64,000 nucleotides of DNA from a bacterium (lineage in GTDB: Bacteria > Myxococcota_A > Bradymonadia > UBA7976 > UBA1532), in contig JAUHYW010000056.1 of assembly GCA_030426085.1 (NCBI GenBank), forward strand, positions 1 through 64,000, read 5' to 3'. The position numbers and the translations under genes were made by a program. Positions 1-64,000 of the stretch are shown here, piece after piece. Under the pieces are notes generated by a model. The model was not told the DNA's origin and did no database searches. It was given only the letters and a program-made list of their open reading frames with translations. Positions within the stretch are counted from its first letter, which is position 1. Each line of letters opens with the position of its first letter.

Positions 1-499
1 GGGTGACGGGCGGACACGGCGACCGCCTGGGTGGGTGACGGGCGGACACGGCGACCGCCTGGGTAGGCATCGGGTGGACAAGGCGACCGCCTGGGTGGGT
101 GACGGGCCGGCAGGATGACCGCCTGGGTGGGCATCGGGCGGACAAGGCGACCGCCTGGGTGGGTGACGGGCGGACAAGGCGACCGCCGCCTGGGTGGGTG
201 ACGGGCGGACAAGGCGACCGCCTGGGTAGGCATCGGGTGGACAAGGCGACCGCCTGGGTGGGCATCGGGTGGACACGGCGACCGCCTGGGTGGGTGACGG
301 GCGGACACGGCGACCGCCTGGGTGGGTGACGGGTGGACAAGGCGACCGCTGGGTGGGTGACGGGTGGACAAGGCGACCGCGTGGGTGGGTGACGGGCCGG
401 CAGGATGACCGCCTGGGTGGGCATCGGGTGGACACGGCGACCGCCTGGGTGGGTGACGGGCGGACACGGCGACCGCCTGGGTGGGTGACGGCTCGACAA
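1..499. repeat. Tandem array A of a 32-bp repeat
   Basis: About fifteen head-to-tail units of 32 bp fill this stretch and continue past the left window edge. Two subtypes mix: one begins GGGTGACGGGCGGACA, the other GGGCATCGGGTGGACA; both end in CGACCGCCTGGGT. Units start at 1, 33, 65, 97 and 129; a 3-bp insertion lengthens the unit at 161. There are no unique spacers, so this is not CRISPR. Because 32 is not a multiple of three, reading frames through it are a by-product of GC-rich repetition. Function unknown; a satellite-like intergenic array is the plain description. Confidence 0.9.
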
Positions 500-519
500 G
501 ACGGCCACCTGCGGCCGTC
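500..519. repeat. Hairpin at the junction of two inverted arrays
   Basis: GACGGCC (500-506) pairs perfectly with GGCCGTC (513-519) around a 6-nt loop. It lies exactly where the 32-bp units change orientation, so pairing can continue, imperfectly, into both arrays and give one large inverted repeat. Confidence 0.75.
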
Positions 520-690
520 TCGCCGACCCGTGACCAACCCGGGCGGTCGTCTCGCCGACCCGTGACCAACCCGGGCGGCCGCCTCGCCGACCCGTGACCA
601 ACCCGGGCGGCCGTCTCGCCGACCCGTTGCCAACCCGGGCGGTCGCCTCGCCGACCCGTGACCAACCCGGGCGGCCGTCTCGCCGACCCG
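513..690. repeat. Tandem array B, 32-bp repeat in inverted orientation
   Basis: Five full units and one partial unit of 32 bp start at 513, 545, 577, 609, 641 and 673. The core is CTCGCCGACCCGTGACCAAC followed by CCGGGCGG. Read on the opposite strand the unit aligns with the array A unit over most of its length (shared CCCGT-AC--ACCC-GGCGG-CGCC positions), so arrays A and B are diverged relatives of one repeat in opposite orientations. From 691 to about 1012 I see no gene, only short GC-rich hairpins, for example GCGACGGTGT near 729 pairing with ACACCATCGC. Confidence 0.85.
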
Positions 691-1012
691 CCACGAACCC
701 ACACCGCCATCAACGGGAGTCGAGCGCGCAGCGCGAGACGCGAGCGACGGTGTCTCTGCACACACCATCGCTCACCCAGGTCGATGACCAGCGCACAAGA
801 TCTCACCCAGAACGCGCGAGCACGCGAGCGGAGCGAGCGGCCGAGCGCAGCGCAGGTGTCCGGCTACGCCGGACGGGTCGGAGCGACGACGCAGGTCGAG
901 CGCAGCGAGACCGAGGAGGAGCGGAGATCCCGCCCCCGCGCAGCGGGGGCACCGGAGTCGAGCACGGCTTAACGCAAAGCTGTTGGCGCGTTCCGAGCCA
1001 CCGAGAGCTGGC

Positions 1013-1420
1013 CCGCCTCGCCTACCCTCAGCGTTGCCCAGACCTGCGTCAAACCCACCCAAAGCCCGACCCACACCTCCGTCAAACCCACCCGAAGCCC
1101 GACCCACACCCCAGCTGCCCCGCCTCGCCTACCCTCAGCGTTGCCCACGCCTCCGTCAAACCCACCCGAGGCTACACCCACGCCACCCACCGAAGCCCGA
1201 CCCCCCGGGAACACCGGCCGCCGATGCGATACCCGGATCGAGGTGCCTGGCACCTCGCTCCGCAGCACCGTCAAACCACCCGAAGCCCGGCCCACACCTC
1301 CGGATCGAGGTGCCTGGCACCTCGCTCCGGCAGCACCTCGGGCACCTCGCTCCGCACCTCGGCACCTCGCTCCGCAGCAGCACCTCGCTCCGCAGCACCT
1401 CGCTCCGCACCTCGCTCCGG
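1013..1420. repeat. Intergenic repeat cluster with REP-like palindromes
   Basis: A block reading GCCTCGCCTACCCTCAGCG occurs twice (near 1017 and 1125), each copy followed by CGTCAAACCCACCC and GAAGCCCGACCCACAC modules. Two perfect palindromes of 9-bp arms, CGAGGTGCC-T-GGCACCTCG, lie at 1239-1257 and 1306-1324, followed by many copies of CACCTCGCTCCG up to 1420. The same GTGCCTGGCACCTCGAG core recurs at 57471-57525. Dispersed short palindromes of this kind resemble REP elements; no transposase is nearby. No gene is credible here. Confidence 0.7.
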
Positions 1421-1510
1421 TCAGAACACCGCGCCGACGGTCACGCCGAGGAAGCGCACGTTCCAGGGCAGGTCGGGTGACCTGCGCTTCACGGGGGGAC
1501 GCCGACGGCC
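1421..1510 (-). pseudogene. Possible relic: C-terminus of an outer-membrane-type protein
   Basis: The minus-strand frame ending at the TGA at 1421-1423 reads DLPWNVRFLGVTVGAVF, an alternating hydrophobic strand ending in Phe, as expected for the last strand of an outer-membrane beta-barrel. Upstream the frame dissolves into GC-rich low-complexity sequence with no start codon or barrel-like sequence, and the stop abuts the CACCTCGCTCCG repeats. I read it as the surviving tail of a gene replaced by repeat DNA. Only about 20 residues are convincing, so chance remains possible. Confidence 0.3.
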
Positions 1511-1546
1511 GATGACGGTGGGTCGGAGGCGCCACAGCGGTGGCGG

Positions 1547-1591
1547 GCGGGCACTGCGGGGGCGGGCGCTGCGGGGGCGGGCACTGCGGGG
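1547..1591. repeat. Three 15-bp tandem repeats
   Basis: The unit GCGGGCACTGCGGGG occurs three times in tandem with one substitution in the middle copy, just downstream of the 1608-2114 gene. Its G-runs on the plus strand could form G-quadruplex structure. No function is evident. Confidence 0.7.
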
Positions 1592-1607
1592 GCGGGCCCG
1601 GCGCTAC

Positions 1608-2114
1608 TTACTGCCCCAGCTTCACGTGCAGCCAGAGGCTCGGGGCCGGGCGGCCGTCGGCCATACCGCCCTTCGGCTGGCCCTCGCGGACCGACAGGGT
1701 GCCCGACAGGCCGTCGGACGCGAGGCGGTAGTCGGTGAAGGTGCCGCCGGGGCGCTGCACCTGCTGATCGCCGGCGATCCAGCCCTTGCCCTTCAGGGCG
1801 GCGAGCAGCGCGGTGGTCTGCTCGGGCTGCGCGACCGCGAGGAAGGTGTAGCTGGCGAGCCGGCTGTCCTTCAGGGCCTCGGCCGGGGTGAAGTTGGCGA
1901 CGAGCGTGCCGGGCAGGGCCGGGCCCACGCCGAGGGGGGCGGCCTGCGTCCGCATCCAGTAGACCAGCAGCGGTTCGTCCTCGCCGCGCACCCGGTCACT
2001 GGCCTCGGCGCTCTTGGTGGGCGGGCCGAGGGTCGTGGTCCAGGCGTCGAGGGTCGGCGTCGGGGCCAGCAGGGCCCCGGTCAGCGCGAAGAGCAGGGTC
2101 AGTGACGACAGCAT
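1608..2114 (-). CDS. Exported protein of unknown function, end of peroxidase operon
   Basis: 168 residues. The N-terminus is a signal peptide (hydrophobic segment about residues 2-17, then APTPT). The mature part has no cysteine and no motif I recognise; it looks like a small soluble periplasmic domain. The start codon overlaps the stop of the cytochrome gene (TGATG at 2112-2116), so translation is coupled and the gene is the last of the operon 4769 to 1608. Co-transcription with a cytochrome c peroxidase, a phosphoesterase and a small cytochrome suggests a role in the same periplasmic oxidative-stress or redox process, but nothing in the sequence shows an activity. Confidence 0.75.
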   Translation of the reverse strand: MLSSLTLLFALTGALLAPTPTLDAWTTTLGPPTKSAEASDRVRGEDEPLLVYWMRTQAAPLGVGPALPGTLVANFTPAEALKDSRLASYTFLAVAQPEQTTALLAALKGKGWIAGDQQVQRPGGTFTDYRLASDGLSGTLSVREGQPKGGMADGRPAPSLWLHVKLGQ

Positions 2115-2521
2115 CAGTGCTTGCCCGGCTCGAGCTTCACCCCGCGGCGCTCCCAGTTCAGGTAGGCCTCGATGGCGGTCATCTTGGGGTCGTCGAGCTT
2201 CAGCGGCTCACCCTCGAGCGGGTTCTGGATGCACCAGTTGATCATCTCCCGGATGGGCACGACCTTGCCGAGCTGCTTCTGGAACTTGGGGTAGGTCTCG
2301 GGGTGGGTGTTGGCCCCGTTGGGGTGGCACTGCGCGCAGGCGACGCCGTTGGTGCCCAGCTCGGGGCTGGTCCACAGCGCGCGCCCCTCCTGGGCGACCT
2401 TCTTGTACTGCTCCATCCAGCGCTCGACGTCCTTCTCGGTGAAGGTGTCGCCCGACGCCTGGACGGCGAACAGCGCGCCGAACGCCAGGACCAGCGCGAG
2501 GATCAGTGACTTGCGGATCAT
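2114..2521 (-). CDS. Small monoheme c-type cytochrome
   Basis: 135 residues with a cleavable signal peptide (about 1-22, ending VQASG) and a single heme-binding CAQCH motif near residues 62-66, so an exported c-type cytochrome. The segment MINWCIQNPLEGEPL downstream contains a third cysteine and resembles SoxA/SoxX-type and related small cytochromes; a clear axial ligand cannot be assigned by eye. It lies 33 bp after the phosphoesterase gene and is translationally coupled to the following gene. The likely job is electron transfer, plausibly to the diheme peroxidase in the same operon. Family beyond c-type cytochrome is not certain. Confidence 0.85.
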   Translation of the reverse strand: MIRKSLILALVLAFGALFAVQASGDTFTEKDVERWMEQYKKVAQEGRALWTSPELGTNGVACAQCHPNGANTHPETYPKFQKQLGKVVPIREMINWCIQNPLEGEPLKLDDPKMTAIEAYLNWERRGVKLEPGKH

Positions 2522-2554
2522 CGGTCTTCCTTTCGTGGAGCGGCGGGGGCCGAC

Positions 2555-3613
2555 TCAGTAGTGCTTCTGGGGCGGCGTCGTCCGCTTCGCGTAGGTCCGG
2601 TCCTCGGGCACGCCCTTGTCGTTGGGGCCCACGATGCGGTTCTCGTTGTTGTACAGGTTGTACTTCAGCGTGGGCCGCCCGGTGTGCACGTCGATGAGCT
2701 GCCAGCCGGTGGCGTCCCGCTCGTGGAACGGGTCGGCCCGGTTCATCGGCACGGTCAGCACCGGCAGGTGGCTCTCGGCCTGGGCGTAGGACTCGGGGTA
2801 GGGCCACGGCCAGGCGGTCGCCATGACGCTGTGGAAGTTGATGTTGCCGATCCGGTTGTACTGGATCTGGTGAACGTGGCCGTAGATCACGTTCACGTTG
2901 CTGAACCGGCCGAGCATCTTCTGGAGCTGCTCGGCGTCCTCGGTCCAGAAGTTCCAGTTCTTGAAGATCTTCTGCAGCGGGCTGTGGCTGAAGACCACCA
3001 CCGGGGTGTCCTTCGAGACCTTGGACAGGTCCTTCTCGAGCCACTTGCGCTGGGCCTCACCGACCATGAACGGCGAGCCGTTGGGGTTGTCGAGCCCCGC
3101 CATCTGGTTCATGCGCTCGACGTCGGAGGGCCACTTGTTCACCCACTCGTCGTAGGTGAGGATGCTGTTGAGCACCACGAAGTGCACGCCCTTGTGGTCC
3201 CACGAGTACCACTGGGGGCCGAACAGCTTCTCCCAGTATCTGCCCATGTCCAGGTAGAAGTCGTGCTCCCCCATCACGTACTTCACCGGCGCCCGCAGCT
3301 TGCTCATCATCTCGGCGCCGTGGTCGAGCTCGGACTTCTTGCCGAGCTGGGCCAGGTCGCCGCCGAAGACGACGAAGTCCGGCTGGGGGTCGAGCAGGTT
3401 GGTCTCGGCGACCGCCCGGATGAGCCCCCGATCCCAGTTGCGCACGAACTTGGCGCCCTTGATCTGCTGGATGTGGCTGTCGCTGATGTAGGCGATGTTG
3501 ATGTCGGGGTGGGCCCCGGCCCAGGCCAGCTTCACCTGGGTGAAGGGCAGCGTCGCCGCGACGAGGCCGGTGGTCTTGAGGAAGCCCCGGCGGTTGGGGT
3601 TGTTGACGATCAT
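2555..3613 (-). CDS. Tat-exported calcineurin-type metallophosphoesterase
   Basis: 352 residues. The N-terminus NRRGFLKTTG followed by a hydrophobic stretch is a twin-arginine signal, so the protein is folded and metal-loaded before export. The metallophosphoesterase motifs appear in order: DSHI (45-48), GGDLAQ, GEHDF (the GNHD motif with Asn replaced by Glu), FSHSPL and GHVH. The Asn-to-Glu change at the GNHD position is notable because that Asn normally ligates metal. Substrate unknown. It sits 16 bp after the diheme peroxidase gene and 33 bp before a cytochrome gene; this pairing of a Tat phosphoesterase with a MauG-type peroxidase suggests a shared periplasmic function. Confidence 0.9.
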   Translation of the reverse strand: MIVNNPNRRGFLKTTGLVAATLPFTQVKLAWAGAHPDINIAYISDSHIQQIKGAKFVRNWDRGLIRAVAETNLLDPQPDFVVFGGDLAQLGKKSELDHGAEMMSKLRAPVKYVMGEHDFYLDMGRYWEKLFGPQWYSWDHKGVHFVVLNSILTYDEWVNKWPSDVERMNQMAGLDNPNGSPFMVGEAQRKWLEKDLSKVSKDTPVVVFSHSPLQKIFKNWNFWTEDAEQLQKMLGRFSNVNVIYGHVHQIQYNRIGNINFHSVMATAWPWPYPESYAQAESHLPVLTVPMNRADPFHERDATGWQLIDVHTGRPTLKYNLYNNENRIVGPNDKGVPEDRTYAKRTTPPQKHY

Positions 3614-3629
3614 CGGTCTCCTCCGGGTC

Positions 3630-4769
<1,140 letters not shown>

Positions 4770-4869
4770 ATCGACTCCTCGCGCCGTTGTGCTGCCATCG
4801 CGGGCGGGGCGCAGCCATCCGCGAATGTCAGGATGGGGGTTCGCGGAATAAAGATCCAAGCGATTGTCG

Positions 4870-4905
4870 CTATCGAGTGATAGGAATTGCCTATCGTCCG
4901 GTAGA
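4870..4905. promoter_or_regulatory. OxyR-type operator in the divergent peroxidase/oxyR promoter
   Basis: CTAT (4870-4873), ATAG (4880-4883), CTAT (4891-4894) and TAGA (4902-4905) follow each other on one face of the DNA; the central pair has the canonical ATAG-N7-CTAT spacing and the next gap is again 7. Classical OxyR sites are four such tetranucleotides spaced by 7. It sits between the divergent starts of the peroxidase (4769) and oxyR (4915). A TAGACT hexamer (4902-4907) could serve as the oxyR -10, which would let OxyR repress itself while activating the peroxidase. Confidence 0.7.
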
Positions 4906-4914
4906 CTGGGGCCC

Positions 4915-5865
4915 ATGCCGACGATCAGCCAGCTCAAGTACATCCTCGCCGTGCACCGCTTCGGACACTTCGGCCGGGCGGCGGAGGCGTGTCACGTCAC
5001 CCAGCCGACCCTCAGCGGGCAGATCCGCAAGGCCGAGGAGGAGCTGGAGGTGACCATCTTCACCCGGCGCACCAAGCCGGTGCTGGTCACCGAGCGGGGC
5101 GCGGCGCTCATCGAGCAGGCTCAGGTGGTCGTCGCGGCCCACGAGCGGCTGATGCGGCTGGCCCGGGGGCGCTTCGAGCAGCTCGCCGGCTCGCTCCGGC
5201 TGGGGGTCATCCCCACCCTGGCGCCGTATGTGCTGCCGTGGTTCGTGCGGGGCTTCGCCGACGCCCATCCGCTCGTCGAGCTGTCGATCGAGGAGCGCAC
5301 CACCGACGAGATCGTCGATGGCCTCAAGCGGCAGGTGTTCGACGTGGGCCTGGTGGCGACCCCCCTGCGCGAGAGCCGGCTGCGGGAGCGGCTGCTCTTC
5401 GTCGATCCGTTCTATGTCTACGCCGCCGAGGGGGACGCGGTGCTCGACCGGGCCCACGTCTCGCTGGAAGACCTCGACCCGTGCCGGATGTGGCTGCTCG
5501 AAGAGGGGCACTGCATGCGCAATCAGGTGCTGGCGCTGTGCGGGGCGGTCGAGGGGCGGCTGCTGCCGACGGTGCGCTTCCAGGCGGGCAGCTTCGAGAC
5601 GCTGCGCAACCTCATCGACGCCGCCGGGGGCTACACGATCATCCCCGAGACGTTCGCCGGGCAGCTCCCGCCCGAGCGGCGGGCGGCGCAGGTGCGGGCC
5701 TTCGCCGGCACGACCCCGGTGCGCGAGGTGGGGCTGGTGCACCTGCGCAACACCTGGAAGAGCGATCTGTTCGACGCGCTCGAGGCGTCGATCGCCGGGT
5801 CGCTGCCCCCCTGTCTGCGGCGCGCGCTGCCCGACGCGCTGGTGCTCGAGGTGCGCGGGGAGTGA
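4915..5865 (+). CDS. oxyR: Peroxide-sensing LysR-type regulator OxyR
   Basis: 316 residues. The N-terminal winged helix-turn-helix (about 1-60, ISQLKYILAVHRFGHFGRAA) is typical of the LysR family. The regulatory domain carries LLEEGHCMRNQVLALCG with cysteines at 200 and 209, matching the disulfide pair C199/C208 of E. coli OxyR in spacing and context, so this is a true H2O2 sensor and not merely a LysR relative. I chose the ATG at 4915 over upstream starts because LysR proteins begin 3-6 residues before this motif. It is divergent from the diheme peroxidase with an OxyR-like site between them, which gives a clear target. Confidence 0.95.
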   Translation: MPTISQLKYILAVHRFGHFGRAAEACHVTQPTLSGQIRKAEEELEVTIFTRRTKPVLVTERGAALIEQAQVVVAAHERLMRLARGRFEQLAGSLRLGVIPTLAPYVLPWFVRGFADAHPLVELSIEERTTDEIVDGLKRQVFDVGLVATPLRESRLRERLLFVDPFYVYAAEGDAVLDRAHVSLEDLDPCRMWLLEEGHCMRNQVLALCGAVEGRLLPTVRFQAGSFETLRNLIDAAGGYTIIPETFAGQLPPERRAAQVRAFAGTTPVREVGLVHLRNTWKSDLFDALEASIAGSLPPCLRRALPDALVLEVRGE

Positions 5866-5968
5866 GGCCGCCGGGGGCCGCCCGATCCTCTCGCCGCCGG
5901 GCGCCGGTTGCGCTACCGTGCGCCGCGTCCCCCCCGAACACTGCACGAGACACCGAGGAGGAGGTCCG

Positions 5969-7351
5969 ATGAGCCAGTACCGCATCGAGCGCGACAGCCT
6001 GGGCGAGGTCCGCGTGCCCGCCGACGCGCTGTATCAGGCCCAGACCCAGCGGGCGGTCGACAACTTCCCCATCAGCGGCATCCGCATCCCCCGGGGCATG
6101 ATCCGGGCGCTGGGGCTGGTCAAGCACGCCGCGGCCACGGCCAACGAGCAGCTCGGTCTGCTCGACCGCGAGCGGGCGGCGGCCATCCGCGAGGCGGCCG
6201 AGCTGGTCATCGAGGGGCGCCATGACGGCGAGTTCCCCATCGACATCTTCCAGACCGGCTCGGGCACGTCGTCGAACATGAACACCAACGAGGTGCTCTC
6301 GACCCGGGCCTCGGCGCTGCTCGGCGACACGGTGCACCCCAACGATCACGTCAACATGAGCCAGTCGAGCAACGACGTGATCCCGACGGCGATCCACGTC
6401 GGCGCGGCGCTGCTGGCCCACGAGGTGCTGCTGCCCGGCCTGCGCCGACTGTCGGCGGCGCTCGAGAAGAAGGCCGCCGAGGTGGGGCACGTCGTCAAGA
6501 CCGGCCGGACCCACCTGATGGACGCCATGCCGGTGCGCTTCGAGCAGGAGCTGGGCGGCTGGCGGGCCCAGATCGATCACGGCGTCGCCCGGGTCGAGGG
6601 CAGCCTGACCCGGATCTACGAGCTGGCCCTGGGCGGCACCGCGGTGGGCACCGGCATCAACGCCCACCCCGAGTTCGGGGGCAAGGTCGCCGAGATCCTG
6701 GCCGAGAAGACGGGGGTGCCGTTCGTCACCGCGCCCAACAAGTTCCAGCACATCGCGGCCCAGGACGCGGCGGTCGAGCTGTCGGGCGCGCTCAAGGCGC
6801 TGGCGTGCAGCCTGATGAAGATCGCCAACGATCTGCGCTGGATGAACTCGGGGCCCATCGCCGGCATCGGCGAGATCGCGCTGACCGCCCTCCAGCCGGG
6901 GTCGAGCATCATGCCGGGCAAGATCAACCCGGTCATCCCCGAGGCGGTGTGCATGGTCGCCGCCCAGATCATCGGCAACGACGCGGCGATCACCGTCGGG
7001 GGGCAGGCGGGCAACTTCCAGCTCAACGTGATGCTGCCGATGATCGCCCACAACCTGATGCAGTCGGTCGAGATCGCGGGCAACGCGGCCCGGGCGCTGG
7101 CCGACGACGCCATCGCCGGGTTCACGGTCAACGAGGCCGAGATCGGGGCGCTGGTGGGCAAGAACCCCATCCTGGTGACGGCGCTCAACCGGGTCATCGG
7201 CTACGACCTGGGCGCGAAGATCGCCAAGAAGGCCTACGCCGAGAAGCGGGCGCTCAAGGACGTCGCCCGGGAGCTGACCGACCTGACCGACGCGCAGCTC
7301 GACGCGGCGCTGGACCCGCGCCAGCTCACCGAGGGCGGCGTCGGCGAGTGA
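5969..7351 (+). CDS. fumC: Class II fumarate hydratase
   Basis: 460 residues, normal for a class II (iron-independent) fumarase, which hydrates fumarate to L-malate in the TCA cycle. The family signature GSSIMPGKINP lies near residues 311-321; the substrate-binding TGSGTSSNMNTNEV and SQSSNDVIPTA segments and the catalytic TGRTHLMDA block are intact. Initiation at the ATG at 5969 is supported by a strong GAGGAGGAGG upstream. It stands alone, 103 bp after oxyR. Iron-free fumarases are often used under oxidative stress, which makes the neighbourhood suggestive, though no OxyR site is visible immediately upstream. Confidence 0.97.
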   Translation: MSQYRIERDSLGEVRVPADALYQAQTQRAVDNFPISGIRIPRGMIRALGLVKHAAATANEQLGLLDRERAAAIREAAELVIEGRHDGEFPIDIFQTGSGTSSNMNTNEVLSTRASALLGDTVHPNDHVNMSQSSNDVIPTAIHVGAALLAHEVLLPGLRRLSAALEKKAAEVGHVVKTGRTHLMDAMPVRFEQELGGWRAQIDHGVARVEGSLTRIYELALGGTAVGTGINAHPEFGGKVAEILAEKTGVPFVTAPNKFQHIAAQDAAVELSGALKALACSLMKIANDLRWMNSGPIAGIGEIALTALQPGSSIMPGKINPVIPEAVCMVAAQIIGNDAAITVGGQAGNFQLNVMLPMIAHNLMQSVEIAGNAARALADDAIAGFTVNEAEIGALVGKNPILVTALNRVIGYDLGAKIAKKAYAEKRALKDVARELTDLTDAQLDAALDPRQLTEGGVGE

Positions 7352-7395
7352 CCGCCGGCCGACAGCGTCTTTGCAGCGCAGTGACGCTGTGCTAA

Positions 7396-7627
7396 GGCTC
7401 CGGAAGGAAAGTACTCGGATAGCGAGGGCGTGAGGTCGGCCCCCAGTCGCCAGCGCCCCCACAGCCGGCGACGCAGTCGCACCAGGGGTGCGGCGAGGGG
7501 CCAAGCCCACGACCCGACGGGGCGTAGGCCCGGGTCGAGGCGCGCAGCGCGGAGACCAGGCGAGGAGGAAAGCGGCGAATGGGGGTCGAGATCGCGACCG
7601 CAGCCCGAGTAATTTCCTGACGGAGCC
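7396..7627. repeat. Palindromic interspersed element, copy 1
   Basis: The ends are inverted repeats: GGCTCCGGAAGGAAAGTACT (7396 on) matches the complement of the right end (7605-7627) at 20 of 23 positions. Inside lies CCCCCAGTCGCCAGCGCCCC near 7450 and, near the other end, GGCGAATGGGGGTCGAG, which can pair with each other, plus an apical hairpin GCACC-AGG-GGTGC. Copy 2 at 46651-46828 shares the inner sequence but has different terminal stems that still pair. Between them copy 1 carries an extra ~60 bp. It fills the gap between fumC and the esterase, ending 13 bp before the latter. MITE-like or structured RNA element; no coding capacity. Confidence 0.8.
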
Positions 7628-7640
7628 TAACCCCGATCCC

Positions 7641-8456
7641 ATGATCGACCCCGCCCTGGCCGCGCCGTTCGAGTCCCCCGGAGATCGGGGCGCGGTGCTG
7701 TGCCTGCACGGCCTGACGAGCACCCCGTACCAGATGCGGCCGGTGGGCGAGGCGCTCGCCGAGGCCGGGTTCCATGTGCTCGCCCCCCGGGCGCAAGGGC
7801 ACGGGACCCGGCCGGAGGACTTCCAGCACACCCGGTGGTCGGACTGGCTGGCGAGCTATCGGCGGGCCTTCCACCGGCTGGCGGCGCAGCACGAGCGGGT
7901 GGCGATCGTCGGCCTGTCGATGGGCGCGCTGTCGGCCCTGGTGCTGGCCCACGAGCAGGGCGATCGGGTGGCGGGGGTGGTGGCGATGGCCACCCCGCTC
8001 GAGCTGGAGTGGAAGTCCCAGGCCCTCTTCGCCGCGGTGCGCCGCATGCCCTTCGCCGATACGCTGCCCTTCTGGCCCAAGCGCGACGGGCCCGACATCT
8101 CCGATCCGGCGGCGGCGGCGGCGTCGCCCTCGTATCGATCGGTGCCCCTCGTCGCGGCGTCGAGCCTGCTCGACGGGCAGGAGGCCGCGCTGGCCTGCGT
8201 GCAGCGGCTGGGGGTGCCGGTGCTGGTGATGCACGGGCGCCACGATCACGTCGCCCCGGTGCGCAACGCCCACCGGCTGATGCGGCTGCTGCACACCCCC
8301 CGACGCCGGCTGGTGGTCCACCCCCGGAGCTGGCACATCATCACCCTCGACGTCGAGCACGAGGCGGTCGTCGCCGAGACGGTCGACTTCGTGGGCGACC
8401 TGTTCCCGGCGCCCGACCCCGCGCCGACCCCGACCCCCGACGAGGCCCGACCATGA
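7641..8456 (+). CDS. Alpha/beta hydrolase, carboxylesterase/monoacylglycerol lipase type
   Basis: 271 residues with the alpha/beta hydrolase landmarks: oxyanion region [13 protein letters not shown] (about 20-32), nucleophile GLSMG (about 90-94), acid in HGRHDHVAP and catalytic His in SWHIITLD. The size and the [12 protein letters not shown] segment resemble Est30-type carboxylesterases and monoacylglycerol lipases. I chose the ATG at 7641 because it precedes the conserved fold; upstream in-frame codons lie inside the palindromic element. The stop overlaps the glpK start (ATGA), so the pair may release glycerol from acylglycerols and phosphorylate it. Substrate is inferred from this context. 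Confidence 0.88.
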
Positions 8457-9931
8457 GCCGCTGCATCCTCGCCATCGACCAGGGCACGACCGGCACGACC
8501 GCGCTGGTCATCGACGAGGCGCTCGCCATCCGCGGGCGCCACACCGAGGAGTTCGCCCAGATCTACCCCCGGCCGGGCTGGGTCGAGCACGACCCGGAGG
8601 CCATCATGGCCTCGGTCTCGGCGGCGGTGCGCCGGGCCATCGCCGCGGCCGACGTGGCCCCCGAGGCCATCGCGGGCATCGGCATCACCAACCAGCGCGA
8701 GACCACCGTCCTGTGGGATCGGGCGACCGGCGCGGCGATCCACAACGCGATCGTCTGGCAGTGCCGGCGCACCGCCGGGGCCTGCGCGCTGCTCAAGGAG
8801 AAGGGCCACGAGCTCTTGTTCCGCAGCCGCACCGGGCTGGTGCTCGACCCCTACTTCTCGGGCACCAAGATCGCGTGGCTGCTGGACCACGTCGACGGCG
8901 CCCGGGGCCGGGCCGAGGCCGGCGAGCTGGCGTTCGGCACCATCGACAGCTTCCTCGTGTGGCGGCTGACCGGGGGCGCGGCCCACGTCACCGACGCCAG
9001 CAACGCCAGCCGCACGCTGCTGATGAACCTCAAGTCCGGGGATTGGGATCCCGAGCTGGCGGCCATCCTCGAGGTGCCCCGGGCGGTGCTGCCCGAGATC
9101 CGGGGGTGCAGCGAGGTCTACGGCACGACGCAGGGCTTCCCCGGGCTGCCCGACGGTATCCCGGTGGCGGGTATGGCCGGCGATCAGCAGGCGGCGCTGT
9201 TCGGGCAGGCGTGCTACGCGGTGGGTGAGGCCAAGTGCACCTACGGGACCGGCGCGTTCCTGCTGATGAACATCGGCGAGAAGCCGATCCAGAGCACCAA
9301 CGGCCTGCTGACGACGGTCGCCTGGCGGGTGGGCGACAAGACGGTCTATGCCCTCGAGGGCAGCGCGTTCATCGCCGGGGCGGCGGTGCAGTGGCTGCGG
9401 GACGGGCTGGGCATCATCGAGCAGGCGGCCGACTCCGAGGCCCTGGCCGCTTCGGTGCCCGACAGCGGCGGGGTGTACTTCGTGCCGGCGCTGACCGGGC
9501 TGGGCGCGCCCTACTGGCGGCCCGAGGCCCGGGGGGTCATCCACGGCATCACCCGGGGCACGACCGCGGCCCACCTCGCCCGGGCGACGCTGGAGGGCAT
9601 CGCGTTCCAGAACCGGGACATCCTGCGGGCGATGGAGGCCGATCTGAAGAAGCCGCTGGCCACGCTCAAGGTGGACGGCGGCGCGGCGGCCAACGACCTG
9701 CTGATGCAGTTTCAGGCCGATCTGCTGGGGGTGCAGCTCGTGCGCCCGGCGCTGCTGGAGACGACGGCCCTGGGGGCGGCCTTCCTCGCCGGGCTGGCGG
9801 TGGGGGTGTGGCCCGATCTGGAGACGGTGCGCGCCACCTGGAAGGAGGACGCCCGCTTCGCCCGCACGATGGCCGCCGAGGACGTCGAGCAGAAGGTGCA
9901 GGGCTGGCACGGGGCGGTGACCCGGGCCTGA
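8453..9931 (+). CDS. glpK: Glycerol kinase
   Basis: 492 residues, the usual length. It phosphorylates glycerol to sn-glycerol 3-phosphate in the cytoplasm. FGGY-kinase motifs are complete: phosphate-binding [10 protein letters not shown] (about 9-18), glycerol-contacting ITNQRET (about 80-87), [14 protein letters not shown], the ATP site [12 protein letters not shown] and [16 protein letters not shown] near the C-terminus. The start ATG overlaps the esterase stop by four bases, showing translational coupling. No glpF or glpD is nearby. Confidence 0.97.
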
Positions 9932-9943
9932 GCGGCCACGCCC

Positions 9944-11011
9944 CTACTCGCCTTCGCCCCCGCCCTTCACCATGCGCAGCGCCTGCTCGAGCAGGCGCCT
10001 CATCTCGGCCTTCTCCAGCGCGCTGCTCGATCCGGGGGAGAAGCTGAGCCGGGCGAGGTCGAAGCCGCCGTCGTCCCGCGGTTCGAGCAGCGGTGATGGG
10101 TGCGCCGGGTCGCGCAGGCCGATGACGTCCCAGGTCTCGATCGGGTGCTGCACGCCCTTGACCCGCACCGCGCCCCGCGCGCTGCACGCGACCTCGTCCT
10201 TGACGAGGTGGTAGGTCGAGCCGCTGATCAGGATGCCGCCCGGCTCGGCGAGCCCCTCCAGCCGCGAGGCCACGTTCACCGGGCTGCCGACGATGGTGTA
10301 GTCCATGCGCCGCTCGGAGCCGAAGTTGCCCACGGTGCAGTGGCCGGTGTTGATGCCGATGCGGGTGCGCAGCGGGCGGTCGATGCCCTTGGCCCGCCAC
10401 ACCTCGGCCAGCCGGTTGTTGGCCGCCTGCATGTCGATGGCCATGCGCACGCACTTCAGCGCCTCCTCGGCGGGGTCGGAGTCGTCCCGGTCGCCGAAGA
10501 AGACCATCACCGCGTCGCCGATGAACTTGTCGATCGTGCCGCCCCACTCGTCGGCGATGTCGGCCATGCGGTTGAGGTAGGTGTTGAGCACGTCGGAGAG
10601 CGCCTCGGCCTCCACCGTGTCGGCCAGCTCGGTGAAGCCGACGAGGTCGGAGAAGAACACCGTCAGCCGCCGCCGGCGGTTGCTGGTGGTCGTCGCCTGG
10701 ATGCCGCCGCCCACGATGAGTTCGAAGAGCTGGCCCGACAGGTAGCGCTTCATGTTGTCGATCAGGCCGACGATGCGGTCGTTGCGCTCGGAGAGCTCGT
10801 TCTCCATCGCGGTGCTGTGCTCGAGCACGGTCGACGAGAGCAGCGACAGGTCGCTGAACTCTTCGACCAGCCGGCGCACCAGCGGCGCCACCCGGCGGCC
10901 GGCGGCTTCGAGGTCGGCCGGGTCGGTCGACGCCTCGAGCGTCGTCAGCAGCGCTTCGAGCCGGTCGAGGTCCAGCCCCCCGGGGCGGGGGTCGTGCAGC
11001 GGGTCGTTCAT
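9944..11011 (-). CDS. Class III adenylate cyclase, cytosolic
   Basis: 355 residues. A helical N-terminal region of about 125 residues, possibly coiled-coil, precedes a class III cyclase catalytic domain (about 130-320). Metal-binding aspartates lie in FFSDLVGFT and FIGDAVMVFFG; the Lys of IDKFIGD and the Asp of MDYTIVGSPVNVASRLE fit ATP rather than GTP specificity. No membrane segment or sensor domain is recognisable. I prefer the ATG at 11011; longer in-frame extension would enter the divergent promoter. It converges on glpK with a 12-bp gap. Probable product: an adenylate cyclase making cAMP, with the N-terminal helices as dimerisation or input module. Confidence 0.88.
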   Translation of the reverse strand: MNDPLHDPRPGGLDLDRLEALLTTLEASTDPADLEAAGRRVAPLVRRLVEEFSDLSLLSSTVLEHSTAMENELSERNDRIVGLIDNMKRYLSGQLFELIVGGGIQATTTSNRRRRLTVFFSDLVGFTELADTVEAEALSDVLNTYLNRMADIADEWGGTIDKFIGDAVMVFFGDRDDSDPAEEALKCVRMAIDMQAANNRLAEVWRAKGIDRPLRTRIGINTGHCTVGNFGSERRMDYTIVGSPVNVASRLEGLAEPGGILISGSTYHLVKDEVACSARGAVRVKGVQHPIETWDVIGLRDPAHPSPLLEPRDDGGFDLARLSFSPGSSSALEKAEMRRLLEQALRMVKGGGEGE

Positions 11012-11121
11012 GGCAGCGAGGATCGCCCATCGGGCCCGCCGACGACAAGCCGGCCGGCGCGACCCGGGTGCCGCCGACGGTATATCGTGATAGATCAATG
11101 ATCGCCGTTCCAGGAGAGCAC

Positions 11122-11625
11122 ATGGGGTCTGGGGGGAAGCCTGCGTCAGCGGGGGCCCGCATCATCTCTTCGAGCTTCGACGTCTCGCTGCTGGCCGAGC
11201 ACGCCCGATGCCACACCTGCGCCGAGTATCTGGCCGAGGTGGCGTCGACCGCCGGCGCCGACAGCGCGCTGACCGCCCGGGAGCTGTCGGCCTGCCTGTT
11301 CGAACTGCTCGAGCTGGCCCGGTCCCATCATGGCCCGGGGCGGGTCGAGCTGGCGCTCGTCGCGCAGCCCGACGGGGTCGAGATCCGGGGCGTCGTGCCG
11401 GCCGACGGGGCCCTCGCGGCGCGCTACGCCGAGTGGCTGACGCCCGACCCGGGGCGGCCGGCCGATGGCCCGGTGGGCGGCCTCGTCGAGCTGGTCGAGC
11501 TGCACCACGCCCGGGTGAGCCGATTCGAGGTCGCCGGCGGGGTCGGGGTCTCGATCCGGGTGCCCGTGCAGCGGGCCGGCGCGGCCGCAGAGGGCGCCCC
11601 CGAGGAGGCCACCGATGGCGAGTGA
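11122..11625 (+). CDS. Degenerate HATPase-like regulator, first gene of partner-switching operon
   Basis: 167 residues. Its central segment, ARELSACLFELLELARSHHG then RVELALV, aligns by pattern with the N-box region of the ATPase encoded at 15170 (YALNELVENAIKFG, RVQVIVG), but the Asn of the N-box is absent and the glycine-rich G1/G2 boxes are not evident. I therefore read it as a non-catalytic GHKL-fold relative. GGAGAG sits just before the ATG at 11122, favouring it over the ATG at 11098. It overlaps the next gene by 11 nt and heads a run of five plus-strand genes to 16055. Binding of the STAS-like domain encoded next is a reasonable guess. Confidence 0.6.
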   Translation: MGSGGKPASAGARIISSSFDVSLLAEHARCHTCAEYLAEVASTAGADSALTARELSACLFELLELARSHHGPGRVELALVAQPDGVEIRGVVPADGALAARYAEWLTPDPGRPADGPVGGLVELVELHHARVSRFEVAGGVGVSIRVPVQRAGAAAEGAPEEATDGE

Positions 11626-12784
11626 GCCCCGCTTCTCGGTCCGCTTCAACGAGAACGATCAGGTCGTCAGCCTCGCCGGGGTGATGCGCCCCGAGACGCC
11701 GGCCGGGCTCGACCCGGTCGTCGCCGCGCTGAACGACGCCGCCGCCCGGGTCCGGGGGCGGCTCTACGTCAACCTCAAGCGGCTGGAGCACATGAGCTTC
11801 GCCGCCCACCGGGTGTTCGCCGCCGCGCTCGAGGCGGCGCTCGAGGCCCACCCCGATCTGTCGCTGACCCTGGTGACCTCGTCGGTGATGCCCTGGGCCA
11901 CCCGGCGCTACGCCCCGCTCGCCGCCCGCCGCCCGCGGCTGAGCGTCGAGCAGTACGACCGGGCGTTCTACCCCGGCCAGGGGGTCATCGAGAGCGACGG
12001 GCTGCTGCCGGTGCTGCGGGCCCAGACCAGCGTCATCTGGAAGCACGAGCGGGCCCTGCTCACGCGCCACGGGCTCAAGCCGGGGGCGACGATCGCCGAC
12101 GTCTGCTGCGGCATCGGCGACTTCGCGATGCTGGTGTGGCGCAACTTCGCGCCCCGGCGCATCGTCGCGGTCGATCACTACCGGCCCTTCCTGGAGTACG
12201 CCCGCACGGTGGCCCGGGACTTCGGCGGCGAGGCCATCGAGTATCAGGCGGGTGACGCCGCGGCGCTGCTGCTCGCCGACGACAGCTTCGACTTCGTCAC
12301 CTCCCGGCTGGCGCTCCAGATCTTCGATCGGCCGGCGGACATCCTCGCCGAGCTCAAGCGCGTCTGCCGCCCGGGGGGCCGGGTCTACGTGACCAACGAG
12401 ATGATGGGTCACATCTACGCCTACCCCAAGGACGAGCCGGTCACCTGGGCCTACCGCCTCATCCCCCGGATGGCCGCCGGGCTGGGCATGGACGTCAACT
12501 TCGGGCCCAAGGCCCGGGCCTACCTGGAGGACACCGGCCTCGTCGACATCAAGGTCGACCTGCTCGAGGTCAACAACCTCAACTCCGACCTGCGCGACTT
12601 CGCCGCCGTGGCCGCCGGCTGGCGGGACTACGTGGTGGGCGAGGTGGCCGCCGCCACCGGCCAGACCCCCGAGGTGACCGCGCGGCTGCGCTCGGCGCTG
12701 GAGGACTTCCTGTATATCGTGGAGAACCGACGGGGCTTCGCCACCTGGCCGATCTACGTCGCATCTGGCCAGAAGCCCGTCTGA
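11615..12784 (+). CDS. STAS-like domain fused to a SAM-dependent methyltransferase
   Basis: 389 residues. Residues 1-125 resemble the small STAS-like protein encoded at 15702: NLKRLEHMSFAAHRVFAAAL corresponds to DMRRLRFLNSSGINTLYKFA there. Residues about 140-389 form a class I methyltransferase with SAM-binding ADVCCGIGDFAML and ELKRVCRPGGRVYVTNE. An anti-anti-sigma type fold joined to a methyltransferase suggests that methylation is controlled by, or targeted through, partner switching. The Ser of LNSSG, the expected phosphosite, is only partly kept (HMSFAA). Substrate unknown. It overlaps the gene before it and ends 19 bp before the SpoIIE phosphatase. Confidence 0.8.
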   Translation: MASEPRFSVRFNENDQVVSLAGVMRPETPAGLDPVVAALNDAAARVRGRLYVNLKRLEHMSFAAHRVFAAALEAALEAHPDLSLTLVTSSVMPWATRRYAPLAARRPRLSVEQYDRAFYPGQGVIESDGLLPVLRAQTSVIWKHERALLTRHGLKPGATIADVCCGIGDFAMLVWRNFAPRRIVAVDHYRPFLEYARTVARDFGGEAIEYQAGDAAALLLADDSFDFVTSRLALQIFDRPADILAELKRVCRPGGRVYVTNEMMGHIYAYPKDEPVTWAYRLIPRMAAGLGMDVNFGPKARAYLEDTGLVDIKVDLLEVNNLNSDLRDFAAVAAGWRDYVVGEVAAATGQTPEVTARLRSALEDFLYIVENRRGFATWPIYVASGQKPV

Positions 12785-12803
12785 TCCACGGAGGCCGCTC
12801 CCC

Positions 12804-15173
12804 ATGCTCGAGACCAGCAGCCGATTCCGCACGAAGTTCATCCTCGTGGCGGGGCTCGGCGTCTTCATCGGCCTGGCGGCGAGCACCCTGGTGGCGCTCT
12901 CCGGGGTGCGCACCCTCAGCGTGGGCGCCACCGACGAGCTGGAGAAGGGCCTGGGGCGGGCCACCCGGGAGTACCTCGAGACCCACGTCGTCGACAGCGC
13001 CATCCGCACCGCCGAGATGTTCAGCCAGGCCCAGGCCGACCTGCGCATCGCGGCGTCCATCGCCCAGGGCATCATCGACCGGGGGCCGACGCTCGACCCG
13101 GTGCACCGGCTGCTGACCGAGGTGCCGGGCGTCTCCGACCGGCTGCGCTACGACGCCGAGGGCAACTGGTACCAGAACGCGGCCAACGAGCCGATGGCGG
13201 TGGCGGTGTGGGGCTACCTGCTCGGCGAGCCGGGCCCCGAGGGGGGGCCGCCGCCGGTGCGGCCCGACGTGCTCGACGCCATCGGCCGGACGGCGATCTA
13301 CGACCTGATCATCCCCCCGTTCCAGCGGGAGGGCAGCAGCAACCTCCAGGTGTATTACGTCGGGCCCGAGGCGGCCCCCTACCTGCGCATCGCCCCCTGG
13401 GCCCCGGCGGCGGCCGAGGCCGACAAGAAGTACCCCGGCCACAACCAGCAGCCGTTCTGGTCGTTCTTCTTCCCCACGCTGGTCGAGAGCTGGATGCAGT
13501 GGGTCGGGGCCGAGGGCGGTCCCGACGCCCGGGAGAGCCAGGTCACCGTTCTGCCGCCCTACGAGGACGCCGGCGGCGGGGGGCTGGTGACGACGTTCTT
13601 CCACCCGCTGTGGAGCCCCGACCGGCGCCGCTTCGAGGGCGCGGTGGGCGTCGACCTGACGCTCAACCAGATCGTCGACTACATCAAGGATCAGCGGATC
13701 TACGACTCGGGCTTCGCCTTCCTCGCCCAGTCGAGCGGCAACGTGCTGGCGGTCAACGCGGCCGGCGAGCGGCTGCTGGGGCTGCGCCAGGGCACCGGCG
13801 CGGGCGGGGCCGGGGTCGACGTGCTGCGGCGCAGCCTCGCCGACAGCGTGCACCCCGAGGTCGCCGAGCTGCCGATGCCCCGGGCCGGGCGGGCCTCCCA
13901 GCGGGAGATCGAGATCGAGGGCCGGCGCTACGTCGTCGCCTTGCAGCGGCTGGCGCCGTTCGACACCTGGACCGGCGCGCTGGGCATCGAGTCCGAGCGG
14001 TGGACCCTGGGGCTGGTGGTGCCGGCCCAGGAGATCTACGGCTCGCTGGAGCGGGCCCGGCGCTCGATCAAGGAGACCACCGCCAAGATCCTCGCCCGGC
14101 AGGCGATCATCACCCTGGCCACGCTGCTGGTGGTGCTGCTCGGCATCTCGGTGCTCAGCCGGCGCATGACCGCCGCCCTCGACGAGCTGTCCCGGGCCGC
14201 CCGGTCGCTGATGGCCAAGGATTACGACGCCAAGGTCGACGTGCACACCGACGACGAGATCGGCGAGCTGGGGGTCGCCTTCAACGCCATGGCGGCCGAG
14301 ATCCGGGCCCACACCCTCAACCTCGAAGACCTCGTGCGCCAGCGCACCGTGGAGCTCGAGCAGGCCAACCGCGAGATCCTGCTGCTCAACGAGCGGCTCA
14401 AGGAGGAGAACCTGCGCATGGGCGCCGAGCTGGCCGTCGCCCGCCGACTGCAGCTCATGGTGCTGCCCGACGAGCAGGAGCTGGCCGACATCGAGGGGCT
14501 CGACATCGCCGGGTTCATGGAGCCGGCCGACGAGGTGGGCGGCGACTACTACGACGTGCTCAGCGGCAGCACCGGGCTCAAGATCGGCATCGGCGACGTG
14601 ACCGGGCACGGGCTCGAGAGCGGGGTGCTGATGATCATGCTCCAGTCGGCGGTGCGCACCCTGGTGCTGGCCGAGGAGCGCGATCCGGAGCGGTTCTTGA
14701 GCATCGTCAACAAGGCGGTCTACCAGAACATCCAGCGCACCGACATCGACCGCTCGCTGACCCTGACCCTGCTCGACTACCGGGATGGGGTGCTGCACCT
14801 CGTCGGGCAGCACGAGGAGGCCATCCTCCTGCGGGCCGACGGCTCGCTGGAGCGCATCGACACCCTGCCCCTCGGCCTGCCGGTGGGCCTGGAGTACGAC
14901 ATCAGCGACTTCCTCGGGCGGCTCGAGGTTCCCCTCGAGCCGGGGGATACGCTGGTGCTCTACACCGACGGCATCACCGAGGCCGAAGACCCCGACGGCG
15001 GGCAGTACGGCCTCGACCGGCTGTGCGCCGTGGCCCAGGCCCACCACACGGCGGACGCGGCGTCCATCAAGGACGCGATCATCGACGACGTGCAGCGTTT
15101 CATCAATTTCCAGAAGGTCTTCGACGACATCACCGTGGTGGTGATCAAGCGCGAGGCCGAGGGGGCGGCGTGA
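12804..15173 (+). CDS. Membrane SpoIIE-type PP2C phosphatase with extracytoplasmic sensor and HAMP
   Basis: 789 residues. A membrane segment (about 11-32) is followed by a large extracytoplasmic region (about 35-425, Cache-like by position and length), a second membrane helix (about 430-452), a HAMP domain with MTAALDELSRAARSLMAKDYDAKVDVHTDDEIGEL pattern split over about 455-505, a coiled coil to about 545 and a SpoIIE phosphatase domain (about 550-789) with metal-binding Asp in ADEVGGDYYDV, GDVTGHG, YTDGITEA and DDITVVV. It should dephosphorylate a STAS-protein phosphoserine in response to a periplasmic signal. Its stop overlaps the GTG start of the cognate ATPase gene. Confidence 0.92.
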   Translation: MLETSSRFRTKFILVAGLGVFIGLAASTLVALSGVRTLSVGATDELEKGLGRATREYLETHVVDSAIRTAEMFSQAQADLRIAASIAQGIIDRGPTLDPVHRLLTEVPGVSDRLRYDAEGNWYQNAANEPMAVAVWGYLLGEPGPEGGPPPVRPDVLDAIGRTAIYDLIIPPFQREGSSNLQVYYVGPEAAPYLRIAPWAPAAAEADKKYPGHNQQPFWSFFFPTLVESWMQWVGAEGGPDARESQVTVLPPYEDAGGGGLVTTFFHPLWSPDRRRFEGAVGVDLTLNQIVDYIKDQRIYDSGFAFLAQSSGNVLAVNAAGERLLGLRQGTGAGGAGVDVLRRSLADSVHPEVAELPMPRAGRASQREIEIEGRRYVVALQRLAPFDTWTGALGIESERWTLGLVVPAQEIYGSLERARRSIKETTAKILARQAIITLATLLVVLLGISVLSRRMTAALDELSRAARSLMAKDYDAKVDVHTDDEIGELGVAFNAMAAEIRAHTLNLEDLVRQRTVELEQANREILLLNERLKEENLRMGAELAVARRLQLMVLPDEQELADIEGLDIAGFMEPADEVGGDYYDVLSGSTGLKIGIGDVTGHGLESGVLMIMLQSAVRTLVLAEERDPERFLSIVNKAVYQNIQRTDIDRSLTLTLLDYRDGVLHLVGQHEEAILLRADGSLERIDTLPLGLPVGLEYDISDFLGRLEVPLEPGDTLVLYTDGITEAEDPDGGQYGLDRLCAVAQAHHTADAASIKDAIIDDVQRFINFQKVFDDITVVVIKREAEGAA

Positions 15174-15697
15174 ACATCGTCATCGGCGACTACCGGCCCG
15201 GGCTCGAGTTCGACACCCGGCTCGACCTGACCTTCCACCCCGAGGAGTTCCCGGTGCACTGGCGGCGGGCGGCGCTGACCGCCGACTTCGCCGCGAGCTG
15301 GTTCGCTCAGGCCGGCGACGGGGTGGGCGACGCGATCAGCTACGCGCTCAACGAGCTGGTGGAGAACGCCATCAAGTTCGGCTCGACCGGCCGGGTGCAG
15401 GTCATCGTCGGCCTCGTGGAGAGCGAGCTGATCATGAAGGTCTCCAACCGGCTGCCGGTGGGCGACGTGCCCGCGCTCGTGGCGCTGCTCGAGGAGATGG
15501 TCAGCGAGGATCCGTGGGAGCTGATCGTGCGCCGGGTCGAGGCCAACGCCGCCGATCCGACCAGCAGCAAGTCCGGGCTGGGATTCCTGACACTGTTGAC
15601 CGACTATGACGCCCGCCTCGGATGGCATATCGTGGACGCCGACGGGCGGCACGCGTGTCTGCACACGCTGGTCTGCCTCAAGACCCAGGAAGGATGA
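15170..15697 (+). CDS. Partner-switching ATP-binding regulator (slr1658-like GHKL ATPase)
   Basis: 175 residues. ISYALNELVENAIKFG is a classic GHKL N-box with the catalytic Glu and Mg-binding Asn; SGLGFLTLLTDYDARLGW near the C-terminus resembles the variant G2 region of the slr1658-type regulators that partner with SpoIIE phosphatases. Probable role: serine kinase or ATP-dependent binding partner of the STAS-like protein encoded 5 bp downstream. The GTG at 15170 overlaps the phosphatase stop (GTGA), which fixes the start and shows tight coupling. Confidence 0.8.
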   Translation: MNIVIGDYRPGLEFDTRLDLTFHPEEFPVHWRRAALTADFAASWFAQAGDGVGDAISYALNELVENAIKFGSTGRVQVIVGLVESELIMKVSNRLPVGDVPALVALLEEMVSEDPWELIVRRVEANAADPTSSKSGLGFLTLLTDYDARLGWHIVDADGRHACLHTLVCLKTQEG

Positions 15698-15701
15698 CCC
15701 G

Positions 15702-16055
15702 ATGAACAGCCCGATGGAGATCAAGGACGCCGGATACCGGGTCTGGTACGAGAGCGCCCGCCAGACCGTGTGGTTCGAAGGCACCCTGCGGCTCAACTCC
15801 GGCGAGTTCGCCGCCATCTCCGACCTGCTCGACCGGGTCGTGGGCACCGCGCCCGATCAGATCACCCTCGACATGCGCCGCCTGCGCTTCCTCAACAGCT
15901 CGGGCATCAACACGCTGTACAAGTTCGCGATCGCGCTGCGCAAACGGGGCGACATCCAGCTCGTGGTGAAGTCGAGCGACGACGTCGGCTGGCAGAGCAA
16001 GTCGCTGCCCAACCTCAAGCGCTTCCTGCCGTCGGTGAAGATCGAGACCGGCTGA
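15702..16055 (+). CDS. STAS-like switch protein (slr1659-like)
   Basis: 117 residues. The pattern LDMRRLRFLNSSGINTLYKFAIALRKRG, given here in part, is the anti-sigma-antagonist core with the presumptive phosphoserine in NSSG (about residues 66-69). It would be phosphorylated by the ATPase encoded immediately upstream and dephosphorylated by the SpoIIE protein. The downstream target is not visible here; no sigma factor or diguanylate cyclase is adjacent. The methyltransferase with the STAS-like N-terminus in the same operon is one candidate partner. Confidence 0.82.
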   Translation: MNSPMEIKDAGYRVWYESARQTVWFEGTLRLNSGEFAAISDLLDRVVGTAPDQITLDMRRLRFLNSSGINTLYKFAIALRKRGDIQLVVKSSDDVGWQSKSLPNLKRFLPSVKIETG

Positions 16056-16079
16056 GCGGCCGCCCCGGTCGACGCTCAG
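16052..16079. terminator. Stop-codon hairpin between convergent genes
   Basis: CTGAGCG (16052-16058) pairs with CGCTCAG (16073-16079) across a 14-nt loop. The TGA and TCA stop codons of the converging genes lie within the arms. No T-run follows; it may act as a bidirectional hairpin terminator. Confidence 0.45.
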
Positions 16080-16717
16080 TCGAAGGTCAGCCCGTCGGGC
16101 AGGGCCAGCTTGGTGCACGCCGCGGCGTACTCCGCGGCGACCTCCCGGGCCATCCGCTGCCGCACGCCGCGCTCGATGTGCTTCTGCTCGCGGGCGGCGT
16201 GGGTCTCGAGCCGGCGGGCGAGGTCATCCTTCGAGATGCTGCGCTTCGAGCGGCACAGCGACTGGGCCCAGCCCTGCATCTCGGCCCGGGCGGCGTCGGC
16301 GGCCGAGACCGGCGCCGGGGCGCCCGGATCCTGCCGCTGGAGGTGGCGGGCGAGCGCCGGGCCGCTGGTGAAGGCGGGCACGCCCTTCAGCTCGAACGGC
16401 GTCTCGCAGGCCATGTGCACCTGCTTCCGGGCCAGGCTGCGCTTCAGGCCCCGGTCGATGTCGCCGGCGAGCTCGCCCTTCAGGACGATCCAGGTCTGGT
16501 CGAGGGTCAGCGGCGACGGGCCCCGGCGGGCCTCGTCGATGCGCATGACGTCGCCGCGCGACGCCTTGCCGTCCCGATCGCGATCCCACAGGGTGCCCCG
16601 GACGTCGAGCCCGGCGGCGGCGGCTTCGACGCCGTCCCAGCGGATGTGACCCAGCTCGGGCGGGCAGGCGACCGGGGTCGACAGCATCACGGTGAGCGTC
16701 AGCAGGGCGGCGGACAT
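16076..16717 (-). CDS. Exported protein with a calcium-binding-like loop, function unknown
   Basis: 213 residues with an N-terminal signal peptide (about 1-17). DRDRDGKASRGDV near residues 45-57 has the spacing of an EF-hand or dockerin calcium loop and lies in a beta-rich segment; the C-terminal half is helical and charged with two cysteines. No enzyme motif is seen. It converges on the partner-switching operon and is monocistronic, with a 259-bp gap on its 5-prime side (16718-16976) that holds only GC-rich sequence with short TGTCGGGTGGGGC repeats. Confidence 0.7.
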   Translation of the reverse strand: MSAALLTLTVMLSTPVACPPELGHIRWDGVEAAAAGLDVRGTLWDRDRDGKASRGDVMRIDEARRGPSPLTLDQTWIVLKGELAGDIDRGLKRSLARKQVHMACETPFELKGVPAFTSGPALARHLQRQDPGAPAPVSAADAARAEMQGWAQSLCRSKRSISKDDLARRLETHAAREQKHIERGVRQRMAREVAAEYAAACTKLALPDGLTFD

Positions 16718-16976
16718 GGGGACCTCCTCGACGCGCGTGGGGGCGCGGTGGGGCTGCTGGGGTGCAAGATCAACGGTGTACCAGCAACGGGCATGCCATC
16801 GGGCCGGGCGGCGCGGGCGCCACAGCGGGGCGGGCTCCGGCCGCTCGGCGGCGGGCGCGGGGCGGGTACATTCGACCCCACCGGGACCGGCGTGTCCCGG
16901 CGTGCCCCGTTTTCGCAGAGGCGCGGGGTTGTCGGGTGGGGCTGTCGGGTGGGGCTGTCCGGACAGGCGGCCGGGC

Positions 16977-17786
16977 TCAGCTCTCGGCCGGTGCGCCTTC
17001 GGCCGGCGCGGGCTCGGCCTCGTCGGCCACCCGGGCCAGCTCGGCCTCGACCCGGGCCTGCACCGCCTGCTCGGCGCCGCGGGTGCGGTCGATCTGGGCC
17101 TCGTACTGGAGCTGCAGGATCTTGTACGCCCGCCGCTCGGACCGCAGGTGGTGTTGCAGGTCGCGCACCGCCGACTCGGCCTTGTCGATCACCGCGACCC
17201 GCTTCTTGTCGGCGGCCCGGGCGCCGCGCTCGGCGTCGATGATGCGATCCTTGAGCTCGCGGTTCTTGTCCCGCTCGGCGTCGAGCTGCTCCCGCAGGCG
17301 CTCGAGGCGGGGGTCGTCCGGCCGGCGGCGGGGGGCCTCCGGCTCGGCGGCGGGGGCCGGCGCGGCGGGGGCGGCGGCCGCGGGGGCCGGCTCGGCCTTC
17401 TGCCGACCGCCGGCGATGCGCCGGGCGCCGTCCAGCTCGGCCTCCAGCTCGGCGATGCGGGCCCGGGCCAGCTCGGCCTCGTTCTTCGAGCTGAGCATCG
17501 CCCGGCGGAAGTCGGACAGCTCGCTCTCGAGGTGATCGACCTTCTCCTGCAACGAGACGGCCTTGTTGTCGGAGGAGCGGCGGGCGTCCTTGATCTGGTC
17601 GAGCTTCTTGTCGGCCTTGCGCTTGTCCTGCCGGGCCTGCTTCGCCGCCTCGTCCTTCTCGGCGGCGACCTTCTCGGCCTCGGCCTGCGCCGCGCGCGCC
17701 TCGGCCAGCTCGGCCCGCGCCGTCTCGAGTTGCTCGGTCAGCGCGGCGATCTGCCGGCGCAGGGCGCCGCCTCCGAACAGTCCCAT
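16977..17786 (-). CDS. Cytosolic coiled-coil protein
   Basis: 269 residues from the ATG at 17786, chosen because GGAGG lies 6 nt upstream; an ATG 21 nt further out is possible. Residues about 8-125 and 165-250 are long charged heptad-rich helices, separated by an Ala/Pro-rich linker around residues 130-160. No signal peptide, membrane segment or catalytic motif. Myxobacterial genomes carry many such structural coiled-coil proteins, but no specific role can be assigned. Confidence 0.75.
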   Translation of the reverse strand: MGLFGGGALRRQIAALTEQLETARAELAEARAAQAEAEKVAAEKDEAAKQARQDKRKADKKLDQIKDARRSSDNKAVSLQEKVDHLESELSDFRRAMLSSKNEAELARARIAELEAELDGARRIAGGRQKAEPAPAAAAPAAPAPAAEPEAPRRRPDDPRLERLREQLDAERDKNRELKDRIIDAERGARAADKKRVAVIDKAESAVRDLQHHLRSERRAYKILQLQYEAQIDRTRGAEQAVQARVEAELARVADEAEPAPAEGAPAES

Positions 17787-17890
17787 CTCATGCCTCCGTC
17801 CGGCCATCGAAGCGCCGGAACATACCGACCCCCGGGGCCGCTGTCCAGGGGCCGCCGCGTCGGTGGGTCACCGGGGCGGGGCCCGCCGGC

Positions 17891-18211
17891 TCACATCGCG
17901 GCGGGGTAGGCCTCGACGATGTGCTTCTCGGGGCGCTCGATCCCGGTCAGCCGGCTGGTGAGGATGTCGTTCTCCCCATTCTCGAACCACAGCAGGCTGT
18001 CGACCGAGGGCTCGAGCTGCGGCTCGAGGCCCGCCGGGCCGGGGCGCACCGCGCCGAAGAGCACCTTGCCGATGGCCGGGTGGTCCGCCCGCCAGGTGCC
18101 GCTCCACAGGTCGCGCACCGCCACGCAGCGCTTGTCGCGCAGGTGGTATTCGGTGTTGCGGGTCACGTACAGCTTGTGCCGGCGGCGGTCGGGGCCGTGA
18201 TACGCGTTCAT
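17891..18211 (-). CDS. Small soluble protein of unknown function
   Basis: 106 residues starting YHGPDRRRHKLYVTRNTEYH. I do not recognise the family. The basic N-terminal DRRRHKLYVTRNTEYHLRD segment is reminiscent of PilZ-type small proteins but the diagnostic RxxxR and D/NxSxxG pair is not complete. The start at 18211 is preferred over 18217 because GGAGG directly abuts the outer ATG but lies 6 nt before the inner one. A sigma70-like promoter lies 40-70 bp upstream. It is divergent from the cystathionine beta-synthase gene. Confidence 0.65.
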   Translation of the reverse strand: MNAYHGPDRRRHKLYVTRNTEYHLRDKRCVAVRDLWSGTWRADHPAIGKVLFGAVRPGPAGLEPQLEPSVDSLLWFENGENDILTSRLTGIERPEKHIVEAYPAAM

Positions 18212-18252
18212 CTGCATCCTCCGGTGTGCTCGACGCGGGGTTGATGTCGCAC

Positions 18253-18281
18253 AATGTAGGATAAACTCCCACCTTGCGCAA
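18253..18281 (-). promoter_or_regulatory. Sigma70-like promoter for the 17891-18211 gene
   Basis: On the minus strand TTGCGC (18281-18276) is followed after 17 bp by TACATT (18258-18253), good -35 and -10 hexamers. On the plus strand the same block offers TTGCGC (18274-18279) with an AATAGA-like -10 near 18296, so divergent promoters for the cystathionine beta-synthase gene may overlap here. Confidence 0.5.
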
Positions 18282-18343
18282 GAACGCCGACGCGCAATAG
18301 ATCGAATGGCCCGGCCCACCCGCCGGCGCACGGAGGTCTCGCC

Positions 18344-19741
18344 ATGATGCAGGGCGCCTACGCCGACGTCACCCAGGCGATCGGCGACACCCCCATCGTC
18401 CGCCTCAACCGGCTCGCCGCGGGCCTGAAGGCCGACATCTACGTCAAGCTGGCCTACATGAACCCCGGGGGCTCGTCGAAGGACGTCATCGGGCTGAACA
18501 TGATCGAGCAGGCCGAGAAGCGGGGCGAGCTGAAGCCGGGGGGCACCATCGTCGAGGCGACCGGCGGCACCACCGGTATGGGGCTGGCGATGGCGGCGGC
18601 GACCCGGGGCTATCGGTGCATCTTCGTGATGACCGACCGCCAGTCGATGGCCAAGGTCAAGGCGCTGCGGGCGACGGGGGCCAAGGTGATCATCACCCCG
18701 GCCGACGTCGAGCCGGAGGACACCCGCTCGTGGAGCGCGGTGGCCCGGCGCATCGTCGACGAGACCCCCGGCGCGTTCTACGCCGACCAGTACCACAACC
18801 CGGACAACCCCGGGGCCCACTCCACCCGCACCGGGCCCGAGATCTGGCGCCAGACCGGGGGCGAGATGCACGCCTTCGTCGCCGGCCTGGGCACCGGGGG
18901 CACGATCACCGGGGCCGGGCGCTACTTCAAGGCGCAGGACCCCGCGGTGCAGCTCGTCGGGGTCGACGTCGAGGGGTCGGTCTACTACGACTTCTGGAAG
19001 ACCGGGCGCGTCGTCGAGCCGCGCAGCTACAAGGTCGAGGGCATCGGGGCCCACTTCCTGCCCTCGACCCTCGACCTGTCGATCGTCGACGAGATGATCC
19101 AGCTCTCGGACAAGGCGTGCTTCACCACGACCCGCGCGCTGGCCCGCCAGGAGGGCATCTACACCGGCGGGTCGGGCGGCGCGGCGGTGGCCGGGGCCAT
19201 CCGCTACGCGGAGATGATCGACCGCCCGGCGAACATCGTGGTGCTGCTGCCCGACAGCGCCGGCCGCTATCTGGAGACGGTCTTCGACGACGAGTGGATG
19301 CGGGAGCACGGCTTCCTCGACCCCGAGGACGGGCTGGGCACCATCCGCGACCTGCTCGGCAACAAGCACCCCGAGGTGTACACCGTCGGGCGGCAGGCCA
19401 AGGTGCACGAGGTCATCCGGCTGATGAAGGACCGGGGCATCAGCCAGGTGCCGGTCCTCGACAGCGGGCACCTGCTGGGCGTGGTCAACGAGTCGGCCCT
19501 GCTCCAGCTCATGCTCGAGAAGGGCGCCGACGGGCTCGAGGCGCCGATCAACTCGGCGATCAGCGAGGCCTACGAGGTGGCCGATCCCGACGCCCCGGTG
19601 GGGCTGTTCAACCACATCTTCAACCAGGGCAAGGTGATCGTCGTCTGGGAGCGGGGCGAGGTGCGGGGGCTGGTCACCAAGATCGACGTCATCGACTTCC
19701 TGGCTCATCGACGGGCGATGCCCGAGGAGCGCGGCACATGA
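18344..19741 (+). CDS. Cystathionine beta-synthase with C-terminal CBS domains
   Basis: 465 residues. PLP-dependent synthase domain (1-325) with the Schiff-base Lys in PGGSSKD (K46), the phosphate loops GGTTGMG and GTGGT, then a CBS-domain pair (about 340-460), the domain arrangement of cystathionine beta-synthase and not of O-acetylserine sulfhydrylase. It condenses serine and homocysteine to cystathionine. The stop overlaps the start of the gamma-lyase gene (ATGA), giving a complete reverse transsulfuration unit. The CBS pair may bind an adenosyl ligand, as in the family. Confidence 0.93.
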   Translation: MMQGAYADVTQAIGDTPIVRLNRLAAGLKADIYVKLAYMNPGGSSKDVIGLNMIEQAEKRGELKPGGTIVEATGGTTGMGLAMAAATRGYRCIFVMTDRQSMAKVKALRATGAKVIITPADVEPEDTRSWSAVARRIVDETPGAFYADQYHNPDNPGAHSTRTGPEIWRQTGGEMHAFVAGLGTGGTITGAGRYFKAQDPAVQLVGVDVEGSVYYDFWKTGRVVEPRSYKVEGIGAHFLPSTLDLSIVDEMIQLSDKACFTTTRALARQEGIYTGGSGGAAVAGAIRYAEMIDRPANIVVLLPDSAGRYLETVFDDEWMREHGFLDPEDGLGTIRDLLGNKHPEVYTVGRQAKVHEVIRLMKDRGISQVPVLDSGHLLGVVNESALLQLMLEKGADGLEAPINSAISEAYEVADPDAPVGLFNHIFNQGKVIVVWERGEVRGLVTKIDVIDFLAHRRAMPEERGT

Positions 19742-20901
19742 AGAGCAAGACGGGAGAGCATCGCTTCGAGACCCGGGCGATCCACGCCGGGCAGCGGCCC
19801 GATCCGACCAACGGCGCGGTGGTCGTCCCGCTGTACCAGACGAGCACCTTCGCCCAGCCGGCGCCGGGGGTGATGCGCGACGGCTACGACTACAGCCGCG
19901 CCGACAACCCCACCCGGCGGGCGCTGGAGCACAACCTCGCCAGCCTCGAGGGCGCGACCCACGGCATCTGCTTCGGCTCGGGCTGCGCGGCGACGAGCGC
20001 GGCCGTCCAGGCCCTGGGGGCGGGGGCCCACGTCATCAGCTTCGACGACGTCTACGGGGGCACCCGGCGGCTGTTCTCCCGGGTCATGGCCCACGACGAT
20101 CGCAGCTTCACCTTCTGTGATCTGGTCGACCCCGACGCCTTCCTCGAGCACGTGCGCCCCGAGACGAAGGCGCTGTGGATCGAGACCCCGACCAACCCCA
20201 CGCTCAAGCTGGCCGACATCGCGGCGATCAGCGCCCGGGCCCACGAGAAGGGGCTGCGGGTCATCGTCGACAACACCTTCATGTCGCCGTACTTCCAGAA
20301 CCCGCTGGCCCTCGGAGCCGACGCCGTCGTGCACTCGTGCACCAAGTACATCGGCGGGCACAGCGATCTGGTGATGGGCGTGGTGATGACCTCGGACGAC
20401 GCCTACGCCGAGAAGGTGCGCTTCCTGCAACTCTCGGTGGGCGCGGTGCCCGGCCCGATGGACTGCTGGCTGGCCCTGCGCAGCACCAAGACCCTGGCGG
20501 TGCGCATGGAGCGCCACGCGGCCAACGCCGCGGCGGTCGCAGAGTTCCTCGAGGGGCACCCGGCGGTGAAGGCGGTGGCGTATCCCGGGCTGCCGTCGCA
20601 CCCCCAGTACGCCCTGGCGCAGCGGCAGATGTCGGGCTTCGGCGGCATGATCACGCTGGTGGTCGACGGGGGCCTCGAGGCGGCCCGGCGGGTGCTCGAC
20701 CGGGTGCAGATCTTCACCCTGGCCGAGAGCCTGGGCGGGGTCGAGTCGCTCATCGAGCACCCGGGGCTGATGACCCACGCCAGCGTGCCGCCCGAGGTGC
20801 GGGCCGAGCTGGGCATCGACGACGGCCTGCTGCGCCTGAGCGTGGGCATCGAGCACGTCGACGACCTGATCGCCGATCTGAAGCAGGCCCTGGCCGGCTG
20901 A
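19738..20901 (+). CDS. Cystathionine gamma-lyase / gamma-synthase family enzyme
   Basis: 387 residues, fold-type I PLP enzyme of the Cys/Met metabolism family. The Schiff-base Lys lies in SCTKYIGGHSD (K203); YDYSRADNPTRRALE and the PLP-stacking region GSGCAATSAAVQALGAG are intact, and ESLGGVESLIEHPGLMTH closes the site. Gamma-lyase and gamma-synthase cannot be separated safely by sequence alone. Because the gene is translationally coupled to cystathionine beta-synthase, gamma-lyase (cystathionine to cysteine, 2-oxobutyrate and ammonia) is the likelier activity. Confidence 0.92.
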   Translation: MKSKTGEHRFETRAIHAGQRPDPTNGAVVVPLYQTSTFAQPAPGVMRDGYDYSRADNPTRRALEHNLASLEGATHGICFGSGCAATSAAVQALGAGAHVISFDDVYGGTRRLFSRVMAHDDRSFTFCDLVDPDAFLEHVRPETKALWIETPTNPTLKLADIAAISARAHEKGLRVIVDNTFMSPYFQNPLALGADAVVHSCTKYIGGHSDLVMGVVMTSDDAYAEKVRFLQLSVGAVPGPMDCWLALRSTKTLAVRMERHAANAAAVAEFLEGHPAVKAVAYPGLPSHPQYALAQRQMSGFGGMITLVVDGGLEAARRVLDRVQIFTLAESLGGVESLIEHPGLMTHASVPPEVRAELGIDDGLLRLSVGIEHVDDLIADLKQALAG

Positions 20902-20980
20902 GGCGCTCACCCGCAAACGGGTCGATGGTGACCGGCTGCGGCCGCGGTCTCGCCCTTTGACCCGGTCGGGGCGGCTCCAT

Positions 20981-22645
20981 ATGATGCAACGCACCGTGCA
21001 CCGCACCACCCGACCACTGCTCGCCGCGCTCGTGGCCGTCGGCGTCACGCTCTCCGCCTGCGAGGAGGGCCCGCCGCCCGACGCCGTGCCCGTCGGCGAC
21101 CTGCCCGCCGAGCGACGCCTGCCCGCGCCGCCGCCCAAGCCGGTCTGCGACCCCGACGCGCCGCTCGACCCCGGGCTGGCCATGCCCCGCCGCCTGACCC
21201 GCCTGGAGTACGCCAACACGGTGCGCGACCTGCTCGGCCTCGAGGTCGCCGAGGGGGTGCACTTCCCGCCCGAGGAGCAGATCCTGGGCTTCGACAACAA
21301 CGCCCGCTCGCTCCAGATCACGCCGCTGCACGCCGAGGGCTACCTCTCGTCGGCCGAGGATCTGGCCACCCGCTACATCGAGGCGATGGACGACTGGCTG
21401 CCCTGCGACCGGGCGCAGCTCCGCGTCGACGGCCTCGCCGCCCAGCGGGACTGCGCCGAGGGGGTCATCGCCGATCTGGGCCGCCGGGCGTGGCGCCGGC
21501 CGCTGACCGAGGCCGAGCACGGGCGGCTGCTGGCGCTGTACGACGTGGGCGCCGAGCTGGAGGGGCCGGCCTTCGAGAACGGCCTGACGATGGTCGTCGA
21601 GGCGCTGCTGCAGTCCCCCAACTTCCTCTTCCGGGTCGAGGTCGGCGCCCCCGACCCCGAGCGGCCGGGCCTCAACCGGCTCGACGACCACGAGCTCGCC
21701 AGCCGGCTGGCCTACCTCGTGTGGCGCTCGATGCCCGACGCCGAGCTGTCGGCGGCGGCCGACGCCGGCGAGCTGCGCACCCCGGGGCAGATCGCGGCCC
21801 AGGCGACCCGGCTGATGGCCGACCCCCGGGCCCGCGCGGCGTGGTGGACGTTCTTCGCCCAGTGGCTGCACATCGACGAGGTCGAGGCGCTGCACCGCGA
21901 GCCGGCGATGTACCCCGGCTTCGGCGACGGCGCCCGGCGCTTCATGCAGGAGAGCGCCCGGGCCTTCGTCGAGGCGGCGGCGTGGGACGCCGGCGACCTG
22001 CGGCAGCTCTATGACGGCCCGTTCCGCCACCCCGACGACCCCGAGCACCTCGGCGACCGGCGGGGGGTGCTGGCCCAGCCGGCGGTGCTGGCGGTCACCT
22101 CGACCCCGGTGATGACCAACCCGGTGTACCGGGGGGTCTTCGTGCGGGAGCAGATCCTGTGCGCGCCGCTGGCCCCGCCGCCGGCCGATCTGGCGGTGGT
22201 GGCCCCCGACCCCGACCCCAACCTGACGACCCGGGAGCAGTTCGCCGAGCACAGCGACAACCCCACCTGCGCCGGCTGCCATGTGCTCATCGACCCGCTC
22301 GGCTTCGGCTTCGAGCACTACGACGCGATCGGCAACCGGCGCGAGGTCCAGAACGGGCACCCGGTCGACGCCGCGGGGGAGATCGTCTCCACCTGGGACA
22401 TCGACGGCGAGTTCTACGACCTCGACGCGCTCGCCGCGGCGCTCGCCCGCTCGGAGCAGGTGCACCGCTGCGTGGCGACCCAGCTCTTCCGCTACGCCTA
22501 CGGGCGGGGCGAGGGCGAGGGCGACGGCTGCACGCTGCACCGGCTCTACGACCGCTACGTCGACGCGGGCTACGACTTCGAGGCGATGATCGTGGCGCTG
22601 GTGACCGACCCGTCGTTCGCCCTCCGGCGAGGGGTGACGCCATGA
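20981..22645 (+). CDS. DUF1592/DUF1588-type secreted lipoprotein with a CxxCH motif
   Basis: 554 residues from the ATG at 20981; a TTG at 20957 is an alternative. The signal sequence ends in a lipobox-like LSAC (about 20), so a lipoprotein. The domain order follows the planctomycete/myxobacterial DUF1587-1595-1592-1588-1585 family: RRLTRLEYANTVRDLLGL near 60-77, the central helical LASRLAYLVWRSMPD block, and near the C-terminus TCAGCHVLIDPLGFGFEHYD with CAGCH at about 430-434, a possible heme c site. Function unknown. The next gene, a DUF1552 protein, overlaps it by four bases, the usual pairing for these families. Confidence 0.88.
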   Translation: MMQRTVHRTTRPLLAALVAVGVTLSACEEGPPPDAVPVGDLPAERRLPAPPPKPVCDPDAPLDPGLAMPRRLTRLEYANTVRDLLGLEVAEGVHFPPEEQILGFDNNARSLQITPLHAEGYLSSAEDLATRYIEAMDDWLPCDRAQLRVDGLAAQRDCAEGVIADLGRRAWRRPLTEAEHGRLLALYDVGAELEGPAFENGLTMVVEALLQSPNFLFRVEVGAPDPERPGLNRLDDHELASRLAYLVWRSMPDAELSAAADAGELRTPGQIAAQATRLMADPRARAAWWTFFAQWLHIDEVEALHREPAMYPGFGDGARRFMQESARAFVEAAAWDAGDLRQLYDGPFRHPDDPEHLGDRRGVLAQPAVLAVTSTPVMTNPVYRGVFVREQILCAPLAPPPADLAVVAPDPDPNLTTREQFAEHSDNPTCAGCHVLIDPLGFGFEHYDAIGNRREVQNGHPVDAAGEIVSTWDIDGEFYDLDALAAALARSEQVHRCVATQLFRYAYGRGEGEGDGCTLHRLYDRYVDAGYDFEAMIVALVTDPSFALRRGVTP

Positions 22646-23988
22646 GCCGCCGCGACCGCAGAGGCGTGACCCGCCGCACCTGGCTGCGGCGGGCGGGGCA
22701 GGCCGCGCTGGCCCTGCCGCTGCTCCAGCTCCCCCGGGGGGCCGGGGCTCAAGGCACCCGGGGCTACCCTCAGCGGCTGGTGATCTTCTACCAGCCCAAC
22801 GGCACCAAGAAGGAGCTGTGGAGCCCGGAGGGCCCGAGCGAGACCGAGTGGACCCCAGGCCCGCTGCTGAGGCCGCTGACGCCCTTCCGCGATCGCATGG
22901 TGCTCTTCGACGGCGTCGACATGAAGGTCGCGCTCGAGGGCCCCGGCGGCCCGCATCAGCGGGGCATGGCCAGCCTGCTGACCGGCCAGATCATCACCGA
23001 GGGCGACTTCATCGGGGGCGACGGCCGGCGAGCCGGCTGGGGCGGCGGGCCGTCCATCGATCAGGTGCTCGCCGGCGAGCTGCGGCCCGACACCACCTTC
23101 GGCACCCTCGAGCTGGGCGTGCGCTGCAAAGAGGCGATGCCCCGGGGGCGCATGATCTACCGCGACCGGGAGCAGCCGGTCCCCCCGATCGACGACCCGA
23201 TGGTGGCCTACGACCGGCTGTTCGGCAGCGGCATGGGCGAGGACGAGGCGTCGACCGCCCGGCTGCTGCGCAAGCGGCGCTCGGTGCTCGACGCGGTGAG
23301 CGCCGACTTCGCCGAGCTGTACCGCCGGGTGACCCCCGAGGATCGGGCCAAGCTCGAGCAGCACGCCAGCGCGGTGCGCAACCTCGAGCAGCGGCTCGAC
23401 GCCATCGCCACCCGCCCCGAGTGCAACCCCGGCGCGCCCGACCCGGTCGACGATCCGATGGCCGAGGCGTACTTCGGCGAGCTGCTCAGGATCCAGATCG
23501 ACCAGCTCGTCGCCGCGCTGGCCTGCGACCTGACCCGCTACAGCAGCGTGCAGTGCTCCACGTCGGTCAACGCGCTGCGGTTCACCTTCATCGACCTGGA
23601 CCGCCACCAGGGGCACAGCCTGAGCCACGCGGGCGACGGCCACGCCGCGCTGCAGGTCCAGTGGGAGCGCATGCTGATGTGGTACAGCGAGCAGCTCGCC
23701 TACCTGCTGCGGCGGCTGGACGCGGTGCCCGAGGGCGACGGCACGCTGCTGGACAATACGCTGGTGCTGGCGGTCAACGAGCTGAGCCGGGGCAACTCGC
23801 ACAGCCTCGCCGACATGCCGTTCATCCTGGCCGGCGGCGGCGGGGGGCTGGTCGGCGGGCGGCACCTGACCTACGACGGCGCCTCGCACAACGACCTGCT
23901 GGTGGGCATCCTGCACCTGCTGGGGCTCGAGAGCGCCAGCTTCGGGCACCCCGACTTCACGACGGGGCCGCTGCCGGGGCTGATCTGA
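22642..23988 (+). CDS. DUF1552-type Tat-exported protein
   Basis: 448 residues. A twin-arginine leader (TRRTWLRRAGQAALALPLL) is followed by the DUF1552 pattern: VIFYQPNGTKKELWSPEG, FDGVDMKV and PHQRGMASLLTG, similar to the DUF1501/sulfatase-like superfamily. Late motifs DRHQGHSLSHAGD and NELSRGNSHSLADMP supply His and Asn positions expected near a metal site. The activity is not established in the family as far as I know. Pairing with a DUF1592 lipoprotein is conserved in Myxococcota and Planctomycetota, suggesting a two-component periplasmic complex. Confidence 0.88.
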   Translation: MSRRDRRGVTRRTWLRRAGQAALALPLLQLPRGAGAQGTRGYPQRLVIFYQPNGTKKELWSPEGPSETEWTPGPLLRPLTPFRDRMVLFDGVDMKVALEGPGGPHQRGMASLLTGQIITEGDFIGGDGRRAGWGGGPSIDQVLAGELRPDTTFGTLELGVRCKEAMPRGRMIYRDREQPVPPIDDPMVAYDRLFGSGMGEDEASTARLLRKRRSVLDAVSADFAELYRRVTPEDRAKLEQHASAVRNLEQRLDAIATRPECNPGAPDPVDDPMAEAYFGELLRIQIDQLVAALACDLTRYSSVQCSTSVNALRFTFIDLDRHQGHSLSHAGDGHAALQVQWERMLMWYSEQLAYLLRRLDAVPEGDGTLLDNTLVLAVNELSRGNSHSLADMPFILAGGGGGLVGGRHLTYDGASHNDLLVGILHLLGLESASFGHPDFTTGPLPGLI

Positions 23989-24008
23989 GCGGCCGCGGCG
24001 CCGCTCAG
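23985..24008. terminator. Palindrome containing both convergent stop codons
   Basis: CTGAGCGGC (23985-23993) pairs perfectly with GCCGCTCAG (24000-24008), with a 6-nt loop. The TGA of the DUF1552 gene and the stop of the converging 24005 gene are inside the arms. A 9-bp GC-rich stem is strong enough to act as a bidirectional terminator, though without a T-run. Confidence 0.5.
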
Positions 24009-24373
24009 AAGGGCTTGAAGATCGCCATGTAGGCCGCCAGCGCGAAGAGCGCGATGGTCGCCGCCCACAGGCCCTTGCCCGCGTCCGGCTTCTTGTAGAT
24101 CAGGGTCAGGAGCCCGCCGAACAGCACCCACACGACCACCTTCACGAAGATGTAGCCCGGCCACGGCCAGTGGATGCCCATCCGGGCCAGCATGCCGAAG
24201 CCGCCGAGCAGGGCCAGGAAGAGCCCCACGCCGTGGGTGATGGCCACCGGCTTGCGCCAGCGCAGGTCGGCCTTGCGGCCGCCGGCGATCGTGTAGACCA
24301 TCGCCCCGCCGAGGGCCATGAGGGTCATCGCGATCCCGGTGAGGTGAATGATCTTGTAGATCAGCAGCGCCAT
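24005..24373 (-). CDS. Small integral membrane protein, four helices
   Basis: 122 residues, almost all hydrophobic: helices at about 5-25, 45-62, 70-90 and 98-116, joined by short basic loops ([18 protein letters not shown]). The ATG at 24373 is chosen because GGAGG lies 6 nt before it; the ATG at 24376 is 3 nt closer. It resembles the SirB2/DUF-type four-helix membrane proteins in layout only. No function can be assigned. Confidence 0.75.
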
Positions 24374-24450
24374 CATCGGCCTCCGTCACGCGCCGGGATC
24401 CGCCCCGGGTCCCGACATCGATGCGCCAGACGGCGCGCAGGACGCAACCC

Positions 24451-25226
24451 ATGCTCATCGACATCGGGGTCAACCTCACCGACAAGCGCCTCCGCCCCGA
24501 CCGGGACGCAGTGCTCGAGCGGGCCCGCGCCGCGGGGGTCGAGGCGCTGATCGTGACCGGCACCCGGCTGGCGGTCAGCGAGGCGGCCCTGGCCCTCGCC
24601 GCCGAGCACCCCGGGCTGTACGCCACCGCCGGGGTGCACCCCCACGACGCCAAGACCTGGACCGACGCCAGCGCCGACGCCCTGCGGGGCCTGCTCGACC
24701 GGGGCGCGGTGGCCGTCGGCGAGTGCGGGCTGGACTACAACCGCGACTTCTCGCCCCGCCCTCGGCAGCGCCACGCCTTCGCGGCCCAGCTCGCGCTGGC
24801 GGTCGAGGCGAAGCGCCCGGTCTTTTTGCACGAGCGGGACGCGCACGCCGACTTCGCCGCGATCTACGCCGAGCACGCCCCGCCGGCGGGGGGCGTGGTG
24901 CACTGCTTCACCGGCGGCCCGGCCGAGGCCGAGGCCTACCTCGGGCTGGGGCTGCACCTGGGCATCACCGGCTGGATCTGCGACGAGCGGCGGGGCGGCG
25001 CGCTGCGGGAGGCGATCACCCGGATCCCGCTCGACCGCCTGCTGCTCGAGACCGACGCCCCCTACCTCGCGCCGCGCGACCTGCGCCCCAAGCCCAAGGG
25101 CGGGCGCAACGAGCCGGCGTTCCTGCCCCACATCGCCGCCGCGGTGGCCCGGCTGCGCGGCGAGCCGGTGGAGGCGCTGACCGCGGCGACCACCGCCAAC
25201 GCCCGGCGGCTCTTCGGGCTGGCGGC

Positions 25227-25230
<4 letters not shown>
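24451..25230 (+). CDS. tatD: TatD-family metal-dependent DNase
   Basis: 259 residues. It begins [11 protein letters not shown], the same opening as E. coli TatD (which lacks the usual HxH), and keeps [42 protein letters not shown] and [15 protein letters not shown] in order. Metal ligands Glu, His and Asp are present. TatD-type enzymes are 3-prime to 5-prime DNases/deoxyribonucleases linked to repair and apoptosis-like degradation. The ATG at 24451 is preferred because of the alignment; an in-frame ATG at 24421 adds ten unconserved residues. The stop overlaps the GTG of topB. Confidence 0.92.
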
Positions 25231-27632
<2,402 letters not shown>

Positions 27633-27681
27633 CCCGCGCCCGCGGCCCGTATCACGATCCGGTCATGAACCCCCGCGCCCC

Positions 27682-27710
27682 CTGACGGCGCGCAGCCCAG
27701 GCGGTACACT
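27682..27710 (+). promoter_or_regulatory. Sigma70-like promoter of the DUF4349 operon
   Basis: CTGACG (27682-27687), 17 bp spacer, TACACT (27705-27710); the ATG is 31 bp further on. Upstream gene topB ends at 27632, so this is the likely start of the three-gene transcript. Confidence 0.5.
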
Positions 27711-27741
27711 GCCCGACACACCGCCGGACCGGGAGCCGCCC

Positions 27742-28869
27742 ATGGCCAGACCCGCCCTCCTCTGCGCGCTCGCCGCGCTGCTGACCGCCTGCGGCGGGGC
27801 CCCCTCGCGCCCGGCGCCGATGATGGGCGCCGCCGAGGCCCGGGCCGACGTCGCGCCGAGCCTCTCGAAGAGCGCCCCGGCCCCGGTCTTCGTCAAGAAG
27901 TCCGTCGGCGCCCCCGAGCCCATCCCCGACGCCGAGCCCGACGCCAAGGGCATGGCCGAGCGGCAGGTGGTCTACCTCGGCTTCCTGCGGCTGCGGGTGC
28001 GGCGGCTGCTCGAGGCGGTCGACCGGCTCACCGCCAAGGTCACCGCCGCCGGGGGCTACATCGAGTCGCTGTCGAAGACGGTGATGGTCGTGCGGGTGCC
28101 GGCGGGCGACTTCGAGGCGGCGATGGCCGCGCTCGCCGAGGAGGGCGAGGTGCTCGCCCGGCGGGTCAAGGCGCTGGACGTGACCGCGCAGTTCCTCGAC
28201 ATCCAGGGGCGGCTGGCCGTCGCCCGCGAGACCCGCGACCGGCTGCTGGTGCTGCTCGAGAAGACGCAGGACACCGACGAGCGGCTGCGCATCGTGCAGG
28301 AGATCAAGCGGCTGACCGAGCAGATCGAGTCGATGACCTCCCGGCTGGCGACCCTGCGCAATCTGGTCGACTTCTACACCATCACCGTCGAGCTGGAGCC
28401 GGTGGCCGGCAACCGGCGGGTGGTCAACCGCTCGCCGTTCGGCTGGATCCGCGACCTGCGGGCCCACCAGCAGATGCTGCCCCCGACCGACGAGGCCTCT
28501 CTGCCGGTGCCGGCCGGCTTCGTGAAGCTCGACGGGGCCGACGGCTGGGAGGCCCGGGCGGCCGACACCTCGGTCCTCCGCATCAGCGAGGTGGAGAACG
28601 AGCCCCGGGGGGACGCGCCGTGGTGGGCGGCGGCGGTGAAGCACGAGCTCGATGGGCGGGACGAGGCGATCGTGGCCGAGGGCACCGCCGGCGGGCTGGC
28701 GTGGCTCATCGCGTCCGAGAAGGACGTCACCCCCCGCGGCTGGCTGGTGGCGGTCGCCACCCAGGGCGACCGGCTGCTGGTCGTCGAGGCGTTCTTCCCC
28801 GACCCCGAGGCGCTCGAGCGGCACCGCAAGTCGGTGATCGCGGCGCTCGGCGAATTCCGGATCCAGTGA
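27742..28869 (+). CDS. DUF4349 lipoprotein with an extra C-terminal domain
   Basis: 375 residues. Signal peptide with lipobox LLTAC (about residue 16), a Pro/Ala-rich linker, then a DUF4349-like domain (about 75-235) containing RLLEAVDRLTAKVTAAGGYI and a central coiled coil. The last ~115 residues, beginning VLRISEVENEPRGD, resemble the whole of the lipoprotein encoded at 29533 (AREVENEPVADLGFWVDAMK). So the operon holds the same domain both fused and free. DUF4349 proteins are envelope-located; function unknown. Confidence 0.8.
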   Translation: MARPALLCALAALLTACGGAPSRPAPMMGAAEARADVAPSLSKSAPAPVFVKKSVGAPEPIPDAEPDAKGMAERQVVYLGFLRLRVRRLLEAVDRLTAKVTAAGGYIESLSKTVMVVRVPAGDFEAAMAALAEEGEVLARRVKALDVTAQFLDIQGRLAVARETRDRLLVLLEKTQDTDERLRIVQEIKRLTEQIESMTSRLATLRNLVDFYTITVELEPVAGNRRVVNRSPFGWIRDLRAHQQMLPPTDEASLPVPAGFVKLDGADGWEARAADTSVLRISEVENEPRGDAPWWAAAVKHELDGRDEAIVAEGTAGGLAWLIASEKDVTPRGWLVAVATQGDRLLVVEAFFPDPEALERHRKSVIAALGEFRIQ

Positions 28870-28877
28870 GGCGGGCC

Positions 28878-29546
28878 ATGAAGCGGACGCTGTGTCTATC
28901 GATCCTCTGCCTGGCGCTGCCCGCCGCGGCCCAGGCCCCCGAGCCGGCGCCCGACGTCGCGCCCGACGCCCCGCCCGAGGCCCCGCCGGCCCCGGTGGAG
29001 CCGGCCCCGGCCCCGGTCACCCGGGCGACCGCCTCGACCGCCCGGATCACGCTCAAGGTGGTGCACCCCGACGAGGTCCGCCGGACGCTCCAGGCGGCGG
29101 CCGAGCCCCTGGGCGGCTTCCCGGTGCTGGTCGAAGATCGACGCCTCGTGCTCAAGGTGCCGCCCGCCGCGCTGCCCGCGCTGGTCACCCGGGTGACCGC
29201 GGCCGGGCTGGTGATGGAGAAGACCCTCGAGCGGGCCGACCTCACCGGCGAGATCGCGCAGCTCGAGGCGCTGCTGCGCTCCAAGCAGGCCATCTTCGCC
29301 CGCCTGCGCACCCTGGTCGACGACGCCGACACCCAGGCGACGCTGCGCATCGAGAAGACGATGTCGACGCTGGTCGCCGAGATGGAGGCCCTGGCCGGCA
29401 AGCTGCGGGTCGAGCGGGCCCGGGCCCGGCACGCGGTGGTGGACGTCAGCTTCGACTTCCGCCAGCGGCAGCGCATCGTCTACGTGCGCTCGCCGTTCGA
29501 TTGGCTCAACTCGGTCGACCTGGGGCAGTTCGATGCGCGCTTCTGA
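28878..29546 (+). CDS. Exported DUF4349-like coiled-coil protein
   Basis: 222 residues with signal peptide (about 1-19, AAAQA) and a Pro/Ala-rich linker to residue 50. The rest parallels the DUF4349 core of the preceding gene: ITLKVVHPDEVRRTLQAAAE, then a coiled coil (about 125-190) and a beta C-terminus ending VYVRSPFDWLNSVDL, comparable to NRSPFGWIRDLR in the first gene. It lies 8 bp after that gene and overlaps the next by 14 nt, so the three are one operon. No lipobox. Confidence 0.75.
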   Translation: MKRTLCLSILCLALPAAAQAPEPAPDVAPDAPPEAPPAPVEPAPAPVTRATASTARITLKVVHPDEVRRTLQAAAEPLGGFPVLVEDRRLVLKVPPAALPALVTRVTAAGLVMEKTLERADLTGEIAQLEALLRSKQAIFARLRTLVDDADTQATLRIEKTMSTLVAEMEALAGKLRVERARARHAVVDVSFDFRQRQRIVYVRSPFDWLNSVDLGQFDARF

Positions 29547-29988
29547 GGTGTTCCTGGGGCTGGCGGTGGCGCTGCTCTGCGGCTGCGGGGCGACCCACCA
29601 CATCGATCCGCCGGGGGCGTTCCGGGTGTACGCCGAGGCCGACGGGCTGCGCATGATCACCGCCGACGGGGTGCGGGTGGCGGCCCGCGAGGTGGAGAAC
29701 GAGCCGGTGGCCGATCTGGGCTTCTGGGTCGACGCGATGAAGCGCCACCTCGACAAGCGGGGCTACGCGCTGGTCGGGGAGGACTGCTTCTCGACCGAGA
29801 GCGGGCAGAAGGGCTGCACCGTGGACTTCGTGCTGCCCAACGGCGCCGAGGACTGGGTGATGAGCGAGACGGTCTTCGTCTACGGCGACGCGGTCGTGCT
29901 CGTCGAGGCGGCGGGGCCGTTCGACCGCTGGCAGGGGGTCGCCTCGGCCTACAAGAAGGCCCTGCGCAGCTTCGAGCGGCGGGAGTAG
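29533..29988 (+). CDS. Small lipoprotein homologous to the C-terminal domain of the 27742 protein
   Basis: 151 residues. Signal peptide with lipobox LLCGC (about 17). The mature domain, with AREVENEPVADLGFWVDAMKRHLDKRGYALV, has the same opening and strand order as the C-terminal third of the DUF4349 lipoprotein two genes upstream, and so is a free-standing copy of that domain. Two cysteines (ED-C-F and KG-C-T) may form a disulfide. It starts inside the 3-prime end of the preceding gene. Function unknown. Confidence 0.75.
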   Translation: MRASEVFLGLAVALLCGCGATHHIDPPGAFRVYAEADGLRMITADGVRVAAREVENEPVADLGFWVDAMKRHLDKRGYALVGEDCFSTESGQKGCTVDFVLPNGAEDWVMSETVFVYGDAVVLVEAAGPFDRWQGVASAYKKALRSFERRE

Positions 29989-30004
29989 CGACCGGGCGCC
30001 CGGG

Positions 30005-31711
30005 CTACATCGACACCAGGTAGTCGATCTCGAGGCGGGCCCCGGTCGGGGGCGGGTCGGCGAGGCGCACCTGCCAGCCGCCGGCGCAGCGGGGGTCCGG
30101 CTCGACGGCCCACGCTGCGGGGGGCAGCGCCGTCGGCGGCACGAGGTCCTCGCAGCGGGACTCGTCGAGGCACGACAGGCTCACCCGCACCGCGCCCGGG
30201 TCGACGATGGGCTTGGTGAGGCAGAAGCGCACCAGCGAGCGCTGGATGCAACTCGACAGCGCCTCGAGCGGCCCGACCAGATCGCCCTCGCACAGGCTGG
30301 TGCTCTCGTCGACGCAGTCCAGGCCCTCGGCGGCCACCGTCTCGGCCAGCCGCAGGTAGCGCTCGCCGGGGTCGGCCCGGCCGAAGTCGGTCTCGCAGGC
30401 CGGCAGCACCTCGCTGCGGCACACGCCGTCGACGCAGCAGGCGTCGGTCGGGCCGTCGGCCAGGGCCTCGGGGGCGCAGGCCGGGTCGTCGTCCGGGGGC
30501 ACGAAGCGCGCCGGATGCCCATCGGGGGTGTAGAGCCGGTCGCCGACGATGGCCGCGACCAGGATCTGCGCCTCGGGCGAGGCCTTGCGCCGGGCGAGGA
30601 AGCGGGCGAAGTCCTCCACCGGGGTCAGGGCGTCCTGCTCCCAGACGCACGACGAGTAGTTCTCGCCGACGACCGTGCACCGGGCGGCGTGGCACGCGGC
30701 CGGATCCAGATCACCGCACTCGACCCGCATGCAGTCGGCCGGTGTCCGAGCGCAGAGGGCCGGGTCGCGGAACGCGTCGGGCAGGCCGTCCCCGTCGCCG
30801 TCGGTCAGGGCCGGGTCGCGGCAGATGGCCAGCCCGCTGCGGGCGGGGTTGTCGCCCCGGGCCGAGCAGTCGTCCTCGTCGCTGACGAAGACCACCACCA
30901 GCAGCGCGTCGGGCCGCAGGAAGTCGGGGGCCGGGCCCTCGCCGGCGCACTGCGGGTCGAAGCCGTCGGGGGTGCAGCAGGCGCCGAACCGGGCCGCGTT
31001 GGGGCCGTCGCACGACAGCGCCCGGCGCATGGCCTCGAGCCCCTTCTCCCGCGAGCCGCCGCCCGCGCCCCGGCTGGCGAGGCAGCGGAAGCGGCGGTCG
31101 AGGTCGGCCCGCACGCAGGCGGTGGCCGCCTCGCCCTCGAGCCCGGCGCAGCCCCGGCCCACGTTGCCCTCGGGCCCGGTCGCCAGGATGGGATCATCGA
31201 CGTCGGCGCAGTCGAGCTCGAGGCTCGGCGCGTCGGGGCAGGCGATGCCCGCGCCCCGGGGCACCTCGGACAGCAGCGCGCCGTCGCTCTCGGCCAGATC
31301 GGTGCTCGTCACCGCGATGCGCAGGTCGGCCCCGCTGCCCAGGCGGTCGAAGAAGAAGTCGGCCAGCCGGGAGAAGTTGGCCCCGAGCGACGACTGCTCC
31401 TGGCACATCGACTGGCTGTCGTCGATCACGAAGAGCAGATCCATGCGGGTCCGGGCGGGCAGGGTCGAGGTCTCGCGCATCGCGCCGGCGACGGTCTCCT
31501 CGAGCGCCTCGAGCGGGTGCTCGTTGCAGCCGAGGGTCAGGCCGGCGAGCAGCAGCAGGCCGGGCAGCAGGAAGCAGACCCGGGACGGGTGCGGGGCGCG
31601 GGGCACCGCCGAGAAGCCGATCGGGCGGCGGGGGTCGGGCGGGCGCCGGGGCACGGCGCAGGGCGGGGGCGGGTGACGCAGGGCGCGGCCGGGCGGGGGG
31701 CAGGCAGACAT
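30005..31711 (-). CDS. Cysteine-rich VWA-domain lipoprotein
   Basis: 568 residues from the ATG at 31711, which has GAGGAGG upstream. An unusual 40-residue Pro/Arg-rich leader precedes the hydrophobic signal and lipobox TLGC (about 62); an internal GTG near SAVPRAP would give a standard signal peptide. RMDLLFVIDDSQSM contains a MIDAS-type DxSxS variant (97-101) typical of myxobacterial VWA lipoproteins; more than twenty cysteines and a DTDGDGDGLPDAF-like calcium stretch follow. Probably an outer-membrane surface protein. It converges on the DUF4349 operon. Confidence 0.82.
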   Translation of the reverse strand: MSACPPPGRALRHPPPPCAVPRRPPDPRRPIGFSAVPRAPHPSRVCFLLPGLLLLAGLTLGCNEHPLEALEETVAGAMRETSTLPARTRMDLLFVIDDSQSMCQEQSSLGANFSRLADFFFDRLGSGADLRIAVTSTDLAESDGALLSEVPRGAGIACPDAPSLELDCADVDDPILATGPEGNVGRGCAGLEGEAATACVRADLDRRFRCLASRGAGGGSREKGLEAMRRALSCDGPNAARFGACCTPDGFDPQCAGEGPAPDFLRPDALLVVVFVSDEDDCSARGDNPARSGLAICRDPALTDGDGDGLPDAFRDPALCARTPADCMRVECGDLDPAACHAARCTVVGENYSSCVWEQDALTPVEDFARFLARRKASPEAQILVAAIVGDRLYTPDGHPARFVPPDDDPACAPEALADGPTDACCVDGVCRSEVLPACETDFGRADPGERYLRLAETVAAEGLDCVDESTSLCEGDLVGPLEALSSCIQRSLVRFCLTKPIVDPGAVRVSLSCLDESRCEDLVPPTALPPAAWAVEPDPRCAGGWQVRLADPPPTGARLEIDYLVSM

Positions 31712-31876
31712 CGGGGCCTCCTCGAGCAATGAGAGCTGTGTGTGCTCCAGGGTAGGTGCGCCGGCGGCCGCCCGGCAGTGCAGCGATCGGCGGGGGGTGG
31801 GGGTGCAGATCGATGCATCCCCATGGCGGGGCGGGCGCTTTCCGGCGCGGCCCCGCCGGGAAATCGGCGGCGGTGA

Positions 31877-31905
31877 TTGATCTCGGAGGCGGTTTGCACT
31901 ATTCC
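31877..31905 (+). promoter_or_regulatory. Sigma70-like promoter of the 31942 gene
   Basis: TTGATC (31877-31882), 17 bp, TATTCC (31900-31905), 36 bp before the GTG start; AGGAG follows 8 nt before that start. The 230 bp between 31712 and 31941 hold nothing else. Confidence 0.5.
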
Positions 31906-31941
31906 GTCTCCTCGCAATCGCATCCGAGCGAGGAGCGCGCC

Positions 31942-32286
31942 GTGAAGCCTGGAATCAAAGCGCTGCTGGTGGTCTTCGGGACCGTGGCCTTCTTCCTGAT
32001 CCCGGTCGCCGGTCCGGCGGCGAGCAGCGCCGGCAACTGGCTGGTGCAGCGGGCCCTCGGGGTCGACGACGAGACCGCCGTGATGGACCGCAAGGCCCCG
32101 TCGTACAAGGGCACCCCGCTCGAGGCGGCGGTCGAGTGCTGCACCGCGAAGTGCGACCTCGACTGGAACTGGAATCAGGACCGCTGCACCCTCGACGACC
32201 GGGCCGGCACCGCCTGCTACGAGGCGTGCGGCGCGGTGCAGGCGCCCGAGGTGCCCTCGGTCATCCGCCTGCCCCGGAAGGACTGA
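31942..32286 (+). CDS. Small membrane-anchored cysteine-rich protein
   Basis: 114 residues from a GTG with AGGAG 8 nt upstream. One N-terminal membrane helix or signal (about 6-26) is followed by a short domain with five cysteines (ECCTAKC, DRCT, ACYEACG), probably disulfide-bonded in the periplasm. I do not recognise the family. A promoter lies directly upstream and the gene is monocistronic. Confidence 0.65.
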   Translation: MKPGIKALLVVFGTVAFFLIPVAGPAASSAGNWLVQRALGVDDETAVMDRKAPSYKGTPLEAAVECCTAKCDLDWNWNQDRCTLDDRAGTACYEACGAVQAPEVPSVIRLPRKD

Positions 32287-32319
32287 ACCCCGGGTCCCGC
32301 CTCAGCGCCTCAGGGACCG

Positions 32320-32994
32320 TCAGCGCAGATCGGCGCTGTCGAGCACGGCCCCTTCAGCCGCCGGATCGAGCGCGGCCCGCACCAGCCCCCGGGCCAGCTC
32401 GGGCCCACTGATCGAGCGGTAGCGATCGGCCACGCGCCGACCCCCCAACAACCCGATGAGCTTCAGCGGCGCGTCGGCCACCGCGGCCCCGACCGACTCC
32501 CCCGGGCGGCGCTCGTCCCGGTCGCCGACGATGAACGACGGCCGGGCGATGGTCCACGGCAGCCCGCTCGCCCGCAGGTGGGCCTCGGCGTCGGTCCGCG
32601 CCTTCAGGTAGGCCCCCCGCGGCTTGTCGGCCCCCAGCGACGACAGGTAGACCACCCGGGTGTCGTCCAGCCCTGCGGCCTGCACCGCGTCGATCAGCAG
32701 CGCCGTCAGCCCGAAGTCCACCGTCCGGTAGTCGCCATCGCCCCGCTTCGCCGTGGTGCCCAGCAGCGCGAACACCTGCGTCGGCCGGATCCGACCCATC
32801 GCCTCGACCATGCCCTCGGCGGTCCACGGGCTGGTGTCGACCGTCGCCCCCAGCCCTTCGAAGCGCGCGGTCCACTCGGCGAGCCGGCCCGAGTCGGGGC
32901 GCACATGAGCCACCGCCGCCTCGCCCCGCTCGATCAGCGCCTCGACCACCGAGCGGCCGGTCAGCCCCGTGGCCCCTGCGACGAACGCCGTCAT
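32320..32994 (-). CDS. Atypical NAD(P)-binding SDR protein (NmrA/HTATIP2-like)
   Basis: 224 residues. The N-terminal dinucleotide-binding GATGLTG (7-13) and VVYLSSLGADKPRGAYLKAR, with the Tyr-x3-Lys-like YLKAR, fit the atypical short-chain dehydrogenase group that includes HTATIP2 and YbjT-type proteins. These bind NAD(P)H and act as oxidoreductases or redox-responsive regulators. It is divergent from the Pup-like gene, with 104 bp between the starts. Confidence 0.85.
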   Translation of the reverse strand: MTAFVAGATGLTGRSVVEALIERGEAAVAHVRPDSGRLAEWTARFEGLGATVDTSPWTAEGMVEAMGRIRPTQVFALLGTTAKRGDGDYRTVDFGLTALLIDAVQAAGLDDTRVVYLSSLGADKPRGAYLKARTDAEAHLRASGLPWTIARPSFIVGDRDERRPGESVGAAVADAPLKLIGLLGGRRVADRYRSISGPELARGLVRAALDPAAEGAVLDSADLR

Positions 32995-33098
32995 GATGCA
33001 TCTCCCGATCAGCCAGCGGTCTCGTCAGCGCCGCCGCAGCGATGCTATGCTGCCGCCGACGACCGATCCGGTCAATCGTCGACCCCCCGAGGTGAGCC

Positions 33099-33266
33099 AT
33101 GAGCGCCCAGAACACCGTCGCCTTCGCCCGTCCCGAGCCCCAGACCCCCGCCGAGTCTCCCAAGAAGCAGGCCCTCGCCGAGATCGTGCGCCGCGTCGCC
33201 GACGACGCCCGCAGCGCGCCCGAGGCCTACCTGCGCGAGACCCGGGTGCCGGGCGGCGGCGAGTAG
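33099..33266 (+). CDS. Pup-like small protein modifier
   Basis: 55 residues, too short for most gene callers. The N-terminal half is Pro/charged and probably disordered; the C-terminal half is a predicted helix (ALAEIVRRVADDARSAPEAY) leading to LRETRVPGGGE. Pup and the related UBact proteins have this same layout and end in GGE or GGQ. Ending in Glu, it would need no deamidation before ligation to an amine. The GGTGAG before the ATG is an acceptable ribosome site. The stop is 3 bp from the start of a PafA/Dop-like ligase gene, which is the strongest support for the call. Target proteins are unknown. Confidence 0.8.
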   Translation: MSAQNTVAFARPEPQTPAESPKKQALAEIVRRVADDARSAPEAYLRETRVPGGGE

Positions 33267-33269
33267 CGC

Positions 33270-34997
33270 ATGCTCGACCGGCTCGCCGGTCTCGAGACCG
33301 AGTACGCCATCCGCTTCAGCCCGGCCCACCCCGACCAGCGCCGCCCGGACAACCAGACCACCTATCAGGCCGTCGCCGAGGCGGTCCGGGCCCTGGTGCA
33401 GACCCTGCCCGGCAACCGGCGCTACTCCCACGAGCAGCTCTTCACCGCCAACGGCGGCGGGCTGTACTTCGAGCGATCACCGGGCAACCCCGACGGGGGG
33501 TTGATCGAGGCCAGCACCCCCGAGTGCCGGGGGCCGGGCCAGCTCCTGCTGTACCAGCGGGCTCAGGAGCTGCTGCTGACCCGGGCCCTGCCCCGGGCCG
33601 AGGAGGGCCTGCGCCACCGGGGCCACCCCGGCGCGCTGGGCCTCTTGAAGAACGGGCGCGACGCCGAGGGCAACGTCTACGGGGTGCAGGAGAACTTCGA
33701 GGCCGAGCTGGCCACCGGCGGCGTACTGACCCTGTACCGGGTCGTGCTGGCGCTGCTGGTGCCGGTCATGCTGCTCGACGTGCTGCTGTGCTGGGCGCTG
33801 CTCATCGCGCTGGCGGTGCTCTTCATCGCGGTGGCCTTCGCGGTGATGCTCATCGACACCCTCCAGGCCCGGATCCGCAAGCTCGACCGGCCCGACGTCT
33901 TCACCCTGATGATGCGCGACCCCGACCGCCGCTTCGAGAAGGCGCTGGCCCGGCTGGCCGGCTGGCTCGACATGCTGGTGGTCATGCCGGCGGTGCTGCC
34001 CTTCGCCTGGCTGCTGCGGCTGTGCGCCTTCCGCCCCATCCGGCGGGCGACGGCGGCGTTCTTCGCCAGCCGCCCGGTGGTGACCGGCACCGGCACCGTC
34101 GAGCCCGACGGGCGGTTCCTGCTCAGCGAGAAGGCGCCCTCGATCCGGCGGCTGATGCGCAGCTCGGCGGCGCCCACCGGGCGGGCGATCTTCGACACCG
34201 GCAACCTGCTCAAGGGGCTCCAGCGGCTCTTCGTCTTCGACCTGCCGGGGCTGGCGGCGCTGTTCGATACCCGGCAGCGCATGCAGTTCGGGCTGTCGGA
34301 CGCCAACCGGTGCCAGGTCGCCGAGTACCTCAAGCTGGGCTCGACGCTGCTGGTGCTCGACATGGCCGAGGCCGGCGCCCTGGACGACGCCCCCCGCCTG
34401 CGCCGTCCGGTGCGGGCGCTGCACGCGATCACCGACGACCCGACCCTCGAGGCGGCCGTGCCGGTGCGGGGCGGGGCCCCGATGACCGGCCTCCAGATCC
34501 AGCGGTGGTATTGCGAGCGCGCCCGGCGGTGGCTGGCCGAGGCCCCGGCGGCCTCGATGGAGGCCCATGACGTCGTGCGGCTGTGGAGCGAGGCCCTCGA
34601 CGCGCTCGAGCGCGACCCGGGGGGCCTCGTCGGCCGGCTCGACTGGGTCACCAAGCGCTACCTGATCGAGCAGGCGGCGGCCGACGGCACCTGGGCCACC
34701 CGCAAGAAGGTCGACCTGAGCTACCACGAGCTGGTCGACGGCCCGGTGCAGCGGATGGAGGCCGCGGGCATCGCTCCGGTGCTGGTGAGCGACCCCGAGG
34801 CCGCCGCCGCCATCGAAGAGCCGCCGGCCGCGACGCCCGCCCGCCAGCGGGGGCGCCTGGTGCGCGAGCTGGCCGACGACGAGACCCCGGCCACGATCGG
34901 CTGGGGCGAGGCCCGCATCGGCGAGGGCCTCGCCCGCAAGATCGTGCGCCTCGACGCGTTCCGGGCCCGCCGCGCGGCCCGGGAGGAGGAGCGATGA
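33270..34997 (+). CDS. PafA/Dop-type Pup ligase with inserted transmembrane domain
   Basis: 575 residues. PafA/Dop landmarks appear in order: GLETEYAI (7-14), NGGGLYFERS (61-70, where PafA has YVDHG with the catalytic Asp), LIEASTPEC (78-86), LLKNGRDAEGNVYGVQENFE (125-144), TGTGTVEPDGRF (272-283), SDANRCQVAEYLKLGS (343-358), LDWVTKRYLI and DLSYHELVDG. Residues about 153-265 replace the soluble segment with hydrophobic helices (about 155-195 as a hairpin and 234-252). The ligase would thus be membrane-anchored. The Asp-to-Glu change at the catalytic position is odd. The 4-nt overlap with the next gene couples it to a lysoplasmalogenase. Confidence 0.85.
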   Translation: MLDRLAGLETEYAIRFSPAHPDQRRPDNQTTYQAVAEAVRALVQTLPGNRRYSHEQLFTANGGGLYFERSPGNPDGGLIEASTPECRGPGQLLLYQRAQELLLTRALPRAEEGLRHRGHPGALGLLKNGRDAEGNVYGVQENFEAELATGGVLTLYRVVLALLVPVMLLDVLLCWALLIALAVLFIAVAFAVMLIDTLQARIRKLDRPDVFTLMMRDPDRRFEKALARLAGWLDMLVVMPAVLPFAWLLRLCAFRPIRRATAAFFASRPVVTGTGTVEPDGRFLLSEKAPSIRRLMRSSAAPTGRAIFDTGNLLKGLQRLFVFDLPGLAALFDTRQRMQFGLSDANRCQVAEYLKLGSTLLVLDMAEAGALDDAPRLRRPVRALHAITDDPTLEAAVPVRGGAPMTGLQIQRWYCERARRWLAEAPAASMEAHDVVRLWSEALDALERDPGGLVGRLDWVTKRYLIEQAAADGTWATRKKVDLSYHELVDGPVQRMEAAGIAPVLVSDPEAAAAIEEPPAATPARQRGRLVRELADDETPATIGWGEARIGEGLARKIVRLDAFRARRAAREEER

Positions 34998-35635
34998 CCG
35001 GCATCTGGGCCGCCGTGGCCGCCTGCGGGCTGTGCTCGGCGGGGCTCCTGTGGGGCGAGCGGCGCGACGACCAGCGCATCAAGTGGCTGTTCAAGCCGCT
35101 GGCCTCGGCGGCGTTCATCGCCGCGGCCTTCGTGCTCGGGGCCCACACCCACCCGTTCGGGATCGTGGTGCTCGTCGGCCTGTGCCTCTCGGCGCTGGGC
35201 GACATCCTGCTCATCCCCCGCTCGACCGGCGTCCCGTTCCTCGCCGGCCTGGGCGCGTTCCTGCTGGCCCACGTCGCCTACTCCACCGCGTTCGTCGTAC
35301 AAGGCGTCGACTGGGCCTGGGCCGCCGGGGCCGCGGTGCCGCTGCTGGTCTTCGGGGTCGGGGTGCACCGCTGGCTGAAGCCCGACGTGCCCCACATACT
35401 GCGCGCGCCGGTCGTGGCCTACATCGTCGTGATCTGCTCGATGGCCTGCCTCTCGGTGGGCACCTTCGGCGCCGCGGGCGACCTGCGGGTGCCCCTGGCC
35501 GCCTTCGTCTTCGTCGCCGCCGACATCTCGGTCGGCATGGACCGCTTCAAGGGCGGCGGCTTCGGCAACCGCCTGTGGGGCGTGCCGTTCTACTTCGGCG
35601 CCCAGCTCATCTTCGCCGCCGCCGCCGCGCCTTGA
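34994..35635 (+). CDS. YhhN-family membrane protein, lysoplasmalogenase-like
   Basis: 213 residues, seven or eight membrane helices. KWLFKPLASAAFI, GLCLSALGDILL and the conserved Asp near DISVGMDRF are typical of the YhhN/TMEM86 family, whose animal members cleave the vinyl ether bond of lysoplasmalogens. The start overlaps the ligase stop (ATGA). Myxobacteria are among the few aerobic bacteria known to make ether lipids, so a lipid role is plausible. Whether it acts together with the Pup-like system is an inference from the coupling only. Confidence 0.88.
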   Translation: MTGIWAAVAACGLCSAGLLWGERRDDQRIKWLFKPLASAAFIAAAFVLGAHTHPFGIVVLVGLCLSALGDILLIPRSTGVPFLAGLGAFLLAHVAYSTAFVVQGVDWAWAAGAAVPLLVFGVGVHRWLKPDVPHILRAPVVAYIVVICSMACLSVGTFGAAGDLRVPLAAFVFVAADISVGMDRFKGGGFGNRLWGVPFYFGAQLIFAAAAAP

Positions 35636-35659
35636 GCGCGCACCCGGGAGTCAGCCTCG

Positions 35660-35902
35660 ATGGACCCGTATCGCACCCTCGCCGTCGGCCTGGTCGACGT
35701 GCCCACCCCCCAGCTCGAGAACCTGCTGCGGCGGGTGATCCGGGGTGACCTGAGCTACCCGCTCACCCGGCCCGGCCTGATGGCGCTGGGCTACAACGAG
35801 GTCGCCGCGTCCTTCCAGGCGCTGCGCGAGCTCGACGCCCGGGGGGTGCGGGCGGTGCTGGTGGCGGTGCTCGCCGAGCGCAAGGCGCGGGCTGCGTTGT
35901 AG
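35660..35902 (+). CDS. Small protein of unknown function
   Basis: 80 residues, soluble and helical, without cysteines. PTPQLENLLRRVIRGDLSYP and LGYNEVAASFQALRELDARG suggest two helical pairs. I do not recognise the family. It lies 24 bp after the lysoplasmalogenase gene and 48 bp before the aldehyde dehydrogenase, so it may belong to the Pup-locus transcript. Confidence 0.55.
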   Translation: MDPYRTLAVGLVDVPTPQLENLLRRVIRGDLSYPLTRPGLMALGYNEVAASFQALRELDARGVRAVLVAVLAERKARAAL

Positions 35903-35950
35903 CCCGGCGCCGAGGATGGCACGCTGCGGCGTCGCCCCGGGGGAGGACCC

Positions 35951-37321
35951 ATGGCCGAACTGATCTCGTACAACCCGGCCGACGGCGCGCCGGTCGGCGC
36001 GGTGCCGATCACGCCCGCCGAGGCCGTGCCCGCCATCGTCGCCCGGGCCCGCGCCGCGCAGCCGGCCTGGGCCGCGCTGGGCCCCGCCGGCCGGCGGGAC
36101 GCGCTGAAGGGCGCCGCCGCCCGCATGATCGAGGCCGCCGAGTCCGCCGGGCGCCAGCTCACGCTCGAGATGGGCAAGCCGCTCGCCGAGGGCGTCGGCG
36201 AGATCCGGTGGACCGGCAGGGCGCTGCTCGACGAGCTGGACGAGATGGTCGAGGCGTTCACCCCCGAGCGCGTCGCCGACCGCCACACCCGCTCCACGCT
36301 GCATTACGACCCGCTGGGGGTCTGCGCCGCGATCACCCCGTGGAACTTCCCGTTCTCGATGCCCCACTGGATGGTCCTGCCGGCGCTGATGGCGGGCAAT
36401 ACGGTCGTGCTCAAGCCCAGCGAAGAGACCCCGCTCACCGGGCAGGCCTACGCCGACCTGCTGGGGGCCGACCTGCCCGACGGCGTGCTCCAGGTCGTGC
36501 ACGGGGCCGACGCCCAGGGCAAGGCGCTGGTCGCCGCCGACGTGGACCTCGTCGCCTTCACCGGCAGCCGGGCCGTCGGCCGTCAGATCATGGCCGCCGC
36601 CGCCGGGCGGCTGACCCGGCTCATCCTCGAGCTGGGCGGCAAGGACCCGCTCGTCGTGCTGGCCGACGCCGACCTCGAGGCCGCCGCCCGCTTCGCCGCC
36701 CGCAACAGCTTCCGCAACGCGGGGCAGGTCTGCGTCTCGACCGAGCGGATCTACGTGCCCGAGCCGCTCGCCGACCGCTTCGTCGACCTGCTCGTCGCCG
36801 AGACCGGGAAGCTGAAGGTCGGCCCCGGCACCGAGGACGGGGTGCGGGTCGGGCCGATGGTCAACGCCCGCCAGCGGGCCCACGTGCTGGCCCAGCTCGA
36901 GGCGGCCGAGGCCGCCGGCGCGGTGCGGCGCTGCGGCGGCGAGCCGGGGGACGGGGCCTTCCTCGCCCCGGCGGTGCTCGACCGGGTCGACCACTCGATG
37001 GACATCGCCCGGGAGGAGACCTTCGGCCCGGTGGCCTGCGTCATCCGGGTCGCCGACGAGGACGAGGCGGTGCGGCTGGCCAACGACACCCCCTACGGCC
37101 TGGGGGCCATCGTCTTCGGCGACGAGGCCCGGGCCGAGGCGGTCGCCGACCGGCTGCGGGCGGGCATGATCGGCATCAACCGGGGCGTCGGCGGCGCGCA
37201 GGGGACTCCGTGGGTCGGCGCCCGGCAGAGCGGCTTCGGCTACCACAAGGGCACGGCCGGCCACCGCCAGTTCGCCCAGGTGCGGGTCGTCAGCCGCGCC
37301 ATCCCGAGGGGCGAGCGATGA
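35951..37321 (+). CDS. NAD(P)-dependent aldehyde dehydrogenase, succinate-semialdehyde type
   Basis: 456 residues, slightly short for the succinate-semialdehyde/aldehyde dehydrogenase group. Rossmann coenzyme motif [11 protein letters not shown], catalytic Glu in LELGGKDP (about 226) and nucleophile Cys in [14 protein letters not shown] (about 259) are all present; [12 protein letters not shown] is typical of GabD-like enzymes. It oxidises an aldehyde to its acid; the actual substrate is not given by context. The stop overlaps the next start (ATGA). Confidence 0.93.
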
Positions 37322-38064
37322 GCGAGGCGCGGGGCAGGAGCGGCGGCGAGACCGAGATCGCCCGCCATCGGAACCAGGCGGCGGCGTTCCTGGTGGGCAG
37401 CATCATCGTGACCGTGCTGCTGTACCACGTCATCCCCTACGGCCGGACCATCGGCTACCCGCTGATGCTGCTGTCGACCCTGGTGCACGAGATGGGGCAC
37501 GGCATCGCCGCGATGCTGATGGGCGGCTCGTTCGAGAAGTTCGAGATGTTCGCCGACGGATCGGGCGTAGCCTACAGCCGGGGCGCCTTCGGCCGCTTCG
37601 GGCGGGCGTTCATCAGCGCCGGGGGGCTCGTCGGCCCGGCGCTCGTCGGCGGGGTCGGCTTCATCATCGGCCGCACCCCCAAGGGCGCCCGGGTGGGGCT
37701 GGCCATCTCCGGGGCGCTGCTGGTCCTGTCGGTGATCCTGGTCGTGCGCAGCGGCTTCGGCATCCTCTTCGTCGGGGCCACCGCCGCCATCTGCCTGGCC
37801 ATCGCCATCAAGGGCAAGCCGTGGGTCAGCCAGGTCGCGGTGGTCTTCCTGGCGGTGCAGCTCGCGCTGAGCGTATTCTCCCGGGGGGACTACCTCTTCA
37901 CCCAGTGGGCGAACACCGCCAACGGCCGCATGCCGTCCGACGTGCAGCAGATGAGCGAAGCGCTCTTCCTGCCCTACTGGTTCTGGGGCGGCCTGTGCGG
38001 CCTCATCTCGGTGGCCGTGCTGCTGCTCGGCCTGCGCATCTTCTTCCGCTCGGCGAGCGACTGA
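37318..38064 (+). CDS. M50-like membrane metalloprotease
   Basis: 248 residues. STLVHEMGHGIAAMLMGG carries a zinc HExxH (57-61) inside the second membrane helix, followed by a second half with about four more helices. This fits the M50B site-2-protease-like peptidases of unknown substrate. A PDZ domain is absent. Translational coupling to the aldehyde dehydrogenase is probably only operon packing. Confidence 0.82.
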   Translation: MSEARGRSGGETEIARHRNQAAAFLVGSIIVTVLLYHVIPYGRTIGYPLMLLSTLVHEMGHGIAAMLMGGSFEKFEMFADGSGVAYSRGAFGRFGRAFISAGGLVGPALVGGVGFIIGRTPKGARVGLAISGALLVLSVILVVRSGFGILFVGATAAICLAIAIKGKPWVSQVAVVFLAVQLALSVFSRGDYLFTQWANTANGRMPSDVQQMSEALFLPYWFWGGLCGLISVAVLLLGLRIFFRSASD

Positions 38065-38069
38065 CGGCC

Positions 38070-38306
38070 TCAGCGCTCGGGCGCGGCGCGCAGCACCGCC
38101 TTGACGCAGCGGGGCGGGGTGCCCTCGTTCGCCGGCGCCGTGCACCACCAGATGCCGTTGCGATCGGCGTCGGTCGTCTCCACCAGGATCCAACTGCTCT
38201 GACCATCGCCGGCGAGGGGCACCGCGCCGCGGAAGTCGCGGGCGCAGCCGGCGGAGAGGGCGAGCAGCGCCAGCAGCGCGAGCCATGCAAGCCCATGTTT
38301 TTCCAT
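38070..38306 (-). CDS. Small lipoprotein
   Basis: 78 residues with a signal peptide and lipobox LSAGC (about 21). The mature part has two cysteines (WWCTA and PRCVK), likely bonded. Function unknown. It converges on the metalloprotease with a 5-bp gap; the junction reads CTGACGGCCTCAG, a small palindrome carrying both stops. The 217 bp beyond its start hold no gene. Confidence 0.65.
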   Translation of the reverse strand: MEKHGLAWLALLALLALSAGCARDFRGAVPLAGDGQSSWILVETTDADRNGIWWCTAPANEGTPPRCVKAVLRAAPER

Positions 38307-38523
38307 CGGGTTCTCCTGACAGCTCTCGGCGAGGATACACAGGTGGAGCCGGGATGCATCGCTGGAATTCCAACGCCCGACTTCCTGACACGACGCCTGA
38401 CAGGAGCCCCCGCGATCGGACCGGCCGACGGCGCTCCGGGAGGCGGGGCTGGAGCGATCGGGCCGAGCGGACCCCGGCGCGGCGCGCTGGCGGCGCGAGT
38501 GGTTTCCGGTCTACCCTGAGCAG

Positions 38524-39486
38524 GTGACTGCCGACCCGCCCGCAGACGTGATCCTCATCGGCCCGCCCCGGCTCGACGGCGGCGGAATGCGCCAGGCCCA
38601 GTGGCGGCGCGCCCTCGCCCATCGCGCGCTGCGCGGCGCGTCCCGGGCGCTGCTCATCGGGCCGCTCACCGCCCGCGGCCGGCCGGCCGAGGCCGCCGGG
38701 ATCGCAGAGTCTCTTTCGGTATTCCCCGGGCGAACCACGGTCCTGCCCGGCCCCGGCGACCTGCCGACGCATGGCAGGAGCCCTGGATGGCTGACGCCCC
38801 TCGTCACTGACACGCTCCCGACGCGGCCGATCGCGCTCGGCGACCGCCGGACCGCCCTGATCCCCCTCGACACCCTCCGACTGACAGGCGGGCGGGACGC
38901 GATCGGGGCCGCTCAACTGGCCGATCTGGAGGCCCGCCTCGCCGCCCGCCCCGACGGCGCGCGCACGATCCTGGCCCTGGCCCACGACCCCCACGGCAAA
39001 CCCGCGACCGGCGCCCCGCTGGCCGACCGCGAGGCCCTCGCCGCGCTGCTGCGGCGGCACCCGGTCGCGCTCATCGTGCACGGCCAGCGGGACGCCCTGA
39101 CCCGGGGCCGCTTCGCCGGGATCCCGACCCTCAGCCCGCCGCCGCTCGACGGCTGCGCGCTCACCGGCTGGCGGGCCCTGGTCCGGGTGGGCTGGGCCGA
39201 GGACGGCTCACCGGCCATCGAGCCGCTGCACTTCGCCCGCCCCGAGAGCCGCCCGGCCCTGGCCGAAGCCTTCGCCGCCGCCGACGCCGCCGGCGCCTGG
39301 ACCGACCTCGCCGAGAAGATCGTCGCCGCCGACGACACCTTCGCCGCCCTCGCCGCCGAGCTGCGGGCCCGGTCGGCGCGGCTGGACGCCGTCGACGCGC
39401 ACGCCGCCGCGCTCGACGGGGCCCTGGCCGACCTCATCCGCCGGGCGGGCGGCCCCGGCGACCCCAGCCGAGGGCCCGACCGATGA
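38524..39486 (+). CDS. Degenerate phosphoesterase-like protein, function unknown
   Basis: 320 residues from a GTG. The order and spacing of segments GPLTARGR, ALAHDPHGKP and IVHGQRDAL suggest a calcineurin-type metallophosphoesterase fold in which the canonical GNHE, SHHP and GHxH motifs have been lost, so it is probably inactive; this is my reading of a faint pattern. The C-terminal ~70 residues are helical. Its stop overlaps the start of the next gene, so the two form a unit. No homologue recognised. Confidence 0.55.
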   Translation: MTADPPADVILIGPPRLDGGGMRQAQWRRALAHRALRGASRALLIGPLTARGRPAEAAGIAESLSVFPGRTTVLPGPGDLPTHGRSPGWLTPLVTDTLPTRPIALGDRRTALIPLDTLRLTGGRDAIGAAQLADLEARLAARPDGARTILALAHDPHGKPATGAPLADREALAALLRRHPVALIVHGQRDALTRGRFAGIPTLSPPPLDGCALTGWRALVRVGWAEDGSPAIEPLHFARPESRPALAEAFAAADAAGAWTDLAEKIVAADDTFAALAAELRARSARLDAVDAHAAALDGALADLIRRAGGPGDPSRGPDR

Positions 39487-41471
39487 CCGACGCGCTCCTG
39501 CCCTGGTCCCCCCGCCCGGTGACCGCCGTCTTCGACGACCTGCGCCCCGCCGACCGGGCCCCGGGCGAGGCCGCCGCCTTCGCCGCCGCGCTGCCCGACG
39601 TGCTCGCCCGCTTCGAATCGACCGACCCCGAGCAGGCCCGCACCGAGCTGGGCCACCTCACCGCGCTGATGCAGGCCTCGGAAGACACCGCCGCCCGCCT
39701 CGCCGAGCGGGGCTTCTTCCGCCGCACCTGGGCCCGGCTCACCGGCGAGGATCGGGCGACCGCCGAGCAGGTGCGCGGCCGGCTGGGCGAGGTGCAGGCC
39801 CGGGCGCTGGCGGTGGTCGAGCGGCTGCTGACCCGGGAGGCCTTCCTGGCCCACGCGGCCCACCACCTCGGCGGCCGGCTGGAGCTGCTGGCGGTCGAGA
39901 ACCTCAAGCTCAAGGCGGCGCTGGTGGCCCTCGGCGAGCGGGTCGTCGGCCGGGTCGAGCGCATGGAGGGCCGCCTCGAGAGCCTCGAGCGGCGCAGCGA
40001 CGGGCTCGAGCGGCGCATCGCGCTCAGCGAGCTGTTCCAGAGCGGGTTCAGCGCCAGCCTCCAGGCGCCCTACGCCGCCATCGACGACCCGCTGACCCGG
40101 GCCCTGACCCTGGCCCGGGACTTCGTCGAGGCCTCCGGCGGCGACTGGCGGCCGGTCGACCTGCACCGCCTCGAGAAGCTGGCCCGGGGCGAGGCCGGCG
40201 TCGGCGACGACGACCCCCAGCCGCTCGACTGGTGGGTCGATCAGGCGCTGGGGCTGGCCGACCGGGGCCCGCTGTCGACCTGGGTCCGGGGGGGCAGCCT
40301 CGCCGAGCGGCTGATGGCCCCGCTCGACGACGAGACCCGGGCCGCGCGCAGCTTCTACCCGGTGCACTTCCTCTTGCAGCGGCCGCGGTGGTTCGTCGAG
40401 CAGGGCCTGCCCCGGCAGGCGGCGACCGCGGTCATCGCCGACGAGCTGACCGCCTACGGCCTCGACATGCACGAGGCGCTGACCCCCTGGCGGCTCGTGC
40501 AGCTCCTGCTCGAAGAGCGGCTGGCGTGGGCCCTCGAGGCCCCACGACCCCAGAGCTCGACCGCGCCCGCCGCGCTGCCCGCGCCCAAGGCCGAGGCCCG
40601 CACCAACAGCGGCCGGACCTACCCCACCGGCGGCCGGCTGCCCGAGGCGCTGTTCCTCTACCGGGGCCAGCCGCTGATGCGGGCGCTGGACGAGGCCCAC
40701 GGCCGCCCGGTGCTCTTCGAGTGGGTCGGCGGCGTGGCGAAGCCGCTCACCCCCGCCCCGCCCATCGCCGAGCTGCCCGCCGCCGGCAGCCGGTGGTCCA
40801 TCGGCGACGGCGGGCTGTGGATCCTGGCCGCCGACCGGCGCACCGTCGTCGTCGGCCGCCGCCCCGGCGAGCCCGGCGACCCGTGGAGCTGGCAGTCGAT
40901 CCCCACCACGACCCCCGGGGTGCCGGTGGGCGTCGCCGCCGGGTCGGACCGGGTGCTCGTCTGGGACCGCAGCGTCATCGTCGAGCGCACCCCCGACGAC
41001 CGCCGCAACCGGGTGCCCCGCCCCGCGCTCGGAGCCGCGGTGGGCGACGGCCTCGCCTGGCTGCTGCTGCGGGATCACGTCCAGCGGTGGCCGCTCGAGG
41101 GCGAGCCGCTGGAGTGGGCCCCCCTGCCCCGCGGCCTGCGGGGCACCTCGATGGCGGTCTCCCCCGCCCGCGGCGCCCGCCCGGTCGTCCTGTGCCGGGA
41201 CGCCGAGCGGCGGGCGGTGCTGGTGGCCGCCGGCCCGGTCGGCTCGAGCCTGCCGGTCGCCGCCGACGCCGCCTTCGCCCCGATGAGCGCGGCCCACGTC
41301 GCGGTGGTCGGCGCCGGCCACCTGGGCATCTGGGCCACGACCGGCGGCGAGCTGGAGCCGATCGACGCCGCCCCGGCGGGCGTCGCCGGCCCCATCGCCG
41401 CCGACGAGGCCGGCCGCATCGCGGTGTTCCACCCGCCGTCGGGCGCGGTGCGGGTGTTCGCGCCCGACTGA
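39483..41471 (+). CDS. Large protein with helical N-terminal half and propeller-like C-terminal half
   Basis: 662 residues, cytosolic (no signal or membrane segment). Residues 1-370 are helical, with a heptad-rich coiled coil at about 145-185 (VGRVERMEGRLESLERRSDG). After a Pro/Ala linker (about 360-380) the last ~290 residues show repeated short strands of the type GDGGLWILAADRRTVVVGR and GHLGIWATTGGELEPI, as expected for a beta-propeller. I do not recognise a family. Transcribed and coupled with the 38524 gene; the pair stands between unrelated genes and ends before a strong terminator. Confidence 0.65.
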   Translation: MTDALLPWSPRPVTAVFDDLRPADRAPGEAAAFAAALPDVLARFESTDPEQARTELGHLTALMQASEDTAARLAERGFFRRTWARLTGEDRATAEQVRGRLGEVQARALAVVERLLTREAFLAHAAHHLGGRLELLAVENLKLKAALVALGERVVGRVERMEGRLESLERRSDGLERRIALSELFQSGFSASLQAPYAAIDDPLTRALTLARDFVEASGGDWRPVDLHRLEKLARGEAGVGDDDPQPLDWWVDQALGLADRGPLSTWVRGGSLAERLMAPLDDETRAARSFYPVHFLLQRPRWFVEQGLPRQAATAVIADELTAYGLDMHEALTPWRLVQLLLEERLAWALEAPRPQSSTAPAALPAPKAEARTNSGRTYPTGGRLPEALFLYRGQPLMRALDEAHGRPVLFEWVGGVAKPLTPAPPIAELPAAGSRWSIGDGGLWILAADRRTVVVGRRPGEPGDPWSWQSIPTTTPGVPVGVAAGSDRVLVWDRSVIVERTPDDRRNRVPRPALGAAVGDGLAWLLLRDHVQRWPLEGEPLEWAPLPRGLRGTSMAVSPARGARPVVLCRDAERRAVLVAAGPVGSSLPVAADAAFAPMSAAHVAVVGAGHLGIWATTGGELEPIDAAPAGVAGPIAADEAGRIAVFHPPSGAVRVFAPD

Positions 41472-41576
41472 TCACCGATGCATCGCGCCTCGCGTATCCG
41501 CTGAGACACGAGGTGATACATACCTCGTCTCACCGCGCGACGCGCGCCCCCGCCGGACCCGCCCTTCGAAACGAAA

Positions 41577-41609
41577 GAAGGCGCGAGACGGGCAGAGTCT
41601 CGCGCCTTC
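41577..41609 (-). terminator. Hairpin terminator between convergent genes
   Basis: GAAGGCGCGAGAC (41577-41589) pairs perfectly over 13 bp with GTCTCGCGCCTTC (41597-41609), loop of 7. On the minus strand the stem is followed by TTTCGTTTCG, a T-rich tail, so it fits an intrinsic terminator for aspS; it may also stop the plus-strand pair. Confidence 0.8.
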
Positions 41610-41694
41610 ATGGCCGGTTTGCCTATTGGGGATGAGCGCCCCGGCCGCCCGCCTCTTCAGCACGAAGCGTGCCGACCCCCGGGCGGCGTCGGCG

Positions 41695-43482
41695 TCAGCC
41701 CTTCTCGGGCATCACCGCCCGCATGTGCACCTCGGCGAGCTGGTCGGCCTCGACCGGCGAGGGGGCCTCGGTCATCAGGCAGCTCGCCGACGTCGTCTTG
41801 GGGAAGGCGATGACGTCGCGGATGTTGTCGGTGCCGGCGAGCAGCATCACCAGCCGGTCCATGCCCAGGGCGATGCCGCCGTGGGGCGGGGTCCCATAGC
41901 TCAGCGCGTCGAGCAAGAACCCGAACTTCTGCTGCCGCTCCGCCTCGTCGAGCCCCAGGACGCCGAAGACCGCGTTCTGCATATCGGCCCGGTGGATCCG
42001 GATGCTGCCCCCGCCCAGCTCGTAGCCGTTGAGCACCACGTCGTAGGCCCGGGCCATCGCCTCGCCGGGCGCCGCCTCGAGCGCCGCGGCGTCCGCCGCC
42101 CGGGGCGAGGTGAACGGGTGGTGCATCGAGTACCACCGCCCGTCGTCCTCGTCGTACTCGAACGCCGGGAAGTCGGTCACCCAGCAGAAGGCGTACTGCC
42201 CCTCGGGGATGGCGTCGGTCAGGCGGGCGAGGTGCAGCCGCAGGGCGCCGAGGGCGGCGAAGACCACCGCCGGCTTGTCGGCGACGAAGAACGCCATGTC
42301 CCCCGGCTCGAGCCCCATGACCCCGCCGATGGCCGCCCGCTCGTCCTCCCCGAAGAACTTGCCCGCCGAGCCCTTCCAGACCCCGTCGGCCTCGACCTTG
42401 ATCCAGGCCAGCCCCTTGGCCCCGTAGGTCGAGACCGTCTTGCCCAGCTCCTTGTCGATCTGCTTGCGGCTCAGCCCGCCGCCCGGCAAGCGGACGCCGC
42501 GCACCGTGCCCCCCGCCGCGATCGTCTTCGCGAAGACCGAGAACCCGCTCTCCCGGGCCTGCGCGCTGATGTCGCACAGCTCGAGCCCGAAGCGCAGGTC
42601 GGGCTTGTCGCTGCCGAAGCGATCCATCGCCTCGCGGTAGGTCATCCGGCGGAAGGGCGTGGGGATCGTGACCCCGTGCACCCCCTCGAACACCGTCGTC
42701 AGCATGCGCTCGACGGTGCCGAAGACGTCCTCCTCGTCGATGAACGACATCTCGATGTCGATCTGGGTGAACTCCGGCTGGCGATCGGCCCGCAGATCCT
42801 CATCGCGGAAGCAGCGGCAGATCTGGAAGTAGCGGTCGTAGCCCGCCACCTGGAAGAGCTGCTTGAAGAGCTGCGGGCTCTGGGGCAGGGCGTACACGCT
42901 GCCCGGGTGCAGCCGGCTGGGCACCAGATAGTCCCGGGCGCCCTCGGGGGTCGCCTTGGTCAGGATGGGGGTCTCGAACTCGATGAACCCGTCGTCGATC
43001 AGCGCGTTGCGCACGAGCTGATTGACCCGGCTGCGCAGCATGAGGATGCGCTGCAGCGGCGGCCGGCGCAGGTCGAGGAAGCGATAGCGCAGCCGGGTGT
43101 CCTCCGAGGCGTTGACCTCGTCCCGGATCTGAAACGGCAGGTCGCGCGACGGGTTGAGGATCTCGGCGCTGTGGGCCAGCACCTCGATCTCGCCGGTGTC
43201 GAGGTTGGGGTTGACGTTCTCCCCCCGGCTGATGACCTTGCCCGCCACCGCGACGACGTACTCGTTGCGCAACGTCTGGCCCAGGGCGTGGGTGTCGCCG
43301 TCCACCGAGGGGTCGAAGCGCACCTGCACCAGCCCGGTGCGGTCGCGCAGGTCGATGAACACCGCCTGCCCGTGGTCCCGCCGGGTATGCACCCAGCCCA
43401 TCAGCACCACGTCGTGATCGGTGTGCGCGCCGCGCAGATCACCGCAGCGGTGGGTCCGCCGCTCTTCGGTCAGAAACGCCAT
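41695..43482 (-). CDS. aspS: Aspartate-tRNA ligase
   Basis: 595 residues, bacterial-type length including the GAD insertion. OB-fold anticodon domain first ([22 protein letters not shown]), then class II catalytic motifs: motif 2 [20 protein letters not shown] and motif 3 [16 protein letters not shown]. It charges tRNA-Asp; whether it also charges tRNA-Asn cannot be told here. The ATG at 43482 is chosen because GAGGGGG lies 6 nt upstream; a GTG precedes it directly. Confidence 0.96.
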
Positions 43483-43713
43483 CACAAGCCCCCTCGAAGA
43501 AGGTCGGGTTCGGAGGCGGCATCGTAGGCGGGGGCCGGGCTGCGGTCAACGCCCGGCGCCGTTCACCCCCGGGTGTCGGGCCGATCCCGAGCGCGCGGGC
43601 ACTGTCGACGCCCACCCCGTGCAGAGGCGCACGCCCCCTCTCCCCCGCGCGCAACCGGACCCCCGCCCGGCGACATCCATACCGGGACACCCCGCTCGAC
43701 CCCAGGAGCCCCC

Positions 43714-44469
43714 ATGTCCGACCGCATCGTGCCCATCGGCGACGCCATGTGGAACATCCGCGGATCGTTCCGCCTCTTCGGGCTGCTCGACATCGGCACC
43801 CAATGCTCGCTGGTGCGGCTCGAGAGCGGGCGGTTCGTGATGCTCGACAGCTACACCCTCGAGGGCGACGTGCTCGATCGGGTGCTGGCGCTGACCGACG
43901 GGGGCGCGGCGCTCGACGCCATCGTGAACCTGCACCCGTTCCACACCGTGCACGTCGACGCGGTCGCCCGGCGGTTCCCCGAGGCGACGCTCTACGGGAC
44001 CCGGCGGCACGTCGAGAAGAGCCCCGACCTGCCGTGGGCGACGACCCGCAGCGACGACCCCGAGATGAACGGGCTGTTCGACGAAGAGCTCCGGTTCATG
44101 GTGCCCGCCGGGGTGCAGCTCATCCCGGCCGACGAGTCGGTGCACGCCGGCTCGGTGCTGGCGCTGCACCGGCCGAGCCGGGCGCTGCACGTCGACGACA
44201 CGCTGACGTACATCCGGCTGCCGCTGATCGGGGGGCTGCGGTTCCACCCCCGGCTGGGGCCCGCGCTCGAGGAGCGCCCGGGGGCCGCGGCCGACTTCCG
44301 GGCGTGGGCCGGCGAGCTGGCCGGGATCTGCGCCGAGGTCGACCACCTGTGCACCGCGCACCTGCGCCGCCTGCCGAAGCTCTCCGGCGAGGCGCTGGCC
44401 GAGGCGGTCCGGGGGGCGCTGGCCGACGCCGAGCCGACGCTGAAGGCGCACGCGGCGCGCTGGAGCTGA
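43714..44469 (+). CDS. Metallo-beta-lactamase-fold protein with altered metal motif
   Basis: 251 residues. The fold is suggested by LVRLESGRFVMLDSYTLEGDVLDRVLAL and a downstream NLHPFHTVHVDAVARRFPEA in place of the usual HxHxDH, followed by ALHVDDTLTYI for the later Asp. The first metal site looks damaged (HPFHTVH), so zinc hydrolase activity is doubtful. Last residues LKAHAARWS are encoded by the left copy of the 26-bp repeat that flanks the ATPase-HNH cassette. AGGAG precedes the ATG. Confidence 0.75.
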   Translation: MSDRIVPIGDAMWNIRGSFRLFGLLDIGTQCSLVRLESGRFVMLDSYTLEGDVLDRVLALTDGGAALDAIVNLHPFHTVHVDAVARRFPEATLYGTRRHVEKSPDLPWATTRSDDPEMNGLFDEELRFMVPAGVQLIPADESVHAGSVLALHRPSRALHVDDTLTYIRLPLIGGLRFHPRLGPALEERPGAAADFRAWAGELAGICAEVDHLCTAHLRRLPKLSGEALAEAVRGALADAEPTLKAHAARWS

Positions 44470-44566
44470 CAGCGGTATGAGACGGGGCTCGGGCCGGGGC
44501 GGACGATGCCCCTGACGGACGGCGCGCGACGCCTGCACCTCGTCGGCGCCGGCCGCGGACCGGGGC

Positions 44567-45289
44567 TCACGGCCGCGGGGGTCGGTCCGGCTCCGCGCCT
44601 ACGACCGGCGCGCCCACCCGGCGACGCGGCCCTCCACCCAGCCGGACGAGCTCGGCGTGAAGGAACGGGGCCATCCTCCCGAGCTGGCGCAGCGAGATGT
44701 CTCCCGTCTCCCACCACGAGACCAGCCGCGCCCGCGTCTCGCGGTGGCGCGGCGCGTTGAGGCCGAGCGTCTCGATCGTGGCATCGACGCGCGCCCGGCG
44801 CGCCGGAGCCAGCGCGTCACCCGGCTTGACCTGGAAGCCGTTGAACTCGATCGCGAAGTCGCCGACCCGGACGGCGAACGGGTCGAGCACCGCCTCGACG
44901 CCCTTCTCGCGGTTCGGGGGCAGCGCCGACAATCGGAAGTTGCCCCACTCGTAGGCGAAGAGCCGGCCCCAGGGCCCGTGGGTCTGGGGGATGAAGTGAT
45001 CGACGGTGGGGTCGGCCGTGCTGCGATCGATGAGAATCGACAAGTAGGCGCAAACACCGCCGTACGCGTCGTAGAGGCGATCGAGGCATGGGCCCTGCCA
45101 GTAGGCGATGAGATGCTCGGAGGCGATGCCCTCCAGCGCGTCGGCGACCTTCCGCCGCTTCGCGAGCCGGCCGCTCGGCTCGACGAGCCCCAGCAGCGTC
45201 TTCAGCAGCAGGCGCCCCGGTCGACGCACCCGCCCGTCGAAGTCGAAGCCGTCGGCGGCGAGCGGCTCGGGCTGAGGTCGGACGGGCAT
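44567..45289 (-). CDS. HNH endonuclease-like partner (PtuB/TIGR02646-like)
   Basis: 240 residues. An HNH core is visible: GGVCAYLSILID, then TVDHFIPQ with catalytic His (97-98 Asp-His), YEWGNFRL (Asn 117) and LPPNREKG (Asn 126). The second cysteine of the CxxC knuckle seen in TIGR02646 proteins (CAYC) is replaced (CAYL), so the zinc knuckle is lost. It starts inside the stop of the ATPase gene (TGATG at 45287-45291), as in Septu-type PtuA/PtuB pairs. It would act as the nuclease effector. The 97 bp after its stop are gene-free. Confidence 0.75.
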   Translation of the reverse strand: MPVRPQPEPLAADGFDFDGRVRRPGRLLLKTLLGLVEPSGRLAKRRKVADALEGIASEHLIAYWQGPCLDRLYDAYGGVCAYLSILIDRSTADPTVDHFIPQTHGPWGRLFAYEWGNFRLSALPPNREKGVEAVLDPFAVRVGDFAIEFNGFQVKPGDALAPARRARVDATIETLGLNAPRHRETRARLVSWWETGDISLRQLGRMAPFLHAELVRLGGGPRRRVGAPVVGAEPDRPPRP

Positions 45290-46596
45290 CACGTCGATGC
45301 GCCCCGCTCTGCCTTGAACAGCGCCCATCGGGCACCCAGCGCAGTGCCCGGCGCCAAGCGGGCGGCCCGCAGGGCCCGATCGGCCCGCTCGATCTGAGCC
45401 TCGCCGGGCGCGTCGGCCCGGAACACATCGAGCACCAGCTCCACGGCCCGTTCGGCCTCTTCGGACGCCGCGAGGCCCAGCCCGAACGTCTCGACGAGCC
45501 AGTCGTTCACGTTGCCGTGGGGGTAGAAGTCGACCCGGTGGATGTCGACATCCCGGCCACGCAGGTTGAACGCCCACAGCCGGTCCTTGCCCGCTTCGAA
45601 GAGCGGCTCGAGCGAGGCCAGCACCAGCGGAGAGTGGGTGGCCGCCAACAACTGCACCTCGGGCTGGGACTCCAGCTTCTCCATGACCCGCCGAAGGGAC
45701 CGGAGGATGGTCCTCTGCCATCGCGGATGCAGGTGGGCCTCGATCTCGTCGACGAGCACCACGATGCGCCGCGTCGGCCGCCGGCCGGTGCGCTCACACG
45801 CCTTGAGATGGCTCTGCCACGCCCACACGAGCAGATATGAGAGCGCCATGATGCGTCGGACCCCGGCCGACACGAAGTGGGCCGGCACGACCTCGCCGTG
45901 CGGCATGCGGATGGTCGGCAGCTCGCGATCGTCTTCGACCCCGGTCACCGCATACGCATCCGCGGGCTCGCCCGGCTCCAGCTTGCCGTCGGGCGGCGAC
46001 AGCTCTTCCAGTACATGGCACAGCTGGCGGTGCTCGTCGGACTCACGCCGCTGCCAGTCGACCCAATGTGCGATCAGACCCCGGCAGAGCACGCTGCTCT
46101 TGAGCCTGCTCGCAGCCTCGTCCGTGGGCGGGTTCCTGCGTTCGAGGCCCTCCCAGACCTCGTGCGGCTGAAAGACGTAGGCGTCCGGGCGGTCGGGGTC
46201 CGAGATGCCCATCGACGGCGCGTTGCGCCAGTCGTTCCGCGCCGGATCCCAGACGGCGAACCCGCCATCGACCCGGGCATAGACGACCAGCCCCGGGTTG
46301 GCCGGCCGCCCGCCCTTCGGGCTCCACCCGGACCCCTGGACGAAGGTGCTGTCCAGCTTCGAGATCCCGCCCTTCTCGCCGGTGATGCGGGCGTGGATCG
46401 AAGCCTTGTCCACCGCCGCGGGGCGGGGCCACGCCGGGAGGCCTGCCCACTGGCGGGTGAGCGCCCACCACGCCACATCGAGGACAAAGCTCTTGCCGAG
46501 GCCGTTGTCGCCCGTGATCACGTTGAAGCGCTCGGAGAAGTCGAGGTCGATCGTCTCGACGGGCCCCAAGTGGGTCAGGGTGAGCTTCTTGAGCAC
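45289..46596 (-). CDS. SMC/ABC-type ATPase of a Septu-like defence pair (PtuA-like)
   Basis: 435 residues from a GTG with GGAGG 8 nt upstream. Walker A GDNGLGKS (29-36), a long insertion, a signature-like HFVSAGVRRIMALSYLL, Walker B IVVLVDEIEAHLHP and the His switch in LAATHSPLVLASL define the AAA_21/OLD-like ABC ATPases common in anti-phage systems. The gene is the first of the cassette and is translationally coupled to an HNH gene. The combination matches Septu; retron components are absent. Codon usage looks a little less GC3-biased than its neighbours, consistent with transfer. Confidence 0.85.
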   Translation of the reverse strand: MLKKLTLTHLGPVETIDLDFSERFNVITGDNGLGKSFVLDVAWWALTRQWAGLPAWPRPAAVDKASIHARITGEKGGISKLDSTFVQGSGWSPKGGRPANPGLVVYARVDGGFAVWDPARNDWRNAPSMGISDPDRPDAYVFQPHEVWEGLERRNPPTDEAASRLKSSVLCRGLIAHWVDWQRRESDEHRQLCHVLEELSPPDGKLEPGEPADAYAVTGVEDDRELPTIRMPHGEVVPAHFVSAGVRRIMALSYLLVWAWQSHLKACERTGRRPTRRIVVLVDEIEAHLHPRWQRTILRSLRRVMEKLESQPEVQLLAATHSPLVLASLEPLFEAGKDRLWAFNLRGRDVDIHRVDFYPHGNVNDWLVETFGLGLAASEEAERAVELVLDVFRADAPGEAQIERADRALRAARLAPGTALGARWALFKAERGAST

Positions 46597-46650
46597 GCGC
46601 CGCCTCCATCTCGTTGGCCGGAGCTTTCCCAATGCGAGCGCCCGTGTAAA

Positions 46651-46828
46651 GGCCCGGCAAGAAACAACTCGGCCAGGCGAGGGCGCCAGGTCGACCCCCA
46701 GTCGCCAGCGCCCCCGCAGCGCACGACGAAGGCGCACCAGGAGGTGCGTCGAGGAAGTGCGCGAGGAGGTAAGCGGCGAATGGGGGTCGAGATGGCGGCC
46801 GCAGCCCCGAGTTGTTTCTTGCCGGGTC
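46651..46828. repeat. Palindromic interspersed element, copy 2
   Basis: CCCGGCAAGAAACAACTCGG (46653-46672) has its perfect 20-bp complement at 46807-46826. Internal parts match copy 1 at 7396-7627: CCCCCAGTCGCCAGCGCCCC, the apical GCACC-AGGA-GGTGC hairpin, and AAGCGGCGAATGGGGGTCGAG (given in part). Terminal stems differ from copy 1 at several positions but with compensating changes on both arms. It abuts the right 26-bp direct repeat. No coding capacity; it lies between the ATPase promoter region and the hemolysin III gene. Confidence 0.85.
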
Positions 46829-46856
46829 CTGAAGGCGCACGCGGCGCGCTGGAGGG

Positions 46857-47579
46857 TCAGAGCAGCCGGGCCACCAGGGCCAGGTGACACAGCGCGGCCA
46901 CCACCACCAGCGCGTGGAAGACCTCGTGATAGCCGAACGTGCGGGGCCACGGGTCGGGCCGCTTGCGGGCGTAGATCACCGCGCCCAGCGTGAAGAGCAC
47001 CCCCCCGGCCACCAGCAGCCCGACGCCGAGCGGCCCCAGCCGATCGAAGAGCAGCCGCCCCTCGATCATCGGGGCCCAGCCCACGATCACCGCCAGCACC
47101 GCGACGACCCACTTGGGGGCGCCGACCCACAGCAGCGACTTCAGCACGCCCAGCGCCGCGCCGACCCAGACGATGATCAGCGGCAGCCGCCCGGCCTCGG
47201 GCCCCAGGCCGAGCAGGCAGATGGGGGTGTAGGTGCCGGCGATGAGCACGAAGATCGCCGCGTGGTCCAGCCGGCGCATGCGCTGGCGGGCGGCCGGCTG
47301 CCAGGTGATCCGGTGGTAGAGCGCGCTGATCGCGAACAGGCTCGTGGCGCTCGCGATGTAGATGACGGTGCCGATCAGGGCCAGGCGGTCGGAGACGTCC
47401 CACAGCAGCGCGAGGCCGAAGAGGGGCCAGACGGAGGCCGCGATCTGGTGGGAGACGCCGCGCAGGCGGGGGCGCCGGGGCAGGGAGTCGGCGGTGATGG
47501 CGGGTCCGATCGTGCGGCCGGCGCGGGCCGGCGGGTGACGAAGCGGGGGGACCCTATCGTGTCCGGGCGCCGGGCGCAC
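46857..47579 (-). CDS. Hemolysin III / YqfA family membrane protein
   Basis: 240 residues with seven membrane helices. The family histidine/aspartate motifs SALYHRITW, RRLDHAAIFVLIAGTYTP and FGYHEVFHALVVVAALCH are intact; these resemble the PAQR zinc-hydrolase site. The ATG at 47579 overlaps the end of the previous gene by 26 nt; the first 35 residues are not conserved-looking, so the true start may be internal. Its 3-prime end abuts the right repeat of the defence-like cassette. Confidence 0.88.
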   Translation of the reverse strand: MRPAPGHDRVPPLRHPPARAGRTIGPAITADSLPRRPRLRGVSHQIAASVWPLFGLALLWDVSDRLALIGTVIYIASATSLFAISALYHRITWQPAARQRMRRLDHAAIFVLIAGTYTPICLLGLGPEAGRLPLIIVWVGAALGVLKSLLWVGAPKWVVAVLAVIVGWAPMIEGRLLFDRLGPLGVGLLVAGGVLFTLGAVIYARKRPDPWPRTFGYHEVFHALVVVAALCHLALVARLL

Positions 47580-48858
47580 CCGCCTCGGTGGAGGATCGGG
47601 CCAAGGCCGGATCGCGGGCGAGCAGCTCGGCGATCAGCTCCGCCTGCCCGGCGGGATCGTCGAGGTCGTAGTGGGTCGCCAGCCGCACGAGGTCGCCGAA
47701 GGCCGCCCGCTCACCGGCGGGGTCGAGCAGCTCGAGGTACTGCCCCCGCACGACGCGCACGGTGTGGCCGGGCAGCAGCCGCTGCACCAGCGACGGCACC
47801 TTGCGCGCCTCGCCCATCGCCCGCAGCTCACGCAGGAAGAGCGCGGTGATGCCCCGCTCGAAGGTCAGGCCCCGGTGCAGGATCTGGAAGAAGACCGGGC
47901 CCAGGTTCAGCCGCAGGTCGAGGTGCCCGGCGAAGAACCGCACGAAGAGCGCGCCCTCCCCCGAGTCCCGCTGCACCCGCAGGCCGTAGAGCGCGGCGTG
48001 CTCGGCGAGCCGGTCGACGAAGGCGTCGGAGTCGGCGACGACGAACGGCTCGAGCAACCCCCCCCCGATCTCGGCGGCGTAGCCCCCGAGCCAGGCGTGG
48101 TAGCTCTCGGCGAAGGGCACCGGGATGTCGTCGTGCTCCCGCTCGTAGAAGAACGTGATCGCGTCCCAGCCGGCGTAGCCCTCGACGCCCTGCCGCATCT
48201 GCTCGATGAACGGCCCGAACGGGGCCAGCATCGCCTCGGCCTCGACCGGCTCGTCGGTGAACGGGCGCAGGCCGATGACGTAGCCCGGCTCGACCGCCCG
48301 CACCACCATCGCCTCGTCGTAGACGTGCCGGGTGATGAACGCCCGCCACAGCGCCCGCAGGCCGAGCGGCGCGCCGAAGGCCTCCTGGAACGCCAGCGGC
48401 CCCGTCGGGCGGGGGATGGCGGTCGAGGTGCCGTCGAGGGCCACCCGGTGCAGCTCGACGGCGACCACCCGGTGGCGGCCGAAGACCAGCTCGATGTGCA
48501 GGTCGTGCTCGATCTCGGGCATGTAGCGGGCGTAGACCGCCGAGACCGGCTCGGGGTCGGGGGCGTCGCAGGCGGGGCAGGTCGCGGGGCGCCAGCCGTA
48601 GCGCACGCGGCCGGCGCGGGTGCGCAGCTCGGCGATCAGGCCGTCGAGCGCGGTGTCGGGGTCGACGTCGGGCAGCCCGGAGAGCCGGGCGGTGCGCGAC
48701 CCGCAGGCGTCGCAGGCGGTGACGAAGATGCCCAGGTCGCCCGACTCGGGGCCGTGATTGCGCAGGACCGGCAGCCGGCACCGCCACCGGAAGCGCTCCA
48801 GCGCGTCGCGGCGCAGGTCGCGGGTGGCGAGCGGTTCACTGGGGAAGTGGAGCAGCAC
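47554..48858 (-). CDS. Protein with a zinc-ribbon-like N-terminus, function unknown
   Basis: 434 residues from a tentative GTG at 48858; the ribosome site is weak, so the start is uncertain. The N-terminal 105 residues contain two CxxC pairs, VTACDACGSRT and ATCPACDAPD, probably one zinc ribbon. The remainder is a globular alpha/beta domain without a motif I know (ELVFGRHRVVAVELHR, FFYEREHDDIPVPFAESYH). It overlaps hlyIII by 26 nt and lies 77 bp after the BMC protein gene, all on the same strand. Confidence 0.68.
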   Translation of the reverse strand: MLLHFPSEPLATRDLRRDALERFRWRCRLPVLRNHGPESGDLGIFVTACDACGSRTARLSGLPDVDPDTALDGLIAELRTRAGRVRYGWRPATCPACDAPDPEPVSAVYARYMPEIEHDLHIELVFGRHRVVAVELHRVALDGTSTAIPRPTGPLAFQEAFGAPLGLRALWRAFITRHVYDEAMVVRAVEPGYVIGLRPFTDEPVEAEAMLAPFGPFIEQMRQGVEGYAGWDAITFFYEREHDDIPVPFAESYHAWLGGYAAEIGGGLLEPFVVADSDAFVDRLAEHAALYGLRVQRDSGEGALFVRFFAGHLDLRLNLGPVFFQILHRGLTFERGITALFLRELRAMGEARKVPSLVQRLLPGHTVRVVRGQYLELLDPAGERAAFGDLVRLATHYDLDDPAGQAELIAELLARDPALARSSTEAGAPGARTR

Positions 48859-48935
48859 ACCCTCGCATCGGTCGAGCGGGGGCGGACTTGAGGAATTTTT
48901 CGGGAAGAGTGGATCCCGGCGCCGCGGGCGCCCGC

Positions 48936-49562
48936 TCAGCGCTTGGGGATCGGTCGACCGTCGATGTCGTCGAGGCAGGCCCGGATGGCCTTCTCGGCCT
49001 CCTCGATGTCGGCCTCGTAGCCCCCGAGGTACAGCCGCCCGTAGGCCCCGAAGGTGCGCACCTCGAGCAGCCGCACGTCGGCCGCCTTCTCGGCCTCGTT
49101 GGCCGCGATGCAGGCGTAGCCCGCCGGCTCGCACTCGAAGACGTAGAGCGTCTGGCCCTCGGCGATCATGTCGCCGTGGCGCATGCGGTTGATCAGCATC
49201 GACTGGTGCCCGTCGAGGCCGGTGATGCGCTCGCTGGTCCGGATCTCGGGCTTGAGGCGGTCCTTCTCGGTGAGCCCGAAGTGATCGAGGATGGCGTCGC
49301 CCGCGGCCCGGATCTGCCCCTGATCGAAGCTGTGCAGCTCGAGCACCCCGAACGCCCGCTCGACGATCTGGAGGCCCGGCTCGACCGAGGTCGCCTTGAG
49401 CGCCACGTCGGTCACCGCGTTGATCGCCAGCCCCGGCGCGATCTCGACGAAGAGCATCGCCTGCTGCTCCAGCGGCAGGAAGCCGGGGGCCACCGTCTGC
49501 CAGAAGCCGGTGAGCTGCGGCTGGAGGATGTCGATATAGGTGAACGTGCGCAGGTTGATCAT
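48936..49562 (-). CDS. Orphan tandem-domain bacterial microcompartment shell protein
   Basis: 208 residues with two BMC-fold domains. The first (about 1-95) has MLFVEIAPGLAINAVTDVALKATSVEPG and ELHSFDQGQIRAAGDAILDHFGL; the second (about 105-205) has MLINRMRHGDMIAEGQTLYVFECEPAGY and ANEAEKAADVRLLEVRTFGAYGRLYLGG. This permuted double-BMC type forms pseudohexameric trimers in shells. No other shell protein or encapsulated enzyme is nearby. The ATG at 49562 is preceded by GGAGAC. Either it assembles with shell proteins encoded elsewhere or it works outside a compartment. Confidence 0.85.
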   Translation of the reverse strand: MINLRTFTYIDILQPQLTGFWQTVAPGFLPLEQQAMLFVEIAPGLAINAVTDVALKATSVEPGLQIVERAFGVLELHSFDQGQIRAAGDAILDHFGLTEKDRLKPEIRTSERITGLDGHQSMLINRMRHGDMIAEGQTLYVFECEPAGYACIAANEAEKAADVRLLEVRTFGAYGRLYLGGYEADIEEAEKAIRACLDDIDGRPIPKR

Positions 49563-49660
49563 CGGGTCTCCGAGGCTCGTCGGGCCATCGATACCGCTCC
49601 CCGCGCCGGGCCACAAGCCCTCTGCGCATCGGCGCCCGGCCGGGGCGGGCGCCCGAAGGC

Positions 49661-49689
49661 TCGACATCGGGCGCCCGACGCCCTAATAC
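49661..49689 (+). promoter_or_regulatory. Promoter giving a probable leaderless Rieske mRNA
   Basis: TCGACA (49661-49666), 17 bp spacer, TAATAC (49684-49689). The ATG begins at 49697, 8 bp after the -10, so transcription would start at or next to the A of the start codon. No ribosome-binding sequence precedes the ATG (GCAGCG), which agrees with leaderless initiation. Confidence 0.5.
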
Positions 49690-49696
49690 AGCAGCG

Positions 49697-50077
49697 ATGG
49701 ACGACATCGACCCCCTGTGGCGCCCGGCCGGGGCGCTGACCGCGCTGCCCGAAGACGAGCCGATCGGGATCGAGCTGCCCGACGCCGACGACCGCCCGGT
49801 GAAGATCGCGCTCGTGCGCCGGGGGGCCGCGGTCTACGCGGTGCACGACCGCTGCCCCCACCGGGGCGCGCCGTTCAGCGAGCTGGGGCTCATCGACGAC
49901 GACGGCACGCTGCTGTGCGGCTGGCATTATTGGGGCTTCGACCTCGACAGCGGCCGCCACACCCAGGTCGAGGGCATCCGGGTGTGCACCTTCCCCACCC
50001 GGGTGGTCGACGGGGCGGTCGAGGTCGACGTCGCCCGCCCGCCGCACCGCTCACCGCCGCTGGTCACGCTCGACTGA
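49697..50077 (+). CDS. Rieske [2Fe-2S] ferredoxin-type protein
   Basis: 126 residues. Cluster ligands are in CPHRG (C53, H55) and CGWHYWGF (C74, H77) with the expected spacing, as in small NirD/BphF-type Rieske ferredoxins. Soluble, no signal. It would carry electrons for an oxygenase or reductase not present in the window. Monocistronic and divergent from the BMC protein. Confidence 0.92.
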   Translation: MDDIDPLWRPAGALTALPEDEPIGIELPDADDRPVKIALVRRGAAVYAVHDRCPHRGAPFSELGLIDDDGTLLCGWHYWGFDLDSGRHTQVEGIRVCTFPTRVVDGAVEVDVARPPHRSPPLVTLD

Positions 50078-50129
50078 CCGCGCGCCCCGCGCCCCGCGCC
50101 GCCGACCATCACCGACCGGACCCCACCTC

Positions 50130-51100
50130 ATCCGTCGTCGCCGGGCTCGATCGGGGCCCGGAGCGCGCCATCGAGGCCCCGCGGGGCGCCATCGAGCCCC
50201 CGAACCGGGCCCCGGGCGGCCCGCGCCGAAGCGCGCCCGGCCTCGGACGCGGCCGAAACGTCCGCGGTGATCGGTGAGCGCCGCCGATCCCGCCCCGCGC
50301 GCGGGCCGGGCCTTCGCTTTCGACACCAGAACCCACCGGCCGCGGGCGGGGCCTCGGGTGAACGGGGCCCCGGGCGACCGGGAGACGATCCGGGCCGCGG
50401 CGCCCGAAGGCCGGGATCGTGCCCGGTACGGGCGGGCTCCTCGGTGATCGGCGGCCTCCCGGCCCGATCCCGACCCGCTGCCGTTCGATGGGGACCGTCA
50501 CCCCCACAGAGGGGGCCTCTCGATCGCCAGCGGGGCGTGGGTGGGGCCCTCGGGGGGCGTCGATGAACTGCGCCGAGGGGATCGAGCGATACGCCGCGGG
50601 GCCGCGGTGCACCGCCGTGATCCCCGGCGCCCGCTCGCCCCGGGGGGTGATCGACGAGCGCCTCGGCGCGCGGGGCACGACCGGGGACCCGAACAACCCC
50701 GACGGTCGCCCGCCGCGGGTCGTCGGGCTGCCGTTCGACCCCCGCGCCGGGCCGAAGGGGGTCGGCGGGCCGCCGTTCTCCCGTGGGCGCGGGCCGAGAG
50801 CGTGCGTCTGGCTCTCGTCCGACCGCCGCCGGTTCCCGATCGGAGCGGTTCGGGCGTCGATCACCCGGGGCCGGGGGGGCGCGCGCACGATCCGGGCCTC
50901 GATCGGCGACGGGCGGCGCGTCGTGGGGGGCGTCGGGTCGTCGGTCGGCGACGGCCCCGGTCCGCGCGGCGCGGTTCGGCTGCCGTTCACCGAAGGCCGG
51001 ATCGCGCCGGGCACGGTTTGGCTGCCGTTCACCGAAGAATCCGGTCGGCGGCGGCTGATCCGGCTGGCGATCGATCGCCGCCGGCTGGGGTCTGGGGACC
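50130..51100. repeat. Decayed tandem array with a 42-bp period
   Basis: Units of 42 bp can be followed over about 1 kb; the best-kept starts are 50722, 50764, 50806, 50848, 50890, 50932, 50974, 51016 and 51058. Conserved features are a GT(T/C)CGGGC opening, a CTGCCGTTC or CGTCGATC core at position 7-15 and a GCG-ending. Two adjacent units share GGCTGCCGTTCACCGAAG. Because 42 is a multiple of three, long open frames occur on both strands (331 codons each), but third-position GC is much lower than in real genes here and no ribosome site supports a start. Decayed repetitive gene or non-coding satellite. Confidence 0.7.
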
Positions 51101-51123
51101 CCATCGACCGCGAGACCGGGGGC

Positions 51124-52200
51124 TCAGCCGCAGCCGTCGCGGACCTCGTCGCACGCCTCGGGGCAGATGGGGCGCCCCGGCACGCAGCGCCCGCCGGCGC
51201 AGCGCTCGCGGCCGGTGCACCACAGGCCGTCGTCGCAGTCGCGGTCGAAGCTGCACACCGGCGGCACCCGCAGCTCGACGACGACCGGCAGGTGGTCCGA
51301 GGCGGCGGTCGAGGCGTCGTCGTCGGGGTCGGCGTCCGCGCTGGAGTAGAGCGCGGCCCGGGCGTCGGGGGCCAGGGCCGGGCTGACGAGGGCGTAGTCC
51401 AGCCGGCGGCCTGAGCTGGGGCGGGTGCCGGTGTGGCCGGCGGCGGTCGCGGCGTCGAGCGCGGTCATCGCCGGGCCGGCGGGGTCGAGCAGCGGGGCGA
51501 AGGGGTCGTTGAGCAGGCCGGCGGCGACGAGCCGGTCGTCGAGGTCGGCCCCCAGCCGGAACGCGCCGGGCAGGTCGTCGGGCAGGTCGCGGAAGACCTC
51601 GGGCGTGCGGGGCACCCGGTCGATCTCTTCGTTGAAGTCGCCGAGCACGACGTACGGGGCCCGGGTCGGGTCGAGGTCGCCCAGCGCCTGCACGGTGCGC
51701 CGGCTCTCCACCGCCCGCCGGAACTGGTCGTCGTTGGCCCCGCCCGACTTGAAGTGCACCGGGACGACGGTCAGCGGGGCCGCGCCGGGCACCTCGACGA
51801 CGGCGATGACGATGTCCCGCGAGAGGTCGTTGGCCGCGGGGTCGCCGGAGAGCGTCGCCGCGTCGAGCACGGCGCTCTCGACGAACGGCCACCGGCTGAT
51901 GACCGCCATGCGCATCGCCCCGAACGGCGCGCCGTCGGCCTGCACGATGTGGTCGAGGTCCAGCGCGGCGGCCAGCGCCAGCAGGTGCTCGGCGTCGTCG
52001 GCGCTGCTGATCTCGGAGAGCGCCACGACGTCGGGGTCGATCGCTTCGAGCACCTCGACCGCGGCGGCGAACTGCCCGCTGTCCGGGTCGCCGACCCCCT
52101 CGATGTTCCAGCCGACCACGGTGGCGTCGGTGCCGTCGCCGATGCAGCCCGCGAGGGCCACGAGCAGCAGCGCGGCCAGCCAGCGTGTGGTTCGCAGCAT
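51124..52200 (-). CDS. Endonuclease/exonuclease/phosphatase-fold lipoprotein
   Basis: 358 residues. Signal peptide with lipobox ALAGC (about 19). The EEP domain follows with VVGWNIEG, ALSEIS, VLGDFNEEID and SDHLPVVVEL, all catalytic positions kept (Asn, Glu, Asp-x-Asn, Asp-His). The last 45 residues form a six- to eight-cysteine tail (CSFDRDCDDGLWCTGRERC) typical of myxobacterial surface proteins. Likely an outer-surface nuclease or phosphodiesterase; the real substrate is unknown. Monocistronic. Confidence 0.87.
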   Translation of the reverse strand: MLRTTRWLAALLLVALAGCIGDGTDATVVGWNIEGVGDPDSGQFAAAVEVLEAIDPDVVALSEISSADDAEHLLALAAALDLDHIVQADGAPFGAMRMAVISRWPFVESAVLDAATLSGDPAANDLSRDIVIAVVEVPGAAPLTVVPVHFKSGGANDDQFRRAVESRRTVQALGDLDPTRAPYVVLGDFNEEIDRVPRTPEVFRDLPDDLPGAFRLGADLDDRLVAAGLLNDPFAPLLDPAGPAMTALDAATAAGHTGTRPSSGRRLDYALVSPALAPDARAALYSSADADPDDDASTAASDHLPVVVELRVPPVCSFDRDCDDGLWCTGRERCAGGRCVPGRPICPEACDEVRDGCG

Positions 52201-52282
52201 CGGTCCCCCCGGCTCGGTTGTCGAACCAGGGATACCGCATGCGGTTGGTCCCGGTCGCGGGATCCGGCGCGGCGGGGCGCGC

Positions 52283-52723
52283 TCAGCGGCGGGCGATCCA
52301 GCGGTCGAGGGCGTTGGCGAACCGCTGCTTCGCCTTGTCGCCGTAGGGTTTGGGGCCGCCGGTCATCACGCCGAGGTCGCGCAGCTCCTGGTTGAAGTCG
52401 CGCATCGACAGGGCCTCGCCCACCGACTCGGCGTCCAGCTCGCGGCCGTGGGGGGTGATGACCTCGGCCCCGGCCTCGACCGCCCGGGCGGCGAGCGGGA
52501 TGTCGGCGGTGATCACGAGGTCGCCTCTGCCGCAGCGCTCGGCGATGTGGTCGTCGGCCACGTCGGGGCCGCCGGCCACCTGCACGAAGGTGATCCGGCC
52601 GCCGGGCACCGACTGGAAGCTGTTGGCGACGAGCACCACGTCGACCGCCCGCCGCTGACCGGCTTTGAACAGGATCGCCTTGCACGGGCGGGGGGCGGCG
52701 TCGGCGTCGACCCAGATGGTCAT
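52283..52723 (-). CDS. YaiI/YqxD (DUF188) family protein, PIN-like fold
   Basis: 146 residues, typical length. TIWVDADAAPRPCKAILF opens the family pattern, with DLVITADIPLAARAVEAGAEVITPHG and a C-terminal GPKPYGDKAKQRFANALD. The acidic residues of WVDADA and TADIPL suggest a PIN-like metal site, hence a possible RNase, but the function of the family is not settled. Monocistronic. Confidence 0.93.
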   Translation of the reverse strand: MTIWVDADAAPRPCKAILFKAGQRRAVDVVLVANSFQSVPGGRITFVQVAGGPDVADDHIAERCGRGDLVITADIPLAARAVEAGAEVITPHGRELDAESVGEALSMRDFNQELRDLGVMTGGPKPYGDKAKQRFANALDRWIARR

Positions 52724-52854
52724 GGGCTCTCCGGGGCTGGGGTGCGCGGCGCATTGTGCGGGCTGGGCCCGGCGCGGGCAACGGGCTCGCCCGGGGCGGG
52801 GTCGGGGCTGTGGGGGTCGGGGGCGGGTCCGGCGGACTGCGTATGCGCTTTCGA

Positions 52855-52883
52855 TTGCGCGCCCGGGTGGCCGGCGCTATCGT
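52855..52883 (+). promoter_or_regulatory. Sigma70-like promoter of the ATP-grasp operon
   Basis: TTGCGC (52855-52860), 17 bp, TATCGT (52878-52883). It is about 95 bp upstream of the ATP-grasp start at 52983 and the only plausible promoter in the 260-bp gap. Confidence 0.5.
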
Positions 52884-52982
52884 CCTGCCGCCCGGGACTT
52901 CTCTGCCGGGCGTCGCCCGGATCGCTCGTCGATCCGCCTCCCTCTTCGACCTGTTGCGCTGCCCGCGATGGGATCCCGAATC

Positions 52983-53993
52983 ATGACCGAATCGCACGCC
53001 GACCGCCTCCGGGTGGGGCTGGTCTACAACCTCAAGCGCACCGCGGCCCGGGCCGAGGACGACGACGACCGCGAGGCCGAGTTCGACGGCCCGGCGACCC
53101 TCGAGGCGCTGACCGCGGCCATCGAGGCGGCGGGGCACGTCGTGGTGCCCATCGAGGCCGACGTGGGCTTCCTGCGGCGGGTGGGCGAGGTCGACATCGA
53201 CCTGGCGTTCAACATCGCCGAGGGCCTGCACGGGCGCAGCCGGGAGTCGCTGGTGCCGGCCGTGCTCGACCTGTTGCAGATCGAGTACACCGGCTCCGAC
53301 GCGGCGACCCTGGCGGTGACCCTGGACAAGTCGCTGGCCCGGGCGGTGGTCTCGCAGGCCGGCATCCCGGTGGCCCCGGGGCGGGTGCTGCTCGACCCGA
53401 AGGCGGCGCTGTGGCCCGACGTGGTCTATCCGCTCATCGTCAAGCCGGTGGCCGAGGGCAGCTCGAAGGGGGTGACCGGGGCCAGCGTGGTGCACGACCG
53501 GGCGGGGCTCGAGGCGGCGGTGGCGGCGGTGGTCGGGCGCTATCGGCAGGGCGCGCTGGTCGAGGGCTTTTTGCCGGGGCGGGAGTTCACCGTGGGCCTC
53601 GTCGGCGGCCCGACGCCCCGGGTGCTGGCGCCGCTGGAGGTCGTATTCGCGGGCGATGATCCGCATCCGGTCTACGGCTTCGGCCACAAGATCGAGGTCG
53701 ACTTCTCGGCGAAGGTGCAGGCGGCCGAGCTGGATCCGGCGCTGGACGCCGCGCTGCGCCGGATGGCGGTCGAGGCGTTCGCGGCGCTCGGCTGCCGGGA
53801 CGTGGCCCGCATCGACTTCCGCTGCGACGCCGCGGGGCAGCCCCGGTTCATCGAGTGCAACCCCCTGCCCGGCCTGACCCCGGGCTGGTCCGACCTGTGT
53901 ATCGCGGCGACCGCCGAGGGGCTGGACTACGCCGCGCTCATCGCCGCCATCCTGGCGCCGGCCGTGGCCCGGGTCGGGGAGCGCGGGTCATGA
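52983..53993 (+). CDS. D-Ala-D-Ala ligase-like ATP-grasp enzyme
   Basis: 336 residues. The N-terminal domain (RLRVGLVYNLK) and the ATP-grasp core are those of D-alanine-D-alanine ligases: FNIAEGLHGRSRESLVPAVL, ATP lysine in PLIVKPVAEGSSKGV, and metal ligands in RIDFRCDAAGQPRFIECNPLPGL. Differences from true Ddl (NIAEG for HGxxGED) suggest a different substrate; such paralogues make other amide or peptide bonds. The start is tentative because the ribosome site is poor. It overlaps the DmpA-type peptidase gene by four bases. Confidence 0.85.
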   Translation: MTESHADRLRVGLVYNLKRTAARAEDDDDREAEFDGPATLEALTAAIEAAGHVVVPIEADVGFLRRVGEVDIDLAFNIAEGLHGRSRESLVPAVLDLLQIEYTGSDAATLAVTLDKSLARAVVSQAGIPVAPGRVLLDPKAALWPDVVYPLIVKPVAEGSSKGVTGASVVHDRAGLEAAVAAVVGRYRQGALVEGFLPGREFTVGLVGGPTPRVLAPLEVVFAGDDPHPVYGFGHKIEVDFSAKVQAAELDPALDAALRRMAVEAFAALGCRDVARIDFRCDAAGQPRFIECNPLPGLTPGWSDLCIAATAEGLDYAALIAAILAPAVARVGERGS

Positions 53994-55066
53994 GGCGGGC
54001 CCGGCTGCGCGATCTGGGCATCACCGTCGGCCGCCGCCCGCCGGGGCCGCTGAACGCGATCACCGACGTGGGCGGGGTGCAGGTGGGGCACGCCACGGTC
54101 ATCCGGGGCGAGGGCCGCGACGCGGTGCGCACCGGGGTGACGGTGGTGCGGCCCAACGGGGGCGACATCTTCACCGAGCGGGTGCTGGCGGGGTCGTTCG
54201 TGCTCAACGGCGCCGGCGAGATGTCGGGGCTGATCCAGGTCTCGGAGTGGGGGCTCATCGAGACCCCCATCCTGCTGACGAGCACCCTGTCGGTGGGCGC
54301 GGTCTCGGCGGCGGCGGTGCAGTACATGGTCGAGCGCTACCCGGGCATCGGCACCGCCCACGACGTGATCATCCCGCTGGTGGGCGAGTGCGACGACTCC
54401 TACCTCAACGGGATCCACCGGGTCGGCCCGGCGGAGGTCTTCGCCGCCCTCGACGCCTGCGCCCCGGGCCCGGTGCCCGAGGGGGCCGTCGGCGGGGGCA
54501 CCGGCATGATGTCGTTCGGCTTCAAGGGCGGCATCGGCACCGCGAGCCGGGTGCTGGCCGCCGCCGAGGGGGGCTACACCGTCGGGGTCCTGGTGATGAG
54601 CAACTTCGGTGACGCGGTCGATCTGCGGGTCGACGGCCTGCCGGTGGGCCCGGCGCTGGCGGGCTACGCGGTGCCCAAGCGCAGCCGCTACGGCAGCATC
54701 ATCGCGGTGGTCGGCACCGACGCCCCGCTGGGCAACCGGGCGCTGGACCGGCTGTGCAAGCGGGTGGGCCTGGGCATCGGCCGGGCGGGCAGCTACGCGG
54801 CCCACGGGTCGGGCGAGATCGTCATCGGCTTCTCGACGGCCAACACCGTGCCCCGGCGGCCGGCGGGGCACACCTTCACCCTGACCCTGCTGAGCGACGG
54901 GGCGGTCGATCCGCTGTATCAGGCGGCGATCGAGGCCACCGAGGAGGCCGTCCTCAACGCGCTGTGCATGGCCGATACGATGGTGGGCTTCGACGGGCAC
55001 CGGGTGCCGGGGGTGCCGCTCGACGCGCTGCGCGACCGGGTTGCCCGATTCCGCGCGAGCGGGTAG
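53990..55066 (+). CDS. DmpA/BapA-type P1-family (S58) aminopeptidase
   Basis: 358 residues. These Ntn-hydrolase-like enzymes self-cleave before a catalytic Ser; here the site is SRYG|SIIAVVGTDAPLG with G235 and S236. ITDVGGVQVGHATV, AVGGGTGMMSFGFKGGIGTASR and VMSNFGD are other family blocks. They release N-terminal D- or beta-amino acids from peptides and amides. Coupled by ATGA to a Ddl-like ligase, it may hydrolyse or recycle what that ligase makes. Confidence 0.92.
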   Translation: MRRARLRDLGITVGRRPPGPLNAITDVGGVQVGHATVIRGEGRDAVRTGVTVVRPNGGDIFTERVLAGSFVLNGAGEMSGLIQVSEWGLIETPILLTSTLSVGAVSAAAVQYMVERYPGIGTAHDVIIPLVGECDDSYLNGIHRVGPAEVFAALDACAPGPVPEGAVGGGTGMMSFGFKGGIGTASRVLAAAEGGYTVGVLVMSNFGDAVDLRVDGLPVGPALAGYAVPKRSRYGSIIAVVGTDAPLGNRALDRLCKRVGLGIGRAGSYAAHGSGEIVIGFSTANTVPRRPAGHTFTLTLLSDGAVDPLYQAAIEATEEAVLNALCMADTMVGFDGHRVPGVPLDALRDRVARFRASG

Positions 55067-55074
55067 GCAGGGGT

Positions 55075-56007
55075 GTGCGCGTCTTCGTCACCCAGGCCAT
55101 CGACCCCGCCGGGCTCGCCGCGCTGCGCGACGCGGGGCTCGAGGTGCAGCAGCGGGACGACCCCCGGCCCATCGCGCGGGGGGCGCTGCTCGACGCGGTG
55201 AGGGGCTGCGCGGGGCTCATCCCGATGCCCACCGACCGGATCGACGACGCGGTGCTGGCCACCGAGGGGCTGAAGGTCGTGGCCCATCACGCGGTGGGGC
55301 ACGACAACATCGACCTCGAGGCGGCGAAGCGCCGAGGGGTGATCGTCACCAATACGCCGGGGGTGCTCACCGCGGCGACGGCCGATCTGACGCTGGCGCT
55401 GCTGCTGGCCGCCGCCCGGCGGCTGATCGAGGCCGATCGGATGATGCGGGCCGACGCGTTCGAGGGCTGGCGGCCGCTGCTGCTGCGGGGGCTGGCGCTG
55501 GACGGGGCCCGGCTGGGCGTCGTCGGCCTGGGGCGCATCGGGCGGGCGGTCGCGCAGCGGGCGCAGGCGTTCGGGATGCAGGTGGTGCACCACTCCCGCT
55601 CGGAGAAGCCGGGCTTCACCCGGCTCGGGCTGGAGGCGCTGCTGGAGACGAGCGACGTGGTCAGCCTGCACTGCCCGCTCACCGACGACACCCGGCACCT
55701 GATCGACGCCGCCGCGCTGGCCCGGATGAAGCCGGGCGCGATCCTGATCAATACGGCCCGGGGGCCGGTGGTCGACGAGGCGGCGCTGGTCGAGGCGCTG
55801 GACTCGGGGCATCTGGGCGGGGCCGGGCTGGACGTCTTCGAGGACGAGCCCCGGGCCCACCCGAAGCTGCGGGCCCAGCCCCGGGCGGTGCTGGCGCCCC
55901 ACATCGGCTCGGCGACGGTCGCCGCCCGGCGGCAGATGGCGACGAAGGCCGCCGCCAACCTGATCGCGGCGCTGCGCGGCGAAGAGCCGCCCGATCGGAT
56001 CGCCTGA
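55075..56007 (+). CDS. D-2-hydroxyacid dehydrogenase
   Basis: 310 residues from a GTG preceded by GGCAGGG. Rossmann motif VVGLGRIGRAVAQ (about 147-159), catalytic Arg in NTARGPVVDE, Glu in LDVFEDEP and His in APHIGSAT complete the triad. Resembles glyoxylate/hydroxypyruvate reductases and related 2-oxoacid reductases. It follows the peptidase gene by 8 bp and couples to the next gene by TGATG overlap. Confidence 0.93.
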   Translation: MRVFVTQAIDPAGLAALRDAGLEVQQRDDPRPIARGALLDAVRGCAGLIPMPTDRIDDAVLATEGLKVVAHHAVGHDNIDLEAAKRRGVIVTNTPGVLTAATADLTLALLLAAARRLIEADRMMRADAFEGWRPLLLRGLALDGARLGVVGLGRIGRAVAQRAQAFGMQVVHHSRSEKPGFTRLGLEALLETSDVVSLHCPLTDDTRHLIDAAALARMKPGAILINTARGPVVDEAALVEALDSGHLGGAGLDVFEDEPRAHPKLRAQPRAVLAPHIGSATVAARRQMATKAAANLIAALRGEEPPDRIA

Positions 56008-56870
56008 TGGGGGATCGGTTCGGGTTCGAGGTCATCGAGGCCGACCTGCGCCGCCCGCCGGACCCGGCCGAGGCCCGGGCGCTGGCCGCGGCGCTGCGGG
56101 CGGGCGCGGTGGTCGACGCCCGGGTGCTCGACGGGCCGACGGCCCTGGTCGACGAGATCCGGGGCGCGCAGCGGCGGCGCTTCGACCCGGCGCGGCGGCA
56201 CTTCACCGAGATCATGGTCGCCGAAGCGGCGGCCAGCCTGGGCTGGGGCACCGACGACGCCCACGGGCTCGATCCCATCGCGCTGGGCGCGGCCTGCCCG
56301 ACGCTGGCCGGGCTGTGCGCGGCGGCGGACGCGCTCGATCGGGCGCTGCGGCCGGCGGATGATCGGCTGCTGCTGTCGATCACGCCCTCGATGCGCAAGG
56401 CGCGGTCCTTCCCCCGCTTCTACCACCAGGACTCGCCCTGCCGGCCGCATTGCTACGAGATGGTGTGGGACATCGGCCTGGAGCGGCCGGGCGAGATCCT
56501 GGACGTGCACTTCGTGCCCCGGGCGGCCTTCGAGGGGCCCGACGGGGTCCGCGATGCGCGGTGGGATGCGCTCTTCCAGCAGGCGGACTTCGTCGATCAC
56601 TATGCACTGACCGACGCCGAGATCGACGCCCGCCAGCGCCAGATACGGGGCGAGACGCTGCCCGCGCCGAGCACGACCCGCCTGCGGCCGGGGCGGGCGC
56701 TCATCTGGATCGACGCGCTCTTCTATCACACGACGTGGCTGCGCCACGGGCGGGCCCTGGCCGAGCTGGAGGCCGACCCCCGCTCGATCGTGATCCTGCG
56801 GGCGATCCGGGGGCATCGGGGGCCCGGGCTGCCGTCCGACGCGGCGCTGAGCCGCCTGCTGGGGCGCTGA
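56007..56870 (+). CDS. Uncharacterised protein, possible non-heme iron fold
   Basis: 287 residues, soluble. RSFPRFYHQDSPCRPHCYEMVWDI and ALFYHTTWLRHGR place several His, Asp and Cys residues where a 2-oxoglutarate/Fe oxygenase-like barrel might bind metal, but no complete HxD...H can be assigned. I do not recognise the family. It starts inside the dehydrogenase stop codon and ends the operon that begins with the ATP-grasp gene. Confidence 0.6.
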   Translation: MGDRFGFEVIEADLRRPPDPAEARALAAALRAGAVVDARVLDGPTALVDEIRGAQRRRFDPARRHFTEIMVAEAAASLGWGTDDAHGLDPIALGAACPTLAGLCAAADALDRALRPADDRLLLSITPSMRKARSFPRFYHQDSPCRPHCYEMVWDIGLERPGEILDVHFVPRAAFEGPDGVRDARWDALFQQADFVDHYALTDAEIDARQRQIRGETLPAPSTTRLRPGRALIWIDALFYHTTWLRHGRALAELEADPRSIVILRAIRGHRGPGLPSDAALSRLLGR

Positions 56871-56887
56871 GCCCGGGCCACAGGCGG

Positions 56888-57331
56888 TCAGCTACACTTG
56901 AACTCGGGGGTCTCGCTGGGCTTGAAGGTGGCCTTGTCCAGCTCGAGCTTCTCGAGCTTGGCCCGGTCGAGGATGATCCGGCAGCGCTTCCCGGGGCCGG
57001 CGGCGGTGGGCACGATCGAGATCTTGACCGACATCTGCTGGCCGATCATCTGCTGCAGCTTCTTGTAGGTGAAGTCCTTCATCGCGCCGGCCGAGAGGGT
57101 GACCCGGCGGCCGTCGAACTTGCCCGACAGCGGGGTGACGACGACGTCGTCGCCGTTGAGCGCGATGCCCAGGGCCGGGATCTCGATGGCGTTGAAGGTG
57201 CCGGCGAGCAGGCCCCCGGTCGAGAGCCGGTACTGCAGCTTGGGGCCGGGCGTGGCCGGGGTCTGGGCCAGGGCGGCGACGGCCAGCAGCGCGGTCGAGG
57301 CGAGGGCGGTGAGGGCGAGCAGGCGCTTCAT
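56888..57331 (-). CDS. Small exported protein, function unknown
   Basis: 147 residues with a clear signal peptide (about 1-22, ALAQT). The mature domain is mostly beta strand with two cysteines (KRC and the C-terminal FKCS), perhaps disulfide-linked. No motif. It converges on the previous operon; the 302 bp beyond its start contain the REP-like pair and no gene. Confidence 0.68.
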   Translation of the reverse strand: MKRLLALTALASTALLAVAALAQTPATPGPKLQYRLSTGGLLAGTFNAIEIPALGIALNGDDVVVTPLSGKFDGRRVTLSAGAMKDFTYKKLQQMIGQQMSVKISIVPTAAGPGKRCRIILDRAKLEKLELDKATFKPSETPEFKCS

Positions 57332-57470
57332 CGTGGGCTCCGAGGGTGCGTTCGCGGGACGGGCGAGGCCGCACGGTAGCAGATCGGGCGGGCCGGGCTC
57401 GACCCCCGATCAGGCGTCGGCGTCGAGGGTCCAGGCGGCCGGGGCGAGGAGGCCCGGCGCGGTCAGCGAG

Positions 57471-57525
57471 CCGGACCACGTGCCTGGCACCTCGAGCAGC
57501 CGGACCACGTGCCTGGCACCTCGAG
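57471..57525. repeat. Pair of REP-like palindromic repeats
   Basis: The unit CCGGACCACGTGCCTGGCAC + CTCGAG occurs at 57471-57496 and 57500-57525, 29 bp apart. GTGCC-T-GGCAC is the palindromic core, the same as in the two palindromes at 1239-1257 and 1306-1324. They sit in the 302-bp gap between divergent genes. Confidence 0.7.
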
Positions 57526-57633
57526 CCGGCCCGCGATCGCGACCGTCGACCCGCCGTATCGTAAGACTCGCGGATCGTCGGTGTACGCCGGTGGGTCTGC
57601 GCGGCGCGCAGGCCAGACCACGGGAGGAACCCC

Positions 57634-58950
57634 ATGCCACGACCCACCGCCATCACCCGACCGACCGCGTTGATCGCGCTCTGCCTCCTGATCGGCTGCG
57701 AGGGCGAGACGCCCGCGCTCGTCGACGCCAGCGTCGACGGCGAGGTGCCCGGCGATGGGGCGCCCGACGCCGGCGACGCGATGTGCATCGGCGCCGAGGC
57801 CGAGCCGCTGATGGCGTGCACGCCGCCGACGGTCCCCGATTCGACCTGCGGGCTGACGGTCGAGATCGGCGGGCGGCTGCGCACGGCGGCGACCTTCGAC
57901 GGGGCGGGCCGGCTGACCTCGTCCAGCGACGGCGAGTTCGGCGACGTTTGGGGCTTCGACGCCACCGGGCAGAATACGCGCTGGGAGCGGGTCCACGAGG
58001 GCTGCCTGATGTCGCGCAGGCTCTCCTGGCAGGATGGCGATCGGGTCGTGCGCCGCAACGACGAGCCGGGGAAGACGCCGTCGTGCACCGCCGAGAGCTT
58101 CGTCGGCGAGGTCGCGATCGAGCGGGTCGACGACGCGGGCTGCGATTGCGTGGACACTCACCTCGATGAGCGCTGCGACGTCGAGGACGGGCGGCCGGTC
58201 CGCTGCGTATCGTGGGCCGCTGATGGCACGCCGCGCGGGGTCGAGACTCGGGCCTGGACCGCTGACGGCCTGCTGGCGCGCGCGGCCGATGACTTCGACG
58301 GCGACGGGGTCGAGGATCACGTCGAGGTCTTCGAGTACGACGCCGCGGGCCGGATGACGGTCAAGGTCGAGACGCGCGCCGACTGCGAGGGTGAGGACGG
58401 GGGCGAGGGGGCCTGCGCCCAGCGCTGGACGTGGACCTACGAGGACGACCTGCGCCGGACGACCCGCCGCATCGACGAGGGCGACGACGGCAGCGTCGAG
58501 CGCATCGACCGCACCACCATCGACGAGATCGGCCGCCGGGTGCTCGACGAGACCAGCCCGGATGGGGGCGAGACCTGGATCGTCACCACCTGGACCCGCG
58601 AGGTCGAAGGCGACCGCACCACAATCACCCGCGCCGTCGATGGCGTCGTGCGGGAGGTGAGGGTCGAGGAGACCGACGCCGCCGGCCGCCTCCTCAGCCT
58701 GACCACCGAGTTGCCGGAGCAGGGCGTGATGGCGACGCTCGAGCTGGACTACGACGCTGCCGGCCGGATCGTGCAGGAGCGGCGTACGGTCGAGGGCGCC
58801 TGCCCCCAGGGCTACGCGTGCACCGCGGACTATCGCTGGGACGGGGAGAACTGCCCCGATCTGCGCGCGTGGACCGACGCCGATGTGGTGCCGCTGGAGC
58901 AGGTCTTCCCGGTGGGCTCCTGGTGCGTCCCCCAGAGCGAGGGCTGCTGA
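57634..58950 (+). CDS. Lipoprotein with YD/RHS-like repeats
   Basis: 438 residues. Lipobox LIGC (about 21), then a Asp/Gly/Ala linker. The rest is beta-rich with YD-repeat signatures: ATFDGAGRLTSSSD, EYDAAGRMTVKVET, LDYDAAGRIVQERR and similar, interrupted by a DDFDGDGVEDHVEVFE calcium-type loop. Unlike RHS toxins it is short and has no variable C-terminal toxin domain. Probably an outer-surface stalk or adhesin-like shell. GGAGG precedes the ATG. Confidence 0.82.
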   Translation: MPRPTAITRPTALIALCLLIGCEGETPALVDASVDGEVPGDGAPDAGDAMCIGAEAEPLMACTPPTVPDSTCGLTVEIGGRLRTAATFDGAGRLTSSSDGEFGDVWGFDATGQNTRWERVHEGCLMSRRLSWQDGDRVVRRNDEPGKTPSCTAESFVGEVAIERVDDAGCDCVDTHLDERCDVEDGRPVRCVSWAADGTPRGVETRAWTADGLLARAADDFDGDGVEDHVEVFEYDAAGRMTVKVETRADCEGEDGGEGACAQRWTWTYEDDLRRTTRRIDEGDDGSVERIDRTTIDEIGRRVLDETSPDGGETWIVTTWTREVEGDRTTITRAVDGVVREVRVEETDAAGRLLSLTTELPEQGVMATLELDYDAAGRIVQERRTVEGACPQGYACTADYRWDGENCPDLRAWTDADVVPLEQVFPVGSWCVPQSEGC

Positions 58951-58960
58951 GTCGCCTCAG
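58947..58960. terminator. Stop-codon hairpin between convergent genes
   Basis: CTGAG (58947-58951), loop TCGC, CTCAG (58956-58960); both convergent stop codons lie in the arms. Short stem; weak candidate. Confidence 0.35.
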
Positions 58961-60402
58961 CGCAGCGGGTGGCGCACGAGCGGCACGCCGCCGAGGATGA
59001 CCGTGTGGATGTCGGCCAGCGCGCCGACGTCTTGCAGCGGGTCGCCGCCCACCAGCACCAGATCGGCCCGCTTGCCCGCCGCCACCACGCCGTAGGGCGG
59101 GTCGTCCTGCTCGGAGAGGAAGCGGGCGTTGCTCACCGTCGCCGCCCGCAAGGCGTCGAGCGGCGAGAGGCCGGCGTCGACCATCAACGCCAGCTCGCGG
59201 TGCAGGGCCGGCCCGTGGATGACGCCCGCCTGGCAGTCGCTGCCCGCCAGCATCGTGACCCCCGCCGCCGCCAGCCGACGCACGTTGCCCGCCAGGGCCT
59301 GCTCGTTGCGGGCGACCAGGTCGATGTAAGCGGTGATCTGCGGCTGCGGCACGAAGTCGTCGGGCGCCTCGGCCCGGGCGTCGAGCATCGAGTCCGAGGC
59401 CACCGCGCGCTCCAGATCGGTGGGCGGGTAGTCGGCGCGGCCCATGCGGGCGTAGCTCCAGAAGACGACCATCGTCGGCGCCATCGGGATGCCGAAGGCG
59501 GCCAGCGACGCGATCTCCGGCTCGGGGATCGGCTCTTTGTAGACCCCGTGCACCCAGGCGGCGACGCCCGCCCGCCCGGCGGCGAGGGCGTCGGCGGTGG
59601 TGCCGATGTGGGCCACCGTGCGCAGCTTCTGTTCGCGGGCGGCGTCGACCACCGCCCGGGCCTGCTCGACCGAGAGGGTCGGCGCCTCGGTGGGCAGCGC
59701 GTCGACCACCAGCTTGATGGCCGTCGGTTGGCGGGCGGCGATGGGCGCCACGGCCGCCCGGGCGTCGGCCGGGCCGGCAACCTCGCGCACCGCGCCCTCG
59801 ATCAGCCCGTCGGCCAGGAACGACGGCGCCAGCTCGCGGAACATCGGGATCGGGTGGCCGCCAGGCGCGGTGAGGATCGGCCCGGCGGCGTGCAGCGTCG
59901 GGCCCAGCCGCTCGCCCTTGGCGATGGCGTCGCGCAGGTCGAAGATGTCGGGGGACGCCGCCCCGGGGTCGAAGACCCGGGTGACGCCGCTGAACAGCAG
60001 CCGTTCGAGGGCCAGATCGGTGTCGGGCAGGCTGAGGTCCCACGGCGCGGTGGCCAGGGCATCGACGTGGCAGTGGGCGTCGATCAGGCCGGGCACGAGG
60101 GTCTTGCCGGCGCCGTCGATGACCCACGCCCGGCCGTGGTCGCCGTCCGGCGCGTGGGCCTCGACGGCGGTGATGTCCGCGCCCTCGATACGCACGTCGC
60201 GATGGGCGAGGGCCTCGCCGCCGATCACGTCGATCACCCGCACATCGCGGATGACGACCACCGCCGGCGATGCGTCGGGCAGGGTCACCAGCGGCGCGCG
60301 GTGCAGCGCGATGAGCACGCCGCCGGCGATCAGGGCGATGATCGCCAGCAGCACGAGCAGCCGGCGGGGCCAGCGGCGTCGGGGGGATGCGGTCTCGGTC
60401 AT
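58957..60402 (-). CDS. Membrane-anchored metal-dependent amidohydrolase
   Basis: 481 residues. One N-terminal membrane helix (about 17-40) should anchor the enzyme in the inner membrane facing the periplasm. Amidohydrolase motifs: GLIDAHCHVDA with metal-binding HxH, KLVVDALP for the bridging Lys, VAHIGTTADAL for the next His and AGSDCQAG for the catalytic Asp. Imidazolonepropionase/prolidase-like subgroup; substrate unknown. The ATG at 60402 is chosen because GTGAGG and the anchor follow. 186 bp of gene-free sequence lie beyond it. Confidence 0.88.
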   Translation of the reverse strand: MTETASPRRRWPRRLLVLLAIIALIAGGVLIALHRAPLVTLPDASPAVVVIRDVRVIDVIGGEALAHRDVRIEGADITAVEAHAPDGDHGRAWVIDGAGKTLVPGLIDAHCHVDALATAPWDLSLPDTDLALERLLFSGVTRVFDPGAASPDIFDLRDAIAKGERLGPTLHAAGPILTAPGGHPIPMFRELAPSFLADGLIEGAVREVAGPADARAAVAPIAARQPTAIKLVVDALPTEAPTLSVEQARAVVDAAREQKLRTVAHIGTTADALAAGRAGVAAWVHGVYKEPIPEPEIASLAAFGIPMAPTMVVFWSYARMGRADYPPTDLERAVASDSMLDARAEAPDDFVPQPQITAYIDLVARNEQALAGNVRRLAAAGVTMLAGSDCQAGVIHGPALHRELALMVDAGLSPLDALRAATVSNARFLSEQDDPPYGVVAAGKRADLVLVGGDPLQDVGALADIHTVILGGVPLVRHPLR

Positions 60403-60588
60403 CGGTGCCTCACGAGCGGAGGAGGGCACGATACTGCATTCGGGGCCGCCACCGGGATGCTTCGCCGCCGCGGGTCGGGGGTGGGCGTTCGGATGCCCGC
60501 GGTCGACTCCGCCGGGGTACGTCGAGTGGCCCAAGTGAACAGCCACGCGATGGGGTGCGGTGGGAGCGTCGACGCCGAAGCCGGGCCT

Positions 60589-62256
60589 TCAGCCGTCGTC
60601 GCCGAGGGCCCAGGCGGCGGGGGCGAGGAAGCCCAGCGCGGACAATGAGCGGCGCTCGTCGGGCGCGAGCGCGAGGTCGCTCGCCGGGGCCGGGCCGCAC
60701 TCCAGCCGCTCGAGCGCCGCGGCCGCCGCGGGGGACAGCTCGGCCACGATCACGTCGCCCCCCGCCGTGCGCCGGACGGCGAGCCGGTGGGGCTTCGCCG
60801 GCAGCGCGGCGAGGTCGTCGGGCACCGCGTCGGGGTCGTCCCGGAGCTGGGCGGCGAGCTGGCGCACGTCGACGGCGGGCGCGAGCAGCTCGACGCCCCG
60901 GGGCCGCTGGAGCCGGTCGTCGCGGGGCGGCGCGTCGGGGCCGAAGCCGTCGATGGCCGGGTCGGGCGCCTCGGGGTGGGCCACGGCCGCCTCGTAGGCC
61001 GCCAGATCGGCCGCCGGGCCCGGCGCTTCGGCGGCCAGGAACCGGGCGAAGCGGCGGGCGATCGGGCCCCGGGTGGCGCGCTCGCCGGTCACGAACGCTT
61101 CGACGACGGGCCCCAGGGCGTCGCCGAGCAGCTCGGCGGTGGCCGGCATGCCCTGGGCGACGCCCTCGGCGGCCTGATCGACGGCGAAGCCCAGCGCCGG
61201 GTCGGGCAGCGGGTAGCCCACCGCGAAGGCGTCCTCGGGCTCGGGCATGATCCAGTCTGCGTGCAGCGCGCGGTAGCCGGCGATCAGCCGCTTCACCCCG
61301 GCCGCGGTCGGGTCGTCGGCCAGCGCGTCGATCAAGCGGTCGAGGCCGGCGCCCAGCTCGGGGTCGGACTCGGCGGCGATCTGCGTCAGCCGCCAGCCGA
61401 GGTCGTGGCTCACCCAGCGCCAGCGGTCGCCGGCGAGCGGCGCCGCCGCGGGCCCTCCGCACAGGTCGTCGAGCAGCGCCCGCACCCGGGCTTCGAGCGC
61501 GTCGAGCGTGCGATGGTCGCGGCCCGGCGCGGGGAAGCGCTCGGCGTAGCGCCGGTACTCGGGCGACGTCAGCCGTCGGCGGTGGGCGTCGACGTAGGCC
61601 AGCGCGTCGCTCTGGAGGTCGAGGGTCGCGTAGCGGTGGTGCACCGGGCGGCCGAGGCGCCGGGAGCGGTCGACCGCGGCCAGCTCGGCCTCGACGAACG
61701 CCCGGCCCTCGGCGAGCCAGCGGTCGTCCACCGGCCCCGGCCCGTCGAGCGCGGCCCGCTCGCAGGCGGCGCAGTAGGCCCCGAAGAGCGGGCCGCCGCC
61801 GGCGTGGTCCGGGCAGCGGCGCAGGCCGGCTTCGTCGAGGAAGTAGTACAGCGCGACCGGCAGCAGCTCGGCGAGGCGGCAGCCCAGCGCCAGGAAGAGC
61901 GGCGTCGCGTCGGGGCGCCAGGCGTGGCCGACGAGGGCGTGGCACAGCTCGTGGGCGGTCCACTTGGCCCGGTGGCCGGGGTGGAAGCTGGCCATCGGCG
62001 AGTCGTGGCGGAAGGGGCCGTACTTGGGCTCGACCAGCCGGCCGGCGACCCAGGCGGTCTCGCCGAAGAGGTCGGGGCGGTCGGGCGGGGCCCAGTGGTC
62101 GGGCGGGCGCAGGTGGCGGCGGTATTCGAAGTGGGCCAGCCCGAGGCCGCTCGCCGCGGCCAGCCGGCCGATCCGGGCGGCGGCCGGGGAGCGGGTCAGC
62201 TCGGCGGGCGGCGCGTTGTGGGGGGCGGCCGTCGGGCGCTCGGCGGTCGGCCTCAA
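60589..62256 (-). CDS. HExxH-containing metalloprotein, function unknown
   Basis: 555 residues. The only catalytic-type motif is KWTAHELCHALVGHAW with HELCH at about 103-107, as in zincin peptidases; a YCAACERA pair lies about 65 residues further. The rest is helical and rich in Ala, Asp and Arg. I do not recognise the family. Translation probably starts at the TTG at 62256, whose last two bases overlap the TGA of the GH31 gene (TTGA); no other start exists before the conserved part. Coupling hints at a role tied to the glycosidase, but that is only context. Confidence 0.65.
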   Translation of the reverse strand: MRPTAERPTAAPHNAPPAELTRSPAAARIGRLAAASGLGLAHFEYRRHLRPPDHWAPPDRPDLFGETAWVAGRLVEPKYGPFRHDSPMASFHPGHRAKWTAHELCHALVGHAWRPDATPLFLALGCRLAELLPVALYYFLDEAGLRRCPDHAGGGPLFGAYCAACERAALDGPGPVDDRWLAEGRAFVEAELAAVDRSRRLGRPVHHRYATLDLQSDALAYVDAHRRRLTSPEYRRYAERFPAPGRDHRTLDALEARVRALLDDLCGGPAAAPLAGDRWRWVSHDLGWRLTQIAAESDPELGAGLDRLIDALADDPTAAGVKRLIAGYRALHADWIMPEPEDAFAVGYPLPDPALGFAVDQAAEGVAQGMPATAELLGDALGPVVEAFVTGERATRGPIARRFARFLAAEAPGPAADLAAYEAAVAHPEAPDPAIDGFGPDAPPRDDRLQRPRGVELLAPAVDVRQLAAQLRDDPDAVPDDLAALPAKPHRLAVRRTAGGDVIVAELSPAAAAALERLECGPAPASDLALAPDERRSLSALGFLAPAAWALGDDG

Positions 62257-64000
62257 CGGAGCGTCACCGCGCGGGCGGCGGGCCCGACCCGGATGTGGGT
62301 GAAGCCGCCGTCGACGATCCAGCCGGCGTCGGCCGCTTCGAGCGCGGCGAGCGACTCGACGGCGTCGAGCGGGGCCCCGTCGACCTCGACCGCGGCGGGC
62401 TCGGCCCCGGCGACCTCGAGCTGCCAGCCGCCGTCGAACTCGGCGCCCGGCGTGAGCTGCACCACCCCGCCGGCCTGCGCGATCGCGGCGCCGTCGAACA
62501 GCGTGCGCTGGCCGTCGGCCCCCAGCGCCAGCCGCACGTACAGCCGGCCGGGGTGGGTGGCGTAGCTGTCGACCCGCTCGGGCGCGGTGGTCGGGGCCAG
62601 GGTGTCGATGGTCGGCCGCAGCATGGGCACGACGCCGCCCGCCCGGAGGTACAGCGGCAGCGCCTGCAAGGGCGCGTCCACCGTGCGCTCTTCGCCGCCC
62701 TCGATCGCCTCGCCGGTCCACCAGTCGAACCAGCGGCCGGGGGGGAACGGCACCGCCTTCTGCCGGGCGCCGCGCTCGACGACCGGGGCCACGAGCAGGT
62801 CGTCGCCGAAGAAGTAGACGTCCCACCGGTGGTCGCCCAGCTCGGGGTGCTGCAAGCCGTAGGGCCGCTGGAGCGGGCGGCCGGTGGTGGCCAGCTCGGT
62901 GGCCAGGGTCCAGGCGTAGGGCCACAGGCGCAGGTGCAGCCGGGTGAAGATCCGGTAGAGGTCGAGGACCTCGGCGTCGAAGCCGTTGCCCGGGGTGGGC
63001 TGCCAGGCGACGTCGTTGCAGCTCGTGCCGATCTGCATCACCGACGACAGCGCGGTCTGCTGGAACCAGCGGATGAAGGTCTCCTTGTCGGGCGGGCAGT
63101 GGCGATAGCCGCCGGTGTCGCTGCCGTAGAACGCGTAGCCCGAGGGGCCCAGGCTCAGGCCGGCGACCATCGAGGCCGGCAGGCCGCCCACGGCGATGTA
63201 GGTCTCGCCGTCGCGGTCGGTGGCCTCCTCCCGGTGGCGGGCCATGTTCGCGTCGAGGTCGCCGGGCCAGATGATGTTGCCGTTGACCTGCCCGCCCCAG
63301 GTGCCGGTGCGGGTCAGCAGGAAGCCGCCGTCTTCGGGCAGCAGCTCGGCGAAGGCCCGGTGGTACAGCGTCTGGAAGCCCTTGTGCATCGTGCGCTCGG
63401 TGGAGCCGTCGGCGAAGTTCCACACCGTGCGGAGCCGGATGAGGCCGACGACGATGTCCTCCATGTAGTCCAGCTTGAAGCCCTCGACGCCCATGTCGGT
63501 GTAGCGCCGCACGAGGCCCTGCCACCAGGCGTAGGCCTCGGGGTTGGTGTAGTCCACCGGCGGGCCCCAGTTGTTGACGATGGGCCCGGTGCGCGGGGGG
63601 TAGTAGCCGTTGGCCTCGGCCGCGGCGTGGAACTCGGCGGTGGCGGCCTGATCGTCGCCGATGTAGCCGGTGTGCCACAGCGCGAAGCGGAAGCCGAGCG
63701 CGTGGGCCCGGTCGATCATGCCCTGGGGGTCGGGGAACTGATCGGGGCGGAAGTCGAAGCTCTGCACCCCGCTGGAGTAGGGCCGGTCGACCCAGATGCC
63801 GGTCGCGGCGAGGTCGAGGTCGCGCATGGTCTCGATGTCGTCCATCACCTCGGCCTGGTCCCGGTTCTCGTCGCGCCAGACCCAGGGGCCGAGCGCCCAC
63901 CGGGCGGGCAGCCGGGGGAAGCCGGTGACCTCGAAGTACTGCTTCGTGATGTCGAGCGGGTGATCGGCGGTGAACAGGTGGAACCGCAGGCCCTCGGGGG
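62253..64000 (-). CDS. Glycoside hydrolase family 31 enzyme (5-prime end outside window)
   Basis: The C-terminal 581 residues are present; the frame runs open through the right edge (TKQYFEVTGFPRLPARWALG), so the start lies beyond 64000. The GH31 barrel is recognisable: ALGPWVWRDENRD, nucleophile Asp in GVEGFKLDYMED, and acid/base Asp in AFYGSDTGGYRH, followed by the C-terminal beta domains (GALPLYLRAGGVVPM-like segment). Family members are alpha-glucosidases, alpha-xylosidases and related; specificity cannot be assigned. GYYPPRTGPIVNNWGPP is typical of the bacterial subfamily. Confidence 0.9.
   Translation of the reverse strand, partial: PEGLRFHLFTADHPLDITKQYFEVTGFPRLPARWALGPWVWRDENRDQAEVMDDIETMRDLDLAATGIWVDRPYSSGVQSFDFRPDQFPDPQGMIDRAHALGFRFALWHTGYIGDDQAATAEFHAAAEANGYYPPRTGPIVNNWGPPVDYTNPEAYAWWQGLVRRYTDMGVEGFKLDYMEDIVVGLIRLRTVWNFADGSTERTMHKGFQTLYHRAFAELLPEDGGFLLTRTGTWGGQVNGNIIWPGDLDANMARHREEATDRDGETYIAVGGLPASMVAGLSLGPSGYAFYGSDTGGYRHCPPDKETFIRWFQQTALSSVMQIGTSCNDVAWQPTPGNGFDAEVLDLYRIFTRLHLRLWPYAWTLATELATTGRPLQRPYGLQHPELGDHRWDVYFFGDDLLVAPVVERGARQKAVPFPPGRWFDWWTGEAIEGGEERTVDAPLQALPLYLRAGGVVPMLRPTIDTLAPTTAPERVDSYATHPGRLYVRLALGADGQRTLFDGAAIAQAGGVVQLTPGAEFDGGWQLEVAGAEPAAVEVDGAPLDAVESLAALEAADAGWIVDGGFTHIRVGPAARAVTLR

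Follow-up and report, generated by a model that had tools for sequence, protein, structure and literature searches.

The nearest described kind of element to the one analysed here is BrickBuilt of Porphyromonas gingivalis, a minisatellite-containing MITE in which 23-nt units lie between a leader and a tail, with terminal inverted repeats. In the parts of that account drawn on here, no copy is reported to be split by an autonomous element (PMC4596501). Mosaics of REP/BIME sequences are also among the closest relatives in kind. The REP sequences associated with RAYT are defined, in the portion of the source used here, as palindromes of 20–40 bp with a GTAG or CGTC tag (PMC3733652). Our literature search found no paper on intergenic tandem repeats in Bradymonadales.

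We analysed a window of 64,000 nucleotides (the whole stretch of DNA, positions 1–64000) whose first base is also the first base of its contig (C139), in a genome of 10.1 Mb and 178 contigs (G000). The mosaic intergenic element at the left end of this window belongs to a family, so far without a name, that is restricted to one genus among the genomes searched. We consider it reasonably likely that this locus is a non-coding mosaic repeat, in which a 32-bp minisatellite adjoins a hairpin-rich intergenic element that is dispersed and genus-restricted, and that array A stems from a head-to-head joint with a second, inverted copy. The features of the locus are collected in Table 1.

Table 1. Repeat features at the left end of the window.
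Feature	Position	Strand	Description	Basis
Array A	1–491	−	About 15 units of 32 bp, in opposite orientation to the family's other arrays	Tandem Repeats Finder; unit alignment
Junction hairpin	499–520		Stem of 8 bp (499–506/513–520), loop ACCTGC	Sequence; inverted repeat centred there
Array B	511–690	+	5.6 units of 32 bp, oriented as the arrays at four other loci	Tandem Repeats Finder; comparison with L009, L010, L011, L012
Hairpin-string block ("block")	718–1037	+	Dispersed element adjoining the arrays	nhmmer profile; covariance model R1 at 815–952; stem covariation
3′-side array of block	1037–1110	+	33-bp unit, 2.2 units	Tandem Repeats Finder; similar arrays at other block copies

Tandem Repeats Finder reported 15.3 units with 85% matches for array A and 91% matches for array B. 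As a sequence-only reading of this DNA had proposed, the two arrays share a 32-bp unit, run in opposite orientations, and are related only after reverse complementation. Local alignment with B scored 132 for reverse-complemented A and 17 for A in direct orientation. Controls stayed well below the former score: the best of 300 dinucleotide shuffles of B reached 44, and the best of 1000 tiled shuffled units 84. The array units of B are indeed more uniform than those of A (mean pairwise identity of 90% over five units versus 84% over 15 units), and the separate histories that had been suggested for the two arrays are supported by the units of A, which are nearer to those of an array on contig C7 (mean identity 87%) than to those of B (70%). 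The contig start cuts array A, so the size given for it is a minimum.

An inverted-repeat search paired A with B over up to 184 nt at 70–75% complementarity, including a pair centred on the junction (351–506 with 513–668, 156 nt, 74%, spacing of 6 nt). A hairpin does stand at the turning point, but its stem (AGACGGCC/GGCCGTCT) is one base pair longer than the perfect 7-bp hairpin at 500–519 first described. The long inverted repeat is likewise real, and as single-stranded DNA positions 1–700 outdo all of 20 shuffles in folding (z −6.2). The cruciform that had been envisaged for it is another matter: only 8 bp are perfect, about a quarter of the positions in the long arms are mismatched, and with such arms extensive cruciform formation by A and B is unlikely. 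We replace the cruciform account with one of dispersed repeats. The earlier reading overlooked the dispersed hairpin block to which the arrays are appended, and the fact that the left edge of the window is the end of a contig.

Gene prediction left both the arrays and the block of the window free of genes, with the nearest one at 1608–2114; the block is intergenic. A protein-coding repeat was rejected, as no gene is called in the array and three frames of its minus strand are open simultaneously, so that openness is no sign of coding. A CRISPR array was rejected since the units run head to tail without spacers. A phage or plasmid origin was also discarded: positions 1–1000 of the window had no match in either collection, and one pattern from the block's 3′ end had none in viral contigs. 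No tRNA or tmRNA gene was found in the 64-kb window. A hairpin motif, GTGCCTGGCAC, is repeated in the 3′ region of the block (1233–1262 and 1300–1329) and again far away in the window (57469–57526).

Positions 1–700 match four other places in the same genome, namely on C7, on C20 at 77.5 kb and at 0.5 kb, and on C38. At each of them the array lies 5′ of a block and, read block-wise, its units have the orientation of B. Judged by unit orientation and similarity, A resembles the family's arrays but is reversed, and B has the usual direction but has diverged. At all four of these places a conserved left module stands before the array; it has another match at the start of C147, weaker matches elsewhere and none on the window's contig. 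The 3′ side of the block leads into 33-bp arrays at many copies. Among 42 pairs of 5′ and 3′ arrays, same-strand similarity scores were mostly higher than opposite-strand ones, and often within the range of column-permuted controls.

The block itself was found in two genomes, G000 and its genus sister G001. An iterated nhmmer profile gave 49 matches (15 and 34, respectively), a count that covers only the loci collected at that stage. A covariance model, R1, built from 16 of 26 aligned cores (five of the ten omitted contained inserts and five were dropped to shorten the set), detected 12 copies in G000 and 39 in G001 under strict filters; the remaining 55 of the 57 genomes of the class that were searched yielded no copy. 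In a BLAST-type search of 57 relatives, six genomes showed matches, those beyond the genus being only short, weak pieces. Among genome contigs, a conserved 26-base pattern of the block occurred only in JAUHXC records, in a search that may omit records close to the window's own genome. By a hand count on the R1 places, 14 of the 51 copies are no more than 1.5 kb away from the end of a contig, with about two expected by a rough estimate (the size of contig C27 was missing). Many block loops read GC-GNA-GC flanked by GA steps. The mini-hairpin formed by d(GCGNAGC) has a very high stability, and stems of this kind are stabilised by tandem G-A pairs. Some copies (among them L011, L029, L076 and L086) have an insert of about 42 bp around GGCCAAGCCCTCGACCTGACGGGGCGTAGGCC at their hairpins (alignment columns 166–207, 273–314 and 374–415). 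After one copy on C20 of G000, a CRISPR-like array (repeat about TCTCAATCCCCTCGTGAGCGGGGAGTGGCTGCAAG; L010:2820–3150) can be seen in the sequence.

Inverted pairs of blocks occur elsewhere. G001 contains five (two on C17 and one each on C20, C56 and C21) and one partial pair (C94), and in the C21 pair the 5′ ends face each other, as proposed for A and B. One of the C17 pairs lies inside a sulfatase-modifying-factor-like gene, which has about 760 bp where two paralogues carry about 830 bp; this is no clean insertion, and at this one place compared neither a target-site duplication nor a clean empty site was found. No short terminal inverted repeats were evident in the flanks of 23 block copies read by eye. 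The genes neighbouring 26 two-sided block sites were convergent at nine, divergent at four and tandem at 13 (hand tally), which gives no clear pointer to a terminator role.

The stems of the block suggest another reading, that of a transcribed structured RNA flanked by the arrays as repetitive sequence. In a structure alignment of 26 of the 49 nhmmer matches, the 44 named stem pairs showed standard pairing in 93.7% of cells (88.7% in shuffles) and a covariation score of 0.139, against 0.068 in shuffles, none of 500 reaching the observed value. Sliding the stem partners lowered covariation to at most 0.045, and the RNAalifold consensus held 44 pairs, of which only four showed a retained change on each side. 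G-T also exceeded A-C in the stems (75 versus 26 cells), but just two column pairs, with 26 and 18 cells, supplied most of this excess; an earlier, partly misplaced structure gave 48 G-T against 69 A-C. The folding energy of the window's copy speaks against an RNA, being unexceptional as RNA (z −1.10, 16 of 100 shuffles at least as good), as DNA (z −0.68, 22 of 100) and as minus-strand RNA (z −0.26, 40 of 100). Rfam returned two matches up to an E-value of 1 in positions 1–3000, both to microRNA families (E 0.02 and 0.075) and far under the gathering scores. We regard a structured RNA as unlikely. It is rather improbable that the arrays are functional, iteron-like sets of binding sites, with a dimeric protein on the near-palindrome AGGCGgtCGCCT of each 32-bp unit (about three helical turns) and with their orientation being relevant. 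Most units do contain the near-palindrome, and the periods of 32–33 and 42–44 bp would approximate whole helical turns; against this, the palindrome is broken in some units, array A includes units of 31 and 35 bp, and arrays at other loci differ in sequence. An assembly artefact at the A/B junction would suit a draft set of contigs in which array A stops at a contig edge, but the imperfect complementarity of the arms and the 72% match of the junction unit (483–514) to the reference unit are unlike a fold-back chimera and make this explanation most improbable.

Mobile elements stand at several block copies. The copy on C7 of G000 is split, after the hairpin GTCCGGCTACGCCGGAC, by a group II intron (L103:8656–10668; RF02001, 73.9 bits; RF00029, 39.4 bits, just below the cut-off of 40) that carries a reverse transcriptase with a maturase domain; the block model resumes past the intron, about 30 positions short. 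Three copies of G001 (C68, C69, C46) end in one common sequence, which in the one tested (L158) looks like a group II intron end, with 38.4 bits for RF00029; in a wider search no match reached the gathering score. Four other copies of G001 (C36, C22, C94, C49) share one 3′ tail into tyrosine-recombinase genes, assigned by Pfam PF00589 in the three tested and by about 95% DNA identity to C36 in the case of C22. Beside the C36 block such genes stand in tandem (L136:6741–11005), and a recombinase-in-trio was considered because of this arrangement. Another PF00589 gene lies near the C21 copy, and a recombinase query against viral contigs recovered 16 distant relatives with 24–36% identity. The common tail would fit blocks that are non-autonomous derivatives mobilised by the recombinases of these four elements, but this is very unlikely in our judgement: the tail is known at only four of 51 copies, nearly the same place is held by the intron-end-like sequence in the three copies named above, and the far end of the recombinase segment showed no block. 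We also give a low probability to the block being a hairpin-string DNA landing pad, on the folded single strand of which group II introns and tyrosine-recombinase elements would act; the arrays would then be left over from recurrent breakage and copying at that site.

We prefer the reading of a mosaic repeat joined head to head with an inverted copy. A 32-bp minisatellite located 5′ of the genus-restricted hairpin block may have grown and shrunk by slippage or unequal exchange, and the arrays may have spread together with the composite element at a time when it was mobile. Array A is probably part of a second, inverted composite copy, the block of which would lie to the left of the contig start. 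The reversal of A would mark the joint of the two copies, and the left modules that usually precede the arrays may have been lost there. The arrays and the block are probably once-mobile repetitive DNA with no gene of its own, and they appear to have no cellular function. Several points count against this reading. The contig ends before any reversed block to the left of A could appear. Neither a target-site duplication nor a clean empty site came to light at the one place compared, and the arrays themselves could still bind protein. In addition, 464 kb of G000 (the window together with 20 stretches of 20 kb chosen at a distance from contig starts) contained a single block, that of the window, and three of the 20 stretches held long intergenic arrays of 43–44-bp units (seven or more) without a block (L171:13324–13638, L173:17211–18004 and L177:6539–7114), which indicates that arrays can exist without the block. 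Three contigs (C47, C63, C138) run out in the direction of a reversed block and are thus candidates for the left neighbour of array A, which is consistent with the head-to-head joint and no proof of it.

Copies of the block tend to break assemblies and carry other mobile elements. The family could be used for watching how minisatellites and hairpin repeats grow, pair and gather insertions in bacteria.

The comparison with known systems places the locus among several families. By description only, the block resembles the bacterial stem-loop sequence families, as far as these are covered in the part of the source used (PMC2267715), both being intergenic repeats with a common predicted fold. The attC sites and terminators targeted by group IIC introns offer an analogy only, in the extract consulted, through hairpins at or beside group II intron insertions (PMC7923331). 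Like REP/BIME and REPIN elements, as presented in the portion of the source drawn on (PMC3733652), block copies are dispersed extragenic hairpins that often form inverted pairs. Unlike them, the block spans about 320 bp with many stems, and the RAYT Y1 transposase (PF01797) is absent from both G000 and G001 (it was detected in five of 14 control genomes), for which reason membership of the REP/RAYT group was rejected. Compared with BrickBuilt, as far as the source sections used here describe it (PMC4596501), the locus differs in its 32/33-bp units on either side of a hairpin block, in having no evident short terminal repeats, and in the one copy split by a group II intron. Both are intergenic, dispersed and host-restricted, and in both a minisatellite whose copy number varies is combined with flanking segments that are conserved, an arrangement that we found at five loci of G000, at the window's locus without the left module.
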